Assembly: GCF_020544405.1 (NCBI RefSeq)
Contig: NZ_CP065410.1
Location: forward strand, 1 to 64,000
Direction of reading: 5' to 3'
DNA length: 64,000 nt
DNA from: Pseudomonas sp. IAC-BECa141
GTDB lineage: Bacteria; Pseudomonadota; Gammaproteobacteria; Pseudomonadales; Pseudomonadaceae
The notes beneath the pieces were generated by a model. It was not told the origin of the DNA. It worked only from the letters and a program-made list of their open reading frames with translations, and ran no database searches. Position 1 is the first letter of the stretch. Each line of letters begins with the position of its first letter. This document shows positions 1 to 64,000 of the stretch, one piece after another. The position numbers were made by a program, and so were the translations under genes.

Positions 1-1524
1 GTGTCAGTGGAACTTTGGCAGCAGTGCGTGGAGCTTTTGCGCGAAGAGCTGCCTGCCCAACAATTCAACACCTGGATCCGTCCACTACAGGTCGAAGCCG
101 AAGGCGACGAGTTGCGCGTCTATGCACCGAATCGTTTTGTTCTGGACTGGGTCAACGAGAAGTACCTGGGGCGCGTCCTTGAACTGCTGGATGAGCATGG
201 CAATGGTCTGGCACCGTCGCTTTCCTTATTAATAGGCAGCAAACGCAGTTCGGCCCCGCGTGCCGCCCCGAATGCGCCATTGGCTGCTGCTCAAGTGGCC
301 CAGGCTCAGGCCAATGCGGTACCGGCCAGCGCACCAGCGCCAGCGCCGACACCTGCACCGACCAAGCGTTCGCCTCAGAAAACCGAAGAGATCAGTGAAG
401 AGCCGTCCCGCGACAGCTTTGATCCGATGGCCGGCGCCGCTTCGCAACAGGCACCGGTTCGCGCCGAACAGCGCACCGTGCAGGTCGAAGGCGCGCTCAA
501 GCACACCAGCTACCTGAACCGCACCTTCACCTTCGAAAACTTCGTCGAAGGTAAGTCCAACCAGCTCGCCCGTGCGGCGGCCTGGCAAGTGGCAGACAAT
601 CCCAAGCACGGCTACAACCCGCTGTTCCTTTATGGCGGTGTAGGTCTGGGTAAGACGCACTTGATGCACGCGGTGGGCAACCATCTATTAAAGAAGAACC
701 CGAATGCCAAGGTCGTGTACCTGCATTCCGAGCGTTTCGTGGCCGACATGGTCAAGGCGCTGCAATTGAACGCAATCAACGAGTTCAAGCGTTTCTACCG
801 TTCGGTGGACGCCCTGCTGATCGACGACATTCAGTTCTTCGCCCGCAAGGAACGTTCCCAGGAAGAGTTTTTCCACACCTTCAACGCCCTGCTTGAAGGT
901 GGCCAGCAGGTCATCCTTACCAGTGACCGCTACCCGAAAGAAATCGAAGGCCTTGAAGAACGCCTCAAATCCCGCTTCGGCTGGGGCCTGACGGTTGCCG
1001 TCGAGCCACCGGAACTGGAAACCCGCGTCGCGATTTTGATGAAGAAGGCCGACCAGGCCAAAGTCGAGTTGCCTCATGACGCGGCGTTCTTCATTGCCCA
1101 GCGTATTCGCTCCAACGTCCGCGAGCTGGAAGGTGCGCTGAAACGCGTGATCGCCCACTCGCACTTCATGGGCCGCGACATCACCATCGAGTTGATTCGC
1201 GAATCCCTGAAAGACCTGTTGGCGCTGCAGGACAAACTGGTCTCTGTGGATAACATTCAGCGTACCGTCGCCGAGTACTACAAGATCAAGATCTCCGACT
1301 TGCTGTCCAAACGCCGTTCGCGTTCGGTCGCTCGTCCGCGTCAGGTGGCCATGGCCCTGTCCAAGGAACTGACCAACCACAGCCTGCCGGAAATCGGCGA
1401 TGTGTTTGGCGGCCGCGACCACACGACGGTGTTGCACGCCTGCCGCAAGATCAACGAACTTAAGGAATCCGACGCGGACATCCGCGAGGACTACAAGAAC
1501 CTGCTGCGTACACTGACCACTTGA
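1..1524 (+). CDS. dnaA: Chromosomal replication initiator protein DnaA
   Basis: DnaA is the AAA+ ATPase that binds DnaA boxes at oriC, melts the origin and loads the replicative helicase. The 507-residue product has the N-terminal domain I ([13 protein letters not shown]), a Pro/Ala-rich linker at about residues 85-160, a Walker A motif GGVGLGKTH with Lys218, a Walker B LLIDDIQF near 275, and the C-terminal DnaA-box-binding signature [12 protein letters not shown] near 470. The length is normal for Pseudomonas. The start is the GTG at base 1, so the promoter and any ribosome site lie outside the window. The gene itself contains a perfect DnaA box (1245-1253, reverse orientation). dnaN follows after 39 bases in the same direction. 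Confidence 0.98.
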
Positions 1525-1563
1525 TGAACACCAGCGCAGCTTATTAAGGCAAGGGACTAGACC

Positions 1564-2667
1564 ATGCATTTCACCATTCAACGCGAAGCCCTGTTGAAAC
1601 CCCTGCAACTGGTCGCAGGCGTCGTCGAGCGCCGACAGACCTTGCCGGTACTGTCCAACGTGCTGCTGGTTGTCGATGGCCAGCAACTGTCGCTGACCGG
1701 TACCGACCTGGAAGTCGAGCTGGTCGGTCGCGTGCAACTTGAGGAGCCGGCTGAAACAGGTTCCATCACCGTGCCGGCGCGCAAGCTGATGGACATCTGC
1801 AAGAGCCTGCCGAACGATGCGCTGATCGATATCAAGGTCGACGAGCAGAAGCTGGTGGTGAAAGCCGGCCGTAGCCGATTCACCCTGTCGACCCTGCCGG
1901 CCAATGACTTCCCGACTGTAGAAGAAGGCCCGGGTTCGCTGACCACCAGCCTGGAACAGAGCAAGCTGCGTCGCCTGATCGAACGCACCAGTTTCGCGAT
2001 GGCCCAGCAGGACGTGCGTTACTACCTCAACGGCATGTTGCTGGAAGTCTCGACCGGTGTGATCCGTGCCGTCGCTACCGACGGTCACCGTCTGGCCATG
2101 TGTTCGATGCAGGCCGACATCGGTCAGCAGGAACGCCACCAGGTAATCGTGCCGCGTAAAGGTATTCTCGAACTGGCGCGTCTGCTCACCGAGCCGGACG
2201 GCAACGTCAGCATCGTCCTGGGTCAGCATCACATCCGCGCTACCACCGGCGAGTTCACCTTTACCTCGAAACTGGTCGACGGCAAGTTCCCGGATTACGA
2301 GCGCGTTCTGCCGAAGGGCGGCGACAAGCTGGTGCTGGGCGATCGTCAGGCGTTGCGTGAAGCTTTCAGCCGTACCGCGATTCTGTCCAACGAGAAATAC
2401 CGTGGTATCCGTCTGCAACTGGCCAGCGGTCAGTTGAAGATCCAGGCTAACAACCCGGAGCAGGAAGAAGCGGAAGAAGAAGTAGGTGTGGAATACAACG
2501 GCGGCTCCCTGGAAATCGGCTTCAACGTCAGCTATCTGCTCGACGTGCTGGGCGTGATGACCACCGAGCAGGTTCGTCTGATCCTGTCCGACTCCAACAG
2601 CAGTGCGCTGGTGCAAGAGTCCGACAACGACGATTCGGCTTACGTTGTCATGCCGATGCGTCTGTAA
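1564..2667 (+). CDS. dnaN: DNA polymerase III subunit beta (sliding clamp)
   Basis: The beta clamp encircles DNA and tethers polymerase III and other repair polymerases. The 367-residue protein is full length, opens [25 protein letters not shown] and ends with the clamp C-terminus [10 protein letters not shown]. It shows the three repeated clamp domains and no disruption. It lies 39 bases after dnaA and 14 bases before the recF start, consistent with a dnaA-dnaN-recF-gyrB operon. The start ATG is preceded by AAGGCAAGGGAC, a reasonable ribosome site. Confidence 0.98.
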
Positions 2668-2681
2668 TCAGCTGACTCTGG

Positions 2682-6207
<3,526 letters not shown>

Positions 6208-6221
6208 TCCCGGTCGTCGTC

Positions 6222-6256
6222 AAAAAAAGGCCAACGCATTGCGTTGGCCTTTTTAT
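6222..6256. terminator. Rho-independent terminator between gyrB and the convergent response regulator
   Basis: The stem GGCCAACGC (6229-6237) pairs with GCGTTGGCC (6241-6249) around loop ATT. It is followed by TTTTTA and preceded by seven A residues, so it should work for gyrB on the plus strand and for the regulator gene on the minus strand. Confidence 0.93.
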
Positions 6257-6278
6257 TGGCAGATCAAACTACGCAGTC

Positions 6279-6998
6279 TTACTCAGACACCGCCGCCACA
6301 CTCTCCAACCGATACCCATACCCATAAATCGTCAGCAGCTGCCAACCCCGATCCGCCGTCAGTCCGAGTTTGTTGCGTAGGCGATAAATATGGGTGTCCA
6401 GTGGTCGCGACGTGGACATCTCTTCGTGGGGCCAGAATCTCTCGTACAGGTAATCCCGCGACAGCGGCCGCCCCAGGTTGCTGAACAGGCAGTGGGCGAG
6501 ACGATATTCGCGTTCGGTCATGACGATCGGTTTCCCGTCGCGGGTAACGGTCAGTTCGGCGTCGTCGAACACCAGATCGTTAAAACGCAGGACTTCGGCG
6601 GGTGCGCTACGTTGCAGGCTATGCCGACGCAATACCGCTGCCACGCGGGCCTTCAATTCATTGGGTCGAAACGGTTTGCTCACGTAATCGTCGGCTCCCG
6701 CATTCAACGCCTGGACGATATCGCTCTCGCCGTCGCGGCTGGTGAGCATTATGGCGGCCGGCGGGGCTTCCATGTGTTCGCGGGTCCAGCGCAGCAGTGC
6801 CAGGCCGGTGAGGTCGGGCAATTGCCAGTCGAGGATCAACAGGTCGAAGGTTTCCCGGCGCAACTGGCGCAGGAGGTCTTCACCGCTTTCGAAGCTGTGA
6901 AGTGACCACGGCTGTCCTCCAGCCTCGGCGATTTGTTGCAGGGTCTGCTCGACCCGGCGCAGTTCGGCGGGTTCATCGTCCAGTATCGCAACGCGCAT
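6279..6998 (-). CDS. OmpR/PhoB-family response regulator
   Basis: This is a two-component transcription factor of 239 residues. The receiver domain has the acidic pair D7/D8, phospho-acceptor D57 (LILDWQLP), T86 and K108 (VSKPF). The C-terminal winged helix (about 140-235, VMTEREYRLAHCLF…IYGYGYRLE) is of the OmpR/PhoB DNA-binding type. The start at 6998 is chosen because AAGGAA lies nine bases upstream; a longer frame up to 7055 (MERADPVGTHC…) has no family similarity. It is divergent from the histidine kinase at 7165, separated by about 166 bases that should hold both promoters, so the two are the likely cognate pair. The stimulus and regulon are unknown. Confidence 0.88.
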   Translation of the reverse strand: MRVAILDDEPAELRRVEQTLQQIAEAGGQPWSLHSFESGEDLLRQLRRETFDLLILDWQLPDLTGLALLRWTREHMEAPPAAIMLTSRDGESDIVQALNAGADDYVSKPFRPNELKARVAAVLRRHSLQRSAPAEVLRFNDLVFDDAELTVTRDGKPIVMTEREYRLAHCLFSNLGRPLSRDYLYERFWPHEEMSTSRPLDTHIYRLRNKLGLTADRGWQLLTIYGYGYRLESVAAVSE

Positions 6999-7164
6999 AC
7001 GCGGTGGTTCCTTGTCGCTCGGGCAATGGGTGCCGACCGGATCGGCTCTCTCCATGCAGTGAAAGTAAGCGGCACGCCGTGGGGTGAGCCGCTATGATTC
7101 TTCGGGTCTACGTCCTCAGACCGGCCGTCTATGAATCCATTCAACCCGCCCTGCCCTGTTTCCC

Positions 7165-8706
7165 ATGAATAACCAGCGCCGACACGAAAGTCGCGTACCC
7201 AGCCAGGTTCAGCGTTTGTTCCGGCAACTGGTGCGCGAGTGGGTGTGGATAAGTCTAGTGCTGTTGCCGCTGACTGCACTGCTTTCCTGGCGTGCGCAGA
7301 TCAATTTGCATGACTCGGCGCCGTTGCTGGGCGCAGGACTTTCGGTAGCCATGGTCGCGTGCGTACTTGGGTTGCTGCTGTGGCGCCCGCGTCTGGCGCT
7401 CTGGCTCACATTGGGCGGGATGGCCTGCGTGCTGTTGACCAGTGCAGGCCTGGCTGAGATGCGGCGTTGGTGGTCACCGACGCCGGCGGTGCTGGGTATG
7501 TTGTTCGGTTATCTGATCTGGAACTGGCGACGCCTGAGCGTGGTGCTGACCTACTTCGGTTGGGAGCTTGCGCGGCTGGACAGTGAACCGAAAGTCTTCC
7601 CCGAACGGCGTCGGGCGCAGTTTCCCGGCGCCGACCGCTTGCAGGGGCAGATCATGGCGCTTGAGCAAGCCATGAGCCGCACCCGCGATACCCGCCGGTT
7701 CATTGCCGACGGGCTGGAATATCTCCCGGTCGCGACCCTGATCAGCGATCCACGGGGGCAAGTCTTGTTGGGCAACCGCAAGGCACGGAGCCTGTTCGAT
7801 CACAATCTGGTGGGCGAGGATGTGCTCGATCAACTGGCGAGCCTGGGCTATCCGGAGTTGTCCACCGATCAGCGCCCGCCGCTCTCCGAGCTGCCTCTGC
7901 TGGAGTTTCGTGATCACAAGGAACGCAGCCTGCGCCTGGAGCGTGCTGCGTTGTTGCCCGTCGATGGCGACCTGCCAATCGGCTGGCTCCTGAGTCTCAC
8001 TGACCTGAGCGCCGAACGCGCCGCCGAGGAACAGCGCGGTGTATTGCTGCGCTTTCTGTCCCATGACCTGCGCGCGCCCCATTCGGCGATTCTCGCCCTG
8101 CTCGATGTACACCGGCATCAGGCAGGAACGGATTCGCCACTGCTCGAACAGATTGAGCGTCAGGTACGCCGGGCGCTGGAACTCACCGACGGCTTCGTTC
8201 TGCTGGCCCGGGCGGAATCCGAGGCGTACCGGTTTCAGCCGAGCTTGTTCGGAATGCTGGTCATGGACGTGCTGGATCAGGCACTGCCCATCGCCCAGCA
8301 AAAGCGCATCCAGCTGTTGAACGACATGGACGAACACTCCCAGGAGCGTTTGATCCTGGCCGATCAAGGCTTGTTGACCCGAGCACTGTTCAACCTGCTG
8401 GAAAACGCAATCAAGTACAGCCCGGCCGGATCCACGATCGTCATGCGTGTCAGCTGCCATGACGACTGGTTGCGTTGTGAACTGACCGATCAAGGCAAAG
8501 GCATCGCGGCAGAGGAACTGCCTGATCTGTTCAGCCAATACCGACGCTTTTCTTCTGCACAAGGCATCGACGGTGTGGGGTTGGGGCTGTCGATGGTCAA
8601 AGCCGTGGTGGATCACCATGGCGGTCGGATCGAGTGCCTGAGCGTGGTCGATCAAGGCACGACGTTCCGTGTGGAACTGCCACTGATCGCCGAAGAGCAG
8701 GCATAA
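7165..8706 (+). CDS. Membrane-bound sensor histidine kinase
   Basis: This 513-residue kinase probably phosphorylates the divergent regulator at 6279-6998. The first 115 residues hold about four hydrophobic segments (from WISLVLLPLTALLSW) with no sizeable periplasmic loop. A linker with a PAS-like stretch (FIADGLEYLPVATLISDPRG…) follows, then the HisKA H-box FLSHDLRAPHSAIL with His300, and an HATPase_c domain with NLLENAIKYSP, DQGKGI and GVGLGLSMVKAV. The membrane part and linker (RRWWSPTPAVLGML…) resemble the C-terminal half of CHASE2-type kinases, but no CHASE2 domain is present and there is no room for one upstream. A perfect DnaA box (7244-7252) lies in its 5' end. Confidence 0.88.
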   Translation: MNNQRRHESRVPSQVQRLFRQLVREWVWISLVLLPLTALLSWRAQINLHDSAPLLGAGLSVAMVACVLGLLLWRPRLALWLTLGGMACVLLTSAGLAEMRRWWSPTPAVLGMLFGYLIWNWRRLSVVLTYFGWELARLDSEPKVFPERRRAQFPGADRLQGQIMALEQAMSRTRDTRRFIADGLEYLPVATLISDPRGQVLLGNRKARSLFDHNLVGEDVLDQLASLGYPELSTDQRPPLSELPLLEFRDHKERSLRLERAALLPVDGDLPIGWLLSLTDLSAERAAEEQRGVLLRFLSHDLRAPHSAILALLDVHRHQAGTDSPLLEQIERQVRRALELTDGFVLLARAESEAYRFQPSLFGMLVMDVLDQALPIAQQKRIQLLNDMDEHSQERLILADQGLLTRALFNLLENAIKYSPAGSTIVMRVSCHDDWLRCELTDQGKGIAAEELPDLFSQYRRFSSAQGIDGVGLGLSMVKAVVDHHGGRIECLSVVDQGTTFRVELPLIAEEQA

Positions 8707-8734
8707 AAAACCGGCTATATCAGCCGGTTTCCTT
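8707..8734 (+). terminator. Rho-independent terminator after the histidine kinase gene
   Basis: AAACCGGCT (8708-8716) pairs with AGCCGGTTT (8722-8730) around a five-base loop and is followed by a short T/C stretch. The remaining 130 bases to the next gene are AT-rich and show nothing else except a DnaA box at 8850-8858. Confidence 0.8.
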
Positions 8735-8849
8735 ACTTCCCAAAAAAACTTATGCACCTTTTACGGTGTTTTATCAGCTTCAGAAATATATAAATAAATC
8801 AGTCACTTAATCTGGTAATCAAGCACTTTGCGAACAAACCGTACACAGG

Positions 8850-8858
8850 TTATCCACA
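8850..8858 (+). promoter_or_regulatory. DnaA box (intergenic)
   Basis: Perfect TTATCCACA in the AT-rich gap between the histidine kinase gene and the acyltransferase gene. It is one of 20 perfect copies in the window; binding by DnaA is inferred from the consensus only. Confidence 0.6.
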
Positions 8859-8862
8859 AATC

Positions 8863-9642
8863 TCAGACAGCGATCTGATCGTTCGCAGCCGGAGCTTCAG
8901 GGGCCGGAGGCAGCGAGCCCATTTCCCGTTGTGTCTTCTCGTTCCACGCCTGTACCCGGTCATTCAGATCGGCAATGGCGCGAGGGCCGTTGCCCTCGGC
9001 GTACATCGGCTCACCAATCACCACAGTGATCACGCCGGACTTTTTGCCCCAACCGATTTTCGGCCAGAACTTGCCGGCATTGTGCGCAATTGGCAGCACC
9101 GGAAGCGCCGCATTCACTGCCAATGCGCTGCCACTGCGGGAGAACTTGCCGATGGTGCCGTGGGGAACGCGAGTGCCTTCAGGGAAGATCAGCACCCAGA
9201 CATTGTCCTTGAGCAACTCGTCACCCTTCGCCGCGACCTGCTTGAGGGCGGCTTTCGGGTTTTCCCGGTCAATTGCGATCGGCCGCAGCATGGCCATCGC
9301 CCAGCCGAAGAACGGCACGTACAGCAATTCGCGCTTGAGCACCTGGCTCAAGGGCGAGAAATAAGCGGAGAGAAAGAACGTCTCCCAGGTGCTCTGGTGG
9401 TTCGATTGAATCACGCAGGGCCGGTCAGGCACGTTTTCTGCGCCTTTGACTTCGTAGCGGATGTCGAGGAACACCTTGGTTAACCACAAGGCGCAACGGC
9501 ACCAGTACACGTTGATGAAACGATAGCGCGCCTTGAACGGCAGAAAGGGCGCGATAAAAAAGCTCAGGCTGCACCACAGCAGAGCAGTGGTGCCCAGCAG
9601 CAGGTAAAAGAGGAAGATTCTGATGGCCTGCAGTATCGACAT
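8863..9642 (-). CDS. 1-acyl-sn-glycerol-3-phosphate acyltransferase (PlsC family)
   Basis: This inner-membrane enzyme of glycerophospholipid synthesis or remodelling transfers an acyl group to lysophosphatidic acid or a related lysophospholipid. The 259-residue protein begins MSILQAIRIFLFYLLL with an N-terminal membrane anchor. It has the acyltransferase motif NHQSTWE (H82, E87, an HX4E variant of HX4D) and FPEGTR at 153-158. Possible earlier starts are ATG 9657 and GTG 9687; none has a convincing ribosome site, and 9642 fits the family best. This position next to gyrB/gmhB/glyS corresponds to the gene often named lptA or plsC in Pseudomonas. Confidence 0.88.
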   Translation of the reverse strand: MSILQAIRIFLFYLLLGTTALLWCSLSFFIAPFLPFKARYRFINVYWCRCALWLTKVFLDIRYEVKGAENVPDRPCVIQSNHQSTWETFFLSAYFSPLSQVLKRELLYVPFFGWAMAMLRPIAIDRENPKAALKQVAAKGDELLKDNVWVLIFPEGTRVPHGTIGKFSRSGSALAVNAALPVLPIAHNAGKFWPKIGWGKKSGVITVVIGEPMYAEGNGPRAIADLNDRVQAWNEKTQREMGSLPPAPEAPAANDQIAV

Positions 9643-9724
9643 GGCGACGTTTACCATTACGGGCGATGCCCGACTGTTCAAGCGCACTCCCGATCAATCC
9701 CTGGTCAGGAACTTCAGAAGTACT

Positions 9725-10258
9725 CTAGTTGTGGATAAGTTCTGCGGCAATCGCCGCGAGATCGTCAAAAATCAGGGTGCCCACCGGCAAGGTCTTGGCC
9801 TGAGTCTTTTCGCCTTTCCCGGTCTTTACCAAAACGGGCTGTGAATCGACGGCTTTGGCGGCCTCCAGGTCACCAAGGCTGTCGCCGACAAACCAGACAT
9901 TTGTCAGCGCGACGTTGTAATGCTGCGCGATGGTTTTCAACATCCCCGGTTTCGGCTTGCGGCAATCGCAACCTTCGTCCGGGCCATGCGGGCAATACAC
10001 GATCAGCCCGACTTCACCGCCCTGCTCCGCCACCAGTTCGCGCAGACGCGCGTGCATGGCATCGAGGGTGGCGAGGTCGTAGTAGCCGCGAGCAATGCCC
10101 GACTGGTTGGTGGCGACCGCCACCGTCCAGCCGGCCTTGCTCAACTGCGCAATCGCTTCGATCGAGCCGGGCAGCGGAATCCACTCCTCCACCGACTTGA
10201 TGTAAGCGTCGGAGTCGTAATTGATCACTCCGTCCCGATCGAGAATCAGCAGTTTCAA
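9725..10258 (-). CDS. gmhB: D-glycero-beta-D-manno-heptose-1,7-bisphosphate 7-phosphatase
   Basis: GmhB removes the 7-phosphate from heptose 1,7-bisphosphate during ADP-heptose synthesis for the LPS inner core. The 177-residue HAD-family protein starts MKLLILDRDGVIN (nucleophile D7, D9). It has the zinc-binding cluster CPHGPDEGCDC (C89, H91, C97, C99) and the late motif GDSLGD with D126. The start is a TTG at 10258 with GAGGGA six bases upstream; longer in-frame readings into glyS have no similarity. It begins 11 bases after the glyS stop on the same strand, so it is probably co-transcribed with glyQ-glyS. A DnaA box (9730-9738) overlaps its last codons. Confidence 0.92.
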   Translation of the reverse strand: MKLLILDRDGVINYDSDAYIKSVEEWIPLPGSIEAIAQLSKAGWTVAVATNQSGIARGYYDLATLDAMHARLRELVAEQGGEVGLIVYCPHGPDEGCDCRKPKPGMLKTIAQHYNVALTNVWFVGDSLGDLEAAKAVDSQPVLVKTGKGEKTQAKTLPVGTLIFDDLAAIAAELIHN

Positions 10259-10268
10259 CAGCAATCCC

Positions 10269-12323
10269 TCAACCCAGCAGCGAGATGTCGGCAACGCCCA
10301 GGAACAGACCACGCAGACGCGCCAGCAGCGCGTAACGGTTGGCCCGCACGTTGGCGTCTTCGGCATTGACCATCACCGCGTCGAAGAACGCGTCCACCGG
10401 CTCGCGCAGGGCGGCCAGGCGTGCCAGCGATTCGTTGTACTGACGCGCCGCGGCCATTGGCTGTACAGCCTGGTCCGCCTGCTGGATCGCCGAGTACAGC
10501 GAGAACTCGTTGGCATTGTCGAAGTACTTGGCCTGGACTTCGGTCGGCACCGAGCCTTCCACCTTGCTCAGCAGGTTCGACACACGCTTGTTCACCGCCG
10601 CCAGCGCTGCCGCTTCCGGCAGTTTGCGGAAGGCCTGGACCGCCTGCACACGCTGGTCGAAGTCCAGCGCCGAACCCGGCTTCAGGGCACGTACCGACAG
10701 GTAGGTGGCCACATCCACGCCTTCGTCTTCGTAACGCGCACGCAGACGGTCGAAGATGAATTCCAGCACTGCGTCGTTCAGGCCGGCAGCCTTGACCTTC
10801 GCGCCGAAGGAATTCACAGCGAACGCCACGGCATCGTTCAGATCTAGATCCAGTTGTTTTTCGATCAGGATCCGCAACACGCCCAGTGCCGCACGGCGCA
10901 GGGCATACGGGTCTTTGCTGCCGGTCGGCAGCATGCCGATGCCGAAGATGCCGACCAGAGTGTCGAGCTTGTCGGCGATGGCCACTGCTGCACCGGTCAG
11001 GGTGGCTGGCAACTCAGCGCCGGCACCGCGTGGCATGTACTGCTCGTTCAGGGCCAGAGCGACGTCTTCCGGCTCGCCGTCATTGAGGGCGTAGTAGTAA
11101 CCGGCGACACCTTGCATCTCCGGGAACTCGCCGACCATTTCGGTCGCCAGGTCGCACTTGGACAGCAGACCTGCGCGGGCAGCCCACGAAGCGTTGCCGC
11201 CGATGCGTGCGGCGATGTACGCGGCCAGTTTCGACACGCGCTCGGCCTTGTCGTAGACGCTGCCAAGTTTTTCCTGGAACACCACGTTCTGCAGGCGATC
11301 GTTGAATGCTTCGAGCTTCTGCTTCTTGTCTTGCTTGAAGAAGAACTCGGCGTCGGTCAGGCGTGGGCGAACCACTTTCTCGTTACCGGCGATGATCTGC
11401 TGCGGGTCTTTGGATTCGATGTTGGCCACGGTAATGAAACGTGGCAGCAACTTGCCGTCGGCATCCAGCAGGCAGAAGTACTTCTGGTTGTCCTGCATGG
11501 TGGTGATCAGCGCTTCCTGCGGCACGTCGAGGAAACGTTCCTCGAACGAGCACACCAGCGGCACCGGCCACTCGACCAGCGCGGTCACTTCGTCGAGCAG
11601 CGCCGGCGGCACGATCGCGGTGCCTTCCTGGCGGGTCGCCAGTTCTTCGGTGCGTTTGCTGATGATTTCGCGACGCTCGTTGGCGTCGGCCAGCACGTAA
11701 GCGGCACGCAGGTCGGCCAGGTAGCTCGACGGCGAACCGATGCGCACACTTTGCGGGTGGTGGAAACGGTGGCCACGGGACTCACGGCCAGCCTTCTGCG
11801 CGAGGATCGTGCAGTCGATGACCTGGTCGCCGAGCAGCATCACCAGCCACTGGGTCGGACGCACGAACTCTTCCTTGCGCGCACCCCAGCGCATGCGTTT
11901 CGGGATCGGCAGGTCGTTCAGCGAGTCTTCGACGATGGTCGGCAGCAGGCTGGCGGTTGGTTTGCCGGCGATGTTCTGGCTGTAGCGCAATTTCGGACCG
12001 CTCTGGTCGATTTCGCTCAGCTCGACCCCACACTTCTTGGCAAAACCCAGTGCCGCTTGAGTCGGGTTGCCTTCAGCGTCGAATGCGGCCTGACGTGGCG
12101 GGCCGTCGAGGTTGATGCTGCGATCCGGCTGCTGGGTCGCCAGCGCAGTGATCAGCACGGCCAGACGACGCGGGGCGGCGTAGACGGTTTTGGTCTCGTA
12201 GTTCAGGCCAGCGGCCTGCAGGCCCTTGTCGATACCGGCCAGAAACGCTTCGGCCAGGGTGTTCAGGGCTTTGGGTGGCAGTTCTTCGGTGCCCAGTTCA
12301 ACCAGAAAATCTTGAGCACTCAT
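10269..12323 (-). CDS. glyS: Glycine--tRNA ligase subunit beta
   Basis: This is the beta subunit of the alpha2-beta2 bacterial glycyl-tRNA synthetase, which contributes tRNA recognition. The 684-residue product begins [20 protein letters not shown], the typical start, and is full length with no break. The start ATG overlaps the glyQ stop codon in an ATGA arrangement (12320-12323), which indicates translational coupling of the two subunits. Confidence 0.97.
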
Positions 12324-13273
12324 TGTGCAGCCTCCAGCTTGGCCAGTACTTCGTCACGCAGGTCCGGGGTTGCCATCGGGAAGCCCAGCTTGGCGCGGGC
12401 CAGCAGGTAGGCTTGGGCGACGGAACGCGCCAGGGTGCGCACGCGCAGAATGTATTGCTGACGCGCAGTCACCGAGATCGCCCGGCGCGCATCCAGCAGG
12501 TTGAAGGTGTGCGAGGCCTTCAGGACCATTTCATAGCTCGGCAACGGCAGCATCTGGTCGAGTTCGATCAGGCGCTTGGCTTCGCTTTCGTAGAAATCGA
12601 ACAGTTCGAACAGCTTGTCGACGTTGGCGTGTTCGAAGTTGTAGGTGGACTGCTCCACTTCGTTCTGGTGGAACACGTCGCCGTAGGTCACTCTGCCGAA
12701 CGGACCGTCAGCCCAGACCAGGTCGTAGACCGAATCCACGCCCTGCAGGTACATGGCCAGACGCTCCAGACCATAGGTGATCTCGCCGGTCACCGGGTAG
12801 CACTCGATGCCGCCTGCCTGCTGGAAGTAAGTGAACTGGGTCACTTCCATGCCATTGAGCCAGACTTCCCAGCCCAGACCCCAGGCGCCGAGGGTCGGCG
12901 ATTCCCAGTTGTCTTCGACGAAGCGGATGTCGTGGACCAGCGGGTCCAGGCCGACATGCTTGAGGGAGCCCAGGTACAGCTCCTGGAAGTTGTCCGGGTT
13001 CGGCTTCAGGACTACCTGGAACTGGTAGTAGTGCTGCAGACGGTTCGGGTTTTCGCCGTAACGGCCGTCAGTCGGACGGCGGCTTGGCTGCACGTAGGCG
13101 GCGTTCCAGGTTTCCGGGCCGATGGCACGCAGGAATGTCGCGGTGTGGAAAGTGCCGGCGCCTACTTCCATATCGTAGGGCTGAAGTACCACACAACCTT
13201 GCTCGGCCCAGTATTGCTGGAGCGCGAGGATCAAGTCTTGGAAGGTACGCACGGCTGGCGTAGGCTGGCTCAC
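12320..13273 (-). CDS. glyQ: Glycine--tRNA ligase subunit alpha
   Basis: This is the catalytic alpha subunit that forms glycyl-adenylate and charges tRNA-Gly. The 317-residue protein starts with GTG at 13273 ([27 protein letters not shown]), preceded by CAGGTGA eight bases upstream. The open frame continues to 13405 but that part has no family similarity. Class II synthetase motifs ([40 protein letters not shown]) are intact. The gene is divergent from tag, whose start lies about 80 bases away. Confidence 0.96.
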
Positions 13274-13354
13274 GAAATTCACCTGTTTCTTGGGCTGCGA
13301 TTTAAAGAGCGGGAGTATACCCGATTCAGTCGCACCTCCACCCCCTGGAGCCTT

Positions 13355-13912
13355 ATGCCACGCTGCTTTTGGTGCAACGAAGATCCGCTGTACATGGCTT
13401 ACCACGATCAGGAGTGGGGTACGCCGCTACGCGATGCGCAGGGTTTGTTCGAGTTGCTTTTGCTCGAAGGGTTCCAGGCCGGGCTTTCGTGGATCACCGT
13501 GCTGCGCAAGCGCGAGCGATATCGCGAGGTGTTGTACGGCTTCGACGTACAACGCGTGGCGCAGATGAGCGATGCGGAAATCGACGATTTGATGCTCGAT
13601 CCGGGGATCATCCGCAACCGTCTCAAGCTCAATGCCGCCCGGCGCAATGCCCAGGCGTGGTTGGAGCTGGAAGACCCGGTGGCGTTCCTCTGGTCGTTTG
13701 TGGATAACCGCCCGATCATCAATCATTTCAAGGATCGCAGTGAAGTCCCGGCCATTACCCCGCAAGCCGTGGCCATGAGCAAGGGCCTGAAAAAGGCCGG
13801 TTTCACCTTCGTCGGTCCGACCATCTGCTACGCGCTGATGCAGGCCTCGGGCATGGTCATGGATCACACGCAGGACTGCGACCGCTACGCGCAGCTCGTC
13901 AACGGCGGTTAG
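13355..13912 (+). CDS. tag: DNA-3-methyladenine glycosylase I
   Basis: Tag excises 3-methyladenine from alkylated DNA as the first step of base excision repair. The 185-residue protein ([22 protein letters not shown]) has the residues of the family's zinc-binding snap: C4 and H17 near the N-terminus and H171 and C175 near the C-terminus. The start ATG at 13355 has TGGAG five bases upstream. An upstream open frame reaching 12275 is only the antisense shadow of glyQ. A DnaA box lies at 13699-13707. Confidence 0.95.
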
Positions 13913-13952
13913 AATGGCCGCCTCGCGCACAGCACAAGATCAGGAGTGACCT

Positions 13953-14840
13953 GTGGAAAAGTTTAAAGGCGCCATGCTGGTTGGCGCTCTGCGGCTGTTT
14001 GCCCTGCTGCCGTGGCGGGCCGTGCAGGCCGTGGGTTCGGCGATCGGCTGGATCATGTGGAAAACCCCCAACCGCTCCCGGGACGTGGTGCGGATCAACC
14101 TGGCCAAATGTTTTCCACAGATGGATCCGGCCGAACGTGAGCGTCTGGTCGGCCAGACCCTGAAAGACATCGGCAAGTCCCTGACCGAAAGCGCCTGCGC
14201 CTGGATCTGGCCGGCCCAGCGCTCCATCGACCTGGTGCGCGAAGTCGAAGGCCTCGACATCCTCAAGGATGCGCTGGCGTCGGGCAAAGGCGTGGTCGGC
14301 ATTACCAGCCACCTGGGCAACTGGGAAGTGCTCAACCACTTCTATTGCAGCCAGTGCAAACCGATCATTTTCTACCGTCCGCCGAAGCTCAAGGCTGTGG
14401 ATGAATTGCTGCGCAAACAGCGCGTGCAACTGGGCAACAAGGTCGCCGCGTCGACCAAGGAAGGCATCCTCAGCGTCATCAAGGAAGTGCGCAAGGGCGG
14501 TCAGGTGGGGATTCCTGCGGACCCGGAGCCGGCCGAATCCGCCGGGATCTTCGTGCCGTTCTTCGCTACCCAGGCCCTGACCAGCAAGTTCGTGCCGAAC
14601 ATGCTTGCCGGTGGCAAGGCTGTCGGGGTGTTCCTGCATGCCCTGCGTCTGCCGGACGGTTCTGGCTACAAGGTGATCCTCGAAGCCGCGCCGCAAGCCA
14701 TGTACAGCACCGACACCGAAACGTCCTGCGCGGCGATGAGCAAGGTGGTCGAGCGTTATGTGGCGGCTTATCCGAGCCAGTACATGTGGAGCATGAAACG
14801 CTTCAAGAAGCGTCCGCCGGGCGAGGCGCGCTGGTACTGA
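13953..14840 (+). CDS. lpxL: Lipid A biosynthesis lauroyl-type acyltransferase (LpxL/HtrB family)
   Basis: This enzyme adds a secondary acyl chain to lipid A at the cytoplasmic face of the inner membrane. The 295-residue product starts with GTG 13953 (MEKFKGAMLVGALRLF) behind AGGAGTGA. It has an N-terminal hydrophobic anchor and the catalytic HLGNWE motif (H120, E125). Later motifs are IIFYRPPK and GIPADPEPA; the usual family pattern at the latter site is DQ rather than DP. Its position after tag matches Pseudomonas gene order. Assignment to LpxL rather than a paralogue rests on synteny. Confidence 0.88.
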   Translation: MEKFKGAMLVGALRLFALLPWRAVQAVGSAIGWIMWKTPNRSRDVVRINLAKCFPQMDPAERERLVGQTLKDIGKSLTESACAWIWPAQRSIDLVREVEGLDILKDALASGKGVVGITSHLGNWEVLNHFYCSQCKPIIFYRPPKLKAVDELLRKQRVQLGNKVAASTKEGILSVIKEVRKGGQVGIPADPEPAESAGIFVPFFATQALTSKFVPNMLAGGKAVGVFLHALRLPDGSGYKVILEAAPQAMYSTDTETSCAAMSKVVERYVAAYPSQYMWSMKRFKKRPPGEARWY

Positions 14841-14855
14841 TCGGCGATGGGAGAT

Positions 14856-14887
14856 TGTGGATAACCTGACCAGGCGGGTTATCCACA
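14856..14887. promoter_or_regulatory. Inverted pair of perfect DnaA boxes between convergent genes
   Basis: TGTGGATAACC (14856-14866) and its exact inverse GGTTATCCACA (14877-14887) are separated by ten bases between lpxL and the convergent TPR gene. Each arm contains a perfect DnaA box. The arrangement could also form an 11-bp hairpin, but there is no T run, so it is not a typical intrinsic terminator. Confidence 0.65.
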
Positions 14888-14891
14888 GCTG

Positions 14892-15205
14892 TCACGGCTT
14901 CTGCCGTTCGAGCTTCTTCAGGAACACCGTCATTTCTTTCTCGGCCTGCTTGTCGCCATGGACCCGGGCCGCCTCCAGCCCTTGTTCCCACGCCTGCCGC
15001 GCTGCCGCGTGATCACCTCGCGCCAGCTGCGCCTTGCCCAACAGTTTCCAGGCCGCCGAGTATTTCGGATCGAAGCCGACGCAACGCTGCAAATGTTCGG
15101 CAGCCTTCGCGTTCTCCCCAGATCCAGATAACCCTTGCCCAGGCCGAAGCGCAGCAGCGAGTTATCCACACCCTTGGCGAGCATTTTCTCCAGCGATTCA
15201 ATCAT
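14892..15205 (-). pseudogene. TPR-repeat protein, disrupted by a one-base deletion
   Basis: The N-terminal part (MIESLEKMLAKGVDNSLLRF…YLDLG, from ATG 15205) and the C-terminal part (LQRCVGFDPKYSAAWKLLGKAQ…FLKKLERQKP, ending 14892) are in different frames. Adding one C to the run at 15116-15119 (one G on the coding strand) joins them into a continuous protein of about 104 residues with two TPR-like helical pairs. Such small TPR proteins are found at this position beside trkA in Pseudomonas. Function is unknown. The lesion resembles that in recF, so a consensus error is possible. A DnaA box lies within (15162-15170). Confidence 0.75.
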
Positions 15206-15223
15206 CGGTTCGGCTCCTGGTGG

Positions 15224-16600
15224 TCAGAAGAAACTCAGGCCCACGTGGAACAGTTTCTCCACATCGCGAATATGTTTTTTATCCACAAGGAACAGAATCA
15301 CATGGTCACCGGCGGCGATGACCGTATCGCCGTGGGCGATGATCACTTCCTCATCACGGATGATCGCGCCGATAGTCGTGCCCGGAGGCAGTGCGATGTT
15401 TTCGATCGCCTTGCCGATGACCTTGCTCGACTTCGAATCGCCATGGGCCACCGCTTCAATGGCCTCTGCCGCGCCCCGGCGCAACGAGTGCACGCTGACG
15501 ATATCGCCGCGCCGCACGTGGGCCAGCAAGGTGCCGATGGTCGCCAGTTGCGGGCTGATGGCGATGTCGATGTCACCGCCCTGGATCAGATCGACGTAGG
15601 CCGGGTTGTTGATGATCGTCATCACCTTCTTCGCGCCCAGACGTTTGGCCAGCAGCGACGACATGATGTTGGCTTCGTCATCGTTGGTCAGCGCGAGGAA
15701 GATGTCCGCGTCGGCGATGTTCTCTTCCAGCAGCAGGTCGCGATCCGACGCGCTGCCCTGCAGCACCACGGTGCTGTCGAGGGTGTCGGAGAGGTAGCGG
15801 CAGCGCGCCGGGTTCATCTCGATGATCTTCACCTGATAGCGACTTTCGATGGCCTCGGCCAGCCGCTCGCCGATCTGCCCGCCGCCGGCAATCACGATGC
15901 GTTTGTAGCTTTCGTCTAGCCGGCGCATTTCGCTCATCACCGCGCGAATGTTCGCACGGGCGGCGATGAAGAAGACTTCGTCGTCCGCCTCGATCACCGT
16001 ATCGCCCTGGGGAAGAATCGGTCGGTCACGACGGAAAATCGCGGCCACTCGGGTTTCCACATTCGGCATGTGCTCGCGCAACTGGCGCAGTTGCTGACCC
16101 ACCAGCGGCCCGCCGTAGTAGGCGCGCACCGCCACCAGTTGCGCCTGGCCTTCAGCGAAATCGATCACCTGCAAGGCGCCGGGGTGCTGGATCAACCGCT
16201 TGATGTAGTTGGTGACCACTTGCTCGGGACTGATCAGCACGTCGACCGGAATCGCCTCGTTCTGGAACAGTTGCTCCTCGCGGGTCAGGTACGACGCTTC
16301 GCGCACCCGGGCAATCTTGGTCGGGGTATGGAACAGGGTGTGGGCAACCTGGCACGCGACCATGTTGGTTTCGTCGCTGTTGGTCACCGCCACCAGCATG
16401 TCGGCGTCGTCGGCACCGGCCTGACGCAGCACGGTCGGCAGCGAGCCACGGCCCTGCACGGTGCGGATGTCGAGTCGATCGCCAAGATCGCGCAGACGGT
16501 CGCCGTCTGTGTCGACCACCGTGATGTCGTTGGCCTCGCTGGCCAGATGTTCAGCCAGCGAACCGCCGACCTGTCCCGCACCGAGGATGATGATTTTCAT
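15224..16600 (-). CDS. trkA: Trk system potassium transporter peripheral protein TrkA
   Basis: TrkA is the cytoplasmic NAD(H)-binding regulatory subunit of the Trk potassium uptake channel. The 458-residue protein has the usual two RCK halves, each with a Rossmann glycine motif: GAGQVG at residues 7-12 and GGGQIG near 238. The TrkA_C domains (for example [19 protein letters not shown]) are present. It starts [19 protein letters not shown] at ATG 16600, 22 bases after rsmB on the same strand. Its last codons overlap a parS-like half palindrome (15237-15252) and a DnaA box (15279-15287). Confidence 0.96.
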
Positions 16601-16622
16601 CCAGTCACTCCATTGAATCCGT

Positions 16623-17933
16623 TTAGCCGCGCGCGGCAGCGATCTTGATCAGCTTGGCGTAGTAGAACCCGTCATGCCCGCCCTGCTGGGCCAGCAATTG
16701 GCGACCATGGGGCTGCTTGATCCCGGCGGCGGTGGCCAGATCCAGCTCCCGTGCGCCCGGCGTACGCTCAAGGAAAGCACCGATCACCTCGGTGTTCTCG
16801 GTCGGCAAGGTCGAGCAGGTGGCGTAGAGCAGGATGCCGCCCACTTCGAGGGTTTTCCACATCGCGTCGAGCAACTCGCCTTGCAGTTGTGCGAGGGCGG
16901 CGATGTCGTCGGCCTGACGGGTCAACTTGATGTCCGGATGGCGGCGGATCACGCCGGTGGCCGAGCACGGCGCGTCGAGCAGGATGCGCTGGAACGGTTT
17001 CCCGTCCCACCACGCTGCCGTGTCGCGACCGTCGGCGGCGATCAGTTCGGCGTTCAGACCGAGGCGCTCGAGGTTTTCCTTCACTCGCACCAGCCGTTTG
17101 GCTTCCAGGTCCACTGCCACCACGCCGGTCAGTGCCGGTTCGGCTTCGAGGATGTGGCACGTCTTGCCGCCCGGCGCGCAGCAGGCGTCCAGTACTCGCT
17201 GGCCTGGCGCGAGGTCGAGCAGATCGGCAGCCAGTTGCGCGGCTTCGTCCTGCACGCTGATCCAGCCTTCGGCGAAGCCCGGCAGGCTGCGTACATCAGC
17301 GGCGGCGTCGAGAACGATGCCGTCGCGGCTGAAGGTGCACGGCTGCGCGGCGATAGCTGCTTCAGTCAGCAATCCGAGGTACGTGTCACGGCTGTGATGA
17401 CGGCGGTTGACCCGCAGGATCATCGGCGGATGCGCGTTGTTCGCCTCGCAAATGGCTTCCCATTGTTCAGGCCAGAAGGCCTTCAGGGATTTTTGCAGCC
17501 AGCGCGGATGAGCGGTGCGAACCACCGGATCGCGTTCCAGTTCGGCGAAGATCGCCTCATGTTCGCGCTGGGCATTGCGCAGCACGGCGTTGAGCAGACC
17601 TTTGGCCCACGGCTTTTTCAGCTTGTCGGCGCAACCGACGGTTTCGCCGATGGCGGCGTGCGGCGGGACGCGGGTGTAAAGCAGTTGATAGAGACCGACC
17701 AGCAGCAGCGCCTCGACATCGGCGTCCGCAGTCTTGAACGGTTTCTGCAGCAGTTTTTCCGCCAGCGCCGACAAACGTGGCTGCCAGCGGGCGGTGCCGA
17801 ACGCCAAGTCCTGGGTGAAACCGCGATCGCGTTCTTCGACCTTGTCCAGTTGCGTCGGCAGAGAGCTGTTGAGCGAAGCCTTGCCGCTCAGGACGGCGGC
17901 GAGTGCCTTGGCGGCGGCCAGACGCGGGTTCAT
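16623..17933 (-). CDS. rsmB: 16S rRNA (cytosine967-C5)-methyltransferase
   Basis: RsmB methylates C967 of 16S rRNA with S-adenosylmethionine. The 436-residue protein has an N-terminal NusB-like domain (about 1-140), then the methyltransferase fold with the SAM motif [10 protein letters not shown]. The two catalytic cysteines are in [17 protein letters not shown] and [11 protein letters not shown]. Its ATG overlaps the fmt stop (ATGA at 17930-17933), so it is translationally coupled to fmt. Confidence 0.96.
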
Positions 17934-18889
17934 GGCGCGTCCACCGTTGCGCCCAGCACGGTGCCGGTGGCGAATTTCTCACGACGGCTGTTGAACAGAT
18001 CGCTGAAGTTCAGCGCCTTGCCGCCGGGCAATTGCAGGCGGGTCAGGCACAGCGCCTGTTCGCCGCACGCGACGAGCAGACCCTCCTTGCTGGCGCCGAG
18101 AATCGTACCCGGTGCGCCTTTGCCTTCGGCCAGTGTCGCCGCCAGCACTTTCAGCGCTTCACCGTTGAGCGTGCTGTGGGTGATCGGCCATGGATTGAAG
18201 GCACGGACCAGACGTTCCAGCTCGACGGCCGGACGGCTCCAGTCGATGCGCGCTTCGTCCTTGTTCAGTTTGTGCGCGTAGGTGGCGAGGTCGTCGTTCT
18301 GCACTTCGCCTTCCAGGGTGCCAGCGGCCAGACCGGCAATCGCCTGCACCACGGCGGGCGGGCCCATTTCGGCGAGGCGATCGTGGAGGCTGCCGCCAGT
18401 GTCTTCGGCGCTGATCGGGGTGACGACCTTGAGCAGCATCGGACCGGTATCGAGGCCGGCTTCCATGCGCATCACGGTCACGCCGCTTTCAGCGTCGCCT
18501 GCTTCGACGGCACGCTGGATCGGCGCCGCACCGCGCCAGCGCGGCAGCAGCGAGGCGTGACTGTTGATGCAACCCAGACGCGGAATATCCAGCACCGCTT
18601 GCGGCAGGATCAGGCCGTAGGCGACCACCACCATCAAATCCGGTTTCAGCGCCGCGAGCTCGGCCTGAGCGTCGGCGTTGCGCAGGGTCGGCGGCTGCAA
18701 CACCTGGATATTGTTTTCCAGGGCGAGCTGTTTGACCGGGCTCGGCATCAGTTTTTGCCCACGACCGGCCGGGCGATCCGGTTGGGTGTAGACCGCAACG
18801 ATCTCGTAAGGGCTGTCCAGCAGGGCCTTGAGGTGTTCGGCGGCGAATTCCGGGGTGCCGGCAAAAACGATGCGCAGTGGCTCAGTCAT
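17930..18889 (-). CDS. fmt: Methionyl-tRNA formyltransferase
   Basis: Fmt formylates initiator Met-tRNA using 10-formyl-tetrahydrofolate. The 319-residue protein starts [20 protein letters not shown] and has the formyltransferase signature [18 protein letters not shown]. The C-terminal tRNA-binding domain is complete. It lies downstream of def on the same strand, but a strong terminator-like hairpin (18905-18934) sits between the two, so fmt-rsmB-trkA may be partly transcribed independently of def. Confidence 0.97.
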
Positions 18890-18899
18890 GGGGGAGTCT

Positions 18900-18934
18900 C
18901 ATAAAAAGAAAAAGGCTTGCCGCAGCAAGCCTTT
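18900..18934 (-). terminator. Terminator-like hairpin between def and fmt
   Basis: On the minus strand AAAGGCTTGC and GCAAGCCTTT form a ten-base-pair stem (18911-18934) with a four-base loop, followed by TTTTTCTTTTTAT. It lies just after def and 15 bases before the fmt start, so it may terminate or attenuate def-fmt read-through. Confidence 0.85.
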
Positions 18935-18945
18935 GGAGAGGGGCA

Positions 18946-19452
18946 TCAAGCGTTCTGGCGGTGCTGCTTTTCCAGTTTCTTCTTGATCCGGTCGCGTTTG
19001 AGCGTGGACAGGTAATCGACGAACAACTTGCCGTTGAGGTGGTCGCATTCGTGCTGGATGCACACCGCGAGCAGACCTTCGGCGATCAGTTCGTAAGGCT
19101 TGCCGTCACGGTCCAGAGCCTTGATCCTGACCTTCTGCGGGCGGTCGACGTTTTCGTAGAAACCCGGCACCGAGAGGCAGCCTTCCTGGTATTGCTCCAT
19201 TTCGTCGGTCAGCGATTCGAACTCGGGGTTGATGAACACCCGGGGTTCGGTGCGGTCTTCGGAGAGGTCCATCACGACGATACGTTTGTGCACGTTGACC
19301 TGGGTCGCGGCAAGGCCGATGCCCGGCGCTTCATACATTGTTTCAAACATGTCATCGACCAGCTGACGCACTTCGTCGTCCACTACAGCCACAGGTTTGG
19401 CGATAGTGCGCAGACGCGGGTCCGGAAATTCGAGGATGTTCAAAATGGCCAT
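18946..19452 (-). CDS. def: Peptide deformylase
   Basis: Def removes the N-formyl group from nascent proteins. The 168-residue product begins [21 protein letters not shown]. It has the three family motifs [17 protein letters not shown] (metal ligand C92) and [11 protein letters not shown] (ligands H134 and H138, catalytic E135). The frame continues upstream to 19572 but that extension lacks similarity. It is divergent from the LysM gene with about 170 bases between. Confidence 0.97.
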
Positions 19453-19621
19453 AAGCTTGATTGCTGCACGTGTGAGGTAAAGTCGGGCGATGGCCTGGCG
19501 GGTCCGAAGATGCAGGCTACCGTTGTGAAACGTAGCTCCTTGCTTTTCAGCATAGAGCAGGGAGCGAGCCACGGGGGCTCTGGCGTTTCACGCGAACGCA
19601 CATAATAAAGGGATTCACCGC

Positions 19622-20647
19622 ATGAGGAAATCACTACTCGCCCTGCTGTTTCTGGCCTCGGCCGGCGCCGCGCACGGGCAAGTGCAACTCAAGGAAGGTT
19701 TTCCACAGCAATACACGGTGGTTTCGGGGGATACGCTCTGGGACATCTCCGGTAAATATTTGCGCGAACCCTGGCAGTGGCCGCAACTGTGGCAGGCCAA
19801 TCCGCAGATCGAAAACCCCAATCTGATCTATCCCGGCGACACGCTGACGCTCAGCTACGTCAACGGCCAGCCGCGTCTGACCGTCAATCGCGGCGAGTCG
19901 CGCGGCACCATCAAGTTGTCGCCGCGCATCCGCACCAGTCCGGTCGCAGAGGCGATTCCGAGCATTCCGCTCAAATCGATCAACAGCTTTCTGCTGAGCA
20001 ACCGCATCGTCGACAAGGTCGAGGACTTCGACAAGGCGCCGTACATCGTCGCCGGCGATGCCGAACGGGTGCTCAGCGGCACTGGCGACCGGATCTTCGC
20101 CCGTGGCCATTTCGACCCGAGCCAGTCGGTCTACGGCATCTTCCGCCAGGGCAAGGTCTATACCGATCCGCAGAGCAAGGAGTTTCTGGGGATCAACGCC
20201 GACGACATCGGCGGCGGTGAAATCGTTGCCACCGAAGGCGATGTCGCCACCCTCGCTCTGCAACGCACGACCCAGGAAGTACGCCTCGGCGACCGTTTGT
20301 TCAGCGGCGAAGAGCGTTCGATCAACTCGACCTTCATGCCCAGCGCACCCGCCGCCGACATCAACGGCCTGATCATCGATGTGCCGCGCGGCGTCACGCA
20401 GATCGGCGCGATGGACGTGGTGACCCTGAACAAAGGCAAACGCGACGGCCTGGCGGAGGGCAACGTCCTGGTGGTGATGAAAACCGGGGAAACCGTACGT
20501 GACCGCATCACCGGCCAGCCGCTGAAAATCCCCGATGAACGCGCCGGATTGCTGATGGTGTTCCGCACCTACGACAAACTCAGTTACGGCCTCGTGCTGA
20601 ACGCATCGCGCTCGCTGGCGGTGCTGGACAAGGTGCGAAATCCTTAG
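19622..20647 (+). CDS. LysM-domain periplasmic protein
   Basis: This is a probable exported peptidoglycan-binding protein of 341 residues with a signal peptide (MRKSLLALLFLASAGAAHG). A single LysM domain at about residues 30-80 (YTVVSGDTLWDISGKYL…NLIYPGDTL) is followed by a 250-residue conserved region of unknown function. The family is conserved between def and dprA in Pseudomonas. The start ATG follows AAAGGGATTCACCGC. No enzymatic motif is visible, so a role in envelope maintenance is only inferred. Confidence 0.85.
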   Translation: MRKSLLALLFLASAGAAHGQVQLKEGFPQQYTVVSGDTLWDISGKYLREPWQWPQLWQANPQIENPNLIYPGDTLTLSYVNGQPRLTVNRGESRGTIKLSPRIRTSPVAEAIPSIPLKSINSFLLSNRIVDKVEDFDKAPYIVAGDAERVLSGTGDRIFARGHFDPSQSVYGIFRQGKVYTDPQSKEFLGINADDIGGGEIVATEGDVATLALQRTTQEVRLGDRLFSGEERSINSTFMPSAPAADINGLIIDVPRGVTQIGAMDVVTLNKGKRDGLAEGNVLVVMKTGETVRDRITGQPLKIPDERAGLLMVFRTYDKLSYGLVLNASRSLAVLDKVRNP

Positions 20648-20672
20648 CTGGCTTCACAAGTTACCAACAGAG

Positions 20673-20681
20673 TTATCCACA
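20673..20681 (+). promoter_or_regulatory. DnaA box (intergenic)
   Basis: Perfect TTATCCACA in the 79-base gap between the LysM gene and dprA, about 45 bases upstream of the dprA start. Confidence 0.55.
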
Positions 20682-20726
20682 GCTTGTTCCGAAAGGTTCG
20701 GGCCTTATAACGATCAAGGATGATCC

Positions 20727-21827
20727 ATGATGATGCCTGATTCGTCGCCGGTTTCCCCGGCGGAACTGGAAGCGCGCCTGCGCCTGCACCGCTTGCCGGA
20801 AATCGGTCCCAAGCGTTTTACCAAACTGCTCGAAGCTTTCGGCTCGGCCTCGAAGGCGATCAGTGCGCCCGCCAGCGCCTGGCGCTCGTTGGGTTTGCCG
20901 ATGGCTTGCGCCGAGGCCCGACGCTGCCCTGACGTTCGCGACGGTGCCAGTCATGCATTGCGCTGGCTAGAGCGTCCGGATCAACATTTGCTGATGTGGG
21001 ATCACCCGGATTACCCAGCCTTGCTGGCGCAGATTCCCGACCCGCCACCCTTGCTGTTCGTCGCTGGCGACCCCCGGATTCTGGAAAAACCGCAACTGGC
21101 GATGGTCGGCAGTCGCCGCGCTTCCCGTCCGGGCATGGACACTGCCGCTGCATTTTCCCGCAGCCTGGCCGGCGCCGGTTTTGTCATCACCAGTGGCCTG
21201 GCGCTGGGCATTGATGCGGCCGCGCATCAAGCCGCCGTCGACGTCGGCGGGCAAACGGTCGGTGTGCTTGGTACGGGTCTGGAAAACTTTTATCCACAGC
21301 GCAACCGTCGGTTGGCGGACGCGATGATTGCGTCCGGCAGTGCAGTGCTTTCGGAATTTCCTCTGGACGTCGGGCCAACGCCGAGCAACTTCCCCAGACG
21401 CAACCGGATCATCAGCGGTTTGTCCCTCGGCGTGCTGGTGGTCGAGGCCAGTGTCGCCAGCGGTTCTTTAATCACCGCGCGGCTGGCCGCGGAACAGGGG
21501 CGCGAGGTGTACGCCATTCCGGGTTCGATCCACCATCCCGGCGCCCGGGGCTGTCATCAACTGATCCGTGACGGGGCGGTGCTGGTGGAAACCATCGAGC
21601 ACATTCTCGAAGCCTTGCGCGGCTGGCAACATCTGCCGGTATCCACCGCCGCAGCGAATCCGCAGAACCCGTTGCTGCGTCTGTTGCACGCCGCGCCGCA
21701 CACCAGCGAGGGCCTGGCTGACAGCATTGGCTGGGCGCTGCCGAAAGTGCTGGCGGCGCTGACCGAACTGGAGATGGATGGCCGCGCGGTGTGCGAAAAC
21801 GGCCGCTGGTTTGCGCGCGTAAGCTAG
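20727..21827 (+). CDS. dprA: DNA-processing protein DprA
   Basis: DprA binds incoming single-stranded DNA and loads RecA during natural transformation. The 366-residue protein has an N-terminal SAM-like helical region (LRLHRLPEIGPKRFTKLLEAF), the Rossmann core (MVGSRRASRPG…ITSGLALGIDAAAH) and a C-terminal winged-helix domain (TSEGLADSIGWALPKVLAALTELEM). Three consecutive ATG codons occur at the start; the first is used here. Codon use is like that of its neighbours. A DnaA box is embedded at 21290-21298. tsaC follows in the same direction after 54 bases. Confidence 0.95.
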   Translation: MMMPDSSPVSPAELEARLRLHRLPEIGPKRFTKLLEAFGSASKAISAPASAWRSLGLPMACAEARRCPDVRDGASHALRWLERPDQHLLMWDHPDYPALLAQIPDPPPLLFVAGDPRILEKPQLAMVGSRRASRPGMDTAAAFSRSLAGAGFVITSGLALGIDAAAHQAAVDVGGQTVGVLGTGLENFYPQRNRRLADAMIASGSAVLSEFPLDVGPTPSNFPRRNRIISGLSLGVLVVEASVASGSLITARLAAEQGREVYAIPGSIHHPGARGCHQLIRDGAVLVETIEHILEALRGWQHLPVSTAAANPQNPLLRLLHAAPHTSEGLADSIGWALPKVLAALTELEMDGRAVCENGRWFARVS

Positions 21828-21881
21828 GTTTTACATTGAAGATCGGTAAACTGCGCGAAACCTGTTTGCGGAGAGTTTTTC

Positions 21882-22439
21882 ATGGTCAACAGTTGGCGTG
21901 TGCAACAAGCCGCACGAGAGATTCGCGCCGGGGCGGTGATTGCCTATCCAACCGAAGCCGTCTGGGGGCTGGGGTGCGATCCTTGGAATGAAGAAGCGGT
22001 GGATCGTCTGTTGGCGATCAAGAACCGTTCGGTGGACAAGGGCTTGATCCTGGTCGCCGACAACATTCGTCAGTTCGATTTTCTGTTCGAGGATTTCCCC
22101 CAGGACTGGATCGATCGCATGGCCAGCACCTGGCCGGGGCCGAACACCTGGCTGGTGCCGCACCAGAACCTGCTGCCGGAATGGGTGACCGGAGTGCATG
22201 ACACCGTGGCATTGCGAGTCAGCGATCATCCGCAGGTGCGGGATCTGTGCTCGCTGGTGGGGCCGTTGATTTCGACGTCGGCGAATCCGCAGGGGCGGCC
22301 GGCAGCGAAAAGTCGCTTGCGGGTCGAGCAGTATTTCCGTGGTCAGGTCGATCTGGTGCTCGGCGGAGCGCTGGGCGGTCGCAAGAACCCGAGCCTGATT
22401 CGGGATCTGGCCACTGGCAATATCGTGCGCCCGGGCTGA
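21882..22439 (+). CDS. tsaC: L-threonylcarbamoyladenylate synthase (TsaC/YrdC family)
   Basis: This enzyme makes threonylcarbamoyl-AMP from threonine, bicarbonate and ATP, the first step of t6A formation at tRNA position 37. The 185-residue protein ([35 protein letters not shown]) has the conserved YrdC-fold residues, including the [10 protein letters not shown] region and the STSAN motif. It lies after dprA as in other Pseudomonas. qor, the usual next neighbour, is here displaced by an inserted five-gene cluster. Confidence 0.96.
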
Positions 22440-22462
22440 TATCACCCCTGATTAATTTCGTG

Positions 22463-22494
22463 AGTACTCCTCGGCTTTAATGGCGAGGGGTACT
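22463..22494 (+). repeat. Inverted repeat at the left edge of the inserted cluster
   Basis: AGTACTCCTCG (22463-22473) and CGAGGGGTACT (22484-22494) form an 11-bp stem with one G·U pair and a ten-base loop. It begins 24 bases after the tsaC stop. No T run follows, so it may be a weak terminator, an mRNA end signal or an operator. Downstream DNA (22500-22700) is distinctly AT-rich. Confidence 0.5.
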
Positions 22495-22710
22495 ACGCTT
22501 GCCCGCGATTTTTCCCTCATGTAGCTGTAGTTATAGTCCGGTTTTTTGTTCGATTTTTTCCCTTCTACGTCAGATGAATCCGTAAGTATTCAATTGTTGT
22601 AATTTTTCCGACGTTATTCTCAGAAGCCACACAGTGGCGATTTTTCTAAAACCATTCATTATTTCAATGCGCTCAGAAAACTTCGAAAAGTTAACGGCTG
22701 CGGAGAAGAA
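22495..22710 (+). promoter_or_regulatory. AT-rich leader and presumed promoter of the five-gene cluster
   Basis: About 215 bases with much lower GC than the flanks, containing T runs and a small inverted repeat AACTT-CGAA-AAGTT (22679-22692) just before the ribosome site GGAGAAG of the first gene. No sigma-factor or regulator site could be assigned with confidence. The position makes it the only plausible promoter region for the cluster. Confidence 0.45.
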
Positions 22711-23382
22711 ATGGATATCAGGGATTCGCAATTAACGGATTATTTTCAGGAGATTCAGACGACCTTTAAAAGGCGTCATGAAAATTATCGCATCGTTATT
22801 CTTGAAGCAGGATCGGATACACGAGAGTTTGAACGGTTTGTTTCCCGTCATTTTAGGTTGCGATTGCAACACTACATGCTGACACCCAAAGCCAGATTAC
22901 TTGAAACACGTCTGGCGATTATCTCGCGCAGTACCCACTTTTTGTTGTATCAGCACGACAGGCCCACGGCGGTATTGCGCGTGACCCCCGGGCCGTTCGA
23001 ATGGGCTTCACTGACGCAGCAGCAACTATCCCCTGCCACGACGCTGTCGCGCCATGTCGAGTTCAGCCGCTTGATCAGCCACTCGCAAACGCAGTTCCCC
23101 GTGTCGATCAACGGCCTGCTGGCGGCTGCCACGGAATGGGCGATCAAGCGGGGTTATGAAGGGGTCACCGCGCTCTGCCGATCACCGCAACGGCGATTGT
23201 TCCAGCGTTTCGGCCTGACGCCCATTACCACCGACGCCCTGCGCATCGAACAGCGCCAGCGCGGCGATTACTGGCTGCTCTCGGCTCAATGGCCGCAAAT
23301 CCTCACAGCACTTCAACAGTCTGCCCACCTGCTCGCCAACCCATTGGAGAACCCGGTTGATGAACTCGCCTCTCGGTTTTGA
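22711..23382 (+). CDS. GNAT-fold N-acyltransferase (FeeM/LuxI-like), first gene of a putative biosynthetic operon
   Basis: This 223-residue protein looks like the acyl-ACP-using branch of GNAT enzymes (FeeM N-acyl amino acid synthases, LuxI/OlsB relatives). Features are an N-terminal helix, AVLRV near 87-91, the conserved VEFSRL element (E117, R120) and a C-terminal half WAIKRGYEGVTALCRSPQRRLFQRFGL. The match is by pattern, not by a named family member. The expected role is N-acylation of an amino group with a fatty acyl chain. Its 5' end is richer in AT than the surrounding chromosome. The stop overlaps the start of the next gene by 23 bases. The substrate is unknown. Confidence 0.68.
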   Translation: MDIRDSQLTDYFQEIQTTFKRRHENYRIVILEAGSDTREFERFVSRHFRLRLQHYMLTPKARLLETRLAIISRSTHFLLYQHDRPTAVLRVTPGPFEWASLTQQQLSPATTLSRHVEFSRLISHSQTQFPVSINGLLAAATEWAIKRGYEGVTALCRSPQRRLFQRFGLTPITTDALRIEQRQRGDYWLLSAQWPQILTALQQSAHLLANPLENPVDELASRF

Positions 23383-24094
23383 ACAACAACTAAGCCTGCT
23401 CGATGAGCGAATCGAAAATACATGGGCCGATATTCTGGAAAGTTCGCGACTGATAAAAGCCATACGTGAAGGCAGTGTTTCAAAAGCCTTGTACGCGATC
23501 TACATGATCCAGACTTTTCACTACACGGCACACAATGCGCGAAATCAGGGATTGGTCGGAGTCCGACATGCGGATAATCCGGTGTATGCCAAGTTTTGCT
23601 TTGAACATGCGGCACAAGAAGTCGGCCATGAAAAAATGGCGCTGCATGATGTCATGAGTCTTGGTTTGAAGAATGAGGTGTTCGATATTCCGCCTGCACT
23701 TCCAGCTACGGATGTATTGATCGCCTACTTATACTGGATTTCCTTTACCGGTAATCCGCTACAACGGCTTGGTTATAGTTATTGGGCAGAGAACGCTTAC
23801 CAGTTCATTACTCCGTTGATTAACAGCCTGAGTGAAGTTCTGGAACTGAAGCCCGCTCAGCTGACGTTCTTCATTGCGCATTCCGACATTGATGTCGAGC
23901 ACTTCAATGAAATCAAACTCATGCTGCAACGCACCTGCAAGCGACAGGAAGACTGGGATGCGATCAGCACTGTCATGGAAACCAGCCTGCGTCTGACCGG
24001 CAACATGCTCGAGGCGGTTTATGAGCAGTTCGAGGCCTGGCAAAACGGGCTGGCGCCTCGCTATGACTTCCTTCACGCCGTGGACAACCAATGA
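23360..24094 (+). CDS. Haem-oxygenase-like diiron enzyme (HDO/TenA-PqqC superfamily)
   Basis: This 244-residue all-helical protein of the iron-containing redox enzyme family shows a ligand pattern expected for haem-oxygenase-like diiron oxidases: E87-x2-H90 (QEVGHEKM), E144 (YWAEN) and D178-x2-H181 (SDIDVEHFNE), with H174 nearby. Family members (UndA, SznF, BesC) perform N-oxygenation, oxidative decarboxylation or C-C cleavage on amino or fatty acids. Start ATG 23360 has GGAGA about ten bases upstream; a TTG precedes it directly. The overlap with the upstream acyltransferase gene suggests coupling. Which oxidation it performs cannot be told from sequence. Confidence 0.75.
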   Translation: MNSPLGFEQQLSLLDERIENTWADILESSRLIKAIREGSVSKALYAIYMIQTFHYTAHNARNQGLVGVRHADNPVYAKFCFEHAAQEVGHEKMALHDVMSLGLKNEVFDIPPALPATDVLIAYLYWISFTGNPLQRLGYSYWAENAYQFITPLINSLSEVLELKPAQLTFFIAHSDIDVEHFNEIKLMLQRTCKRQEDWDAISTVMETSLRLTGNMLEAVYEQFEAWQNGLAPRYDFLHAVDNQ

Positions 24095-24136
24095 AGTCTG
24101 GCCGCCCTTGTTCCAATCAGACGGCTGGAGGCAGAC

Positions 24137-25231
24137 ATGGCTGATTATTTCGACCGGCTCAACTACACGTTGGGGGATGAAGACACTGCACTCGAGTACG
24201 CGATCCTGCCCAGACATGCCGGGCACGTGCTGGGTATTGCCGGATGCGGCGGCCGGCTGTTGCCGTTGCTGGCCGCCGCTCCGTCACGCATGACCTGTAC
24301 CGATATCAGTGCGCCGCAACTGGCGTTCAGCCGGTTGCGTTTTGCCCTGCTGGAACAGACCGATCACGAGTCGTTCATGGCGTTCATGGGCTATCGAATG
24401 GAAAGCCTGAGGTCGCAACGCCAATCCATTTTCCAGCAACTGGTTTTACCGCCGGCGGATCGTCGCTGGTTGTTCGCGCTGTTCCAGTCCCGGCACTGGG
24501 AAGCGCCGATTTACATGGGTGCATTCGAGCAAACCTTGAAGCGGTTGGCGAGGATCACCGGACTGTTTACCGGCAAGGCTGGCCGAGGCATTTTTCATTC
24601 AAGCCGGCTTGACGAACAGACGGAATATTACCGAAACCGCTTTCCACTCAAGCGCTGGAAAGCCGTGGTCGCTTTGCTGGGGAACGCAGCAGTGCTCAAT
24701 TCGCTGCTGTACAAGGGCGCGTTTCCACCCAACAACCTGGGGATCAGTTCCCGCGCGGCGTATCTGGAAATTTTTCATACGTTGTTCACCACTCAGGTGG
24801 TCCGCGAAAGCTTTTTCCTGCAAATGCTGTTTTTCGGTGAGCTGCGTTATCCACAAGGCTTTCCGCTGGAGTGCGATCCGGCAATTTTCCAGCGGGCCCG
24901 CGAGGGAATTCAGCAGTGCGAGTTACGCGTGGTGCAGGCCGACATCCTCGACTGTGCTGCCGGGGAAACAGCCATCGATTTCGTATCGCTGTCGGACGTG
25001 CCTTCCTTCATGTCCGCAGCGGCCGGCAAGAACGTTTTACAGCGCCTGGCACCGTCCCTGTCGGAAAACGCACAGGTGGTCATGCGGGGGCATTTGCATG
25101 TGGTGCGACCCGATTGCGCAGGTTTCTGCGATATCACCCAGCAGTACCAGGCAGACATTGCGCGAGAAAAAACCCAGCTCTGGCGAGTCCAGGTCTATCG
25201 CCGTACTCCCTCTTTGCAGGTATCCCGATGA
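24137..25231 (+). CDS. DUF3419 protein, BtaA-like S-adenosylmethionine 3-amino-3-carboxypropyl transferase
   Basis: This 364-residue protein belongs to the DUF3419 family, whose characterised member BtaA moves the 3-amino-3-carboxypropyl group of S-adenosylmethionine onto diacylglycerol in betaine-lipid synthesis. The SAM-binding glycine motif GIAGCGG is at 33-39 and the acidic strand CTDIS at 54-58 (D56), with the family elements PPNNLGISSR and DFVSLSDVPSF further on. No BtaB methyltransferase is adjacent, so betaine-lipid formation is not implied; the acceptor may be a pathway intermediate. It starts 42 bases after the diiron enzyme gene, and its stop overlaps the next start (ATGA). Confidence 0.72.
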   Translation: MADYFDRLNYTLGDEDTALEYAILPRHAGHVLGIAGCGGRLLPLLAAAPSRMTCTDISAPQLAFSRLRFALLEQTDHESFMAFMGYRMESLRSQRQSIFQQLVLPPADRRWLFALFQSRHWEAPIYMGAFEQTLKRLARITGLFTGKAGRGIFHSSRLDEQTEYYRNRFPLKRWKAVVALLGNAAVLNSLLYKGAFPPNNLGISSRAAYLEIFHTLFTTQVVRESFFLQMLFFGELRYPQGFPLECDPAIFQRAREGIQQCELRVVQADILDCAAGETAIDFVSLSDVPSFMSAAAGKNVLQRLAPSLSENAQVVMRGHLHVVRPDCAGFCDITQQYQADIAREKTQLWRVQVYRRTPSLQVSR

Positions 25232-26496
25232 ACACTTTTCAACCGACCGTCAATTGGGTCAAAAACCGTGTCCGGCAAGCGCGTGACGATCAGCAGCAAT
25301 TGTTCGATGCCGGACTCAATGGTCTGAAATTGGCCAAACGTGAAGGCAAAGAGATCGAACTCGAGAGTGGCGAACGGCTGACCGAGTTTCTTTCCTGCTC
25401 TTATCTGGGACTGGAGTGTGACCCTCGCTTGATTCAAGGAGCGGTGAGCGCCTCGGAGTCCTTCGGCGTGCAGTTCGCCGCCGCACGAACCCGAGCGCTG
25501 TTGCCGCCCATGCGTGAACTGGATGAACTGCTGAACCGGATATTTCAGGGACATACAGTCACCTTCAACTCGGTGGGCAGTGCGCATCTTGGCTGTTTGC
25601 CGCTGCTCGGCTCCGGCGAGATGCCCTCGTATCCCATGCGTCGAGGCCCTTGCTGGATTGTTGACCGTGCCGCTCACGCTTCGATGCAAGTGCTGCAAGG
25701 CATTCTCTGGCAGTTCGGGCCGATCCAGCGCCGTGACTGCAGCGATATAGAACAGGTGGAGGAAGCGTGTTCAACGGCCGTCGCAGCGGGTAATACGCCC
25801 ATCATTCTGACGGACAGCATCGGCTCGATGCGCGGTGTATACCCGGTCAGTCGCCTGCTGCAACTGGCGGAGCGTTTCGACGGTTATCTCTATGCGGATG
25901 ACGCCCACGGTACCTCGATCCATGGTTTCGCCGGAGGTGGTTACGCGCTGGATGCGGCGGGTGACCGATATCGTGGCCGGTTGATACTCCTGTCATCGCT
26001 GTCCAAGGCGTTCGGTGCAACCGGCGGGGCAATCACTGTGCGCACCGAAGCCGATGCCGAAATAATTCGGCGCCATGCGTCGACCTATACGTTTGGCGGG
26101 CCACTGTCTGTTGGCGGAGTAGGCGCGGCAATTGCCTCGGGGAAAATTCATTTGTCGCCGGAGTTGGGGCAATTGCAGGTGGCGCTGTGGAAAAATATCG
26201 CCACGATCGACCGTTTGCTGGGGCCAGTGCTGGGTAATCATCACGTCGCGTCCCCCATTCGATTCGTCCGCGTCGGGGCCGAGAGAGATGCGATCAGCCT
26301 GGCGCAGCATTTGCGTCGGCAGGGCATGGCGGTCACTACCGCGCTGTTTCCGGTGGTGGCGAAGGGCGAGGCAATTTTGCGTCTGGCCATCAGCGCGAGC
26401 CACAGTCAGCGCCAGCTGGAATGTCTGGCGAACGCCGTCCGTAGCGGATTCGATGAGCTGGGTATTCGTCAGGGAAGGCGCGGCAATGAGCAATGA
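25228..26496 (+). CDS. PLP-dependent alpha-oxoamine synthase-like enzyme
   Basis: This 422-residue fold-type I PLP enzyme is of the KBL/BioF/SPT/CqsA type, which condenses an acyl thioester with an amino acid, usually losing CO2. Visible motifs are the cofactor-binding DDAHGTSIHGFAGGG and the Schiff-base lysine K260 in LLSSLSKAFGATGG. The N-terminus (MNTFQPTVNWVKNRV) carries the typical ELESGERLTEFLSCSYLGLECDPR strand. ATG 25228 overlaps the upstream stop by four bases. Given the SAM-linked neighbour, a CqsA-like reaction on SAM or a homoserine-type substrate is conceivable but unproven. A plain aminotransferase is the alternative. Confidence 0.72.
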   Translation: MNTFQPTVNWVKNRVRQARDDQQQLFDAGLNGLKLAKREGKEIELESGERLTEFLSCSYLGLECDPRLIQGAVSASESFGVQFAAARTRALLPPMRELDELLNRIFQGHTVTFNSVGSAHLGCLPLLGSGEMPSYPMRRGPCWIVDRAAHASMQVLQGILWQFGPIQRRDCSDIEQVEEACSTAVAAGNTPIILTDSIGSMRGVYPVSRLLQLAERFDGYLYADDAHGTSIHGFAGGGYALDAAGDRYRGRLILLSSLSKAFGATGGAITVRTEADAEIIRRHASTYTFGGPLSVGGVGAAIASGKIHLSPELGQLQVALWKNIATIDRLLGPVLGNHHVASPIRFVRVGAERDAISLAQHLRRQGMAVTTALFPVVAKGEAILRLAISASHSQRQLECLANAVRSGFDELGIRQGRRGNEQ

Positions 26497-27775
26497 ATCG
26501 ATAACGGATATATCGGCCGAGGCCTTCGCTCGCAAATTGGCTCACGCGCGTTCGCTGCCTTGGTTCCTTGCGTTGTATCCGCGAATCCTGGAAGTGCAGG
26601 GATTGGCCGATCAGCATCGGTTGCCGGTTCTGGCGGTGGAAGACGAGTTCGGCGGGGCCCTGTTTTCCGCGCTCGGTGATGCTTCTCATCGAGCACCGGG
26701 CGGTGGACTGACCCTGACCTCGGGAGGCAGTACCGGCAGTCGCAAACAGATCACCCATTCCTGGGCGTTCAACGCTGCAATCGTGCACTTGGGGGCACGG
26801 ATGTTCGGTGCGATGGACGAACGCCCTGAGGTGGTCATCAATTGCCTGACTGCCGGGGAAATGCAGGGAGCGTTCCAATACGCGTCAGCCATCGTCCAGC
26901 ACATTGGCGCACGCTTGTTGCCTGCCGGTTCACAAATGGGCGTGGAACGCATCGCCGAGCTGATTGAGGCACACAAGGCCGATGCGTTGATATGCACTCC
27001 CTCCTTCGCCGCCGCGTTGTTCAATCATGACGCAGCCCGGTTGGGCACCCTGAAGTGGCTTTATTACATCGGAGAACCCTGCAGTAAAACGCTGCGCGAC
27101 CAGTTGGCCCGGGACTGGCCGATGCTCAATATTCGCTCGTTGGGCTACAGCTCGACGGAGACCGGCCCCATCGGTTTTCAGTGTGCCCATCTGGAGCATG
27201 GCTTTTATCATCTGCATGCCGACGCCATGCTGCTCGAAGTGGTTGATCCTCTGACCCTGAACGCTATGGCTGAAGAGCAAACCGGTGAGTTTCTGCTGAC
27301 GCCACTGCTGTCCGATCACGTGCCGCTGTTGCGCTACCGGATCGGGGATCGTGGGCGAATCCTGCGCACAGGGACGACGTGTGCCTGTGGCAGCTCCCTG
27401 CCGGTGCTGGCGCTGGAGGGGCGGGTCGAGACTTCGATCAAACTGGGTGGCGCGCTCGTCACTCAGTCACAGGTATTGCACGTACTCCGGCAACTTTTAC
27501 CGCAGTTGCAGGCCACCGATGTCCAAGTACAGATTGAACGACAGCCCGAGGGCGCACGCATGCGTCTGGTCCTCGCTGAGGACACACTGACAGCCGACAC
27601 CCGAAGCGTCATTGAAGGTGCGTTGCAGATCGAAGGGCAGGCCAGCGGATTGCTCAGGCTGCCCGGGGTGTTGGGGCTGGAGGTGAAGCGTCTTGCCCGT
27701 CAGGAATTCGAAACCACCCTGGCTGGCAAGACGCCGTTTTTTATGACGCTGGAACAGACCCCGGCACTGTCATGA
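26486..27775 (+). CDS. PaaK/LuxE-like adenylate-forming ligase
   Basis: This 429-residue member of the ANL superfamily is close in size to phenylacetate-CoA ligases. The phosphate-binding loop LTSGGSTGSRKQITH starts at residue 76, with the later motifs GYSSTETGPIGF and YRIGDRGRI. It should activate a carboxylic acid as acyl-AMP for transfer to CoA, a carrier or an amine. No carrier protein is encoded nearby. It overlaps the previous gene by 11 bases and is the last gene of the operon, ending 23 bases from the convergent qor stop. No intrinsic terminator is evident between them. Confidence 0.72.
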   Translation: MSNESITDISAEAFARKLAHARSLPWFLALYPRILEVQGLADQHRLPVLAVEDEFGGALFSALGDASHRAPGGGLTLTSGGSTGSRKQITHSWAFNAAIVHLGARMFGAMDERPEVVINCLTAGEMQGAFQYASAIVQHIGARLLPAGSQMGVERIAELIEAHKADALICTPSFAAALFNHDAARLGTLKWLYYIGEPCSKTLRDQLARDWPMLNIRSLGYSSTETGPIGFQCAHLEHGFYHLHADAMLLEVVDPLTLNAMAEEQTGEFLLTPLLSDHVPLLRYRIGDRGRILRTGTTCACGSSLPVLALEGRVETSIKLGGALVTQSQVLHVLRQLLPQLQATDVQVQIERQPEGARMRLVLAEDTLTADTRSVIEGALQIEGQASGLLRLPGVLGLEVKRLARQEFETTLAGKTPFFMTLEQTPALS

Positions 27776-27798
27776 CGATATGCAGAGGCCATCGGCGG

Positions 27799-28776
27799 TC
27801 AGGGCAGCAGGACAGTGGAGCCCGTGGTGCGCCGCGCGGACAGCTCGGTTTGCGCTTTCGCCGCGTCAGCCAGCGGATAACGCTGGCTGATATCCACTTT
27901 CAGCTTGCCGCTGGCGATCATCCCGAACAGCTCGTCGGCCATGCGCTGCAGGTTCTCGGCGTTGTTGGCGTAGGTCGCGAGGGTCGGCCGGGTGACGTAC
28001 AACGAGCCTTTCGCCGCCAGAATCCCCAGATTCACGCCGTCCACCGCGCCCGACGCATTGCCGAAGCTCACCAACAGGCCACGGGGCGCCACGCTGTCCA
28101 GCGAGGCCAGCCAGGTGTCCTTGCCGACGCCGTCGTAGACGACCGGGACTTTTTTCCCGTCGGTCAATTCCAGCACCCGTTGGGCAACGTTTTCGTGGCT
28201 GTAGTCGATGGTTTCCCAGGCGCCATGGGCCTTGGCCAGATCGGCTTTGGCTTGCGAGCTGACGGTGCCGATCAGCTTCACGCCCAGGGCCTTGGCCCAT
28301 TGGCAGGCGAGCAAGCCGACGCCGCCGGCCGCTGCGTGGAACAAAATGGTTTCGCCACCCTTGAGTTCATAGGTCTGGCGCAGCAGGTATTGCACGGTCA
28401 GGCCCTTGAGCATCACGCCAGCGGCGGTTTCGAAGCTGATGGCGTCCGGCAGGTGCACCAGATTCGCTTCCGGCAGGACGTGGACATCGCTGTACGCGCC
28501 CAGCGGGCCGCTGCCATAAGCCACACGATCACCGACCTTGAACCGGGTGACCTCGCTGCCCACCGCCTCGACGATGCCGGCGCCTTCCGCACCTACGCCC
28601 GACGGCAAGGCCGGTGGCGTGTACAGACCGCTGCGGTAGTAGGTGTCGATGAAGTTCAGGCCGACGGCCTTGTTGCTCACGCGAACCTGCTGCGGACCGG
28701 GTTCGGCGGGTTGATAGTCAACGTACTCGAGCACTTCGGGGCCGCCGTGGGCGCGGAACTGGATTCGCTTGGCCAT
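27799..28776 (-). CDS. qor: NADPH:quinone oxidoreductase
   Basis: This is a zinc-independent MDR-family quinone reductase that uses NADPH to reduce quinones. The 325-residue protein starts MAKRIQFRAHGGPEVLEYVDYQ. It has the cofactor motif AAAGGVGLLACQWAK and the conserved GVGAEGAGIVEAVG. Start ATG 28776 is chosen over the longer frame to 28839. It is divergent from hemF, as in other Pseudomonas. Confidence 0.94.
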   Translation of the reverse strand: MAKRIQFRAHGGPEVLEYVDYQPAEPGPQQVRVSNKAVGLNFIDTYYRSGLYTPPALPSGVGAEGAGIVEAVGSEVTRFKVGDRVAYGSGPLGAYSDVHVLPEANLVHLPDAISFETAAGVMLKGLTVQYLLRQTYELKGGETILFHAAAGGVGLLACQWAKALGVKLIGTVSSQAKADLAKAHGAWETIDYSHENVAQRVLELTDGKKVPVVYDGVGKDTWLASLDSVAPRGLLVSFGNASGAVDGVNLGILAAKGSLYVTRPTLATYANNAENLQRMADELFGMIASGKLKVDISQRYPLADAAKAQTELSARRTTGSTVLLP

Positions 28777-28829
28777 CTGCCTACTCCTTGGGTGATTCGG
28801 GAAGGCCCCTATCGAACGCTCATGCTTGA

Positions 28830-29837
<1,008 letters not shown>

Positions 29838-29846
29838 GGACTTCTG

Positions 29847-30668
29847 ATGGATCGTTATGTCGTTTTCGGTAACCCGATCGGCCACAGCAAGTCGCCGATG
29901 ATTCACAAACTGTTCGCCGAACAGACCGGGCAGAGCCTCGACTACAGCACGCTGCTGGCGCCGCTCGACGATTTTTCCGGCTGCGCCACGGCGTTTTTCC
30001 AGGAAGGTCGCGGCGCCAACGTGACCGTGCCGTTCAAGGAAGATGCCTATCGCCTGGCCAACAGCCTGACCGCCCGCGCCGAACGCGCGGGTGCGGTGAA
30101 CACTTTGAGCAAACTGGCCGATGGCAGCCTGCTCGGCGATAACACCGACGGCGCCGGGCTGGTGCGGGATTTGACGGTCAACGCCGGGTTCAGCCTTACC
30201 GGCAAACGCATTCTGCTGCTCGGCGCCGGTGGCGCGGTGCGCGGTGCGCTGGAGCCGTTGCTGGCAGAAAAACCGGCCTCGGTGATCATCGCCAACCGCA
30301 CAGTGGACAAGGCCGAGCTGCTGGCTGAACTGTTTTGTGATCTGGGGCCGGTGTCGGCCAGTGGTTACGACTGGTTGCGTGAACCAGTGGACGTGATCAT
30401 CAACGCCACCTCCGCCAGCCTCACCGGCGATGTGCCGCCAATTGCCCCAAGCCTGATCGAACCCGGCAAAACGCTGTGCTACGACATGATGTACGGCAAG
30501 GAACCGACCGCGTTCTGCCGTTGGGCCAGCGAGCATGGCGCGGGCGTGGTGATGGACGGGTTGGGCATGCTGGCCGAACAGGCTGCCGAAGCCTTTTTCC
30601 TGTGGCGTGGCGTGCGTCCCGACACGGCGCCGGTTCTGGCGCAATTGCGTCGGCAGTTGGCGCTGTAA
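29847..30668 (+). CDS. aroE: Shikimate dehydrogenase (NADP+)
   Basis: AroE reduces 3-dehydroshikimate to shikimate in aromatic amino acid synthesis. The 273-residue protein ([26 protein letters not shown]) has the substrate-binding SKSP motif, the catalytic lysine in [12 protein letters not shown], the NTDGAGL element and the nucleotide-binding [11 protein letters not shown] with NRT. It ends seven bases before the stop of the convergent SulP gene. Confidence 0.97.
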
Positions 30669-30675
30669 GGCGCCC

Positions 30676-32244
30676 TCAGTCCTCGAAGCGGATCGGGCAC
30701 TTCTCCGGCCCTTCGAGCTTGCGTAATTCCTCCACCACCTGGGGGCGCGCCTGACGCAAGGTCAGGCTGCGATCCTGGCGCAGCAGGCGCCGGGCTTCCT
30801 GATGGAGCATTTCCACGCCTGAATAGTCGATGAAGTTGATCTGCTGCGCCTCGATCACCACCCGTGCGCCGTGCATTCGTTGCAAGCGCACTTGCAGGTA
30901 GTGGCTGGCGCCGAAAAAGATCGAACCGCCGACCCGCAGCACATCGTCTTCGCCATCGCGCCAATGCTGCACCCGGGGTTGTGAGGTGCGCTTGAGGTAG
31001 AAAAACAGCGAGGCCAGCACACCGGCATAGATCGCCGTCTGCAGTTCCAGCAGCAACGTGGCGATGCAGGTCAGGCTCATCACCACGAACTCGGCTCGAC
31101 TGACCCGCAACAACGCACGAATGCCACGATGATCCACCAGTCCCCAGGCGATCAGCAGAATGCTGCCGGCCATGGCCGGGATCGGAATGTGCGCGATCAG
31201 CCCGGCACCGAAAATCGCGAACAACGCCACCCACAACGCCGAAAACACTCCGGCCAATGGCGAACAGGCCCCGGCCTCATAGCTCAGCCCGGAACGGGTG
31301 AACGAGCCGGCGGACAACGAGCCGGAAAAAAACGCACCGATAATGTTCGAAAGGCCCTGCGCGCGGACTTCCTGATTGGCATCGAGCAACTGTTGCGAGC
31401 GCGCGGATATCGAACGGGCAATCGACAGGCTGGTGACCAGCCCGAGCATGCCCACCGCCACGGCACTGGGCAGCAGGCGCAGGATCAGATCCATATCCAG
31501 CGGCAATCCACTGAACGGCGGCAGGCGCCCGGCAAACGCGCTGACCAATTGAACATGGCCGAACATCGCCGGCCACAGCCACACCACCAGACTGCCGAGC
31601 ACCAGGGTCATCAACAACGTCGGCCAGCGCGGTAGCCATTGTTTGAGCAACGCACCGACCACCACCGTGGCGACACCGAGGAGCAGCGACGGTTTATCCA
31701 CAGCCCCCAGATGGCGCAGCAGATCCATCAGGCTGTCCAGCGCCGTGGCCCTGGCCGGCAGATCCAGCCCCAGCAGGTTCGGCAATTGACCGATGGCAAT
31801 CACCACCGCCGCGCCGAGGGTGAAACCCAGCACCACGGAGTGCGAGACGAAATTCACCAGCGCACCGAAGCGCAACAGGCCGAGCAGCCACTGGAAAATC
31901 CCGGCAAGGAAGGTCAGCAGCAGGATCAGGGTGATGTAGTCCTGTGACGCGGGCACCGCCAGTGGGCTGACGCTGGCAAACAGCACAATCGAAATGGCTG
32001 CCGTCGGCCCGCAGATCAGGTGCCATGACGAGCCCCACAGACAAGCGATCAATACCGGAACGATGGCGGCGTAGAGCCCGTATTCCGGTGGGAGACCGGC
32101 GATCAGGGCGTAGGCAATCGACTGGGGCAGCGCGAGAATCGCTCCGGTGAGGCCGACGACCAGGTCCCGCCCGACGCTGGCGCGGGTCTGCCGGGGCAGC
32201 CAGGTCAGGAAGGGGAAAAGTGAGCGACGGCTGGGGAGGGCCAT
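30676..32244 (-). CDS. SulP-family anion permease with STAS domain
   Basis: This inner-membrane transporter of the SLC26/SulP family moves sulfate, bicarbonate or another anion. The 522-residue protein has about ten to twelve hydrophobic segments (ALPQSIAYALIAGLPPEYGLY is the family signature) and a C-terminal STAS domain (about 420-515, EAQQINFIDYSGVEMLHQEARR). Start ATG 32244 gives MALPSRRSLFPFLTWL; the frame extends to 32316 without similarity. It lies near the choline-sulfate genes, so export or import of released sulfate is possible but only inferred. Confidence 0.88.
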   Translation of the reverse strand: MALPSRRSLFPFLTWLPRQTRASVGRDLVVGLTGAILALPQSIAYALIAGLPPEYGLYAAIVPVLIACLWGSSWHLICGPTAAISIVLFASVSPLAVPASQDYITLILLLTFLAGIFQWLLGLLRFGALVNFVSHSVVLGFTLGAAVVIAIGQLPNLLGLDLPARATALDSLMDLLRHLGAVDKPSLLLGVATVVVGALLKQWLPRWPTLLMTLVLGSLVVWLWPAMFGHVQLVSAFAGRLPPFSGLPLDMDLILRLLPSAVAVGMLGLVTSLSIARSISARSQQLLDANQEVRAQGLSNIIGAFFSGSLSAGSFTRSGLSYEAGACSPLAGVFSALWVALFAIFGAGLIAHIPIPAMAGSILLIAWGLVDHRGIRALLRVSRAEFVVMSLTCIATLLLELQTAIYAGVLASLFFYLKRTSQPRVQHWRDGEDDVLRVGGSIFFGASHYLQVRLQRMHGARVVIEAQQINFIDYSGVEMLHQEARRLLRQDRSLTLRQARPQVVEELRKLEGPEKCPIRFED

Positions 32245-32285
32245 GGATCCTCTCGGGTGAAATTTTGCGCATTGTACGCAGCCCG

Positions 32286-32332
32286 GGACGCCGAGCGTCC
32301 ATTGCGGCGTTCCCACGCAGAGCGTGGGAACG
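32286..32332. repeat. Pair of hairpin repeats of the dispersed Pseudomonas type
   Basis: Two adjacent palindromes lie between the SulP gene and choX: GGACGC-CGA-GCGTCC (32286-32300) and CGTTCCCACGC-AGA-GCGTGGGAACG (32308-32332). The second is a repeat commonly seen between genes in P. fluorescens-group genomes. It may also act as a transcript end for choX on the minus strand. Confidence 0.75.
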
Positions 32333-32345
32333 ATCGGCCGCGCAG

Positions 32346-33263
32346 TTACAGTTTGGCTTTTACGACCGGCAACGCATCTTTGCCGTCCACGGTTTTCACA
32401 CCATCAAGCCACTTATCCAACACCCCCGGATTTGCCTTGATCCAGGCCTTCGCCGCATCGGCATTGCTGACCTTCTTGTTCACCACCTCAGCCATGATGC
32501 TGTTCTCCATCTCCTGAGTGAACGAAAGATTGGTCAGCAATTTACCCACATTCGGGCACGCCTCGGCGTAGCCCTTGCGGGTCAGGGTGTAGACGCTCCC
32601 CGTGTCGCCGAAGTATTTCTCGCCGCCCTTGAGGTAATGCATTTTCAGCTGCACGTTCATCGGATGCGGGGTCCAGCCCAGGAAGGTGACGAATTTCTGT
32701 TTCTTCACCGCCCGCGAGACTTCCGCCAGCATCGCCTGTTCGCTGGACTCGATCAGCTTCCACTGACCCATGTCGAAGTCGTTCTTCTTGATGATCTCTT
32801 GCAGCGAGATGTTCGCCGGCGCGCCGGAGCCGATGCCGTAGATCTTGCGCTCGAACTTGTCGGCGAATTTGTTCAGGTCGGCAAAGTTATGCACACCCGC
32901 ATCCCACACATAATCCGGCACGGCCAGGGTGAATTCGGTGCCGTCGAGGTTCTTCGCCAGTTGCGTGACGTCGCCGGTGGCGACGAACTTGTCGTAGAAA
33001 CCCTGCTGCGCCGGCATCCAGTTGCCGAGGAACACGTCGACCTGACCGTCCTTCAAACCACCGAAGGTGATCGGCACCGCGAGGGTGTCGACCTTGGCCT
33101 TGTAGCCCATGCCATCCAGCAGAAACCCGGTGATGGCGTTGGTCGCAGCGATGTCGCTCCAGCCGGGATCGGCCATTTTCACCGTGTCGCAGCTCTCGGC
33201 GAACGCGGATGCGCTGCCCAGTGCCAGCAGACTGACCGTCACGACTGTGGATAACTTGACCAT
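32346..33263 (-). CDS. choX: Choline ABC transporter substrate-binding protein
   Basis: This is a periplasmic binding protein of the ProX/OpuAC type specific for choline. The 305-residue precursor has a signal peptide (MVKLSTVVTVSLLALGSASAFA) and a mature start ESCDTVKMADPGWSDIAATNAI. The conserved FLGWTPHPMN and a C-terminal GKDALPVVKAKL are present. It lies 16 bases downstream of betC on the same strand, so choline made from choline-O-sulfate or taken up directly is the likely ligand. No permease or ATPase gene of the transporter is in this locus. Start 33263 excludes an upstream in-frame extension overlapping betC. Confidence 0.88.
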   Translation of the reverse strand: MVKLSTVVTVSLLALGSASAFAESCDTVKMADPGWSDIAATNAITGFLLDGMGYKAKVDTLAVPITFGGLKDGQVDVFLGNWMPAQQGFYDKFVATGDVTQLAKNLDGTEFTLAVPDYVWDAGVHNFADLNKFADKFERKIYGIGSGAPANISLQEIIKKNDFDMGQWKLIESSEQAMLAEVSRAVKKQKFVTFLGWTPHPMNVQLKMHYLKGGEKYFGDTGSVYTLTRKGYAEACPNVGKLLTNLSFTQEMENSIMAEVVNKKVSNADAAKAWIKANPGVLDKWLDGVKTVDGKDALPVVKAKL

Positions 33264-33279
33264 GGACTTCCCCTTAACG

Positions 33280-34794
33280 TTATTGGTTTTGGCAGGGTTG
33301 TGGATAACGGGCCTTGCGCTCCAGGTCATCGAGGTCGATGTGGTTGCGCATGTACTGCTGACTGGCGTCCACCAGCGGCTGGTGATCCCAGCTCTTCAGC
33401 TTGCCGATCGTCAGTGCCTCGGCAACGAAACGCCGACGCCGCTGGCTTGCAAGCACATCGCGGTGGATCGCCGGGATGTCCCACTTGGCCCGCGCTTCGG
33501 CAAGAAAATCGTCGAACAGCTGACGATGTTGCGGTGATTGGCTGAGTTCTTCCTGTTCGCGTGGATCGTTATCCACATCGAAGAGTAGGCAAGGGTCGGT
33601 TTCGCTGTAGATAAATTTGAAAGCGCCACGACGAATCATCATCAGTGGACTGACGGTACCCTCGGCCATGTATTCGCCAAACACTTCGTCGTGACCGCCC
33701 CGCCCTTGCAGGTGCGGCACCAGCGAACGGCCGTCCAGCGGCAGGTTCGGTTCCAGGCTGCCGCCCGCCAGTTCTACGAAAGTCGGCAGCAGATCGGCGG
33801 TGGACACCGCGGCGCTGACACGGCCGGATTTGAACTGTCCGGGTGCACTGATCAACAGGGGCACGCGCGCGGCCATTTCGAACCAGTGCATTTTGTACCA
33901 GAGGCCTTTCTCTCCCAGCATGTCGCCGTGGTCACCGGAGAACACGATGACGGTGTCGTCCATCAGCCCACAATCTTCAAGGGTTTGCAGGAGTTTGCCG
34001 ACGTTGGCGTCGATATAGCTGCAAGCACCGAAGTATGCACGGCGTGCGTCGCGGATTTTATCCACAGGCAGCGGCTTGTCCCACAGGTCGTAGACTTTGA
34101 GCAGGCGCTGGGAGTGCGGATCAAGAGAATGCTGATCCGGCGTCGTCGGAAGCGGGATATCCGCATCGTCGTACAAATCCCAGAACGCCTTGGGAATCGT
34201 GTACGGGTCGTGGGGGTGAGTCATCGACACGGTCAGGCAGAACGGCTGGTCGCCGTCCTCGCGGATGTGATCGAACAGGTATTGCTGCGCCTTGAACACC
34301 ACCTCTTCGTCGAAGTCGAGCTGATTGGTGCGCACGCACGGCCCGGCCTGCAGCACCGACGACATGTTGTGATACCAGCTCGGCCGTACGTCGGGCTCGT
34401 CCCAGTTCACCGCCCAGCCGTAGTCGGCCGGGTAGATATCGCTGGTCAGGCGCTCTTCGTAACCGTGCAGTTGATCGGGGCCGCAGAAGTGCATCTTGCC
34501 CGACAGCGCGGTGCGGTAACCGAGGCGGCGCAGGTAATGGGCGTACGTGGGGATGTCGGCGGGGAAATCGGCGGCATTGTCGTAGGCGCCGATCTTGCTC
34601 GGCAACTGGCCACTGACCAGGGTGAAACGCGACGGCGCGCACAGCGGGCTGTTGCAGTACGCGGCATCGAACACCACGCCTTGTTCGGCGAGGCGGCTGA
34701 GATTCGGCAGTTTGATGGGCGACTGGCCGTAGAACGGCAACATTGGCGCGGCCATTTGATCGGCCATGATGAAAAGAATGTTCTTGCGCTTCAT
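33280..34794 (-). CDS. betC: Choline-sulfatase
   Basis: BetC hydrolyses choline-O-sulfate to choline and sulfate, feeding glycine betaine synthesis. The 504-residue sulfatase starts MKRKNILFIMADQMAAPMLPFYG (metal-ligand region around D12). It has the formylglycine motif C52-A-P-S-R and the second signature KIGAYDNAADFPADIPTYAHYLRRLGYRTALSGK, with GDHGDMLGEKGLWYKM later. Start 34794 is chosen by family similarity, although its ribosome site is weak; ATG 34812 is possible. Three DnaA boxes fall in the gene (33299, 33569, 34058). It is divergent from its probable LysR regulator. Confidence 0.95.
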   Translation of the reverse strand: MKRKNILFIMADQMAAPMLPFYGQSPIKLPNLSRLAEQGVVFDAAYCNSPLCAPSRFTLVSGQLPSKIGAYDNAADFPADIPTYAHYLRRLGYRTALSGKMHFCGPDQLHGYEERLTSDIYPADYGWAVNWDEPDVRPSWYHNMSSVLQAGPCVRTNQLDFDEEVVFKAQQYLFDHIREDGDQPFCLTVSMTHPHDPYTIPKAFWDLYDDADIPLPTTPDQHSLDPHSQRLLKVYDLWDKPLPVDKIRDARRAYFGACSYIDANVGKLLQTLEDCGLMDDTVIVFSGDHGDMLGEKGLWYKMHWFEMAARVPLLISAPGQFKSGRVSAAVSTADLLPTFVELAGGSLEPNLPLDGRSLVPHLQGRGGHDEVFGEYMAEGTVSPLMMIRRGAFKFIYSETDPCLLFDVDNDPREQEELSQSPQHRQLFDDFLAEARAKWDIPAIHRDVLASQRRRRFVAEALTIGKLKSWDHQPLVDASQQYMRNHIDLDDLERKARYPQPCQNQ

Positions 34795-34908
34795 GTGATC
34801 GCGGCATTCCATAGTGAATATTTATGCGACATTGCTGCGATTGAGCATGGATTCCACGCAATATCCGGTAAAGCCCGCGCCGGACAATGACTAGGATAAG
34901 CACAGCTT

Positions 34909-35859
34909 ATGTATGAAGCCCTCGGTGATTTGTCGCTGGATCTGCTGCGCGCCTTCGAGGTGGCGGCCCGTCATCGCAGTTTTACCGCTGCGGCGGTGGA
35001 ACTCGGGACCACCCAACCGGCTATCAGTCAGCAAATCAAACGCCTGGAGGAACAGCTTGGAACGCGGCTGTTTGATCGCATCTACCGAGGCATCGAACTG
35101 ACCGAGGTCGGCTCGATCCTGTTCGAGCAGGTTACCCTCGGTTTGCAGAATATCGACGCAGGATTGAGTGCAATCAGCACGCAGCAGCAACATGAAGTGC
35201 TGCAGGTCGCCACCGATTTCGCCTTCGCCGCGTACTGGCTGATGCCACGTCTGCACCGTTTCCATGAGGCTTATCCACAGGTGGATGTGAGCCTGGTCAC
35301 CAGCGAGCGCAATCACAATATGCTGCGCCCGGATATCGACGTTGCTGTGCTGTTCGGCGACGGTCGCTTCAAGCAGGGCGAAAGTCACTGGCTGTTCAGC
35401 GAAGAAGTGTTTCCCGTGTGCAGCCCGCAGTTGCTCAGGGATCGCGCCCTGCCCTTGCCGGCCCAAGCATTGATGGAGTTTCCGCTGCTGCACCTGCGTG
35501 GAGAAAACAGCAGCAACTGGTTCAACTGGAGTGGCCTGTTCCGCGCGCTGAATATCATTACACCGCCGGCCCCGGGCCAGCTGCGCTTCGACAATTACAC
35601 CTTGCTGATCCAAGCGGCGATTGGCGGTCAGGGCGTGGCGATCGGCTGGCGGCACCTTGTGGATAACTTATTAACCCAAGGGCTGTTGTGCCGGCCGATC
35701 GCCGAGACCACTCTGTCGCGCCTCGGTTATTACGTGGTGTTGCCGCAGCGCAAACGCCGGGGAGCATTGATCCAGACGTTCGTGGATTGGCTGATGGCCG
35801 AACAGGCCAGCAGCGCCGAGTCCCTGGCTGGACTGCCGTTGCCCTCGATTGCTGTGTAA
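34909..35859 (+). CDS. LysR-family regulator of choline-sulfate utilisation
   Basis: This 316-residue LysR-type transcription factor has an N-terminal helix-turn-helix (SFTAAAVELGTTQPAISQQIKRLEEQLG, about 25-55) and a periplasmic-binding-like effector domain. It is divergent from betC with a 114-base shared gap, the standard arrangement for a LysR activator of the neighbouring gene. That gap includes the AT-rich TATTTATGCGACATTGCTGC stretch, where its operator would lie. Two DnaA boxes (35271-35279, 35658-35666) occur in the coding sequence. The effector is presumably choline sulfate or choline. Confidence 0.88.
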   Translation: MYEALGDLSLDLLRAFEVAARHRSFTAAAVELGTTQPAISQQIKRLEEQLGTRLFDRIYRGIELTEVGSILFEQVTLGLQNIDAGLSAISTQQQHEVLQVATDFAFAAYWLMPRLHRFHEAYPQVDVSLVTSERNHNMLRPDIDVAVLFGDGRFKQGESHWLFSEEVFPVCSPQLLRDRALPLPAQALMEFPLLHLRGENSSNWFNWSGLFRALNIITPPAPGQLRFDNYTLLIQAAIGGQGVAIGWRHLVDNLLTQGLLCRPIAETTLSRLGYYVVLPQRKRRGALIQTFVDWLMAEQASSAESLAGLPLPSIAV

Positions 35860-35863
35860 CGGA

Positions 35864-36523
35864 TCAGGAAGCCGCAACAAAATCCACGTGCTGACGCAGA
35901 TGCAGATTCAACCGCAGCTCATCGGAAATCCCCACCGCCACCCGGTTCAGGCGCTCCAGCGGCTCGGCGAGACCCGGTTCAAGCGCGCGGCCGACCTGAC
36001 TGAAATGCTCGATTGTCAGCCCCGCCACACTGCGCGGTGCATTGACCAGCGTCCAGTGCAGCGGGCTGCTTTGCAGGGCTTCGCGTATTTCCTTGGCGGC
36101 GTGGCGTTGCAACGGCTCGGCGTTTTCCGGATCGTCCAGTGCTTCGAATTCGCCAATGACAAACAGCCGCGAGACGTTCGCCGCCTGCAACCCGTCGATC
36201 AACGCATCCACCGCCAGGACCTGTTCCACCGGCCCCAGCACCACGGATTTCTCGACATGATCGCTGCTCAACGGCAGGCCCGGCGCATTGAGCAGGCAGA
36301 TCACCGCCGAGCTGCCGGCCACGCTCTGATGGACCCGTTCGGCGTCCAGCAGGTCGCCGCTTTTGGTGCGCAGCCCCGGCCGTGGCGCGAGCGCCGTCAG
36401 ATCGTCGAGGATCGCGATGACTTCGTGCTGGCGGCGCAGCAGTTCAGCCATCAACGCGCTGCCCAGGCTACTCATGGCACCATAGAGCACCACTTTTACC
36501 ACCGGGGTTTCGGCATTTTTCAT
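35864..36523 (-). CDS. NAD(P)-binding Rossmann protein (atypical SDR/NmrA-like)
   Basis: This 219-residue protein has an N-terminal nucleotide-binding region (VVKVVLYGAMSSLGSALMAELLRRQHEVIAI). The glycine motif GAMSSLGS departs from the canonical GxxGxxG, and the SDR Tyr-x3-Lys pair is absent. It most resembles NAD(P)H-binding putative epimerase or YwnB-like proteins, whose function is not known. Start ATG 36523 has AAGGGA eight bases upstream. It is convergent with the LysR gene and divergent from the dioxygenase-like gene at 36608. Confidence 0.72.
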   Translation of the reverse strand: MKNAETPVVKVVLYGAMSSLGSALMAELLRRQHEVIAILDDLTALAPRPGLRTKSGDLLDAERVHQSVAGSSAVICLLNAPGLPLSSDHVEKSVVLGPVEQVLAVDALIDGLQAANVSRLFVIGEFEALDDPENAEPLQRHAAKEIREALQSSPLHWTLVNAPRSVAGLTIEHFSQVGRALEPGLAEPLERLNRVAVGISDELRLNLHLRQHVDFVAAS

Positions 36524-36607
36524 GGCTGAGATCCCTTTTGTTTTCCCTTGTATGGCGTGTGACATACGGCCAACGCCAAGGGTTCGAACCGATACAGAGG
36601 GTTTGCG

Positions 36608-36934
36608 ATGCAGACGATCAAGGGTTATCACGCCCACGTTTATTACGACGCCAGCACGATCGAACAGGCGCGAGCGCTGTGTGAGCAGGCGGCAACGCTG
36701 TTTCCATTGAAGATGGGCCGCGTGCATGAACGTCCGGTCGGCCCGCACCCGGACTGGAGCTGCCAGTTGGCCTTCGGCCCGGAGTTGATCGGCGATGTGC
36801 TGCCGTGGCTGGCGCTCAATCGCAAGGGGTTGGTGGTGTTCCTGCACCCGGACACCGGCGATGACTTGCTCGATCACACCGAACACGCGATCTGGATGGG
36901 CGCAATGCGGCCGCTGGACCTGTCTGTTTTTTGA
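36608..36934 (+). CDS. DOPA 4,5-dioxygenase family protein
   Basis: This small protein of 108 residues belongs to the family that includes fungal DOPA 4,5-dioxygenase. It opens MQTIKGYHAHVYYDASTIEQA, with histidines in GYHAHVYY, VGPHPDWS and VVFLHPDTGDD that are the likely metal site. Bacterial members are of uncertain substrate; extradiol ring cleavage is a family-level inference. Its stop (36932-36934) directly abuts the stop of a truncated convergent reading frame (36935-37048). Confidence 0.8.
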   Translation: MQTIKGYHAHVYYDASTIEQARALCEQAATLFPLKMGRVHERPVGPHPDWSCQLAFGPELIGDVLPWLALNRKGLVVFLHPDTGDDLLDHTEHAIWMGAMRPLDLSVF

Positions 36935-37048
36935 TCAGATGGTTTCTTTACTGATCGAACAATGACAGTCGGCGATGTCGTGAAACGCTCCGCTGAACTG
37001 ATAGCGGATATGTCCGCAATGGCAGGCACCGCTGTGTAATTCAGTCAT
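36935..37048 (-). pseudogene. Truncated GFA-domain (glutathione-dependent formaldehyde-activating-like) gene remnant
   Basis: A 37-codon frame reads MTELHSGACHCGHIRYQF…ADCHCSISKETI. The CHCG and CHCS elements match the start of GFA/CENP-V-fold zinc proteins, which are normally about 120-150 residues. The frame ends exactly at the stop of the DOPA-dioxygenase-like gene, and the usual CxxC continuation is missing (Ser in place of the third Cys). A strong ribosome site (GGAGGGCAGG) precedes the ATG, so a short peptide may still be made. The best explanation is a deletion remnant of a longer gene. Confidence 0.6.
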
Positions 37049-37372
37049 CGACCTGCCCTCCGCTTCCCGTGTTCATTGACTCCAGTCGCATCCGACGGCC
37101 GGTTGGTCGTTCGCATCGAAGCTTTCAGCTGCGAAAGCTGGCTGAAAGGTTGCCCCATTAGGATCGCCGCCACTACCGGCAACAGACCGGTTGGCCACTG
37201 CGTGTGATTGCTCGCACGACAGGCCCAATTAACAACAACAATGGTGATTCTGATGTCCTCTGCAACCCGCCTCCTCGCTGCAACTCCGCCCGTACGTCTC
37301 GTGCTTCCCGTTCTGCGCTGATCCCGCCCGATCCGCTCACTTACCTAGCCGCGCTACGCCTGGAGTATTCCC
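37049..37372 (+). promoter_or_regulatory. Leader and regulatory region of the CitMHS transporter gene
   Basis: This 324-base gap holds alternative overlapping hairpin arms: AGCTTTC/GAAAGCT (37120-37139) and CTTTCAGC/GCTGAAAG (37122-37148), which exclude each other. A CA motif AACAACAA (37231-37238), the A-rich pattern recognised by Hfq/Crc in Pseudomonas, follows. A 26-codon upstream frame starts at ATG 37241 and stops at 37321. The main gene's ribosome site TGGAG is at 37361-37365. Catabolite repression by Crc is a reasonable inference for a citrate-type transporter. Confidence 0.5.
37241..37321 (+). CDS. Possible 26-residue leader peptide upstream of the CitMHS gene
   Basis: The short frame ATG GTG ATT CTG ATG TCC… encodes MVILMSSATRLLAATPPVRL followed by VLPVLR and a TGA, ending 51 bases before the transporter start. 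The CA motif AACAACAA lies two bases before its ATG, so Hfq/Crc binding would block its initiation. There is no good Shine-Dalgarno sequence. It may be a chance frame; comparison with related genomes would decide. Confidence 0.3.
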   Translation: MVILMSSATRLLAATPPVRLVLPVLR

Positions 37373-38680
37373 ATGCTGACTTTCCTTGGCTTCGCCATGG
37401 TCATCACGTTCATGTTCCTGATCATGACCAAGCGCCTGTCTGCGCTGATCGCTCTGATCATCATCCCGATCCTGTTCGCCTTGTTCGGTGGTTTCGCCCC
37501 GAAGATCGGCCCGATGATGCTCGAAGGTATTACCAAGCTTGCGCCGACCGGCGTGATGCTGATGTTCGCGATTCTGTATTTCGCCCTGATGATCGACTCC
37601 GGCCTGTTCGACCCGGCCGTGCGCAAGATCCTCAAACTGGTCAAGGGCGACCCGCTGAAAGTTTCGGTCGGCACCGCCGTACTGGCGCTCGTCGTTTCCC
37701 TCGATGGTGACGGCGCGACCACTTACATGATCTGCGTGGCCGCCATGCTGCCGCTGTACAGCCGCATCGGCATGAGCCCGCGGATCATGGCCGGCCTGAT
37801 CATCCTCGCCGGCGGCGTGATGAACATGACGCCATGGGGTGGCCCGACCGCCCGTGCCGCGAGTGCGCTGCATGTGGACCCGTCGGACATTTTCGTGCCG
37901 ATGATCCCGGCGATGGCTGCCGGTGTGGTGGCGATCCTGATCATTGCCTACTTCTATGGCAAACGTGAGCGTGCGCGTCTGGGTGAGCTGCACCTGATCG
38001 GCGACGAAATCGATCACAGCGAAATCAGCGTCTCGCAATTCCCGGATGCCCGCCGTCCGAAACTGATCTGGTTCAACGGTCTGCTGACCCTGGCCCTGAT
38101 GTGCACCCTGATCGCCGGCCTGCTGCCGCTGCCGGTGCTGTTCATGGTGGCGTTCAGTATTGCCATGATCGTCAACTACCCTTGCCTGCAAATGCAGAAA
38201 GATCGCGTCGCGGCCCACGCCGGCAGCGTGCTGTCGGTGGTCAGTCTGATCTTCGCGGCGGGCATTTTCACCGGTATCCTGTCGGGCACCGGCATGGTCG
38301 ACGCGATGTCGAAAAGCCTGCTGGCGGTGATCCCTGATTTCCTCGGCCCGTACCTGGCGGTGATCACGGCGCTGGTGAGCATGCCGTTCACGTTCTTCAT
38401 GTCGAACGACGCGTTCTACTACGGTGTGCTGCCGGTGCTGTCGGAAGCGGCCAGCCATTACGGCATCACCGCAGTGGAAATGGCCCGTGCCTCGATCGTC
38501 GGTCAACCGGTTCACCTGCTGAGCCCACTGGTGCCGTCAACGTACCTGCTGGTCGCACTGGCGGGCATCGAGTTCGGCGATCACCAGCGTTTCACCCTGA
38601 AGTGGGCAGTGCTGGTCTGCCTGTGCATACTGGTCGCCGCCTTGCTGTTGGGGACTTTCCCGCTGTTCAGCACGTTGTAA
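37373..38680 (+). CDS. CitMHS-family citrate/metal-citrate:proton symporter
   Basis: This 435-residue inner-membrane transporter is of the CitMHS family, whose Bacillus members CitM and CitH carry metal-citrate complexes. It begins MLTFLGFAMVITFMFLIMTK and has about twelve hydrophobic segments. Two characteristic re-entrant regions are DGDGATTYMICVAAMLPLY and SNDAFYYGVLPVLSEAA. The start ATG has TGGAG seven bases upstream. A strong terminator follows directly (38694-38728). The actual substrate (citrate, tricarballylate or related) cannot be read from sequence. Confidence 0.88.
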   Translation: MLTFLGFAMVITFMFLIMTKRLSALIALIIIPILFALFGGFAPKIGPMMLEGITKLAPTGVMLMFAILYFALMIDSGLFDPAVRKILKLVKGDPLKVSVGTAVLALVVSLDGDGATTYMICVAAMLPLYSRIGMSPRIMAGLIILAGGVMNMTPWGGPTARAASALHVDPSDIFVPMIPAMAAGVVAILIIAYFYGKRERARLGELHLIGDEIDHSEISVSQFPDARRPKLIWFNGLLTLALMCTLIAGLLPLPVLFMVAFSIAMIVNYPCLQMQKDRVAAHAGSVLSVVSLIFAAGIFTGILSGTGMVDAMSKSLLAVIPDFLGPYLAVITALVSMPFTFFMSNDAFYYGVLPVLSEAASHYGITAVEMARASIVGQPVHLLSPLVPSTYLLVALAGIEFGDHQRFTLKWAVLVCLCILVAALLLGTFPLFSTL

Positions 38681-38693
38681 CGGCACCAAACTC

Positions 38694-38728
38694 ACCAGGA
38701 CGCCAGCTGATTGCTGGCGTCCTGGTTT
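38694..38728 (+). terminator. Strong terminator hairpin after the CitMHS gene
   Basis: ACCAGGACGCCAGC (38694-38707) pairs over 14 bases with GCTGGCGTCCTGGT (38713-38726) around loop TGATT. Only a short T run follows, but the stem is very stable. Confidence 0.85.
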
Positions 38729-38751
38729 AACACTCGCTCAAAGGAATACAC

Positions 38752-39519
38752 ATGGAATGGCTGACCAACCCTGAGATCTGGGTTGCCTTCTTCACCCTGA
38801 CCGCCCTGGAGATCGTCCTGGGCATCGATAACATCATCATGATTTCGATCCTGGTCAGCCGCATGCCCAAACACATGCAGCAGCGCACCCGGATCTTCGG
38901 TCTTGGCCTGGCCATGATCACGCGGATCCTGCTGCTGCTGTCGATCACCTGGGTCATGCGCCTCACCGCCGACCTGTTCGAAGTGTTCGGCCAGGGCATT
39001 TCCGGTCGCGACCTGATCCTGTTCTTCGGTGGCCTGTTCCTGCTGTGGAAAAGCTCCCAGGAGATGTACCACGCGCTGGAAGGTGAAGACGAAGCCGGCG
39101 ACGAGCCTTCGGGCAAGGGCGGCAACTTCCTCTACACCATCATCCAGATCGCGATCATCGACATCGTGTTTTCGCTGGACTCGGTCATCACGGCGGTTGG
39201 CATGGTGTCTCATGTGCCGGTGATGGTCGCGGCGATTATCGTTGCGGTACTGGTGATGATGGCGGCCTCGGGCAAGATCAGCGAATTCATCGACAAGCAC
39301 CCGTCGCTGAAAATGCTCGCGCTGTCGTTCCTGCTGGTGGTCGGCACCGTGCTGATCGCCGAGTCGTTCGACGTGCACGTACCGAAAGGCTACGTCTACT
39401 TCGCCATGGCGTTCTCGCTGGCGGTCGAAGCGATCAACATCAAGATGCGTACCGCGATTGCCCGCAAGAAGAAACAGCAGGATCCGGTGAAACTGCGCAA
39501 GGATATTCCGGGTCAGTAA
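38752..39519 (+). CDS. TerC-family integral membrane protein
   Basis: This 255-residue membrane protein of the TerC/YkoY group is linked in other bacteria to manganese efflux or metal homeostasis. The family motifs EIVLGIDNIIMISIL and DIVFSLDSVITAVGM contain the paired acidic residues in two membrane helices expected for cation transport. It starts MEWLTNPEIWVAFFTLTALE. It is monocistronic, between the terminators at 38694-38728 and 39542-39564. No mntP-type riboswitch (yybP-ykoY) could be recognised in the short leader. Confidence 0.88.
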   Translation: MEWLTNPEIWVAFFTLTALEIVLGIDNIIMISILVSRMPKHMQQRTRIFGLGLAMITRILLLLSITWVMRLTADLFEVFGQGISGRDLILFFGGLFLLWKSSQEMYHALEGEDEAGDEPSGKGGNFLYTIIQIAIIDIVFSLDSVITAVGMVSHVPVMVAAIIVAVLVMMAASGKISEFIDKHPSLKMLALSFLLVVGTVLIAESFDVHVPKGYVYFAMAFSLAVEAINIKMRTAIARKKKQQDPVKLRKDIPGQ

Positions 39520-39541
39520 CCCGAACATTGCACGAAAGATC

Positions 39542-39564
39542 AAAGGGCCTTCGGGCCCTTTTTT
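39542..39564 (+). terminator. Rho-independent terminator after the TerC gene
   Basis: AAAGGGCC (39542-39549) and GGCCCTTT (39554-39561) close a stable TTCG tetraloop, followed by TTT. It is a textbook intrinsic terminator. Confidence 0.93.
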
Positions 39565-39733
39565 CATGGCCGCGTGAATCTGTTTTCATGACACTTTTGT
39601 TTCAATCCCCGCTTTAGCTGTGCAATGCTGGCGCCCAGACCGTTAGCCAACTACAGCTTAAGTATCAGAACGTAGAAATTGCGCGGTACCGTCAACTTGC
39701 CCCTCTGGGGCGCTGCTATTACGGGGGGTCTGC

Positions 39734-41392
39734 ATGCTCACCCTGCTCAATCTGCTCTCTGCCGTGGCCCTGTTGATCTGGGGCACGCACATCGTTCGAA
39801 CCGGCATCCTGCGGGTGTACGGCACCAACCTGCGCCACGTGATCGGCCAGAACATGTCCAGGCGCTGGCTGGCCTTTGTCGCCGGCATTGTCGTCACCGC
39901 GATGGTGCAGAGCAGTAACGCCACCGCCATGCTCGTGACGTCTTTCGTCGGTCAGGGCCTGATGGCGTTGACCCCGGCCCTGGCGACCATGCTGGGTGCC
40001 GACGTCGGTACGGCGCTGATGGCGCGGGTGCTGACGTTCGATCTGTCGTGGCTGTCGCCACTGCTTATTTTCCTCGGGGTGATTTTCTTTCTGTCGCGCA
40101 AACAGACGCGGCTCGGGCAGATGGGCCGCGTGGCCATCGGGTTGGGGCTGATCATTCTGGCGCTGCAATTGATCGTCGAGGCCGCCGCGCCGATCACCCA
40201 TGCCCAAGGGGTGAAGGTGATTTTCGCCTCGCTGACCGGCGATATCCTGCTCGACGCCCTGGTCGGCGCGCTGTTCGCGATGATTTCCTACTCAAGCCTC
40301 GCCGCCGTGCTGCTGACCGCCACGCTCGCCGGCGCTGCGGTGATCAGTCTGCCGGTGGCGATCGGTCTGGTGATCGGCGCCAACATCGGCAGCGGCGTGC
40401 TGGCGTTCATGAGCACCAGCATGCAGAACGCCGCCGGCCGGCAAGTGGCGCTGGGCAGTCTGCTGTACAAACTGATCGGGTTGCTGTTGATCATTCCGGT
40501 ACTCGACCCGCTGGTGCACTGGATCGACAGCCTGGATTTCAGCCCGCAGGAAATGGTCATCGGCTTCCATCTGCTCTACAACACCGCGCGCTGCCTGATC
40601 CTGCTGCCGAGCGTCGGGCCGATGGCGCGGCTGTGCGCCTGGCTGCTCCCGGAGCGCCCGGAGGTCAACGGTACCGCCAAGCCGCGTCATCTGGATGCGA
40701 CGGCATTGGTCACGCCGAGCCTGGCGCTGGCCAACGCTGCCCGGGAAACCCTGCGCATTGGCGACCTGATCGACAACATGCTCGACGCGACCCTCGACGT
40801 GTTGCGCGGCAAGCAGACCGCCGTCACCCAGGAAATGCGCAAGCTGACCGATGACGTCGAAGCGTTGTACAACGCGATCAAGCTGTATCTGGCGCAGATG
40901 CCCCGTGAAGATCTCGGCGAACAGGACAGTCGGCGCTGGGCTGAGATCATTGAGCTTGCGATCAACCTCAAACTCGCCAGCGACCTGATTGAACGCATGC
41001 TGCGCAAAGTGCAGCAGCAGAAGACTTCGCAACGCCGGTCGTTTTCCGAGGACGGGCTGGAAGAACTGGCCGGTCTGCAGCAGCAATTGATCGCCAATCT
41101 GCGGCTGGGATTGTCCGTGTTCCTCAGCGGCGACAAGGAAAGCGCCCGTCAGTTGCTGCGCGAGAAACGTCGTTTTCGCGCACAGGAACGGCGTCTGGCC
41201 CACGCCCATGTCAGCCGGTTGCAACGTAAGGTCGTGCAGAGTATCGAGACCAGTTCGTTGCACCTGGAGTTGATTGCCGACATGAAACGCCTGAACTCGC
41301 TGTTCTGCAGCAGTGCCTACGTGGTGCTGGAAACTTCCGATACCGGCGCGTTGGCGGCGGACGATATGGCAGACATCACGCATTCGCCTTGA
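39734..41392 (+). CDS. Na+/phosphate cotransporter family protein with C-terminal PhoU-like domain
   Basis: This 552-residue protein has an N-terminal membrane half of the NptA/Na-Pi II type, with the duplicated QSSNATAMLVTSFV and SYSSLAAVLLTATLA signatures. A cytoplasmic C-terminal helical domain (about 330-540, TLRIGDLIDNMLDATLDVL…) resembles PhoU. The predicted role is sodium-driven phosphate movement, often export in bacteria. Start ATG 39734 has a GGGGGG Shine-Dalgarno. It is followed by a REPIN repeat, so it is probably transcribed alone. Confidence 0.85.
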   Translation: MLTLLNLLSAVALLIWGTHIVRTGILRVYGTNLRHVIGQNMSRRWLAFVAGIVVTAMVQSSNATAMLVTSFVGQGLMALTPALATMLGADVGTALMARVLTFDLSWLSPLLIFLGVIFFLSRKQTRLGQMGRVAIGLGLIILALQLIVEAAAPITHAQGVKVIFASLTGDILLDALVGALFAMISYSSLAAVLLTATLAGAAVISLPVAIGLVIGANIGSGVLAFMSTSMQNAAGRQVALGSLLYKLIGLLLIIPVLDPLVHWIDSLDFSPQEMVIGFHLLYNTARCLILLPSVGPMARLCAWLLPERPEVNGTAKPRHLDATALVTPSLALANAARETLRIGDLIDNMLDATLDVLRGKQTAVTQEMRKLTDDVEALYNAIKLYLAQMPREDLGEQDSRRWAEIIELAINLKLASDLIERMLRKVQQQKTSQRRSFSEDGLEELAGLQQQLIANLRLGLSVFLSGDKESARQLLREKRRFRAQERRLAHAHVSRLQRKVVQSIETSSLHLELIADMKRLNSLFCSSAYVVLETSDTGALAADDMADITHSP

Positions 41393-41407
41393 ACGTCTGG
41401 GGTTGTG

Positions 41408-41524
41408 GTCAGTCAGTAACTCAGAGTTCAGTCTCCAGGGCGCCTTCGCGAGCAAGCTCGCTCCCACATTTGAAATGCATTCCTTTGTGGGAGCGAGCTT
41501 GCTCGCGAAAGCGATCTGACTGAC
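41408..41524. repeat. REPIN (paired REP palindromes)
   Basis: Two inverted REP units, left CTTCGCGAGCAAGCTCGCTC… (41443-41468) and right …GAGCGAGCTTGCTCGCGAAAG (41486-41511), differ at one position and enclose an 18-base spacer. The GCGAGCAAGCTCGC core is the classic P. fluorescens REP sequence mobilised by RAYT transposases, none of which is encoded in this window. An outer 9-bp inverted repeat GTCAGTCAG (41408-41416)/CTGACTGAC (41516-41524) flanks the element. Confidence 0.9.
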
Positions 41525-41561
41525 GACACGGATCTCCAATTCAGCCGTATGGAAGCTCGTT

Positions 41562-42953
41562 ATGCGTTGCCTGTTGTTCGCCTGTCTGTTGCTCGGTTCC
41601 CTGCCCGCCTTCGCCCTGGATCGTTTTCAGGTCGAAGGCTATGCGTTGCCCAATGGTTTGCAGTTGCTGCTCAAGCCCGGCACCGAGCGTGGGCACGTGG
41701 CGATCCGCTTGGTGATCGGTGTCGGGCTCGACGACTTCGATTGCAATGAAAAGGAGCTGCCGCACCTGCTCGAACACTTGCTGTTCAGCGGCATCGACGC
41801 CACCGGCGAAGGTGGCCTCGAAGAGCGCATGCAGGCCCTCGGCGGTGACTGGAACGCCTTCACCAGCAACGCCGACACCACCTTCGTCATCGAAGCCCCG
41901 GCGAAAAACCAGCGCAAGGTCCTCGATCTGCTGCTGGACCTGCTGACCCAGACCCGTTTCGACGACAACGCGATCAACGCCGCCAAACGGGTGGTCGAGC
42001 GCGAGGACGGCGGTCATTACACCCGGCTGCAACGCTTTCTCGATCGGCAGGATCTGGGCCACACCGCCAGCAATCAACTGGCGGTCGAACTGGGCCTCAA
42101 ATGCCCGCAGCGGGCCGAAGTCGATGGCCTGACCCGCGAGCAGCTGGATAAGGTGCGCAAGGCCTGGTACGCGCCGAACAACATGACCCTGATCGTCGTC
42201 GGTGACCTCGACAAACTGCTGCCGGCCTATCTGGAACGGGCGTGGGGCGCGCTCGAAGCGGTCGAGCCGAGCGAGCACCGTCCATTGCCTGACATCCGCG
42301 CCAGTGCCGCTCACGAACGCACGATCACTCGCGGCTTCATCGGCAACAGCGCCAAGCTGCACTGGCTGGTGCCGGAGCCGGTGCTGGACGATCAGTACGA
42401 CGAAACCTTCGATCTGCTCAAGGAATACCTGGAGTGGGCGCTGTACCGCCAATTGCGCCTGAACCACGGTTTGTCCTACGGGCCGTGGGCCGAGCGCGAA
42501 GTGTTCGGCGGTGTCGGCTTCATGAGCCTGAACGCCGATCTGGATCGCGCTGACATTGCCGAGGCCGAACAAGTGCTGGAAGACCTCAAGGCCGACCTGC
42601 TGAAAAACGGCCTCGATGCCGACACCTTCAATCGCTTGAAACAAGCCGCCATCGCCCATCAGGCCTGGGCCGTGCAAGGCACCAGCGCCTTGGCCGATTA
42701 TTACTGGAGCGCCCTGGGCGACTACGAGGATGGTCGCTTCGCCGATCCTGCGCGGGAGCTGCAAGGCGTGACGCTGGAGGCGGCGAACAAGGCCATGCGC
42801 GAGTTGCTGCTGCAACCGGGTTATCTGCGCATCGAGAAACCGCTGCTCAGCGACGATCAGGTGTTGTGGCTGCTGGCGGGCGGATTGGGCGTGCTGGTGC
42901 TGATTCTGCTCGGCTGGCGCCTGCATCGGCGCAAGTCCGTGCATCCGGATTGA
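41562..42953 (+). CDS. Membrane-anchored periplasmic M16-family zinc peptidase
   Basis: This 463-residue pitrilysin-type metalloprotease has a signal peptide (MRCLLFACLLLGSLPAFA), the inverted zinc motif H68-L-L-E-H72 and a third ligand near E146/E148 (VVEREDGG). A second, inactive M16 half follows. It ends in one membrane segment (VLWLLAGGLGVLVLILLGW) and a short basic tail, so the catalytic part should be tethered in the periplasm. Most bacterial M16 proteases of this size lack such an anchor. Substrates are unknown. Confidence 0.83.
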   Translation: MRCLLFACLLLGSLPAFALDRFQVEGYALPNGLQLLLKPGTERGHVAIRLVIGVGLDDFDCNEKELPHLLEHLLFSGIDATGEGGLEERMQALGGDWNAFTSNADTTFVIEAPAKNQRKVLDLLLDLLTQTRFDDNAINAAKRVVEREDGGHYTRLQRFLDRQDLGHTASNQLAVELGLKCPQRAEVDGLTREQLDKVRKAWYAPNNMTLIVVGDLDKLLPAYLERAWGALEAVEPSEHRPLPDIRASAAHERTITRGFIGNSAKLHWLVPEPVLDDQYDETFDLLKEYLEWALYRQLRLNHGLSYGPWAEREVFGGVGFMSLNADLDRADIAEAEQVLEDLKADLLKNGLDADTFNRLKQAAIAHQAWAVQGTSALADYYWSALGDYEDGRFADPARELQGVTLEAANKAMRELLLQPGYLRIEKPLLSDDQVLWLLAGGLGVLVLILLGWRLHRRKSVHPD

Positions 42954-43028
42954 CCGGCAGCCTCGCCACGCGGCCCGGCGGGCGCTACTCTGTCGAGGTT
43001 TTTTCCTATCCAGTCGTGAACCGCCCAC

Positions 43029-44057
43029 ATGTCTAAATTGACCCTCCTGATCCAGCGCATTCTCGAACTGATGAAGCGCTACCCCGGGGTTATTGCGCTC
43101 GGCGGATTCATCTCCGGGGTCGGCAGTTTCATTCTGGTCGACCGGCAACAGGGGCTGGCGAGCTGGATCACCACGATCATGCTGCTGAGCTGGATCTGGC
43201 TGATGCTGGAAAACAGCCTGACCCAGCTGTTCACGCGGATCTTCAAACGGGAAATCCCCCAGCCGCTGCTGCGTTACGCGACGCAGATGATCCACCAGGA
43301 AAGCCTGTTTTTCGTCCTGCCGTTCTTCTTCATCACCACCACCTGGAACAGCGGCCAGCTGTTTTTCACCGGGCTGCTGTGCATCGCGGCGCTGATTTCA
43401 ATCATCGACCCGCTCTACTACAAGTGGCTGGCGCCAAGGCGCTGGGCGTTCCTCGCGCTGCACACCCTGACACTGTTCGCCGCTCTGCTCACGGCGCTGC
43501 CGGTGATCATGCACCTGACCACTTCGCAGAGTTTCAAATGGGCGCTGGGGATTGCGGTGGTGCTGTCGTTCCCGAGCCTGGCGTCGATCTTCCCGATCCG
43601 CACGGTGCGCAATGCGCTGGCGATCCTCAGCATCACCATCGGGATCGGCGGTGTGGGCTGGGTCCTGCGTTCGTGGGTGCCACCGGCAACGCTGTGGATG
43701 ACTGACGTGGCGATCAGCACTCAGGTGCAGGACCGGGTTCCGGGCGACAGCCTCAAGGAAGTCAGCGCCGAGCAGATCCGTGGCGGCGGGCTATATGCCT
43801 ACACCGCGATCAACGCGCCGCGCGGACTCGATGAGCGGATTTATCACGTGTGGCAGTTCAACGGTAAAGAGGTCGACCGCATCGCCCTCGATATCCACGG
43901 CGGGCGCAAGGAAGGCTATCGGGCCTGGACCCACAAACAGAATTTCCCCGGCAACCCGGCGGGCAAATGGCAGGTGCGGGTGTTGACCGAAGACGGTCAG
44001 GTGATCGGCGTGCTGCGCTTCGAGGTCAAGGACAGCACACCGACCAAAGAAAAGTAA
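43029..44057 (+). CDS. Polytopic membrane protein with C-terminal DUF2914-type domain
   Basis: The first 215 of 342 residues form about seven hydrophobic segments (GVIALGGFISGVGSFILVD onwards; DUF5924-like). The last 120 form an extracytoplasmic domain (IYHVWQFNGKEVDRIALDIHGG…GKWQVRVLTEDGQVIGVLRFEV), the pattern of DUF2914. Function is not known; DUF2914 domains are presumed to bind a carbohydrate or envelope component. It starts 75 bases after the M16 peptidase gene in the same direction. Confidence 0.75.
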   Translation: MSKLTLLIQRILELMKRYPGVIALGGFISGVGSFILVDRQQGLASWITTIMLLSWIWLMLENSLTQLFTRIFKREIPQPLLRYATQMIHQESLFFVLPFFFITTTWNSGQLFFTGLLCIAALISIIDPLYYKWLAPRRWAFLALHTLTLFAALLTALPVIMHLTTSQSFKWALGIAVVLSFPSLASIFPIRTVRNALAILSITIGIGGVGWVLRSWVPPATLWMTDVAISTQVQDRVPGDSLKEVSAEQIRGGGLYAYTAINAPRGLDERIYHVWQFNGKEVDRIALDIHGGRKEGYRAWTHKQNFPGNPAGKWQVRVLTEDGQVIGVLRFEVKDSTPTKEK

Positions 44058-44112
44058 CCGGGTTCGTGCTATTACGTATGCCAGCGTATTCAGCCGAACA
44101 AGCCCGGAGCTT

Positions 44113-45261
44113 ATGACCAGCAGCCCAATGACCGGCAGTGCCCGCCTGGACACCTCGATCACCCCTGCCCGCCTGCGGGTTACCGGGGACTGGACGCTTG
44201 CCCATTACGCCGACCTCAAGCAACTGAGCGAAACGCTCCACGGCCAGTACGACGCCAACACGCCCATTGATCTCAACGGTCTCGGCGCCCTCGACACCGC
44301 CGGCGCGTCGCTGCTGGTGGAACTGCTCGGCTCGGAGCGGCTGGGCAAGTCCGCCGAACACCCCGATTGCACGCTTTCCAGCGCCGACCGCGCCTTGCTG
44401 CAAACCGTGTATCGCTCGCTGACCGACTTCTGCGTGCCGATCAAGGAACCGGAAATCAGCGTCAGCGTGCAATTGCTGACGCGCATTGGCCGGGCTGTCG
44501 ACGCGGTCTGGCAAGACACGCTGCAACTGCTCGGCTTCGTCGGCCTGATCCTCGAAACCATCGCTCGCAGTCTGTTCCGGCCCAGGCGCTGGCGGATTAC
44601 GCCGATGATCGCCCATATCGAACAGACCGGCCTCGACGCCGCGCCCATCGTCGCGTTGCTGACCTTTCTGGTGGGCGCCGTGGTGGCGTTTCTCGGGGCG
44701 ACGGTGCTGGCCAGTTTCGGTGCCAGCGTGTTCACCGTGGATCTGGTGGGTTTTGCCTTCCTGCGGGAATTCGGCGTGTTGCTCACGGCGATCCTGATGG
44801 CCGGCCGTACCGCCAGTGCCTTTACCGCGCAGATCGGCTCGATGAAGGCCAACGAAGAAATCGACGCGATCCGCACACTCGGCCTCGACCCCATGGAATT
44901 GCTGGTGGTGCCGCGGGTGCTGGCGCTGCTGGTGGCGCTGCCGATGCTGACCTTTCTGGCGATGATCTGCGGGATCGTCGGCGGCGCGGTGGTCTGCGCG
45001 GTGTCGCTGGATATTTCGCCGGCGATGTTCCTGTCGCTGCTGCAAAGCGACATAGGGATTCAACATTTCCTGGTGGGCCTGGTCAAAGCCCCGATCTTTG
45101 CCTTCCTGATTGCCGCCATCGGTTGTCTGGAGGGCTTCAAGGTCAGCGGCAGCGCCGAATCGGTCGGCGCCCACACCACTTCGAGCGTGGTGCAATCGAT
45201 TTTCGTGGTGATCGTGCTCGACGCGGTCGCCGCGCTGTTTTTCATGGAGATGGGCTGGTGA
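44113..45261 (+). CDS. MlaE-family ABC transporter permease with N-terminal STAS domain
   Basis: This is the permease of an MCE-type lipid transporter. Residues 1-105 form a STAS-like domain (NTPIDLNGLGALDTAGASLLVELLG). The rest is the MlaE permease with five or so membrane segments and the family signature GRTASAFTAQIGSMKANEEIDAIRTLGLDPMELLVVPR. The 382-residue fused form is typical of the second Mla-like system in Pseudomonas. It is the first gene of a four-gene operon; its stop overlaps the ATPase start (GTGA). Confidence 0.9.
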   Translation: MTSSPMTGSARLDTSITPARLRVTGDWTLAHYADLKQLSETLHGQYDANTPIDLNGLGALDTAGASLLVELLGSERLGKSAEHPDCTLSSADRALLQTVYRSLTDFCVPIKEPEISVSVQLLTRIGRAVDAVWQDTLQLLGFVGLILETIARSLFRPRRWRITPMIAHIEQTGLDAAPIVALLTFLVGAVVAFLGATVLASFGASVFTVDLVGFAFLREFGVLLTAILMAGRTASAFTAQIGSMKANEEIDAIRTLGLDPMELLVVPRVLALLVALPMLTFLAMICGIVGGAVVCAVSLDISPAMFLSLLQSDIGIQHFLVGLVKAPIFAFLIAAIGCLEGFKVSGSAESVGAHTTSSVVQSIFVVIVLDAVAALFFMEMGW

Positions 45262-46061
45262 GTCGTCTACCCCGCGCGCCCTCCGAGGCGGTGATCGAAG
45301 TCCGTGGCCTGTGCAATCGCTTCGGCCGCCAGAGCGTGCACGAGAACCTCGACCTCGACTTATACAAGGGCGAGATCCTGGCCGTGGTCGGCGGCTCCGG
45401 CAGCGGTAAATCGGTGCTGCTGCGCAGCATCGTCGGCTTGCGCCAACCGAGCGAGGGCGTGGTCAAGGTGTTCGGTCAGAACCTGCCGAGCCTGGCGGAG
45501 CATGAGCGTTCGTTGATTGAACGGCGTTTCGGTGTGCTGTTCCAGAAAGGCGCGCTGTTCTCGTCGTTGACGGTGACCGAGAACGTCGCCCTGCCGCTTA
45601 TTGAACACGCCGGTCTGAGCCGCGATGACGCCGAGCATCTGGCGGCGGTGAAGCTGGCGCTGGCCGGGCTGCCGCTGTCGGCGGCGGACAAATACCCCGC
45701 CTCGCTGTCCGGCGGCATGATCAAGCGTGCGGCACTGGCCCGGGCGCTGGCGCTGGACCCGGACATCCTGTTTCTCGACGAACCCACCGCCGGCCTCGAT
45801 CCGATTGGCGCGGCGCAGTTCGACCAATTGATCCTGACCCTGCGCGACGCGCTCGGCCTGAGCGTGTTTCTGGTGACCCACGACCTCGACACGCTCTACA
45901 CCATCACCGACCGCGTCGCGGTACTCGCGCAGAAGAAGGTGCTGGTGGCCGGTCCCATCGATGTGGTCTCGGAAACCGACGACGCGTGGATTCACGAATA
46001 CTTCCACGGCCCTCGCGGCCGCTCGGCGCTGGACGCCGCCAAACAGCTCAACGAGGTCTGA
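45258..46061 (+). CDS. ABC transporter ATP-binding protein (MlaF-like)
   Basis: This is the ATPase subunit of the MCE lipid transporter, 267 residues from GTG 45258. Walker A GGSGSGKS is at 45-52, the signature LSGGMIKRAALARALA and Walker B ILFLDEPTAGLDP follow, with the H-loop VTHDLDTL. The GTG overlaps the permease stop by four bases, and the MCE gene follows one base after its stop. The open frame extends upstream to 44367 only as a shadow of the permease gene. Confidence 0.92.
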   Translation: MSRLPRAPSEAVIEVRGLCNRFGRQSVHENLDLDLYKGEILAVVGGSGSGKSVLLRSIVGLRQPSEGVVKVFGQNLPSLAEHERSLIERRFGVLFQKGALFSSLTVTENVALPLIEHAGLSRDDAEHLAAVKLALAGLPLSAADKYPASLSGGMIKRAALARALALDPDILFLDEPTAGLDPIGAAQFDQLILTLRDALGLSVFLVTHDLDTLYTITDRVAVLAQKKVLVAGPIDVVSETDDAWIHEYFHGPRGRSALDAAKQLNEV

Positions 46062-46062
46062 C

Positions 46063-47001
46063 ATGGAAACCCGAGCCCATCATGTGTTGATCGGCCTGTT
46101 CACGGTGATTGTGGTGGCGGGCGCCCTGCTCTTCGGTCTGTGGCTGGCCAAGTCCAGCGTCGACACCGAGTTCAAGGATTACGAAATCGTCTTCAACGAA
46201 GCGGTCAGCGGCCTGTCCCGGGGCAGTCCGGTGCAGTACAGCGGGATCAAGGTCGGCGATGTGGTCAGCCTGCGCCTCGACCCGAAGGACCCGCGCCGGG
46301 TGCTGGCACGGATTCGTCTGGCGGGTGACACGCCGGTCAAGGAAGACACTCAGGCCAAACTGGCTCTGGCCGGGATCACCGGCACCTCGATCATCCAGCT
46401 CAGCGGAGGCACGCCAGAGAGCCCGAAACTCAAGGGCCACGACGGCAACCTGCCGACCATCGTCGCATCGCCCTCGCCCATTTCGCGGCTGCTCAATGAC
46501 AGCAATGACCTGATGAGCGGGGTCAGCACGCTGCTGAGCAACGCCAATCAGATGTTCTCCGCCGACAACATCGAGCGCGTGAGCAAAACCCTCGAGCATC
46601 TGGAGCAGACCACCGGCTCGATCAACGATCAGCGTGGCGACCTGCGTCAGGCCATGCAGCAACTGGCGACGGTCGGCAAACAGGCCGGCAACATGCTCGA
46701 ACAGACGTCTGCGCTGATGCGTAACGCCAACGGTTTGCTCAACGATCAGGGCAAGCAGGCCTTGGGCAGCGCCGAGCAGGCGATGAAGTCCCTGGAGCAA
46801 AGCAGCGCCACCATCAACGGCTTGCTCAGCAAGAATCAGAATTCCCTCGACAGCGGCATGCAGGGCCTTAACGGTCTGGCCCCGGCGATCCGCGAACTGC
46901 GTGAAACCCTGAACTCGCTGCGCGCCATTTCCCAACGCCTGGAGGCCAACCCCAGCGGTTACCTGCTGGGCAGTGACAAGAACAAGGAGTTCACGCCATG
47001 A
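46063..47001 (+). CDS. MCE (MlaD-like) lipid-transport protein
   Basis: This membrane-anchored periplasmic MCE protein has 312 residues: an N-terminal membrane helix (VLIGLFTVIVVAGALLFGLWLA) and one MCE domain (about 38-120, GSPVQYSGIKVGDVVSLRLD). A long helical tail (about 150-300), rich in heptad-like QLATVGKQAGNMLEQT and NGLLNDQGKQALGS segments, may form a tube or coiled coil across the periplasm as in PqiB/YebT-type proteins. It presumably carries phospholipids between inner and outer membranes. Its stop overlaps the lipoprotein start (ATGA). Confidence 0.9.
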   Translation: METRAHHVLIGLFTVIVVAGALLFGLWLAKSSVDTEFKDYEIVFNEAVSGLSRGSPVQYSGIKVGDVVSLRLDPKDPRRVLARIRLAGDTPVKEDTQAKLALAGITGTSIIQLSGGTPESPKLKGHDGNLPTIVASPSPISRLLNDSNDLMSGVSTLLSNANQMFSADNIERVSKTLEHLEQTTGSINDQRGDLRQAMQQLATVGKQAGNMLEQTSALMRNANGLLNDQGKQALGSAEQAMKSLEQSSATINGLLSKNQNSLDSGMQGLNGLAPAIRELRETLNSLRAISQRLEANPSGYLLGSDKNKEFTP

Positions 47002-47624
47002 AGCTGACTCGCCTCGCCCTCCTCGCCGGCTTCACGCTGATCAGTGCGTGCTCGATCCTGCCCAAGTCCGAACCGCTGGACGTCTACCGTTTGCCAGCCG
47101 CACAGGCGCCCGCCTCGGCCGGTTCGGCGGCGGCTCGGCACTGGTCGCTGCGTCTGAACAAACTGCAGGCCAGCGAAGCGCTGAATCGGCCGAGCATCGC
47201 GGTGATTCCCCAAGGGGATGTGATCAGCAGCTACAAGGCCTCGCGCTGGAGCGATCCGGCGCCGGTGCTGGTGCGTAACCGGTTGCTTGATGGCTTTGCG
47301 CGTGATGGCCGGGTGACGTTGCTCAGTACCGATGACAGCAATTTTGCTGCGGACCTGGAGCTGGGCGGCAGCCTGCAAGCGTTTCAGACCGAGTACCAGG
47401 GCAATCAGGCCAGCGTCGTGGTGCGGGTCGATGCGTTGCTGGTGCGCGGTTATGACCAGAAGATTCTCGCCAGCCAGCGCTTTGAAGAGCGCCAGCCGCT
47501 GAGTGATGTGCAGGTGCCGGCGGTGGTGGCCGGGTTTGGACAGGCCAGTGATCGCCTCACCGCGAAGGTTGTGGCATGGACCGTTCAGCAAGGCCAGCAG
47601 TTTGCGCAACAACCCAGACCTTGA
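46998..47624 (+). CDS. ABC-type transport auxiliary lipoprotein (PqiC-like)
   Basis: This 208-residue lipoprotein has the lipobox LISAC with C18 and a mature domain of the ABC-transporter auxiliary family (PqiC type), which associates with MCE proteins at the outer membrane. It opens MKLTRLALLAGFTLISACSILP. It is the last gene of the operon, coupled by a four-base overlap to the MCE gene. The residues after Cys18 (SI) do not suggest inner-membrane retention. Confidence 0.87.
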   Translation: MKLTRLALLAGFTLISACSILPKSEPLDVYRLPAAQAPASAGSAAARHWSLRLNKLQASEALNRPSIAVIPQGDVISSYKASRWSDPAPVLVRNRLLDGFARDGRVTLLSTDDSNFAADLELGGSLQAFQTEYQGNQASVVVRVDALLVRGYDQKILASQRFEERQPLSDVQVPAVVAGFGQASDRLTAKVVAWTVQQGQQFAQQPRP

Positions 47625-47647
47625 GGCTCCATATTCGAGATTTGTGT

Positions 47648-48877
47648 TTAACCGAAGAACCAGTAGCAGACGCCGATAGCGCCGAGCACGCCCGCCAGCT
47701 CGGCCAGCAGCGCGCATCCCACGGCATGTCGCGCCCGCTGGATGCCCACCGCGCCGAAGTACACCGCCAGCACGTAGAACGTGGTCTCGGTGCTGCCCTG
47801 GATTGTCGCCGCCACCAGCGCCGGGAAACTGTCCACGCCCGAGGTCTTCATGGTTTCGATCAGCATCGCCCGGGCGGCGCTGCCGGAGAACGGTTTGACC
47901 ATGGCGGTCGGCAGCGCATCGACGAAACGCGTGTCCCACCCTGCCCACTCCACCAGATGACGAATGCCGTCGAGACCGAAATCCAGCGCACCTGAGGCAC
48001 GCAATACGCCGATCGCGCACAGCATCGCCACCAGATACGGCAGCAGGCTCTTGGCAACGTCGAAACCTTCCTTCGCCCCTTCGACAAAGGCCTCGTAGAC
48101 CTTCACCTTGCGCAATGCGCCGATCACCAGGAACAGCATGATCAGGCCGAACAGCGTCAGGTTGCCGAGAATCGATGACAGCCCCGCCAGCGCGGTGGCC
48201 GACATTGTCGCGAGCAGCGCCATGAAGCCGCCGAGAATCAGCGCACCGGGAATCAGGTAAGCCAGCACCACCGGGTCCCACACACGCAGGCGCTGCATGA
48301 ACGCCACCGACAGGAAGCCGACAATGGTCGAGCAACTGGTGGCCAGCAGGATCGGCAGGAACACCAGCGTCGGGTCCGGCGCGCCTTGCTGGGCGCGGTA
48401 CATGAAAATCGTCACCGGCAGCAGGGTCAGGGACGAGGCGTTGAGCACCAGGAACAGGATCTGCGCGTTGCTGGCGATGGTCGAGCTGGGGTTGAGCTCC
48501 TGCAGCGCCTTCATGGCCTTGAGGCCGATCGGCGTGGCGGCGTTGTCCAGGCCAAGGCCGTTGGCGGCGAAGTTCAGGGTGATCAGGCCCAGCGCCGGGT
48601 GACCTGCCGGCACCTCCGGCATCAGCCGCAGGAACAGTGGCCCGAGCACCTTGGCCAGCCATTCGACGATGCCGGCCTTCTCGGCGATGCGCAGAAAACC
48701 CAGCCACAGGGTCAGCGTGCCGAACAGCAGCACCATGACTTCGACCGACAGCTTGGCCATGGCAAAAATGCTTTCCACCATCGCCGCGAATATTCCGGCG
48801 TTACCGCCGATCAGCCATTGTCCCAGTGCCGAAACGGCTGCCACGATGAAGAAGCCAAGCCACAGGCCATTAAGCAT
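47648..48877 (-). CDS. Nucleoside-recognition domain membrane protein (fused SpmA/SpmB-like)
   Basis: This 409-residue integral membrane protein combines two nucleoside-recognition (Gate) domains, the SpmA-like half (MLNGLWLGFFIVAAVSALGQWLIGG…TPIGLKAMKALQ) and the SpmB-like half (PYLVAMLCAIGVLRASGALDF…STETTFYVLAVYFGAVGIQR). Despite the spore maturation name, non-sporulating bacteria carry it. The transported molecule is not known. It is convergent with the lipoprotein gene and downstream of gltP, from which a terminator at 48931-48956 separates it. Confidence 0.85.
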   Translation of the reverse strand: MLNGLWLGFFIVAAVSALGQWLIGGNAGIFAAMVESIFAMAKLSVEVMVLLFGTLTLWLGFLRIAEKAGIVEWLAKVLGPLFLRLMPEVPAGHPALGLITLNFAANGLGLDNAATPIGLKAMKALQELNPSSTIASNAQILFLVLNASSLTLLPVTIFMYRAQQGAPDPTLVFLPILLATSCSTIVGFLSVAFMQRLRVWDPVVLAYLIPGALILGGFMALLATMSATALAGLSSILGNLTLFGLIMLFLVIGALRKVKVYEAFVEGAKEGFDVAKSLLPYLVAMLCAIGVLRASGALDFGLDGIRHLVEWAGWDTRFVDALPTAMVKPFSGSAARAMLIETMKTSGVDSFPALVAATIQGSTETTFYVLAVYFGAVGIQRARHAVGCALLAELAGVLGAIGVCYWFFG

Positions 48878-48930
48878 CAGTCAAATCCCCCGGAAGATGC
48901 GGCGAATGATAGCGGGGTCGCCAGAAACGA

Positions 48931-48956
48931 CAAACCCCGGATTTCTCCGGGGTTTG
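48931..48956 (-). terminator. Hairpin terminator after gltP
   Basis: CAAACCCCGG (48931-48940) and CCGGGGTTTG (48947-48956) form a ten-base-pair stem with loop ATTTCT, 22 bases beyond the gltP stop. It lacks a long T run but is stable. Confidence 0.75.
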
Positions 48957-48978
48957 TCAGGGTGCCTTGCGGGCGGGA

Positions 48979-50310
48979 TCAGTTTTTCGAAACGTCACCG
49001 GCCGGCAGTTTTTCCTTGCTGCGCCAGTGCGGCAGCGAGTTCCAGTAGCGCTGGCCCTTGGCGTCGTCGTACATGCCTTCCCAACGGGCGATAACCAGTA
49101 CGGCGAGGGCGTTGCCGATGACGTTCAGGGCGGTACGCGCCATGTCCATCACACGGTCGACACCGGCGATGAAAGCCAGGCCTTCCAGCGGAATGCCGAC
49201 GCTACCCAGGGTGGCGAGCAGCACCACGAAGGACACGCCCGGTACACCGGCGATGCCTTTGGAGGTGACCATCAGGGTCAGGACCAGCAGCAGTTGCTGG
49301 CTGATCGACAGGTCGATGCCGTACAGCTGGGCAATGAAGATCGCCGCGATGGACTGGTACAGGGTCGAACCGTCGAGGTTGAACGAGTAGCCGGTCGGTA
49401 CCACGAAGCTGCAGATGGCTTTCGGTGCGCCGTAGGCTTCCATCTTCTCGATCACGCGTGGCAGCACGGTTTCCGAGGAGGCGGTGGAGTAAGCCAGCAC
49501 CAGTTCATCCTTGAAGATGCGCATCAACTTGATCACCGAGAAACCGAACATCTTGGCGATCAGGCCCAGAACCACGAAGGCGAAGAAGGCGATGGCGACG
49601 TAAACCAGGATCACCAGTTTGGCCAGCGGCAGCAGCGAGGCGAAACCGAAGTTGGCCACGGTCACCGCGATCAGGGCGAACACACCGATTGGCGCGTAAT
49701 TCATGATCATGTGGGTGACTTTGAACATGCTTTCCGAGACGCTCTGGAACATCTTCACCAGCGGCTCGCGCAGGTCCGACTGCAGGCTCGACAGACCGAG
49801 GCCGAACAGTACGGAGAAGAAGATGATCGGCAGCATCTCGCCACGGGCCATGGCCGCGAAGATGTTCGACGGGATCAGGTTGAGGATGGTCTCGATGAAC
49901 GCGTGTTCATGCTGCACTTCGGCGGCGGTCGCCTGGTACTTGGAGATGTCCACGGTGCCCAGGGTGCTCATGTCGATGCCCGCACCCGGATGGAACAGGT
50001 TGGCCAGCAGCAGGCCGACGACAATGGCGATGGTGGTGACGATTTCGAAGTAGATGATGGTCTTCAGGCCGATGCGCCCGAGCTTCTTGGCGTCGCCCAC
50101 GCCGGCGATGCCGACGATCAGGGAAGAGATGACGATCGGGATCACGATCATCTTGATCAGACGGATAAAGATATCGCCTGCCGGTTGCAGGACGTTGCTG
50201 ATCCACCAGGCCTTCTCGGCACTGAAATGGTTGAGCAACGCACCGATTGCAATCCCCAATACCAGACCGATGATGATCTGCCAGGCGAGGCTAAGCTTTG
50301 CCTTCTTCAT
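48979..50310 (-). CDS. gltP: Glutamate/aspartate:proton symporter
   Basis: This 443-residue dicarboxylate/amino acid:cation symporter starts MKKAKLSLAWQIIIGLVLGIAIGALLNH. The serine-rich re-entrant loop STASSETVLPRVIEKME and the cation/substrate motif SFNLDGSTLYQSIAAIFIAQ (NLDGS in place of the NMDGT consensus) are present, with AGVPGVSFVVLLATL near the C-terminus. Gene order next to algB matches P. aeruginosa gltP. The open frame extends to 50466 without similarity. Its leader carries a terminator-like hairpin about 130 bases upstream, which may attenuate transcription. Confidence 0.9.
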   Translation of the reverse strand: MKKAKLSLAWQIIIGLVLGIAIGALLNHFSAEKAWWISNVLQPAGDIFIRLIKMIVIPIVISSLIVGIAGVGDAKKLGRIGLKTIIYFEIVTTIAIVVGLLLANLFHPGAGIDMSTLGTVDISKYQATAAEVQHEHAFIETILNLIPSNIFAAMARGEMLPIIFFSVLFGLGLSSLQSDLREPLVKMFQSVSESMFKVTHMIMNYAPIGVFALIAVTVANFGFASLLPLAKLVILVYVAIAFFAFVVLGLIAKMFGFSVIKLMRIFKDELVLAYSTASSETVLPRVIEKMEAYGAPKAICSFVVPTGYSFNLDGSTLYQSIAAIFIAQLYGIDLSISQQLLLVLTLMVTSKGIAGVPGVSFVVLLATLGSVGIPLEGLAFIAGVDRVMDMARTALNVIGNALAVLVIARWEGMYDDAKGQRYWNSLPHWRSKEKLPAGDVSKN

Positions 50311-51007
50311 TATCTTTACCCTTACTTGCGTTTGACTCAGGCACATGCAGGAACTGGAACGCTCATCAGCGGAAAAGTCTGTGCATCTGCCTCCGTATAA
50401 GGTGCCCCGAAGCGCGTGTTTACGGCTCTCCGGCAGGCGAAAAAAGGCGCAACTATTCCGATGCAAGGTTGCGCCGTCTAATGCCGTAAACGCCTACCCT
50501 ATGCCGAATCGGCATGAGCTTTTTCAAATGAAACTGGCGTCCCAACCGGTTCGAATACGACATTTCGGCAGGCATAAGTGCCGTGAACCGGCCATTACAG
50601 CGTAGGTTGGTTGTTTTTTGAACGAGTGATTTCGACAAAAAATTCAGGAAAAAGCCTACGTTCGGAATCTAAATGTCCGACTTACTTGATCGACTCTTTC
50701 TCGATATACGGTCGCGACGAAACACCGCGAAATGCTTTCGCATGCAGTGTGGGCGATAAAAAAGACGAGCAGAACGCTCTGGATCAACGTTTTGTCACGT
50801 TGCAAGCCCAGCGCAAGTCCGTCGAACCGCTCCGGTTGGCGGACTTGCGTCGCAGCTTTTACCCTGACCCGGCCCTCATCGCAGGCACTCCCTGTACCCG
50901 TAGGTCACTCCGACCCTGCAACAGTCAGAACGTCCCGGCCCCCTGGTCATGCACCGGCCTTCCTCGGGCGGGTGCAATAGAGGACAGCCTCTCGGCTGCC
51001 CTCATGT
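50311..51007. other. Long intergenic region upstream of gltP, with structured elements and no convincing gene
   Basis: About 700 bases. A nested hairpin with a minus-strand T run lies at 50418-50491. 50600-50710 is AT-rich and a likely promoter zone for gltP. A strong hairpin lies at 50812-50849: CGCAAGTCCG/CGGACTTGCG outside AACCG/CGGTT. A hairpin just after the Ivy gene (50980-51003, GGCAGCC/GGCTGTC type) may end that transcript. Open frames here (for example 50611-51177) show no protein-like features. Confidence 0.5.
50418..50491 (-). promoter_or_regulatory. Possible transcription attenuator in the gltP leader
   Basis: On the minus strand GGCGCAAC and GTTGCGCC (50475-50446) form a stem followed by six T residues (50445-50440), an intrinsic-terminator layout 130 bases before gltP. 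The structure is enclosed by a 9-bp closing stem GTTTACGGC/GCCGTAAAC (50491-50483 with 50426-50418) whose second arm lies after the T run. It may terminate a short RNA or attenuate gltP. Confidence 0.5.
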
Positions 51008-51472
51008 TCAATACCAGTTCGGATCTTTCTTCAGTGTTTCCATCAACAGATCCTGCATGCCCTGGTCGGGCTTGCCGAGGAAGCGGTAGGTCGCATGTCG
51101 CGTTGGCGACTTGTCGGCCGGCAATCCTTCGGGCACATCGACCAGCATGGCGTAGGCGTCTTTCTTGTCGAAGCTGAAGGCGACGATCAGGCGGTGGTTG
51201 AGGCATTTGTCCTGCGATTCGCAGAGCGGCCCCACCAGATATTGATCGCCATCTTCGGTGACGGCATTCATCTGTTGGTCCGGCGCGCCGGACAGGTTCA
51301 TCACCCATTCCGGCAGGCGTTCTTCCTTCTTCACCACGCCTTCCCAGGTTTCCCTGTATTGCGGGTCGGAACTCAACAGCTCGTTGACCCGCGTCTGGCC
51401 GTCATTGGCCGCCATCGCCATGGCACTACCGCCCAGGAGCAGGGCGGCTGCCAGCGTCTTTAAACCCTTCAT
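51008..51472 (-). CDS. Ivy-family (inhibitor of vertebrate lysozyme-like) periplasmic protein
   Basis: This 154-residue exported protein has a signal peptide (MKGLKTLAAALLLGGSAMAMA) and an Ivy-like core (WEGVVKKEERLPEWVMNLSG…HRLIVAFSFDKKDAYAMLVD…RFLGKPD). Ivy proteins block lysozyme with a loop CKPHDC; here the corresponding loop is C84-ESQDK-C90, one residue longer and without the histidine. It may therefore be a non-inhibitory paralogue. Position next to algB matches the Pseudomonas gene order. It lies directly before the small UPF0391 gene on the same strand. Confidence 0.82.
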   Translation of the reverse strand: MKGLKTLAAALLLGGSAMAMAANDGQTRVNELLSSDPQYRETWEGVVKKEERLPEWVMNLSGAPDQQMNAVTEDGDQYLVGPLCESQDKCLNHRLIVAFSFDKKDAYAMLVDVPEGLPADKSPTRHATYRFLGKPDQGMQDLLMETLKKDPNWY

Positions 51473-51474
51473 GT

Positions 51475-51660
<186 letters not shown>

Positions 51661-51706
51661 TTAAGGGTGTTGCCGGTCTTGGCGCGGGGGCGCCCAGATT
51701 CGTTGA

Positions 51707-51991
51707 TTAGAAAACCCAGCGTTCTTCACGGGGCATGTCGCCCAGCGGCTGTGGTTGGTCGACGTCCATCATGCGCATTGCGCCGTTGTCTGCCTGGCTG
51801 CTGCTGACGGCGCTGAAGTGGGTCTGTGTCGCGTGTTGCATGTAAATCAGGGGCTCAGGATGCTGACTCTGCTCCCAGCGCAGGTATTGCTGGCAAGCGA
51901 CCAGCGTAATCAGGAGCGCAAGTGCGCCAAACAAGGCCTGCTGCAAGTGCAGTGGCGAAATACGCATTTGGGCGGCACGTGGGCGAGTCAT
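51707..51991 (-). CDS. Hypothetical single-pass membrane protein upstream of algB
   Basis: A 94-residue protein starting MTRPRAAQMRISPLHLQQAL, with one hydrophobic segment (LFGALALLITLVA, about 22-34) and a polar C-terminal part ending PQPLGDMPREERWVF. GAGGAAC precedes ATG 51991; the frame is open upstream to 52177 but that part lacks coding character. It is divergent from algB. No known domain is recognised. A role linked to AlgB/KinB is suggested only by position. Confidence 0.6.
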   Translation of the reverse strand: MTRPRAAQMRISPLHLQQALFGALALLITLVACQQYLRWEQSQHPEPLIYMQHATQTHFSAVSSSQADNGAMRMMDVDQPQPLGDMPREERWVF

Positions 51992-52418
51992 CCTGGGTTC
52001 CTCACTCTTGTTCGGTTGGGGCAGTGCATTTCTGCCCGGGCTGAGAGAGGTATTGCAGCCTGCATGCCAGCTTTTTTGTTTTAAAAAAATCAATAAAATC
52101 AGTTGGTTACAGATGTAGTGAAAATTCCTGACGACGCATCCTGCACGATGACCCCCGCAGGCTCGTGCGTAATGCACGATTATTTCGTAAGAAAAATCAT
52201 TCTTTTTGAATTGAGTGCAGGGTGCAGATGTCAGAAAAGTAGGCAGGAAACCGACTTGAAACGGTGCGATGTTTAAAAAATCAACAAAATCAGAGGATTA
52301 GCCGTTATGGCAGGAGAGAGCTACCCTGCAATGGCTGGAATCGATCAGAATCAACCATGCAACTTGCCCGATTTTTCCGGGACTAACCCAAGACATTTAC
52401 TTATGGAGCGTAGGAAAA
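51992..52418 (+). promoter_or_regulatory. AT-rich intergenic region upstream of algB
   Basis: About 430 bases with low GC. An inverted repeat TCGTGC-GTAAT-GCACGA lies at 52163-52179, with a further direct copy of GCACGAT at 52143-52149, a possible operator. The algB ribosome site (GGAGCGTAGGAAAA) immediately precedes the ATG. No tRNA or obvious small RNA was seen, and no sigma-factor site was assigned. Confidence 0.45.
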
Positions 52419-53765
52419 ATGGAATCAGCCACTGAGCACCAAGGCCGCATTCTGCTGGTGGACGATGAATCCGCCATCCTGCGAACCTTCCGTTATTGCC
52501 TCGAAGACGAAGGTTATACAGTCGCCACCGCCAACAGCGCGGCCCAGGCTGACGCGCTGTTGCAACGTCAGGTGTTCGATCTTTGCTTCCTTGATTTGCG
52601 CCTTGGCGAAGACAACGGTTTAGATGTGCTGGCGCAAATGCGCATCCAGGCGCCGTGGATGCGGGTAGTGATCGTCACCGCCCATTCGGCCGTCGACACT
52701 GCGGTGGATGCGATCCAGGCTGGCGCCGCCGATTATCTGGTCAAGCCGTGCAGTCCGGATCAACTGCGCCTGGCGACTGCCAAGCAGCTTGAGGTACGTC
52801 AGCTTTCGGCGCGCCTGGAAGCCCTGGAAGGCGAGATCCGCAAACCCAAGGACGGTCTCGATTCCCACAGCCCGGCGATGAAAGTCGTACTCGAAACGGC
52901 GCGGCAAGTGGCGAGTACTGACGCCAACATCCTGATTCTCGGCGAGTCCGGCACCGGTAAAGGTGAATTGGCCCGAGCCATTCACGGCTGGAGCAAGCGC
53001 GAGAAGAAATCCTGCGTCACTATCAACTGTCCGTCGCTGACCGCCGAACTGATGGAAAGCGAGCTGTTCGGTCACAGTCGCGGCGCGTTTACCGGGGCCA
53101 GTGAAAGTACCTTGGGACGGGTCAATCAGGCTGATGGCGGCACGCTGTTTCTCGACGAGATCGGCGATTTTCCGTTGACGTTGCAACCCAAGTTGCTGCG
53201 TTTCATTCAGGACAAAGAATACGAGCGGGTGGGGGATCCGGTCACCCGCCGGGCCGATGTGCGCATCCTCGCCGCCACCAACCTCAATCTCGAAGACATG
53301 GTGCGCGACGGCCGTTTCCGTGAAGACCTGCTCTATCGCCTGAACGTCATTACCCTGCATTTGCCGCCGTTGCGCGAACGCGCCGAAGACATCCTGACCC
53401 TGGCCGACCGGTTCCTTGCACGCTTTGTGAAGGAATATGCGCGCCCTGCGCGGGGCTTCAGTGACGAGGCCCGCGAAGCGCTGCTCGGCTACCGCTGGCC
53501 GGGCAACATTCGCGAGCTGCGTAACGTGGTCGAGCGAGCGAGCATCATCTGCCCGCAGGAGCGCGTGGAAATCAGCCACCTCGGCATGGCCGAACAACCG
53601 GCGAACAATGCGCCACGGGTTGGCGCCGCGTTGAGCCTCGATGAGTTGGAGAAAGCCCACATCGGCGCGGTATTGGCGACTGCCGGGACCCTCGATCAGG
53701 CGGCCAAGACCTTGGGGATTGACGCTTCGACACTGTATCGCAAGCGCAAGCAGTACAACCTGTGA
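52419..53765 (+). CDS. algB: Alginate biosynthesis response regulator AlgB (NtrC family)
   Basis: AlgB is the two-component regulator that activates algD and other genes in Pseudomonas. The 448-residue protein has a receiver domain with phospho-acceptor D59 (FLDLRLG) and K109. An AAA+ core follows with Walker A GESGTGKGE from residue 175, the sigma-54 contact loop GAFTGA from 222 and GTLFLDEIGDFPL. A C-terminal Fis-type helix-turn-helix (about 412-448) completes it. kinB starts 11 bases after its stop in the same direction. AlgB is reported to act without phosphorylation in alginate induction in P. aeruginosa. Confidence 0.96.
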   Translation: MESATEHQGRILLVDDESAILRTFRYCLEDEGYTVATANSAAQADALLQRQVFDLCFLDLRLGEDNGLDVLAQMRIQAPWMRVVIVTAHSAVDTAVDAIQAGAADYLVKPCSPDQLRLATAKQLEVRQLSARLEALEGEIRKPKDGLDSHSPAMKVVLETARQVASTDANILILGESGTGKGELARAIHGWSKREKKSCVTINCPSLTAELMESELFGHSRGAFTGASESTLGRVNQADGGTLFLDEIGDFPLTLQPKLLRFIQDKEYERVGDPVTRRADVRILAATNLNLEDMVRDGRFREDLLYRLNVITLHLPPLRERAEDILTLADRFLARFVKEYARPARGFSDEAREALLGYRWPGNIRELRNVVERASIICPQERVEISHLGMAEQPANNAPRVGAALSLDELEKAHIGAVLATAGTLDQAAKTLGIDASTLYRKRKQYNL

Positions 53766-53775
53766 GCATCTGCCG

Positions 53776-55566
53776 ATGAAACTGGCGATGAAGTTGCGGA
53801 CCCGCTTGTTCCTGAGCATATCCGCACTGATCACCGTGGCCTTGCTCGGGCTGTTGCTCGGGCTGGTCAGCGTGATGCAGATGGCCGGGACCCAGGAGGC
53901 GTTGATCCGCAACAACTTCGTCACCCTCGATCTCGGACTCAAACTGCGCCAGACCCTCGGCGATCAGCTGATCATGATGCTTGCCGAGAAGCCCGACCCC
54001 GTGGCGTTCGAGGCGTCCAAACGGCGTTATTTCGAATTGCTCGACGAGGGCATCGCCCAGGAACAGAAAGACGACGACCGTCCATACGGTTTCAGCCAGG
54101 CAAAAGCCGATTACCTGAACTTCCTCCAGGCGTTCGACATTTCACGCGACCCGGCAGCTGCCCTGACTGGCGGTGGCGATTTGCGGGAGCGCTTCAATAC
54201 GCTACGCAACGGATTGATCACCGAGCACAAACACGCACTGGACAACATCAATTCGGTCCAGCACGCCGCCCGCGACCGCGCGTTGCTGATTTCCGGCCTG
54301 CTTGGGCTGGTTGGGCTGGCAGTGCTGATCATCGGCTTCATCACCGCCCAAGGCATTGCCCGGCGTTTTGGTGCGCCGATCGAGGCGCTGGCCAAAGCGG
54401 CGGACAATATCGGCCAAGGCAATTTCGAAGTGATGCTGCCGGTATCTTCGGCGATGGAGATCAACCTGTTGACCCGCCGCTTCGGGCTGATGGCCGAAGC
54501 TTTGCGCGAACACCAGGCGACCAATGTCGACGAATTGCTTGCCGGCCAGCAGCGCCTGCAGGCGGTACTCGACAGCATCGATGACGGCTTGCTGATGATC
54601 GATCGTCAGGGACGTCTGGAACACTTGAACCCTGTGGCCCAGCGACAACTGGGCTGGGACAGCGACCGTTTCGGCGAGGGTCTGGGTACGGCGCTTCAGC
54701 GTCCGGAACTGGATGCACAACTGCAACTGGTGTTGCGCGGTGGCACGCTGGAGCGAGCGCCGGATGATTTGAGCATCGAAGTCGATGGCGAATCGCGTCT
54801 GCTGACCTACAGTCTTACGCCGGTCAGCCATACCCAGGGGCACATCCTCGGCGCCGTGATGGTGTTGCATGACGTCACCGAGCAGCGCGCCTTCGAGCGG
54901 GTGCGCAGCGAGTTCGTGCTGCGTGCGTCCCACGAATTGCGCACACCGGTCACGGGCATGCACATGGCGTTCGGCCTGTTCCGCGAGCGGGCGAAGTTTC
55001 CACCGGAGTCTCGCGAGTCCGACCTGCTCGACACGGTCAACGAAGAAATGCAGCGCCTGATGCAGTTGATCAACGATCTGCTGAATTTCTCGCGGTATCA
55101 GAGTGGGTTGCAGAAGCTCACGCTGGCGCCGTGTTCCATCGAAGACTTGCTGGAACAGGCGCGTTTGCGTTTCGCCGATTCAGCGGCCGAGAAGGGCGTT
55201 GCCCTGCAGGTCGAAGCGCAAGGTCCGCTGCCACGCCTGCAGGCGGATCAGGCGCAGCTCGATCGAGTCCTCGACAACCTGATCGACAACGCGTTGCGCC
55301 ACACCGCGCGTGACGGGCTGATCCGCTTGCAGGCCCGGCGCCATGGCGAGCGGGTAATCATCAGCGTCGAAGACAACGGCGAAGGGATTGCTTACGGTCA
55401 GCAAGGGCGGATTTTCGAACCCTTCGTCCAGGTCGGCAGGAAGAAGGGCGGTGCCGGGCTGGGACTGGCGCTGTGCAAGGAAATCGTCCAGCTGCACGGT
55501 GGACGGATGGGCGTTTACTCGCGGCCGGGGCAGGGCACGCAGTTCTACATGGCGCTGGCCGTCTAG
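53776..55566 (+). CDS. kinB: Alginate biosynthesis sensor histidine kinase KinB
   Basis: KinB is the membrane sensor that phosphorylates and dephosphorylates AlgB. The 596-residue protein has two membrane segments (about 12-37 and 168-193) enclosing a helical periplasmic sensor domain of about 130 residues. HAMP (GIARRFGAPIEALAKAADNIGQGNF) and PAS-like regions follow, then the H-box RASHELRTPVTG with His386, the N-box NLIDNALRH and G-boxes DNGEGIA and GAGLGLALCKEI. Start ATG 53776 is taken 11 bases after algB. Its TAG stop overlaps the stop codon of the convergent EAL gene. Confidence 0.95.
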   Translation: MKLAMKLRTRLFLSISALITVALLGLLLGLVSVMQMAGTQEALIRNNFVTLDLGLKLRQTLGDQLIMMLAEKPDPVAFEASKRRYFELLDEGIAQEQKDDDRPYGFSQAKADYLNFLQAFDISRDPAAALTGGGDLRERFNTLRNGLITEHKHALDNINSVQHAARDRALLISGLLGLVGLAVLIIGFITAQGIARRFGAPIEALAKAADNIGQGNFEVMLPVSSAMEINLLTRRFGLMAEALREHQATNVDELLAGQQRLQAVLDSIDDGLLMIDRQGRLEHLNPVAQRQLGWDSDRFGEGLGTALQRPELDAQLQLVLRGGTLERAPDDLSIEVDGESRLLTYSLTPVSHTQGHILGAVMVLHDVTEQRAFERVRSEFVLRASHELRTPVTGMHMAFGLFRERAKFPPESRESDLLDTVNEEMQRLMQLINDLLNFSRYQSGLQKLTLAPCSIEDLLEQARLRFADSAAEKGVALQVEAQGPLPRLQADQAQLDRVLDNLIDNALRHTARDGLIRLQARRHGERVIISVEDNGEGIAYGQQGRIFEPFVQVGRKKGGAGLGLALCKEIVQLHGGRMGVYSRPGQGTQFYMALAV

Positions 55567-57179
55567 GCTTCGTCGTCGAGTCGGCGTCCGGCGAGTCGTC
55601 GGCCACGGGTGATCAATTCGATGAACTGCACCGCGCTCAAGGCGTGGGCGAACAGCCAGCCCTGGCCGAATTTCACCCCTTCGCTGCTCAGCAGCTCGGC
55701 CTGGGATTCATATTCGATGCCTTCGGCGATCACCTTCAGGTCCAGTGCCTGGGCCATGTGGATAATGTGCGGCGCAACACCACTGCTGGCGGCATCATGC
55801 CCGAGGGCGTCGATGAACGCCTTGTCGATCTTCAGGCAGTCCACGGGCAAGGTTTGCAGATAGGCGAGGCTGCAATAGCCGGTGCCGAAATCGTCGATCA
55901 GCACCTGATGGCCGACATCACGCAGCGCTTGCAGGTTTTCCCTGGCCACCACCACATCGATCAGACCGCGTTCGGTCACCTCGAACGCAATCTGCCGCGC
56001 CGCGACCCGGTGCAGGGTCAGCAGCCGCGCCATGACCTGGCCGATGCGCGGCACCATCACGTCGCAGGCGGCCAGGTTCACCGAGATATACAGCTGCGGG
56101 TTGGCCCGCAGCAACTGGCCCAACTGTTCGAGCAAGCGCTGCAGGACGAAGTCGGTCATCTGGCGAATCTGCCCGGTGTTTTCGGCCATCGGGATGAACA
56201 GGTCGGGACTGGTCAGCGTGCCGTCCGGTCGGCGCCAGCGCAGCAGCGCTTCGGCGCCGACGCAGTTGCGGCTGTCGAGATCGAAAATCGGCTGATAAAG
56301 CACCTGCAATTCACCCCGACGAATCGCGCCGTGCAACTCGGCGTCCAGCGACTGGCGCTGGCGTACGATCCAGAACACCAGAACGCCCACCACCGCACCG
56401 AGCACCAGACAGAAGGGCACCATCCACCACCAGAGCTGCGGAATGTGCATGCCCGTGCGTGGGCTGATCAACACCAGTTGATATTCCGGGTTGTCGGTGG
56501 GCATGCGGTAGATCAGGCGCGACTGGGTGACTTGCAGCGCATCCCGGGTTTTCGGCGGCCAGGGTTGCGCGGGTGGCCAGGTCTGTGGAACGCCGAGTAC
56601 CGGAATCGCCCGGGTGCCGTGATCCAGCACCACCAACAGACTGCTGCCGGGCGACAGGTCGACCATGTCGGTCAGGTGCCCGCGTGAGGTGGCCACGCGA
56701 AAATTGCCGCGCCCGAGCATCAGCGCCGCGCGGTTTTCATCGGGTTCGGTGGTGGTGTTCAGCCAGTAGCTGTAGGTCGGACCTTTGATGTCCGGAGGAC
56801 GGATCACCGACAGGCCATCCTGGCGCGGACGGTTGGAACAGATCCGCGTGGCGTCCATGTAGGCGGCTTCGTAGACGAAGCGATAGTTGAACGTCACTTG
56901 CTGCAACGTGGCGATCATCTCGTCGTCGCAGCTGCGCAAGGGTTGGGCTTCGAGGTCGTCGAGGCTTTCGCGCAACTGGCCGAACAGTTGCTCCAGACGC
57001 GCCAGGAAGCGCTCGCCCTGGGCATTCATTTCCTGGCTTTCGCTTTGCTCGACCTGGCGCACGGCCACGAACAGCCCGCCGGTGATCAGCAGGCTCGCAC
57101 TGAGGACAGCCGCGATCATCGCCAGAAACCAGGGGCGATAAAACCAGCTACGCAGCGTCTCTCGGGTAGCAACCATCAT
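55563..57179 (-). CDS. Membrane-bound EAL-domain c-di-GMP phosphodiesterase with CSS-type periplasmic domain
   Basis: This 538-residue protein has two membrane segments (about 12-40 and 232-255) flanking a periplasmic domain with two cysteines (RSCDDE and RICSNRP), the layout of CSS-motif sensors that answer to DsbA/DsbB redox state. The motif reads CSN rather than CSS. A C-terminal EAL domain follows (GAEALLRWRRPDG, DDFGTGYCSLAYL, KIDKAFID, AEGIE), with catalytic residues present, so c-di-GMP hydrolysis is expected. Start ATG 57179 is one of two adjacent ATGs; an upstream extension to 57200 is less likely. Confidence 0.87.
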   Translation of the reverse strand: MMVATRETLRSWFYRPWFLAMIAAVLSASLLITGGLFVAVRQVEQSESQEMNAQGERFLARLEQLFGQLRESLDDLEAQPLRSCDDEMIATLQQVTFNYRFVYEAAYMDATRICSNRPRQDGLSVIRPPDIKGPTYSYWLNTTTEPDENRAALMLGRGNFRVATSRGHLTDMVDLSPGSSLLVVLDHGTRAIPVLGVPQTWPPAQPWPPKTRDALQVTQSRLIYRMPTDNPEYQLVLISPRTGMHIPQLWWWMVPFCLVLGAVVGVLVFWIVRQRQSLDAELHGAIRRGELQVLYQPIFDLDSRNCVGAEALLRWRRPDGTLTSPDLFIPMAENTGQIRQMTDFVLQRLLEQLGQLLRANPQLYISVNLAACDVMVPRIGQVMARLLTLHRVAARQIAFEVTERGLIDVVVARENLQALRDVGHQVLIDDFGTGYCSLAYLQTLPVDCLKIDKAFIDALGHDAASSGVAPHIIHMAQALDLKVIAEGIEYESQAELLSSEGVKFGQGWLFAHALSAVQFIELITRGRRLAGRRLDDEA

Positions 57180-57251
57180 GGATATCCGAAGAATTACCAA
57201 TGAGTTATAGCTGCTGATTGCGTTTTCGCCCTGACCGTCGGGCGGGCGTCA

Positions 57252-58031
57252 TTATTTTGTCTGATTCAACACCAGCAGCAACGCTGCCGTTTGTGCATCC
57301 GGCGTGCCGTCAAAGCGCGTCGGGCGGTAGTGCATCTGGAAGGCCGCGAGCACATGACGGGTCGCTACATCAAGCTCGCCGGTCTGCGGCGTCGAGTAGC
57401 CCAGGCGCGCCAGTTGGCTCTGGAACCAGGTGATGCTCGGCAGTTCGGCATCGAACTGCGCCTGTTGGCGTGCCACCGCTTGTTCATTGGGCCAGAGCCC
57501 CAGCCCTTCGGCGGCCAGGCGCTTCCATGGGAACAGTGGCCCCGGGTCGAGCTTGCGCAGCGGGGCGATGTCGCTGTGGCCGATGATGTGGCGCGGGCTG
57601 ATGCCCTGGCGTTTGCTGATGTCCTTGAGCAGAACGATCAGCGATTGCACCTGGGCTTCGCTGTAGGGATACCAGAGGCGACCGGTCGGTGTGTCCTTGA
57701 AACCCGGATTGACGATTTCGATGCCGATCGAGCTGGAGTTGAGCCAGGTACGGCCTTGCCATTCGCTTTCGCCGGCATGCCAGGCACGCAGGTTCTCGTC
57801 CATCAGCTTGTAGATGGTGGCGTTCTTGTCGTCGCCGATCAGGTAATGGCTGCTGACTTCGCCGTGGGTCAGCAATTGCAGTGAGCGTTCGAGCGAGGCG
57901 GACGTGTAGTGCACGATCACAAACTGCACGCGACTGTCGTGATTGAGCGAAGGATGGCTGGTGTCAAAACGCGGGCCGCTGGCACAACCGGCCAGGAGGA
58001 TCAGCGACACGAGGAGGGTAAAAAATTTCAT
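57252..58031 (-). CDS. N-acetylmuramoyl-L-alanine amidase lipoprotein (AmiD/AmpDh-type)
   Basis: This outer-membrane-type lipoprotein amidase cleaves the amide between MurNAc and the stem peptide. The 259-residue precursor has lipobox LLAGC with C16. An Amidase_2 domain carries zinc ligands in FVIVHYTSA and GHSDIAPLRKLDPG, and a C-terminal peptidoglycan-binding domain (about 190-255) follows. P. aeruginosa AmpDh2 occupies the same place between kinB and dgcH, so this is the likely orthologue. Start ATG 58031 is chosen because it precedes the signal sequence directly. Confidence 0.9.
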   Translation of the reverse strand: MKFFTLLVSLILLAGCASGPRFDTSHPSLNHDSRVQFVIVHYTSASLERSLQLLTHGEVSSHYLIGDDKNATIYKLMDENLRAWHAGESEWQGRTWLNSSSIGIEIVNPGFKDTPTGRLWYPYSEAQVQSLIVLLKDISKRQGISPRHIIGHSDIAPLRKLDPGPLFPWKRLAAEGLGLWPNEQAVARQQAQFDAELPSITWFQSQLARLGYSTPQTGELDVATRHVLAAFQMHYRPTRFDGTPDAQTAALLLVLNQTK

Positions 58032-58132
58032 GGCAGAGGGCAGTACACGCAAGACGATAATGCAACAGTGTAACGTATCGCCTCGCGCTTCGACGCTTGA
58101 AGGGGTGATTTAAACAATATGGAACAATTGCC

Positions 58133-60238
58133 TCAGCCCAGCTCCACCCGGTTACGTCCTGCGTTTTTTGCCCGGTAAAGCGCCTGATCGGCTCTTTTGA
58201 GCACCAGATCGCTGTGTTCTCCTGGCCGGAACGACGCCAGTCCCATGGAAACCGTGATCGTGACGCGCTCACCCTTGAAGTGAAACGGGCAGGCTTCGAT
58301 GGCCGCTCGCAGGGTTTCCAGGAATTTGGCGCCGACGGCTGGCGTAGTGGCTGGCAGCAGCAGGACGAACTCTTCGCCGCCGAAACGAGCGATGAAGTCG
58401 CTGCCACGCAGGCGCTTGCGCAGCACCGTCGCGATGATCTTCAACACCTTGTCGCCGGCCAGATGGCCATAGTTATCGTTGATCCGTTTGAAATGATCGA
58501 GGTCGAGCATGGCCAGGCTCAGGGTGTTGCCGTGTTGCCGCCATTGAGCGATTTCATGTTCGAGCCGTTCGGTCCAGGCGGCGCGGTTGGGCAAGCCGGT
58601 GAGTGGATCGATCAGGGCTTTCTGGCGCTGCTCTTCAAGGTGTTCGCGATAGCCCAGCGCTTCCTGCTCCATGTGCGCCACGCGCTCGGCCAGGCTTTTC
58701 AGGCGTCCGGCGACTTCCTGTTCCCGGGCGTCTCGCTGCTTCTGGTGCTGATCCATGGTGCCGAGCAGGCCTTCGAGGTGGTTTTCCAGTACGTGCTTCA
58801 GATCATCCAGATCAGCCGCTTCCTGCACGCTGTTCTGCAAGCCGTCGACCTGTTCGCGGATCTGCGTGTCCATCGCCCGCGACGCGGAGCTGTTGTCGGC
58901 GTGGCCTTCGCTGGCGGCCTGCAAGTTGCTCTGAAATGCTTCGAGGCGTTCATTGAGTTGCTGCAGGTAGGCTTCGAATTCGTGCTGGCCGCTGTCGGTA
59001 ATGGCCAGCATCAAGGTCGCCAGATCGTCGAGGATCGGCAGCAGTTCGTACCAGTTCAGACCGTTTTTCAGGCGGTCGCGCATGGCTTCGGCTTGCGGGC
59101 GGTGGCGCTCCGGCAGGGTCAGGTCATCCAGCAATCCGATCAGCGTGTCTTCGATATGTTTGGCGACCGAGCTGTAGGACGGTTCCGGCGAGTCGGGCAG
59201 GGCATAGAGAATGTCGTGCTCGGATTGCTCCGGATCGATGGCGGCCAGTGCCTGAGCGATGGGTTCGGGCAGGGGTAGGCTGTCGAGGATCACGGGTGGC
59301 GGGGTATCGCCGGGGTGGATCAGTTCGTCCGGATTGATGGCTTTCGGCACTGCGGGCGCGAAAACCGGAGGAGGCGTGAAGGCCTGCGGCTCCGGCTCAG
59401 GCTTAGTGGGTTCTGGTTCGGTGGGTTCTGGTTCGCCGGGGGCCGTGGGGGCTTCGGTGAGGATTCTGGAAGGCTCAAAGGCAACCACCTCCGGCTCAGA
59501 ATGGTACTCAGGCAGCGGCGCGGGAGTTTTCGCTGGTTCTGCCACGGTTTCGGCGACCGGTGCTTGGCTGGCTGGCGCAGAGGCGATCGGTTCGCTGGTC
59601 GTGACAGGTGCTTCCTGCAAGGGCGCAATTTCATGCGTGACGGGCGTTTGGTCTGGCTGTGCTGGAGGCGCGACCACGCCAGGCTGAGTCACTGCGGCAT
59701 GCGTTTCCTCGCTGTCGCGGCTGCCGAACAGGCGCTGCAACAGCCCCGGGCGCCCGGGTTCCGCTGGCGTCTCCAGCCGGCTCAAGGCCTTGCCCTGCAA
59801 GCCGCTGAGCTCGCTGAGCAACAGCGGCATTTCCCTTGCCTGACTGACCCGGCCGTCCAGTTGCTTGGCGAATTTCTTCAGCGGCTGGGCCACATCGCGG
59901 GGCAGCGGGAGGGATTGCAGCTGAGTGACCAGCGCAGTCAGTGCGGTGCTGACCTGTTCGATCCGGGTTTCCCGGCGCTGCTCGGAATCGAGCACGGCTT
60001 TTTCCAGGCGTGGCAACAGGGCGGCGAGGCCGGCGTCCATGTCATCGGTGCGCACCACGTCGCGCATTTCTTTCATGCACTGATCGACTACGCGGTCGGT
60101 GCCTTCCGCCGCCAGGGTGCTGCGCACCAGACCACGGCGCAGCAAGTCGAGCCGGGCGTCCCATCGACGTTCGAGCTTTTCCTGTTGTTCGATGCTTTTG
60201 AGGTATTTCTCTTTCCAGCGCTGGGCTTCGTCGCTCAT
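58133..60238 (-). CDS. dgcH: Diguanylate cyclase (DgcH-like)
   Basis: This 701-residue cytoplasmic protein makes c-di-GMP. It has an N-terminal helical region (1-170), a long Pro/Glu-rich linker (about 175-320, including repeated EPEPTEPEPTKPEPEP), a second helical coiled region (about 330-530) and a C-terminal GGDEF domain. The active site is GGEEF at 620-624, with an intact inhibitory site R611-x2-D614. By position beside dsbA it matches P. aeruginosa DgcH. Its ATG overlaps the stop of the phosphatase-family gene (ATGA), so it is co-transcribed with dsbA. Confidence 0.9.
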   Translation of the reverse strand: MSDEAQRWKEKYLKSIEQQEKLERRWDARLDLLRRGLVRSTLAAEGTDRVVDQCMKEMRDVVRTDDMDAGLAALLPRLEKAVLDSEQRRETRIEQVSTALTALVTQLQSLPLPRDVAQPLKKFAKQLDGRVSQAREMPLLLSELSGLQGKALSRLETPAEPGRPGLLQRLFGSRDSEETHAAVTQPGVVAPPAQPDQTPVTHEIAPLQEAPVTTSEPIASAPASQAPVAETVAEPAKTPAPLPEYHSEPEVVAFEPSRILTEAPTAPGEPEPTEPEPTKPEPEPQAFTPPPVFAPAVPKAINPDELIHPGDTPPPVILDSLPLPEPIAQALAAIDPEQSEHDILYALPDSPEPSYSSVAKHIEDTLIGLLDDLTLPERHRPQAEAMRDRLKNGLNWYELLPILDDLATLMLAITDSGQHEFEAYLQQLNERLEAFQSNLQAASEGHADNSSASRAMDTQIREQVDGLQNSVQEAADLDDLKHVLENHLEGLLGTMDQHQKQRDAREQEVAGRLKSLAERVAHMEQEALGYREHLEEQRQKALIDPLTGLPNRAAWTERLEHEIAQWRQHGNTLSLAMLDLDHFKRINDNYGHLAGDKVLKIIATVLRKRLRGSDFIARFGGEEFVLLLPATTPAVGAKFLETLRAAIEACPFHFKGERVTITVSMGLASFRPGEHSDLVLKRADQALYRAKNAGRNRVELG

Positions 60239-61113
60239 TCAGGGGTTCCGCGAAGGGCAGTGCTCAACGCGGGCAATGCATCGGCCGTGAGCGAACCCGG
60301 CAGACGAATCTCTACCGCGACCGGCAGGTGATCGGAAATCGGTTGTGCCAGCACTTCGACCTTTTCCAGGGCCAGGGTCGGGCTGAGCAGAATATGGTCC
60401 AGGCAACGCTGTGGGCGCCAGCTGGGGAATGTCGCTTCGAGTTGCGGGGCCAACAGGCCGAGGTCGCGCAACGGCGAGTGTTGCAGCAGATCGCTGGCGT
60501 GGGTATTCATGTCGCCCATCAGCACCTGATGCTTGTAGCCGCCGATCAGCTCGCGGATGTAGGCCAGTTGCATGCTGCGCACGCGCGCGCCCAGTGCCAG
60601 ATGCATCATCACCACTACCAGCGCTTCCGGGCCCTCGCCAAAACGCACCAGAATTGCACCGCGCCCTTTCGGACCCGGCAGCGGGTGGTCCTCGATTGCC
60701 CACGGTCGCAGGCGACTGAGCACGCCATTGCTGTGCTGGGCCAGTCGGCCAAGGTTGCGATTGAGTTGTTGATACCAGTAAGGGAAGGCGCCCAGTTGGG
60801 CCAGGTGTTCGACCTGATTGACGTAGCCTGAACGAAGGCTGCCGCCATCGGCTTCCTGCAGGGCGACGAGATCGAAGTCGCCGAGCAGATTGCCGATCTT
60901 TTGCAGATTGCTGGAGCGCCCGGGGTGCGGCAGCAGATGCTGCCAGCTGCGGGTCAGGTAGTGCCGATAGCGCTCGGTGCTGATGCCGACCTGAATATTG
61001 AAGCTGAGCAAGCGCAGACGGCTGTCTGCGGGCAGGCCCGTCGATTCCAGGTGATGCTCGTTGACCTGCGGATCATGCAGGCCAACGACGCGTCCGGTTC
61101 CCCAGCGGCGCAT
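60235..61113 (-). CDS. Endonuclease/exonuclease/phosphatase family protein
   Basis: This 292-residue protein of the EEP superfamily carries the motifs LRLLSFNIQVGI, VALQEADGGS, GDMNTHASDLL, QRCLDHILLS and PISDHLPVAVEI, covering the conserved Asn, Glu, Asp-x-Asn and Asp-His residues of the metal-dependent hydrolase site. No signal peptide is visible, and the substrate (DNA, inositol phosphate or phospholipid) is unknown. It lies between dsbA (14-base gap) and dgcH (overlapping), the same arrangement as in P. aeruginosa. Confidence 0.87.
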   Translation of the reverse strand: MRRWGTGRVVGLHDPQVNEHHLESTGLPADSRLRLLSFNIQVGISTERYRHYLTRSWQHLLPHPGRSSNLQKIGNLLGDFDLVALQEADGGSLRSGYVNQVEHLAQLGAFPYWYQQLNRNLGRLAQHSNGVLSRLRPWAIEDHPLPGPKGRGAILVRFGEGPEALVVVMMHLALGARVRSMQLAYIRELIGGYKHQVLMGDMNTHASDLLQHSPLRDLGLLAPQLEATFPSWRPQRCLDHILLSPTLALEKVEVLAQPISDHLPVAVEIRLPGSLTADALPALSTALRGTPE

Positions 61114-61127
61114 GGCGATTGCCGCGA

Positions 61128-61769
61128 TTAGTTGGCGGCTGCCTTGCTGGCCGCTCGCTCTTTGGCCACCAGTTGGTCAGCCAGTTTCAGCGCTTGTTCG
61201 GCGCCGCCGGCAGAGCCGATGTCGAAGCGGTATTTACCGTTGACGATCATGGTTGGAACGCCGGAGATTTCATACTTCTTGGCCAGCTCGCGGGCTTTTA
61301 CGATCTGCCCTTTGATGGCGAACGAATCGAAGGTCGCCAGGAACTTGTCCTTGTCCACGCCTTGAGTGGCGAGGAAGTCGGCCATGTCGTTCTTGTCGGT
61401 CAGTTTCTTGTGTTCTTTCTGGATCGCGTTGAATACGGCAGCGTGCACGTTGTGCTCGACGCCCATGGCTTCCAGGGTCAGGAACATTTGACCGTGAGCG
61501 TCCCAAGGACCGCCGAACATCGCAGGAATGCGCACGAAGTTGACGTCGGACGGCAGTTTCTCAACCCATGGGTTGATCACCGGCTCGAACGCGTAGCAGT
61601 GCGGGCAGCCATACCAGAACAGCTCGACCACTTCGATCTTGCCAGGCACGGCGACCGGCACCGGGTTGCTCAGCTCGACGTAAGGGGCAGCAGGGGCTTC
61701 GGCGGCCTGGGCGGTCACGCCGAACAGGCTGGCAGCGACGAGGGCGGCGCTGATGATCAGGTTACGCAT
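61128..61769 (-). CDS. dsbA: Thiol:disulfide interchange protein DsbA
   Basis: DsbA is the periplasmic oxidase that introduces disulfide bonds. The 213-residue precursor has a signal peptide (MRNLIISAALVAASLFGVTAQA), the active site C55-P-H-C58 in FWYGCPHCYAFEP and the cis-proline element SGVPTMIVNGKYRF. It is the first gene of an operon with the EEP and dgcH genes. It lies downstream of cytochrome c4 but beyond a terminator (61864-61892). Confidence 0.96.
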   Translation of the reverse strand: MRNLIISAALVAASLFGVTAQAAEAPAAPYVELSNPVPVAVPGKIEVVELFWYGCPHCYAFEPVINPWVEKLPSDVNFVRIPAMFGGPWDAHGQMFLTLEAMGVEHNVHAAVFNAIQKEHKKLTDKNDMADFLATQGVDKDKFLATFDSFAIKGQIVKARELAKKYEISGVPTMIVNGKYRFDIGSAGGAEQALKLADQLVAKERAASKAAAN

Positions 61770-61863
61770 GCTTTACTCCTGGACAATTTTGGTCGCCTCG
61801 CGCGACCTGTTTTCAGACAGGTCCTGGCGGGCATGAGTTCTGTAGTGTAACGGCAGCGGCCAC

Positions 61864-61892
61864 AAAAAAGGGCGGCCAAAGCCACCCTTTTT
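61864..61892. terminator. Terminator after cytochrome c4 gene (bidirectional layout)
   Basis: AAAAAGGG-C-GGC and GCC-A-CCCTTTTT form a stem with one mismatch around CAAA. T runs on both strands allow function on the minus strand for cc4; dsbA then uses its own promoter. Confidence 0.8.
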
Positions 61893-61969
61893 ATACTTGC
61901 TGCGACGGATTAATCGAGCGTTAACGTGACAGGCGTTGGCCATTGCACGCAACGCTCGAATCGCGCGTG

Positions 61970-62581
61970 TTAATGCAGGCCCTGAATGTAGCTGGAGACT
62001 GCCGCGATGTCTTCATCGCTCAGCTTGCGGGCGATGGTGCGCATGGTCATCGCGTCGCCGTCGTTGTTGCGGCCGGCTTCTTCTTTGCGGAAATCGGTCA
62101 GCTGCTTGGCGATGTACTGAGCGTGTTGGCCACCCAGGTGCGGGAAGCCGGCGGCTGCGTTGCCGGCGCCGTTCGGCGAGTGGCAACCGGTGCAGGCTGG
62201 CAGGCCTTTCTCGAGGTTGCCGCCACGGAACAGGGCTTCGCCGCGAGCGACGATCTTCGGATCGGCGGCACCGACGCTGCCTTTCTGGCTGGCGAAGTAG
62301 GCAGCGATATCGGCCAGGTCCTGATCGCTCAGGTTGGTCAGCAGGCCGGTCATTTCCAGAACGGTGCGCTTGCCCGACTTGATGTCGTGCAATTGCTTGG
62401 TCAGGTAACGTTCACCCTGTCCGGCCAGCTTTGGAAAGTTTGGCGCCATGCTGTTGCCATCCGGGCCATGGCAGGCCCCGCAAACGGCAGCCTTCGCCTG
62501 GCCTGCGGCGGCATCGCCTGCAGCATGGGCGAAACCTGAGATTCCCACGGTCAACAGCAGACTCACGATCAGTTTGTTCAT
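61970..62581 (-). CDS. cc4: Cytochrome c4 (dihaem)
   Basis: This is a periplasmic or membrane-associated dihaem electron carrier to terminal oxidases. The 203-residue precursor has a signal peptide (MNKLIVSLLLTVGISGFAHA), two haem motifs CGACH (34-38) and CTGCH (130-134), and the methionine ligands expected in each half (NSMAPNFP and DAMTMRT). The two halves are homologous. It follows the c5-type cytochrome gene after about 30 bases on the same strand. Confidence 0.95.
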   Translation of the reverse strand: MNKLIVSLLLTVGISGFAHAAGDAAAGQAKAAVCGACHGPDGNSMAPNFPKLAGQGERYLTKQLHDIKSGKRTVLEMTGLLTNLSDQDLADIAAYFASQKGSVGAADPKIVARGEALFRGGNLEKGLPACTGCHSPNGAGNAAAGFPHLGGQHAQYIAKQLTDFRKEEAGRNNDGDAMTMRTIARKLSDEDIAAVSSYIQGLH

Positions 62582-62613
62582 CAGCTAATCCAACTACGGC
62601 TAAGGGTTAAGAG

Positions 62614-62919
62614 TTATGGACCGGGCTTACTCTCGCTCATCCATAGGATGATGGCCTGGTAATCCTCGGCACTGCAGTCCATGCACAAACCACGCGGCGG
62701 CATCGCCTTGAAACCCTGGGTCACGTGTTGCACCAGCGTCTCCATACCTTTCGCCAACCTCGGCGTCCAAGCTTCCTGATCGCCTCTTTTGGGCGCCATG
62801 GGTAGTTGGCCGGAATGACAGGCTCCACATACACGGTTGTACACGGCTTCCGGATCCTGTGTAGCCTGTGCGCTGTACAGCGGCATCAAGACTCCGGCAG
62901 CCAGCAGCCATTTCGTCAT
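62614..62919 (-). CDS. Cytochrome c5-family monohaem protein
   Basis: This 101-residue precursor has a signal peptide (MTKWLLAAGVLMPLYSAQA), one haem motif CGACH (31-35) and a distal GFKAMPPRGLCMDCS that holds the methionine ligand and the cysteine pair C79/C82 typical of cytochrome c5. It is the first gene before cc4, and the two probably form a unit. It is divergent from engB. Confidence 0.9.
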   Translation of the reverse strand: MTKWLLAAGVLMPLYSAQATQDPEAVYNRVCGACHSGQLPMAPKRGDQEAWTPRLAKGMETLVQHVTQGFKAMPPRGLCMDCSAEDYQAIILWMSESKPGP

Positions 62920-63110
62920 AAAACGACCTTTTCAGGGTTGAGAGCGTTCTGCGTTCTAATGCGCAATCAAAGTCTGTCGCTCTCGTGAACTTCATCCTTC
63001 GCTGGGACAAAGCACACACAAAATCTGCGGCATTATATACTGGCGCCACTGAAACGGAAGCGACACCGCGTTCCGCGCCTAATCCCGGCGCCGCCCACAT
63101 CGGAAATCCC

Positions 63111-63761
63111 ATGCAACTCAAGAATCCCATCCTCGGCCTGTGCCAACAGTCCACGTTCATGCTCAGTGCCGCCAAAGTCGATCAGTGCCCCGACGACGAA
63201 GGCTTTGAAGTGGCGTTCGCCGGTCGCTCCAACGCCGGTAAATCCAGCGCGCTGAACACTCTGACTCACGCCAGCCTGGCGCGCACCTCGAAAACCCCGG
63301 GTCGCACACAGCTGTTGAACTTCTTCAAGCTAGACGATGAACGGCGTCTGGTCGACCTCCCGGGCTACGGTTATGCAAAAGTACCGATCCCGCTCAAGCA
63401 ACACTGGCAGCGTCACCTGGAGGCTTATCTCGGTGGCCGCGAGAGTTTGAAGGGTTTGATTCTGATGATGGACATCCGTCATCCAATGACCGATTTCGAC
63501 CTGCTGATGCTCGACTGGGCCGTTGCCGCCGGCATGCCGATGCACATCCTGCTGACCAAGGCCGACAAGCTGACCTACGGCGCAGCCAAGAACACCCTGC
63601 TCAAGGTGCAGTCGGAAATCCGCAAGGGTTGGGGCGATCAAGTGACGATCCAGCTTTTCTCGGCCCCGAAACGCATGGGCCTGGAAGAGGCCTACACTGT
63701 GTTGGCAGGCTGGATGGAGCTGGCGGATAAAGGTGCCGAAGCGGCGACCGAGGCAGAATAA
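63111..63761 (+). CDS. engB: Ribosome biogenesis GTP-binding protein EngB (YihA/YsxC)
   Basis: EngB is an essential GTPase for 50S subunit assembly. The 216-residue product starts [20 protein letters not shown] at ATG 63111. It has G1 GRSNAGKS (38-45), the [11 protein letters not shown] switch region, G3 DLPGYGYAK and G4 TKAD. The frame is open upstream to 62985 but without similarity. A long hairpin with a T run (63771-63813) follows as its terminator, then a convergent small RNA gene, matching the engB-spf/ersA-polA arrangement of gamma-proteobacteria. Confidence 0.95.
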
Positions 63762-63770
63762 GGGGATTTC

Positions 63771-63813
63771 AAAACTGTCTGTGGTGCCGCCAGGCAAGGC
63801 ACAGGCAGTTTTT
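63771..63813 (+). terminator. Terminator of engB
   Basis: AAAACTGTCTGTGGTGCC pairs, with one G·U and a two-base bulge, with GGCACAGGCAGTTTT around GCCAGGCAA. It ends in TTTTT and starts ten bases after the engB stop. Confidence 0.8.
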
Positions 63814-63817
63814 AGGC

Positions 63818-63949
63818 AAAAAAAGCCCCGGACTTCATATGGGGAGGGAGAAGTTCCGGGGTTTAAGCTCCGAACCGCTAGGGCGGGGTTCAGATATCTG
63901 CCAACACTTAACACAACATAGGAGCATCGAAGGGCTTCACCAGCCATTC
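63818..63949 (-). ncRNA. ersA: ErsA / Spot 42-like small RNA
   Basis: This minus-strand transcription unit of about 132 bases lies next to engB, the position of Spot 42 (enterics) and ErsA (P. aeruginosa, AlgU-dependent, 132 nt as I recall). The promoter GAACTA-N17-TCAGA resembles the AlgU/sigma-22 consensus. The 3' end is an intrinsic terminator: CCCCGGAACTTC with GAAGTCCGGGG (one bulge), loop TCCCTCCCCATAT, then seven T residues (63824-63818). The C-rich loop is suited to pairing with Shine-Dalgarno sequences. The 5' end is inferred from promoter spacing. Confidence 0.8.
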
Positions 63950-63955
63950 AGTATC

Positions 63956-63983
63956 TCTGAGTGCCTTGTCGCAAGATTAGTTC
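63956..63983 (-). promoter_or_regulatory. AlgU (sigma-22/RpoE-type) promoter of the ErsA-like RNA
   Basis: On the minus strand GAACTA (63983-63978) and TCAGA (63960-63956) are separated by 17 bases, matching the GAACTT-N16/17-TCTGA type with one change in each half. Transcription should begin at about 63949. This links envelope-stress signalling to the small RNA. Confidence 0.68.
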
Positions 63984-64000
63984 AGAATTTTTCAAAGAAC
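63984..64000. other. Window end, no feature assigned
   Basis: The last bases are AT-rich and lie in the gap before the next gene, which by synteny should be polA. Nothing further can be assigned. Confidence 0.4.

Follow-up and report, generated by a model that had tools for sequence, protein, structure and literature searches.

To our knowledge, the function of DUF3419 proteins is known only for BtaA (SAM:diacylglycerol 3-amino-3-carboxypropyltransferase), which has the DUF3419 domain and a SAM-binding core in common with the third gene, g3, of the locus described here. The N-acyl amino acid synthase FeeM (PDB 2g0b) is similar in structure to the product of g1, at 11% identity and with g1 below the Pfam cut-off; we know of no HDO or DUF3419 partner in the fee cluster. 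Haem-oxygenase-like dimetal oxidases (HDOs), the family of g2, are known to catalyze decarboxylation, desaturation and ring closure. A 2026 review of HDOs (PMC13108848) counts about a dozen functionally validated members, describes a set of three histidines and three carboxylates, and reports that the substrates of characterized members are mainly fatty acids and amino acids. UndA, BesC, SznF, AetD, PolF and MboA, as presented there, share the family and the 3H/3C-type residue set with g2. In the text of this review the words "acyltransferase" and "S-adenosylmethionine" do not occur, and HDO partners of these kinds are absent from its sections 4 and 11.

Layout and insertion site of the operon

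The window, i.e. the whole 64,000-nucleotide stretch of Pseudomonas DNA that was analyzed, contains five consecutive genes on the + strand. They encode a predicted FeeM/LuxI-fold N-acyltransferase (g1, 22711-23382, 223 aa), an HDO (g2, 23360-24094, 244 aa), a DUF3419 protein with a class I SAM-binding core (g3, 24137-25231, 364 aa), an alpha-oxoamine synthase of the PRK07505 subfamily (g4, 25228-26496, 422 aa) and a PaaK-like adenylate-forming ligase (g5, 26486-27775, 429 aa). The start of g2 was taken as the ATG at 23360, with a TTG at 23357 as an alternative. The three overlaps (23, 4 and 11 bases) and the single 42-base gap given in the preliminary description were reproduced exactly on recalculation from the coordinates, and none of the five genes encodes a carrier protein, exporter or regulator, as stated there. 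The upstream neighbor is tsaC (21882-22439); qor (27799-28839, - strand) lies downstream and is convergent with the operon. The AT-rich region preceding g1 (22440..22710), with 41% GC versus 61% for the whole window, should hold the operon promoter. A promoter scan of 22300-27900 returned one promoter-like site, on the - strand (shuffled mean 2.5), and identified none for the operon. Position 22440, at which the earlier description began, is not a gene start.

Whether the five genes co-occur elsewhere had been set beforehand as one point on which that description could fail. They were found together and in the same order in all 14 related Pseudomonas loci compared, within the conserved arrangement dprA-tsaC-g1-g2-g3-g4-g5-qor-hemF-aroE. 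A g2 of the operon type was present in 15 of 348 sampled Pseudomonas genomes. The proposed adjacency of tsaC and qor in other Pseudomonas was also recovered: among 25 operon-less genomes, tsaC was detected in 24 and was followed by qor in 23 of these, with 2-305 bases between the aligned ends, and in the remaining one qor was not seen within the stretch examined. Since qor lies directly behind tsaC in 23 of the 24 genomes, the operon is an insertion at one fixed site in some Pseudomonas, and such a clean insertion makes the insertion-free relatives natural comparators. Median dN/dS over the 14 loci was 0.19 for g1, 0.06 for g2, 0.16 for g3, 0.08 for g4, 0.17 for g5 and 0.05 for tsaC, ratios that are rough because median dS was 0.7-1.3. 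They suggest purifying selection on the operon, which, with the gene order, speaks for the proposed biosynthetic operon.

Properties of the encoded enzymes

The predicted model of g1 was of moderate confidence (pLDDT 74.8) and showed a GNAT-type fold by structural comparison. LasI (Z 13.9), TofI (13.5) and FeeM (13.3) led its structural list by about 1 Z unit (next, 12.3), whereas other AHL synthases (RpaI, 11.9; EsaI, 11.6) scored no better than general GNATs; Foldseek with this model ranked general GNAT proteins first, with FeeM at position 10 and an AHL synthase at position 11. In the sequence scan the best E values were 0.0021 for FeeM (7/35) and 0.037 for Autoind_synth (15/35), both below the curated cut-off, and CtIP_N, a family unrelated by description, matched about as well as the LuxI family (14/35, E 0.041). 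The sole PDB sequence match was a LuxI-type AHL synthase (E 0.028). An E-x-S-R motif common to g1 and LuxI-type synthases occurs as VEFSR at 116-120, together with R73-S-T-H76 and R90-V-T-P-G-P95-F96-E97. The D-x-x-D stretch of seven LuxI proteins could not be matched by eye to any part of g1; these proteins were chosen from eight loci by the very motifs later compared, which we take to mark LuxI, and the comparison is descriptive only. Alignment of the g1 family with these seven by hhalign gave no match, the g1 alignment being shallow (Neff 1.7) and the result weak evidence either way. LuxI membership of g1 was dropped, as the curated cut-offs were missed. The original call of a FeeM-like acyltransferase is supported by the fold of the model, which makes g1 a putative FeeM/LuxI-fold acyltransferase with a predicted acyl-ACP donor and amino-acid acceptor.

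The g2 protein matched PF14518 (Haem_oxygenas_2) with an E value of 5.4e-17 (62.6 bits, cut-off 28.9) and PDB 3dde with 3e-74. Six residues (E87, H90, E144, H174, D178 and H181) were invariant in a 15-sequence alignment and are presumably the metal ligands, assigned by the UndA-type motif. One of the 14 loci (L013) reads Q at the H90 position and another (L012) carries one stop sign in the aligned stretch, so g2 may be altered in these two. The domain match and the conserved 3-His/3-carboxylate set agree with the proposed haem-oxygenase-like diiron enzyme and support g2 as an HDO predicted to bind two metals and activate oxygen.

DUF3419 matched residues 4-354 of g3 with 79.2 bits (cut-off 28.2), and methyltransferase families fell below their cut-offs. 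The class I SAM-binding core contains a long helical insertion; the nearest solved folds to this core are ordinary methyltransferases, and no solved structure was similar to g3 by sequence. Identity to the other DUF3419 proteins compared was 20-33%, and to longer ones (403-423 aa), which we take to be BtaA, 24-33% over part of the length. The earlier assignment as a BtaA-like SAM aminocarboxypropyl transferase stands for the domain and the SAM-binding core, while the donor role is an inference; with an identity of only 20-33%, g3 may use another acceptor or even transfer another group.

For g4 and g5 the first assignments as oxoamine synthase and AMP ligase were both supported. The g4 protein exceeded the cut-off of its subfamily model (NF005697; 387 bits, cut-off 342) and carries SLSKAFG and DxAHG motifs in 15 of 15 copies, with K260 as the PLP lysine by motif. 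Its plasmid relatives (144 records, four regions examined) were considered as an explanation for g4 and did not explain it. The g5 protein matched the AMP-binding domain PF00501 (E 4.2e-11, 42.7 bits, cut-off 29.9) and the PaaK-like ligases 6siw and AjiA1 in PDB (E 1e-17 to 2e-17), with all specific ligase models far below their cut-offs. The motifs TSGGSTG (78), STETG (223), YRIGD (284) and AGKTP (413), including the expected ATP-binding ones, were found in 15, 15, 14 and 14 of 15 copies, respectively.

The g1-g2-g3 core and related clusters

Relatives of g1, g2 and g3 are consecutive on a Deefgea plasmid (31% identity over 158 residues, 55% and 47%, respectively) and occur with one inserted gene in G1143, a genome of another Pseudomonadales family (25% over 153 residues, 56% and 41%). 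No g4 or g5 relatives lie beside the core in these two regions, which contain other tailoring genes instead. Thus, the unit recurring outside Pseudomonas was shown to be g1-g2-g3 rather than all five genes; with Pseudomonas included, this core is seen in three lineages with differing tailoring enzymes.

We also compared longest-contig base counts as a proxy for linkage of g2 and g3 relatives. The best 120 of 134 DUF3419 matches gave 96 rows below the Pseudomonas block, 94 of which were used (P0081 and P0109, fragments of 73-76% identity, were left out); the best 120 of 203 HDO matches gave 104 rows after 16 Pseudomonas-like ones were left out. Twenty-one of the 94 non-Pseudomonas DUF3419 clusters were equal in base count to one of the 104 HDO clusters, compared with 0.46 expected when counts were jittered by up to 5%. 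Apparently the two share contigs in many further records. Among the matches listed, relatives of both g2 and g3 come from Lysobacter, Chitiniphilus, Corallococcus and Glaciimonas. Over 22 pairs (these 21 and the window's own) g2 and g3 distances correlated (r 0.76, 0/9999 permutations), a concordance that may be partly due to host relatedness.

In 369 genomes of the class and 398 of the phylum, no operon-clade g3 was found besides that of this genome (best other, E 1.8e-17, 27% identity). With the g2 profile, 28 of the class genomes, counting this one, gave a match at an E value of 1e-10 or better; in the order (279 genomes), matches at E 1e-25 came from this genome and from G1143. No g2 or g3 relative was found in viral contigs. 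BLAST with known partner proteins found none in 28 other short stretches and missed at least one: L052, which with L051 was examined ORF by ORF, has a FeeM domain by Pfam that BLAST overlooked.

An acyl- or amide-forming enzyme, FeeM-type or other, adjoining an HDO is a recurring pair that extends to more distant HDOs; for loci of the PaaK type the count was 14 of 15. For example, in the PaaK-GNAT-HDO-flavodoxin clusters of Pseudomonas, such as one on a P. syringae pv. actinidiae plasmid (L048), a GNAT-like gene adjoins the genes for an HDO with 36% identity to g2 and for a PaaK-like ligase with 26% identity to g5. Unlike our operon, these clusters lack DUF3419 and oxoamine synthase genes and add flavodoxin, EamA transporter, hydrolase, anthranilate synthase and LuxR genes. 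Their 181-aa GNAT-like protein matched no family over cut-off and is tied to FeeM only via 30% identity to an Agarilytica protein.

Proposed pathway and alternatives

We recognized no description of the operon among the papers listed on its enzymes or on the P. syringae cluster, as judged mostly from titles and the openings of abstracts. Together with the gene order in 14 of 14 loci, the family matches and the structural matches of g1, this supports the view advanced initially, that the five genes form a coherent biosynthetic operon not described before; the product suggested there is plausible. Most likely the operon makes a small fatty-acylated molecule that is likewise undescribed. The best candidate is an amino-acid derivative carrying an N-acyl chain and perhaps an aminocarboxypropyl unit from SAM, oxidized by the HDO and extended by g4 and g5. 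In the route we propose, g3 would use SAM to add a 3-amino-3-carboxypropyl group to a nucleophile, with release of methylthioadenosine, and g1 would move the acyl chain of acyl-ACP to the nitrogen of the g3 product or of another amino acid. The acylated amino acid would be oxidized by g2, while g5 would activate a carboxylic acid that g4 could join to an amino acid to give an aminoketone, with loss of CO2. We see about an even chance that the locus is a compact operon making a diffusible or membrane-associated N-acylated metabolite by these steps. More tentatively, g1-g2-g3 may form the core of a pathway family that is undescribed and horizontally shared, in which the two half-reactions of the single LuxI enzyme, N-acylation and use of SAM as aminocarboxypropyl donor, are divided over g1 and g3, the diiron oxidase reshapes the acylated amino acid and tailoring is lineage-specific. 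The recurring acyltransferase-HDO-DUF3419 core is small enough to clone and could lead to a new HDO reaction, to a role for DUF3419 outside betaine lipids and to a new acylated metabolite.

It is rather unlikely that the operon serves a membrane aminolipid pathway, in which g1 would make an N-(3-hydroxyacyl) amino acid, g3 would link homoserine to its hydroxyl through an ether bond, as in the BtaA reaction with diacylglycerol, and the other enzymes would modify the head group or the chain. The betaine-lipid enzyme BtaA belongs to DUF3419, acyl-ACP is a substrate of FeeM-type enzymes, and the G1143 cluster encodes a member of the aspartyl/asparaginyl hydroxylase family, which includes lipid hydroxylases. 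However, the longer, BtaA-like proteins are only distant relatives of g3, no BtaB-type methyltransferase partner is present among the five genes, and we know of no role for an oxoamine synthase or PaaK ligase in aminolipid pathways. A quorum-type signal with a receptor encoded elsewhere is unlikely, although the predicted LuxI-type fold of g1 and the lack of any LuxI-family match in this genome would fit it. In addition, a LuxR gene with an autoinducer-binding domain lies near three of the four PaaK-GNAT-HDO-flavodoxin regions examined and a LuxI homolog near the fourth; but these regulators are part of a different kind of cluster and may only control expression there, and our operon has no receptor gene in or beside it.

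We consider it improbable that g3 is a methyltransferase and that the operon yields a methylated acyl-amino compound devoid of the aminocarboxypropyl unit: the solved structures nearest the g3 core favor such a role, whereas the family matches over and below cut-off speak against it. Little weight is given to two unrelated modules, g1-g3 and g4-g5, with a promoter as their sole common element. The core occurs without g4 and g5 relatives in Deefgea and G1143, and in the four plasmid regions g4 relatives adjoin an MFS transporter or asparagine synthase gene; yet g3 overlaps g4 and g4 overlaps g5 in the window, and all 14 loci keep the five-gene order.

The operon and its conservation in Pseudomonas

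The five genes lie on the + strand between tsaC and qor and code for an acyltransferase-fold protein (g1, 22711-23382), a haem-oxygenase-like dimetal oxidase (HDO; g2, 23360-24094), a DUF3419 protein (g3, 24137-25231), an oxoamine synthase (g4, 25228-26496) and a PaaK-like ligase (g5, 26486-27775). Their coordinates give overlaps of 23, 4 and 11 bases and one 42-base gap. Upstream of g1 is a 271-base AT-rich region (41% GC versus 61% in the window), and a consensus scan recognized no + strand promoter at the operon.

This five-gene operon is real and conserved. The order dprA-tsaC-g1-g2-g3-g4-g5-qor-hemF-aroE was kept in all 14 loci from named Pseudomonas genomes. With the source genome counted, g2 was present at 86% identity or more in 15 of 348 sampled Pseudomonas genomes and g3 in 8 of 144 in a sample of relatives. 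All 15 g2-positive genomes had tsaC-g1-g2-g3-g4, the stretches compared ending before g5; this set overlaps the 14 loci, the contigs of four members being equal in length to those of four of the loci. For each of the five genes, dN/dS was well below 1.

In 25 genomes without the operon, tsaC was detected in 24, with qor directly behind it in 23; the operon is an insertion at one site. Distances of the operon and of its flanking genes correlate across 15 copies (r 0.68, 0 of 9999 permutations), and at the protein level the operon is about three times as divergent (0.17 versus 0.05). Thus, it was mostly inherited in place within this Pseudomonas group. The insertion is possibly old and often lost. 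The g2 genes of two of the 14 related operons look altered: in L013, Q replaces H90, a candidate metal ligand, and in L012 there is one stop sign within the aligned stretch. These changes count against universal function.

P0164 of Pseudomonas sp. H22_DOA (362 aa) joins a g1-related piece to a full g2; either the fusion is natural or the record contains a frameshift. The source genome also has a second, distant HDO-like gene (G000:C1:3659050-3659625, 24% identity).

The recurring g1-g2-g3 core

The unit that recurs is the three-gene core g1-g2-g3. On a 42.7 kb plasmid of Deefgea piscis, consecutive relatives of g1, g2 and g3 (31% over 158 residues, 55% and 47% identity) are followed by speD, by a gene with a monooxygenase annotation and by one for a serine hydrolase of the beta-lactamase fold. 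In G1143, a genome of another family of the same order, relatives of the three genes occur in this order (25% over 153 residues, 56% and 41% identity), an FMN-binding-domain gene separating the g1-like from the g2-like gene; they are flanked by an aspartyl/asparaginyl hydroxylase, a 402-aa protein without assignment and a serine hydrolase that shares 32% identity with the Deefgea one. Compared by eye, the g2 of G1143 almost matches P0220, a Zooshikella protein, and G1143 may therefore belong to this genus. No relatives of g4 or g5 were found in either core region. The Deefgea plasmid also carries sbnA and sbnB, for 2,3-diaminopropionate synthesis, about 10 kb from the core (L023:22696-24676), a possible amine source.

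Among the matches listed, relatives of both g2 and g3 occurred in Lysobacter, Xylella, Chitiniphilus, Glaciimonas and the myxobacterium Corallococcus, and g3 relatives in Flavobacterium. Also among the matches listed, 21 of 94 non-Pseudomonas DUF3419 clusters had a longest contig exactly as long as that of an HDO cluster, whereas jittering the lengths gave a background of 0.46 and never more than 4; the named records of these pairs are from Pseudomonadota, plus one from Archangium. Relatives of g2 and g3 diverge in step (22 pairs, r 0.76, 0 of 9999 permutations), a correlation to which host relatedness can contribute. Another DUF3419 group (L025, L026, L028, L033, L034; 360-425 aa, motif RYAQCWEDAD) resembles, by eye, neither the operon clade nor the BtaA-like proteins, which are longer.

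Proposed pathway

The gene set, order, folds and motifs of the operon were observed, as was the recurrence of its core, and its enzymes all belong to known families. Judging from these families, g3 would provide an aminocarboxypropyl unit from SAM, g1 would N-acylate an amino acid from acyl-ACP and g2 would oxidize the acylated product; g5 would activate an acid for condensation with an amino acid by g4, giving an aminoketone. We consider this the most likely way of working. In the parts of the literature accessible to our search, no description of the operon or of the g1-g2-g3 core was recognized.

Distant HDOs and their neighbors

Distant HDOs too adjoin acyl- or amide-forming enzymes. On a plasmid of Agarilytica the HDO adjoins a protein of the FeeM family (E 1.6e-8, over the cut-off), and in genome G178 a GH3-type ligase. 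In G235 it is directly followed by a FeeM domain, also over the cut-off, fused with a cyclic-nucleotide-binding domain (L153:7457-9321); the domain architecture suggests an acyltransferase under cNMP control. Beside HDOs of 35-38% identity, 14 of 15 Pseudomonas loci compared had a PaaK ligase together with a flavodoxin and a GNAT-like protein of 181 aa; the fifteenth, G973, has a FeeM-like protein one gene from the HDO (E 1.1e-4, below the cut-off). Near three of four PaaK-type regions examined lies a LuxR gene whose product has an autoinducer-binding domain, and the fourth had a LuxI homologue among the ORFs scanned. The distant HDOs may act on acyl-amino-acid amides.

The PaaK ligase-GNAT-HDO-flavodoxin arrangement is a second cluster type (L048, L099-L112, L149, L150, L154); where it was read, it also contains genes for an EamA transporter, a hydrolase and anthranilate synthase. 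The literature accessible in part yielded nothing on it. HDOs at 32-38% identity to g2 occurred in 23 of 348 Pseudomonas genomes, the loci of eight lying outside the compared set. The HDO of this cluster was on 23 Pseudomonas plasmid records, on one of which the cluster was read. Separately, enterobacterial plasmids (L080, L081) carry a two-gene cassette of an MFS transporter and an oxoamine synthase (39-41% identity to g4); one of these plasmids, from E. coli and 6.7 kb long, has just two annotated genes besides the cassette.
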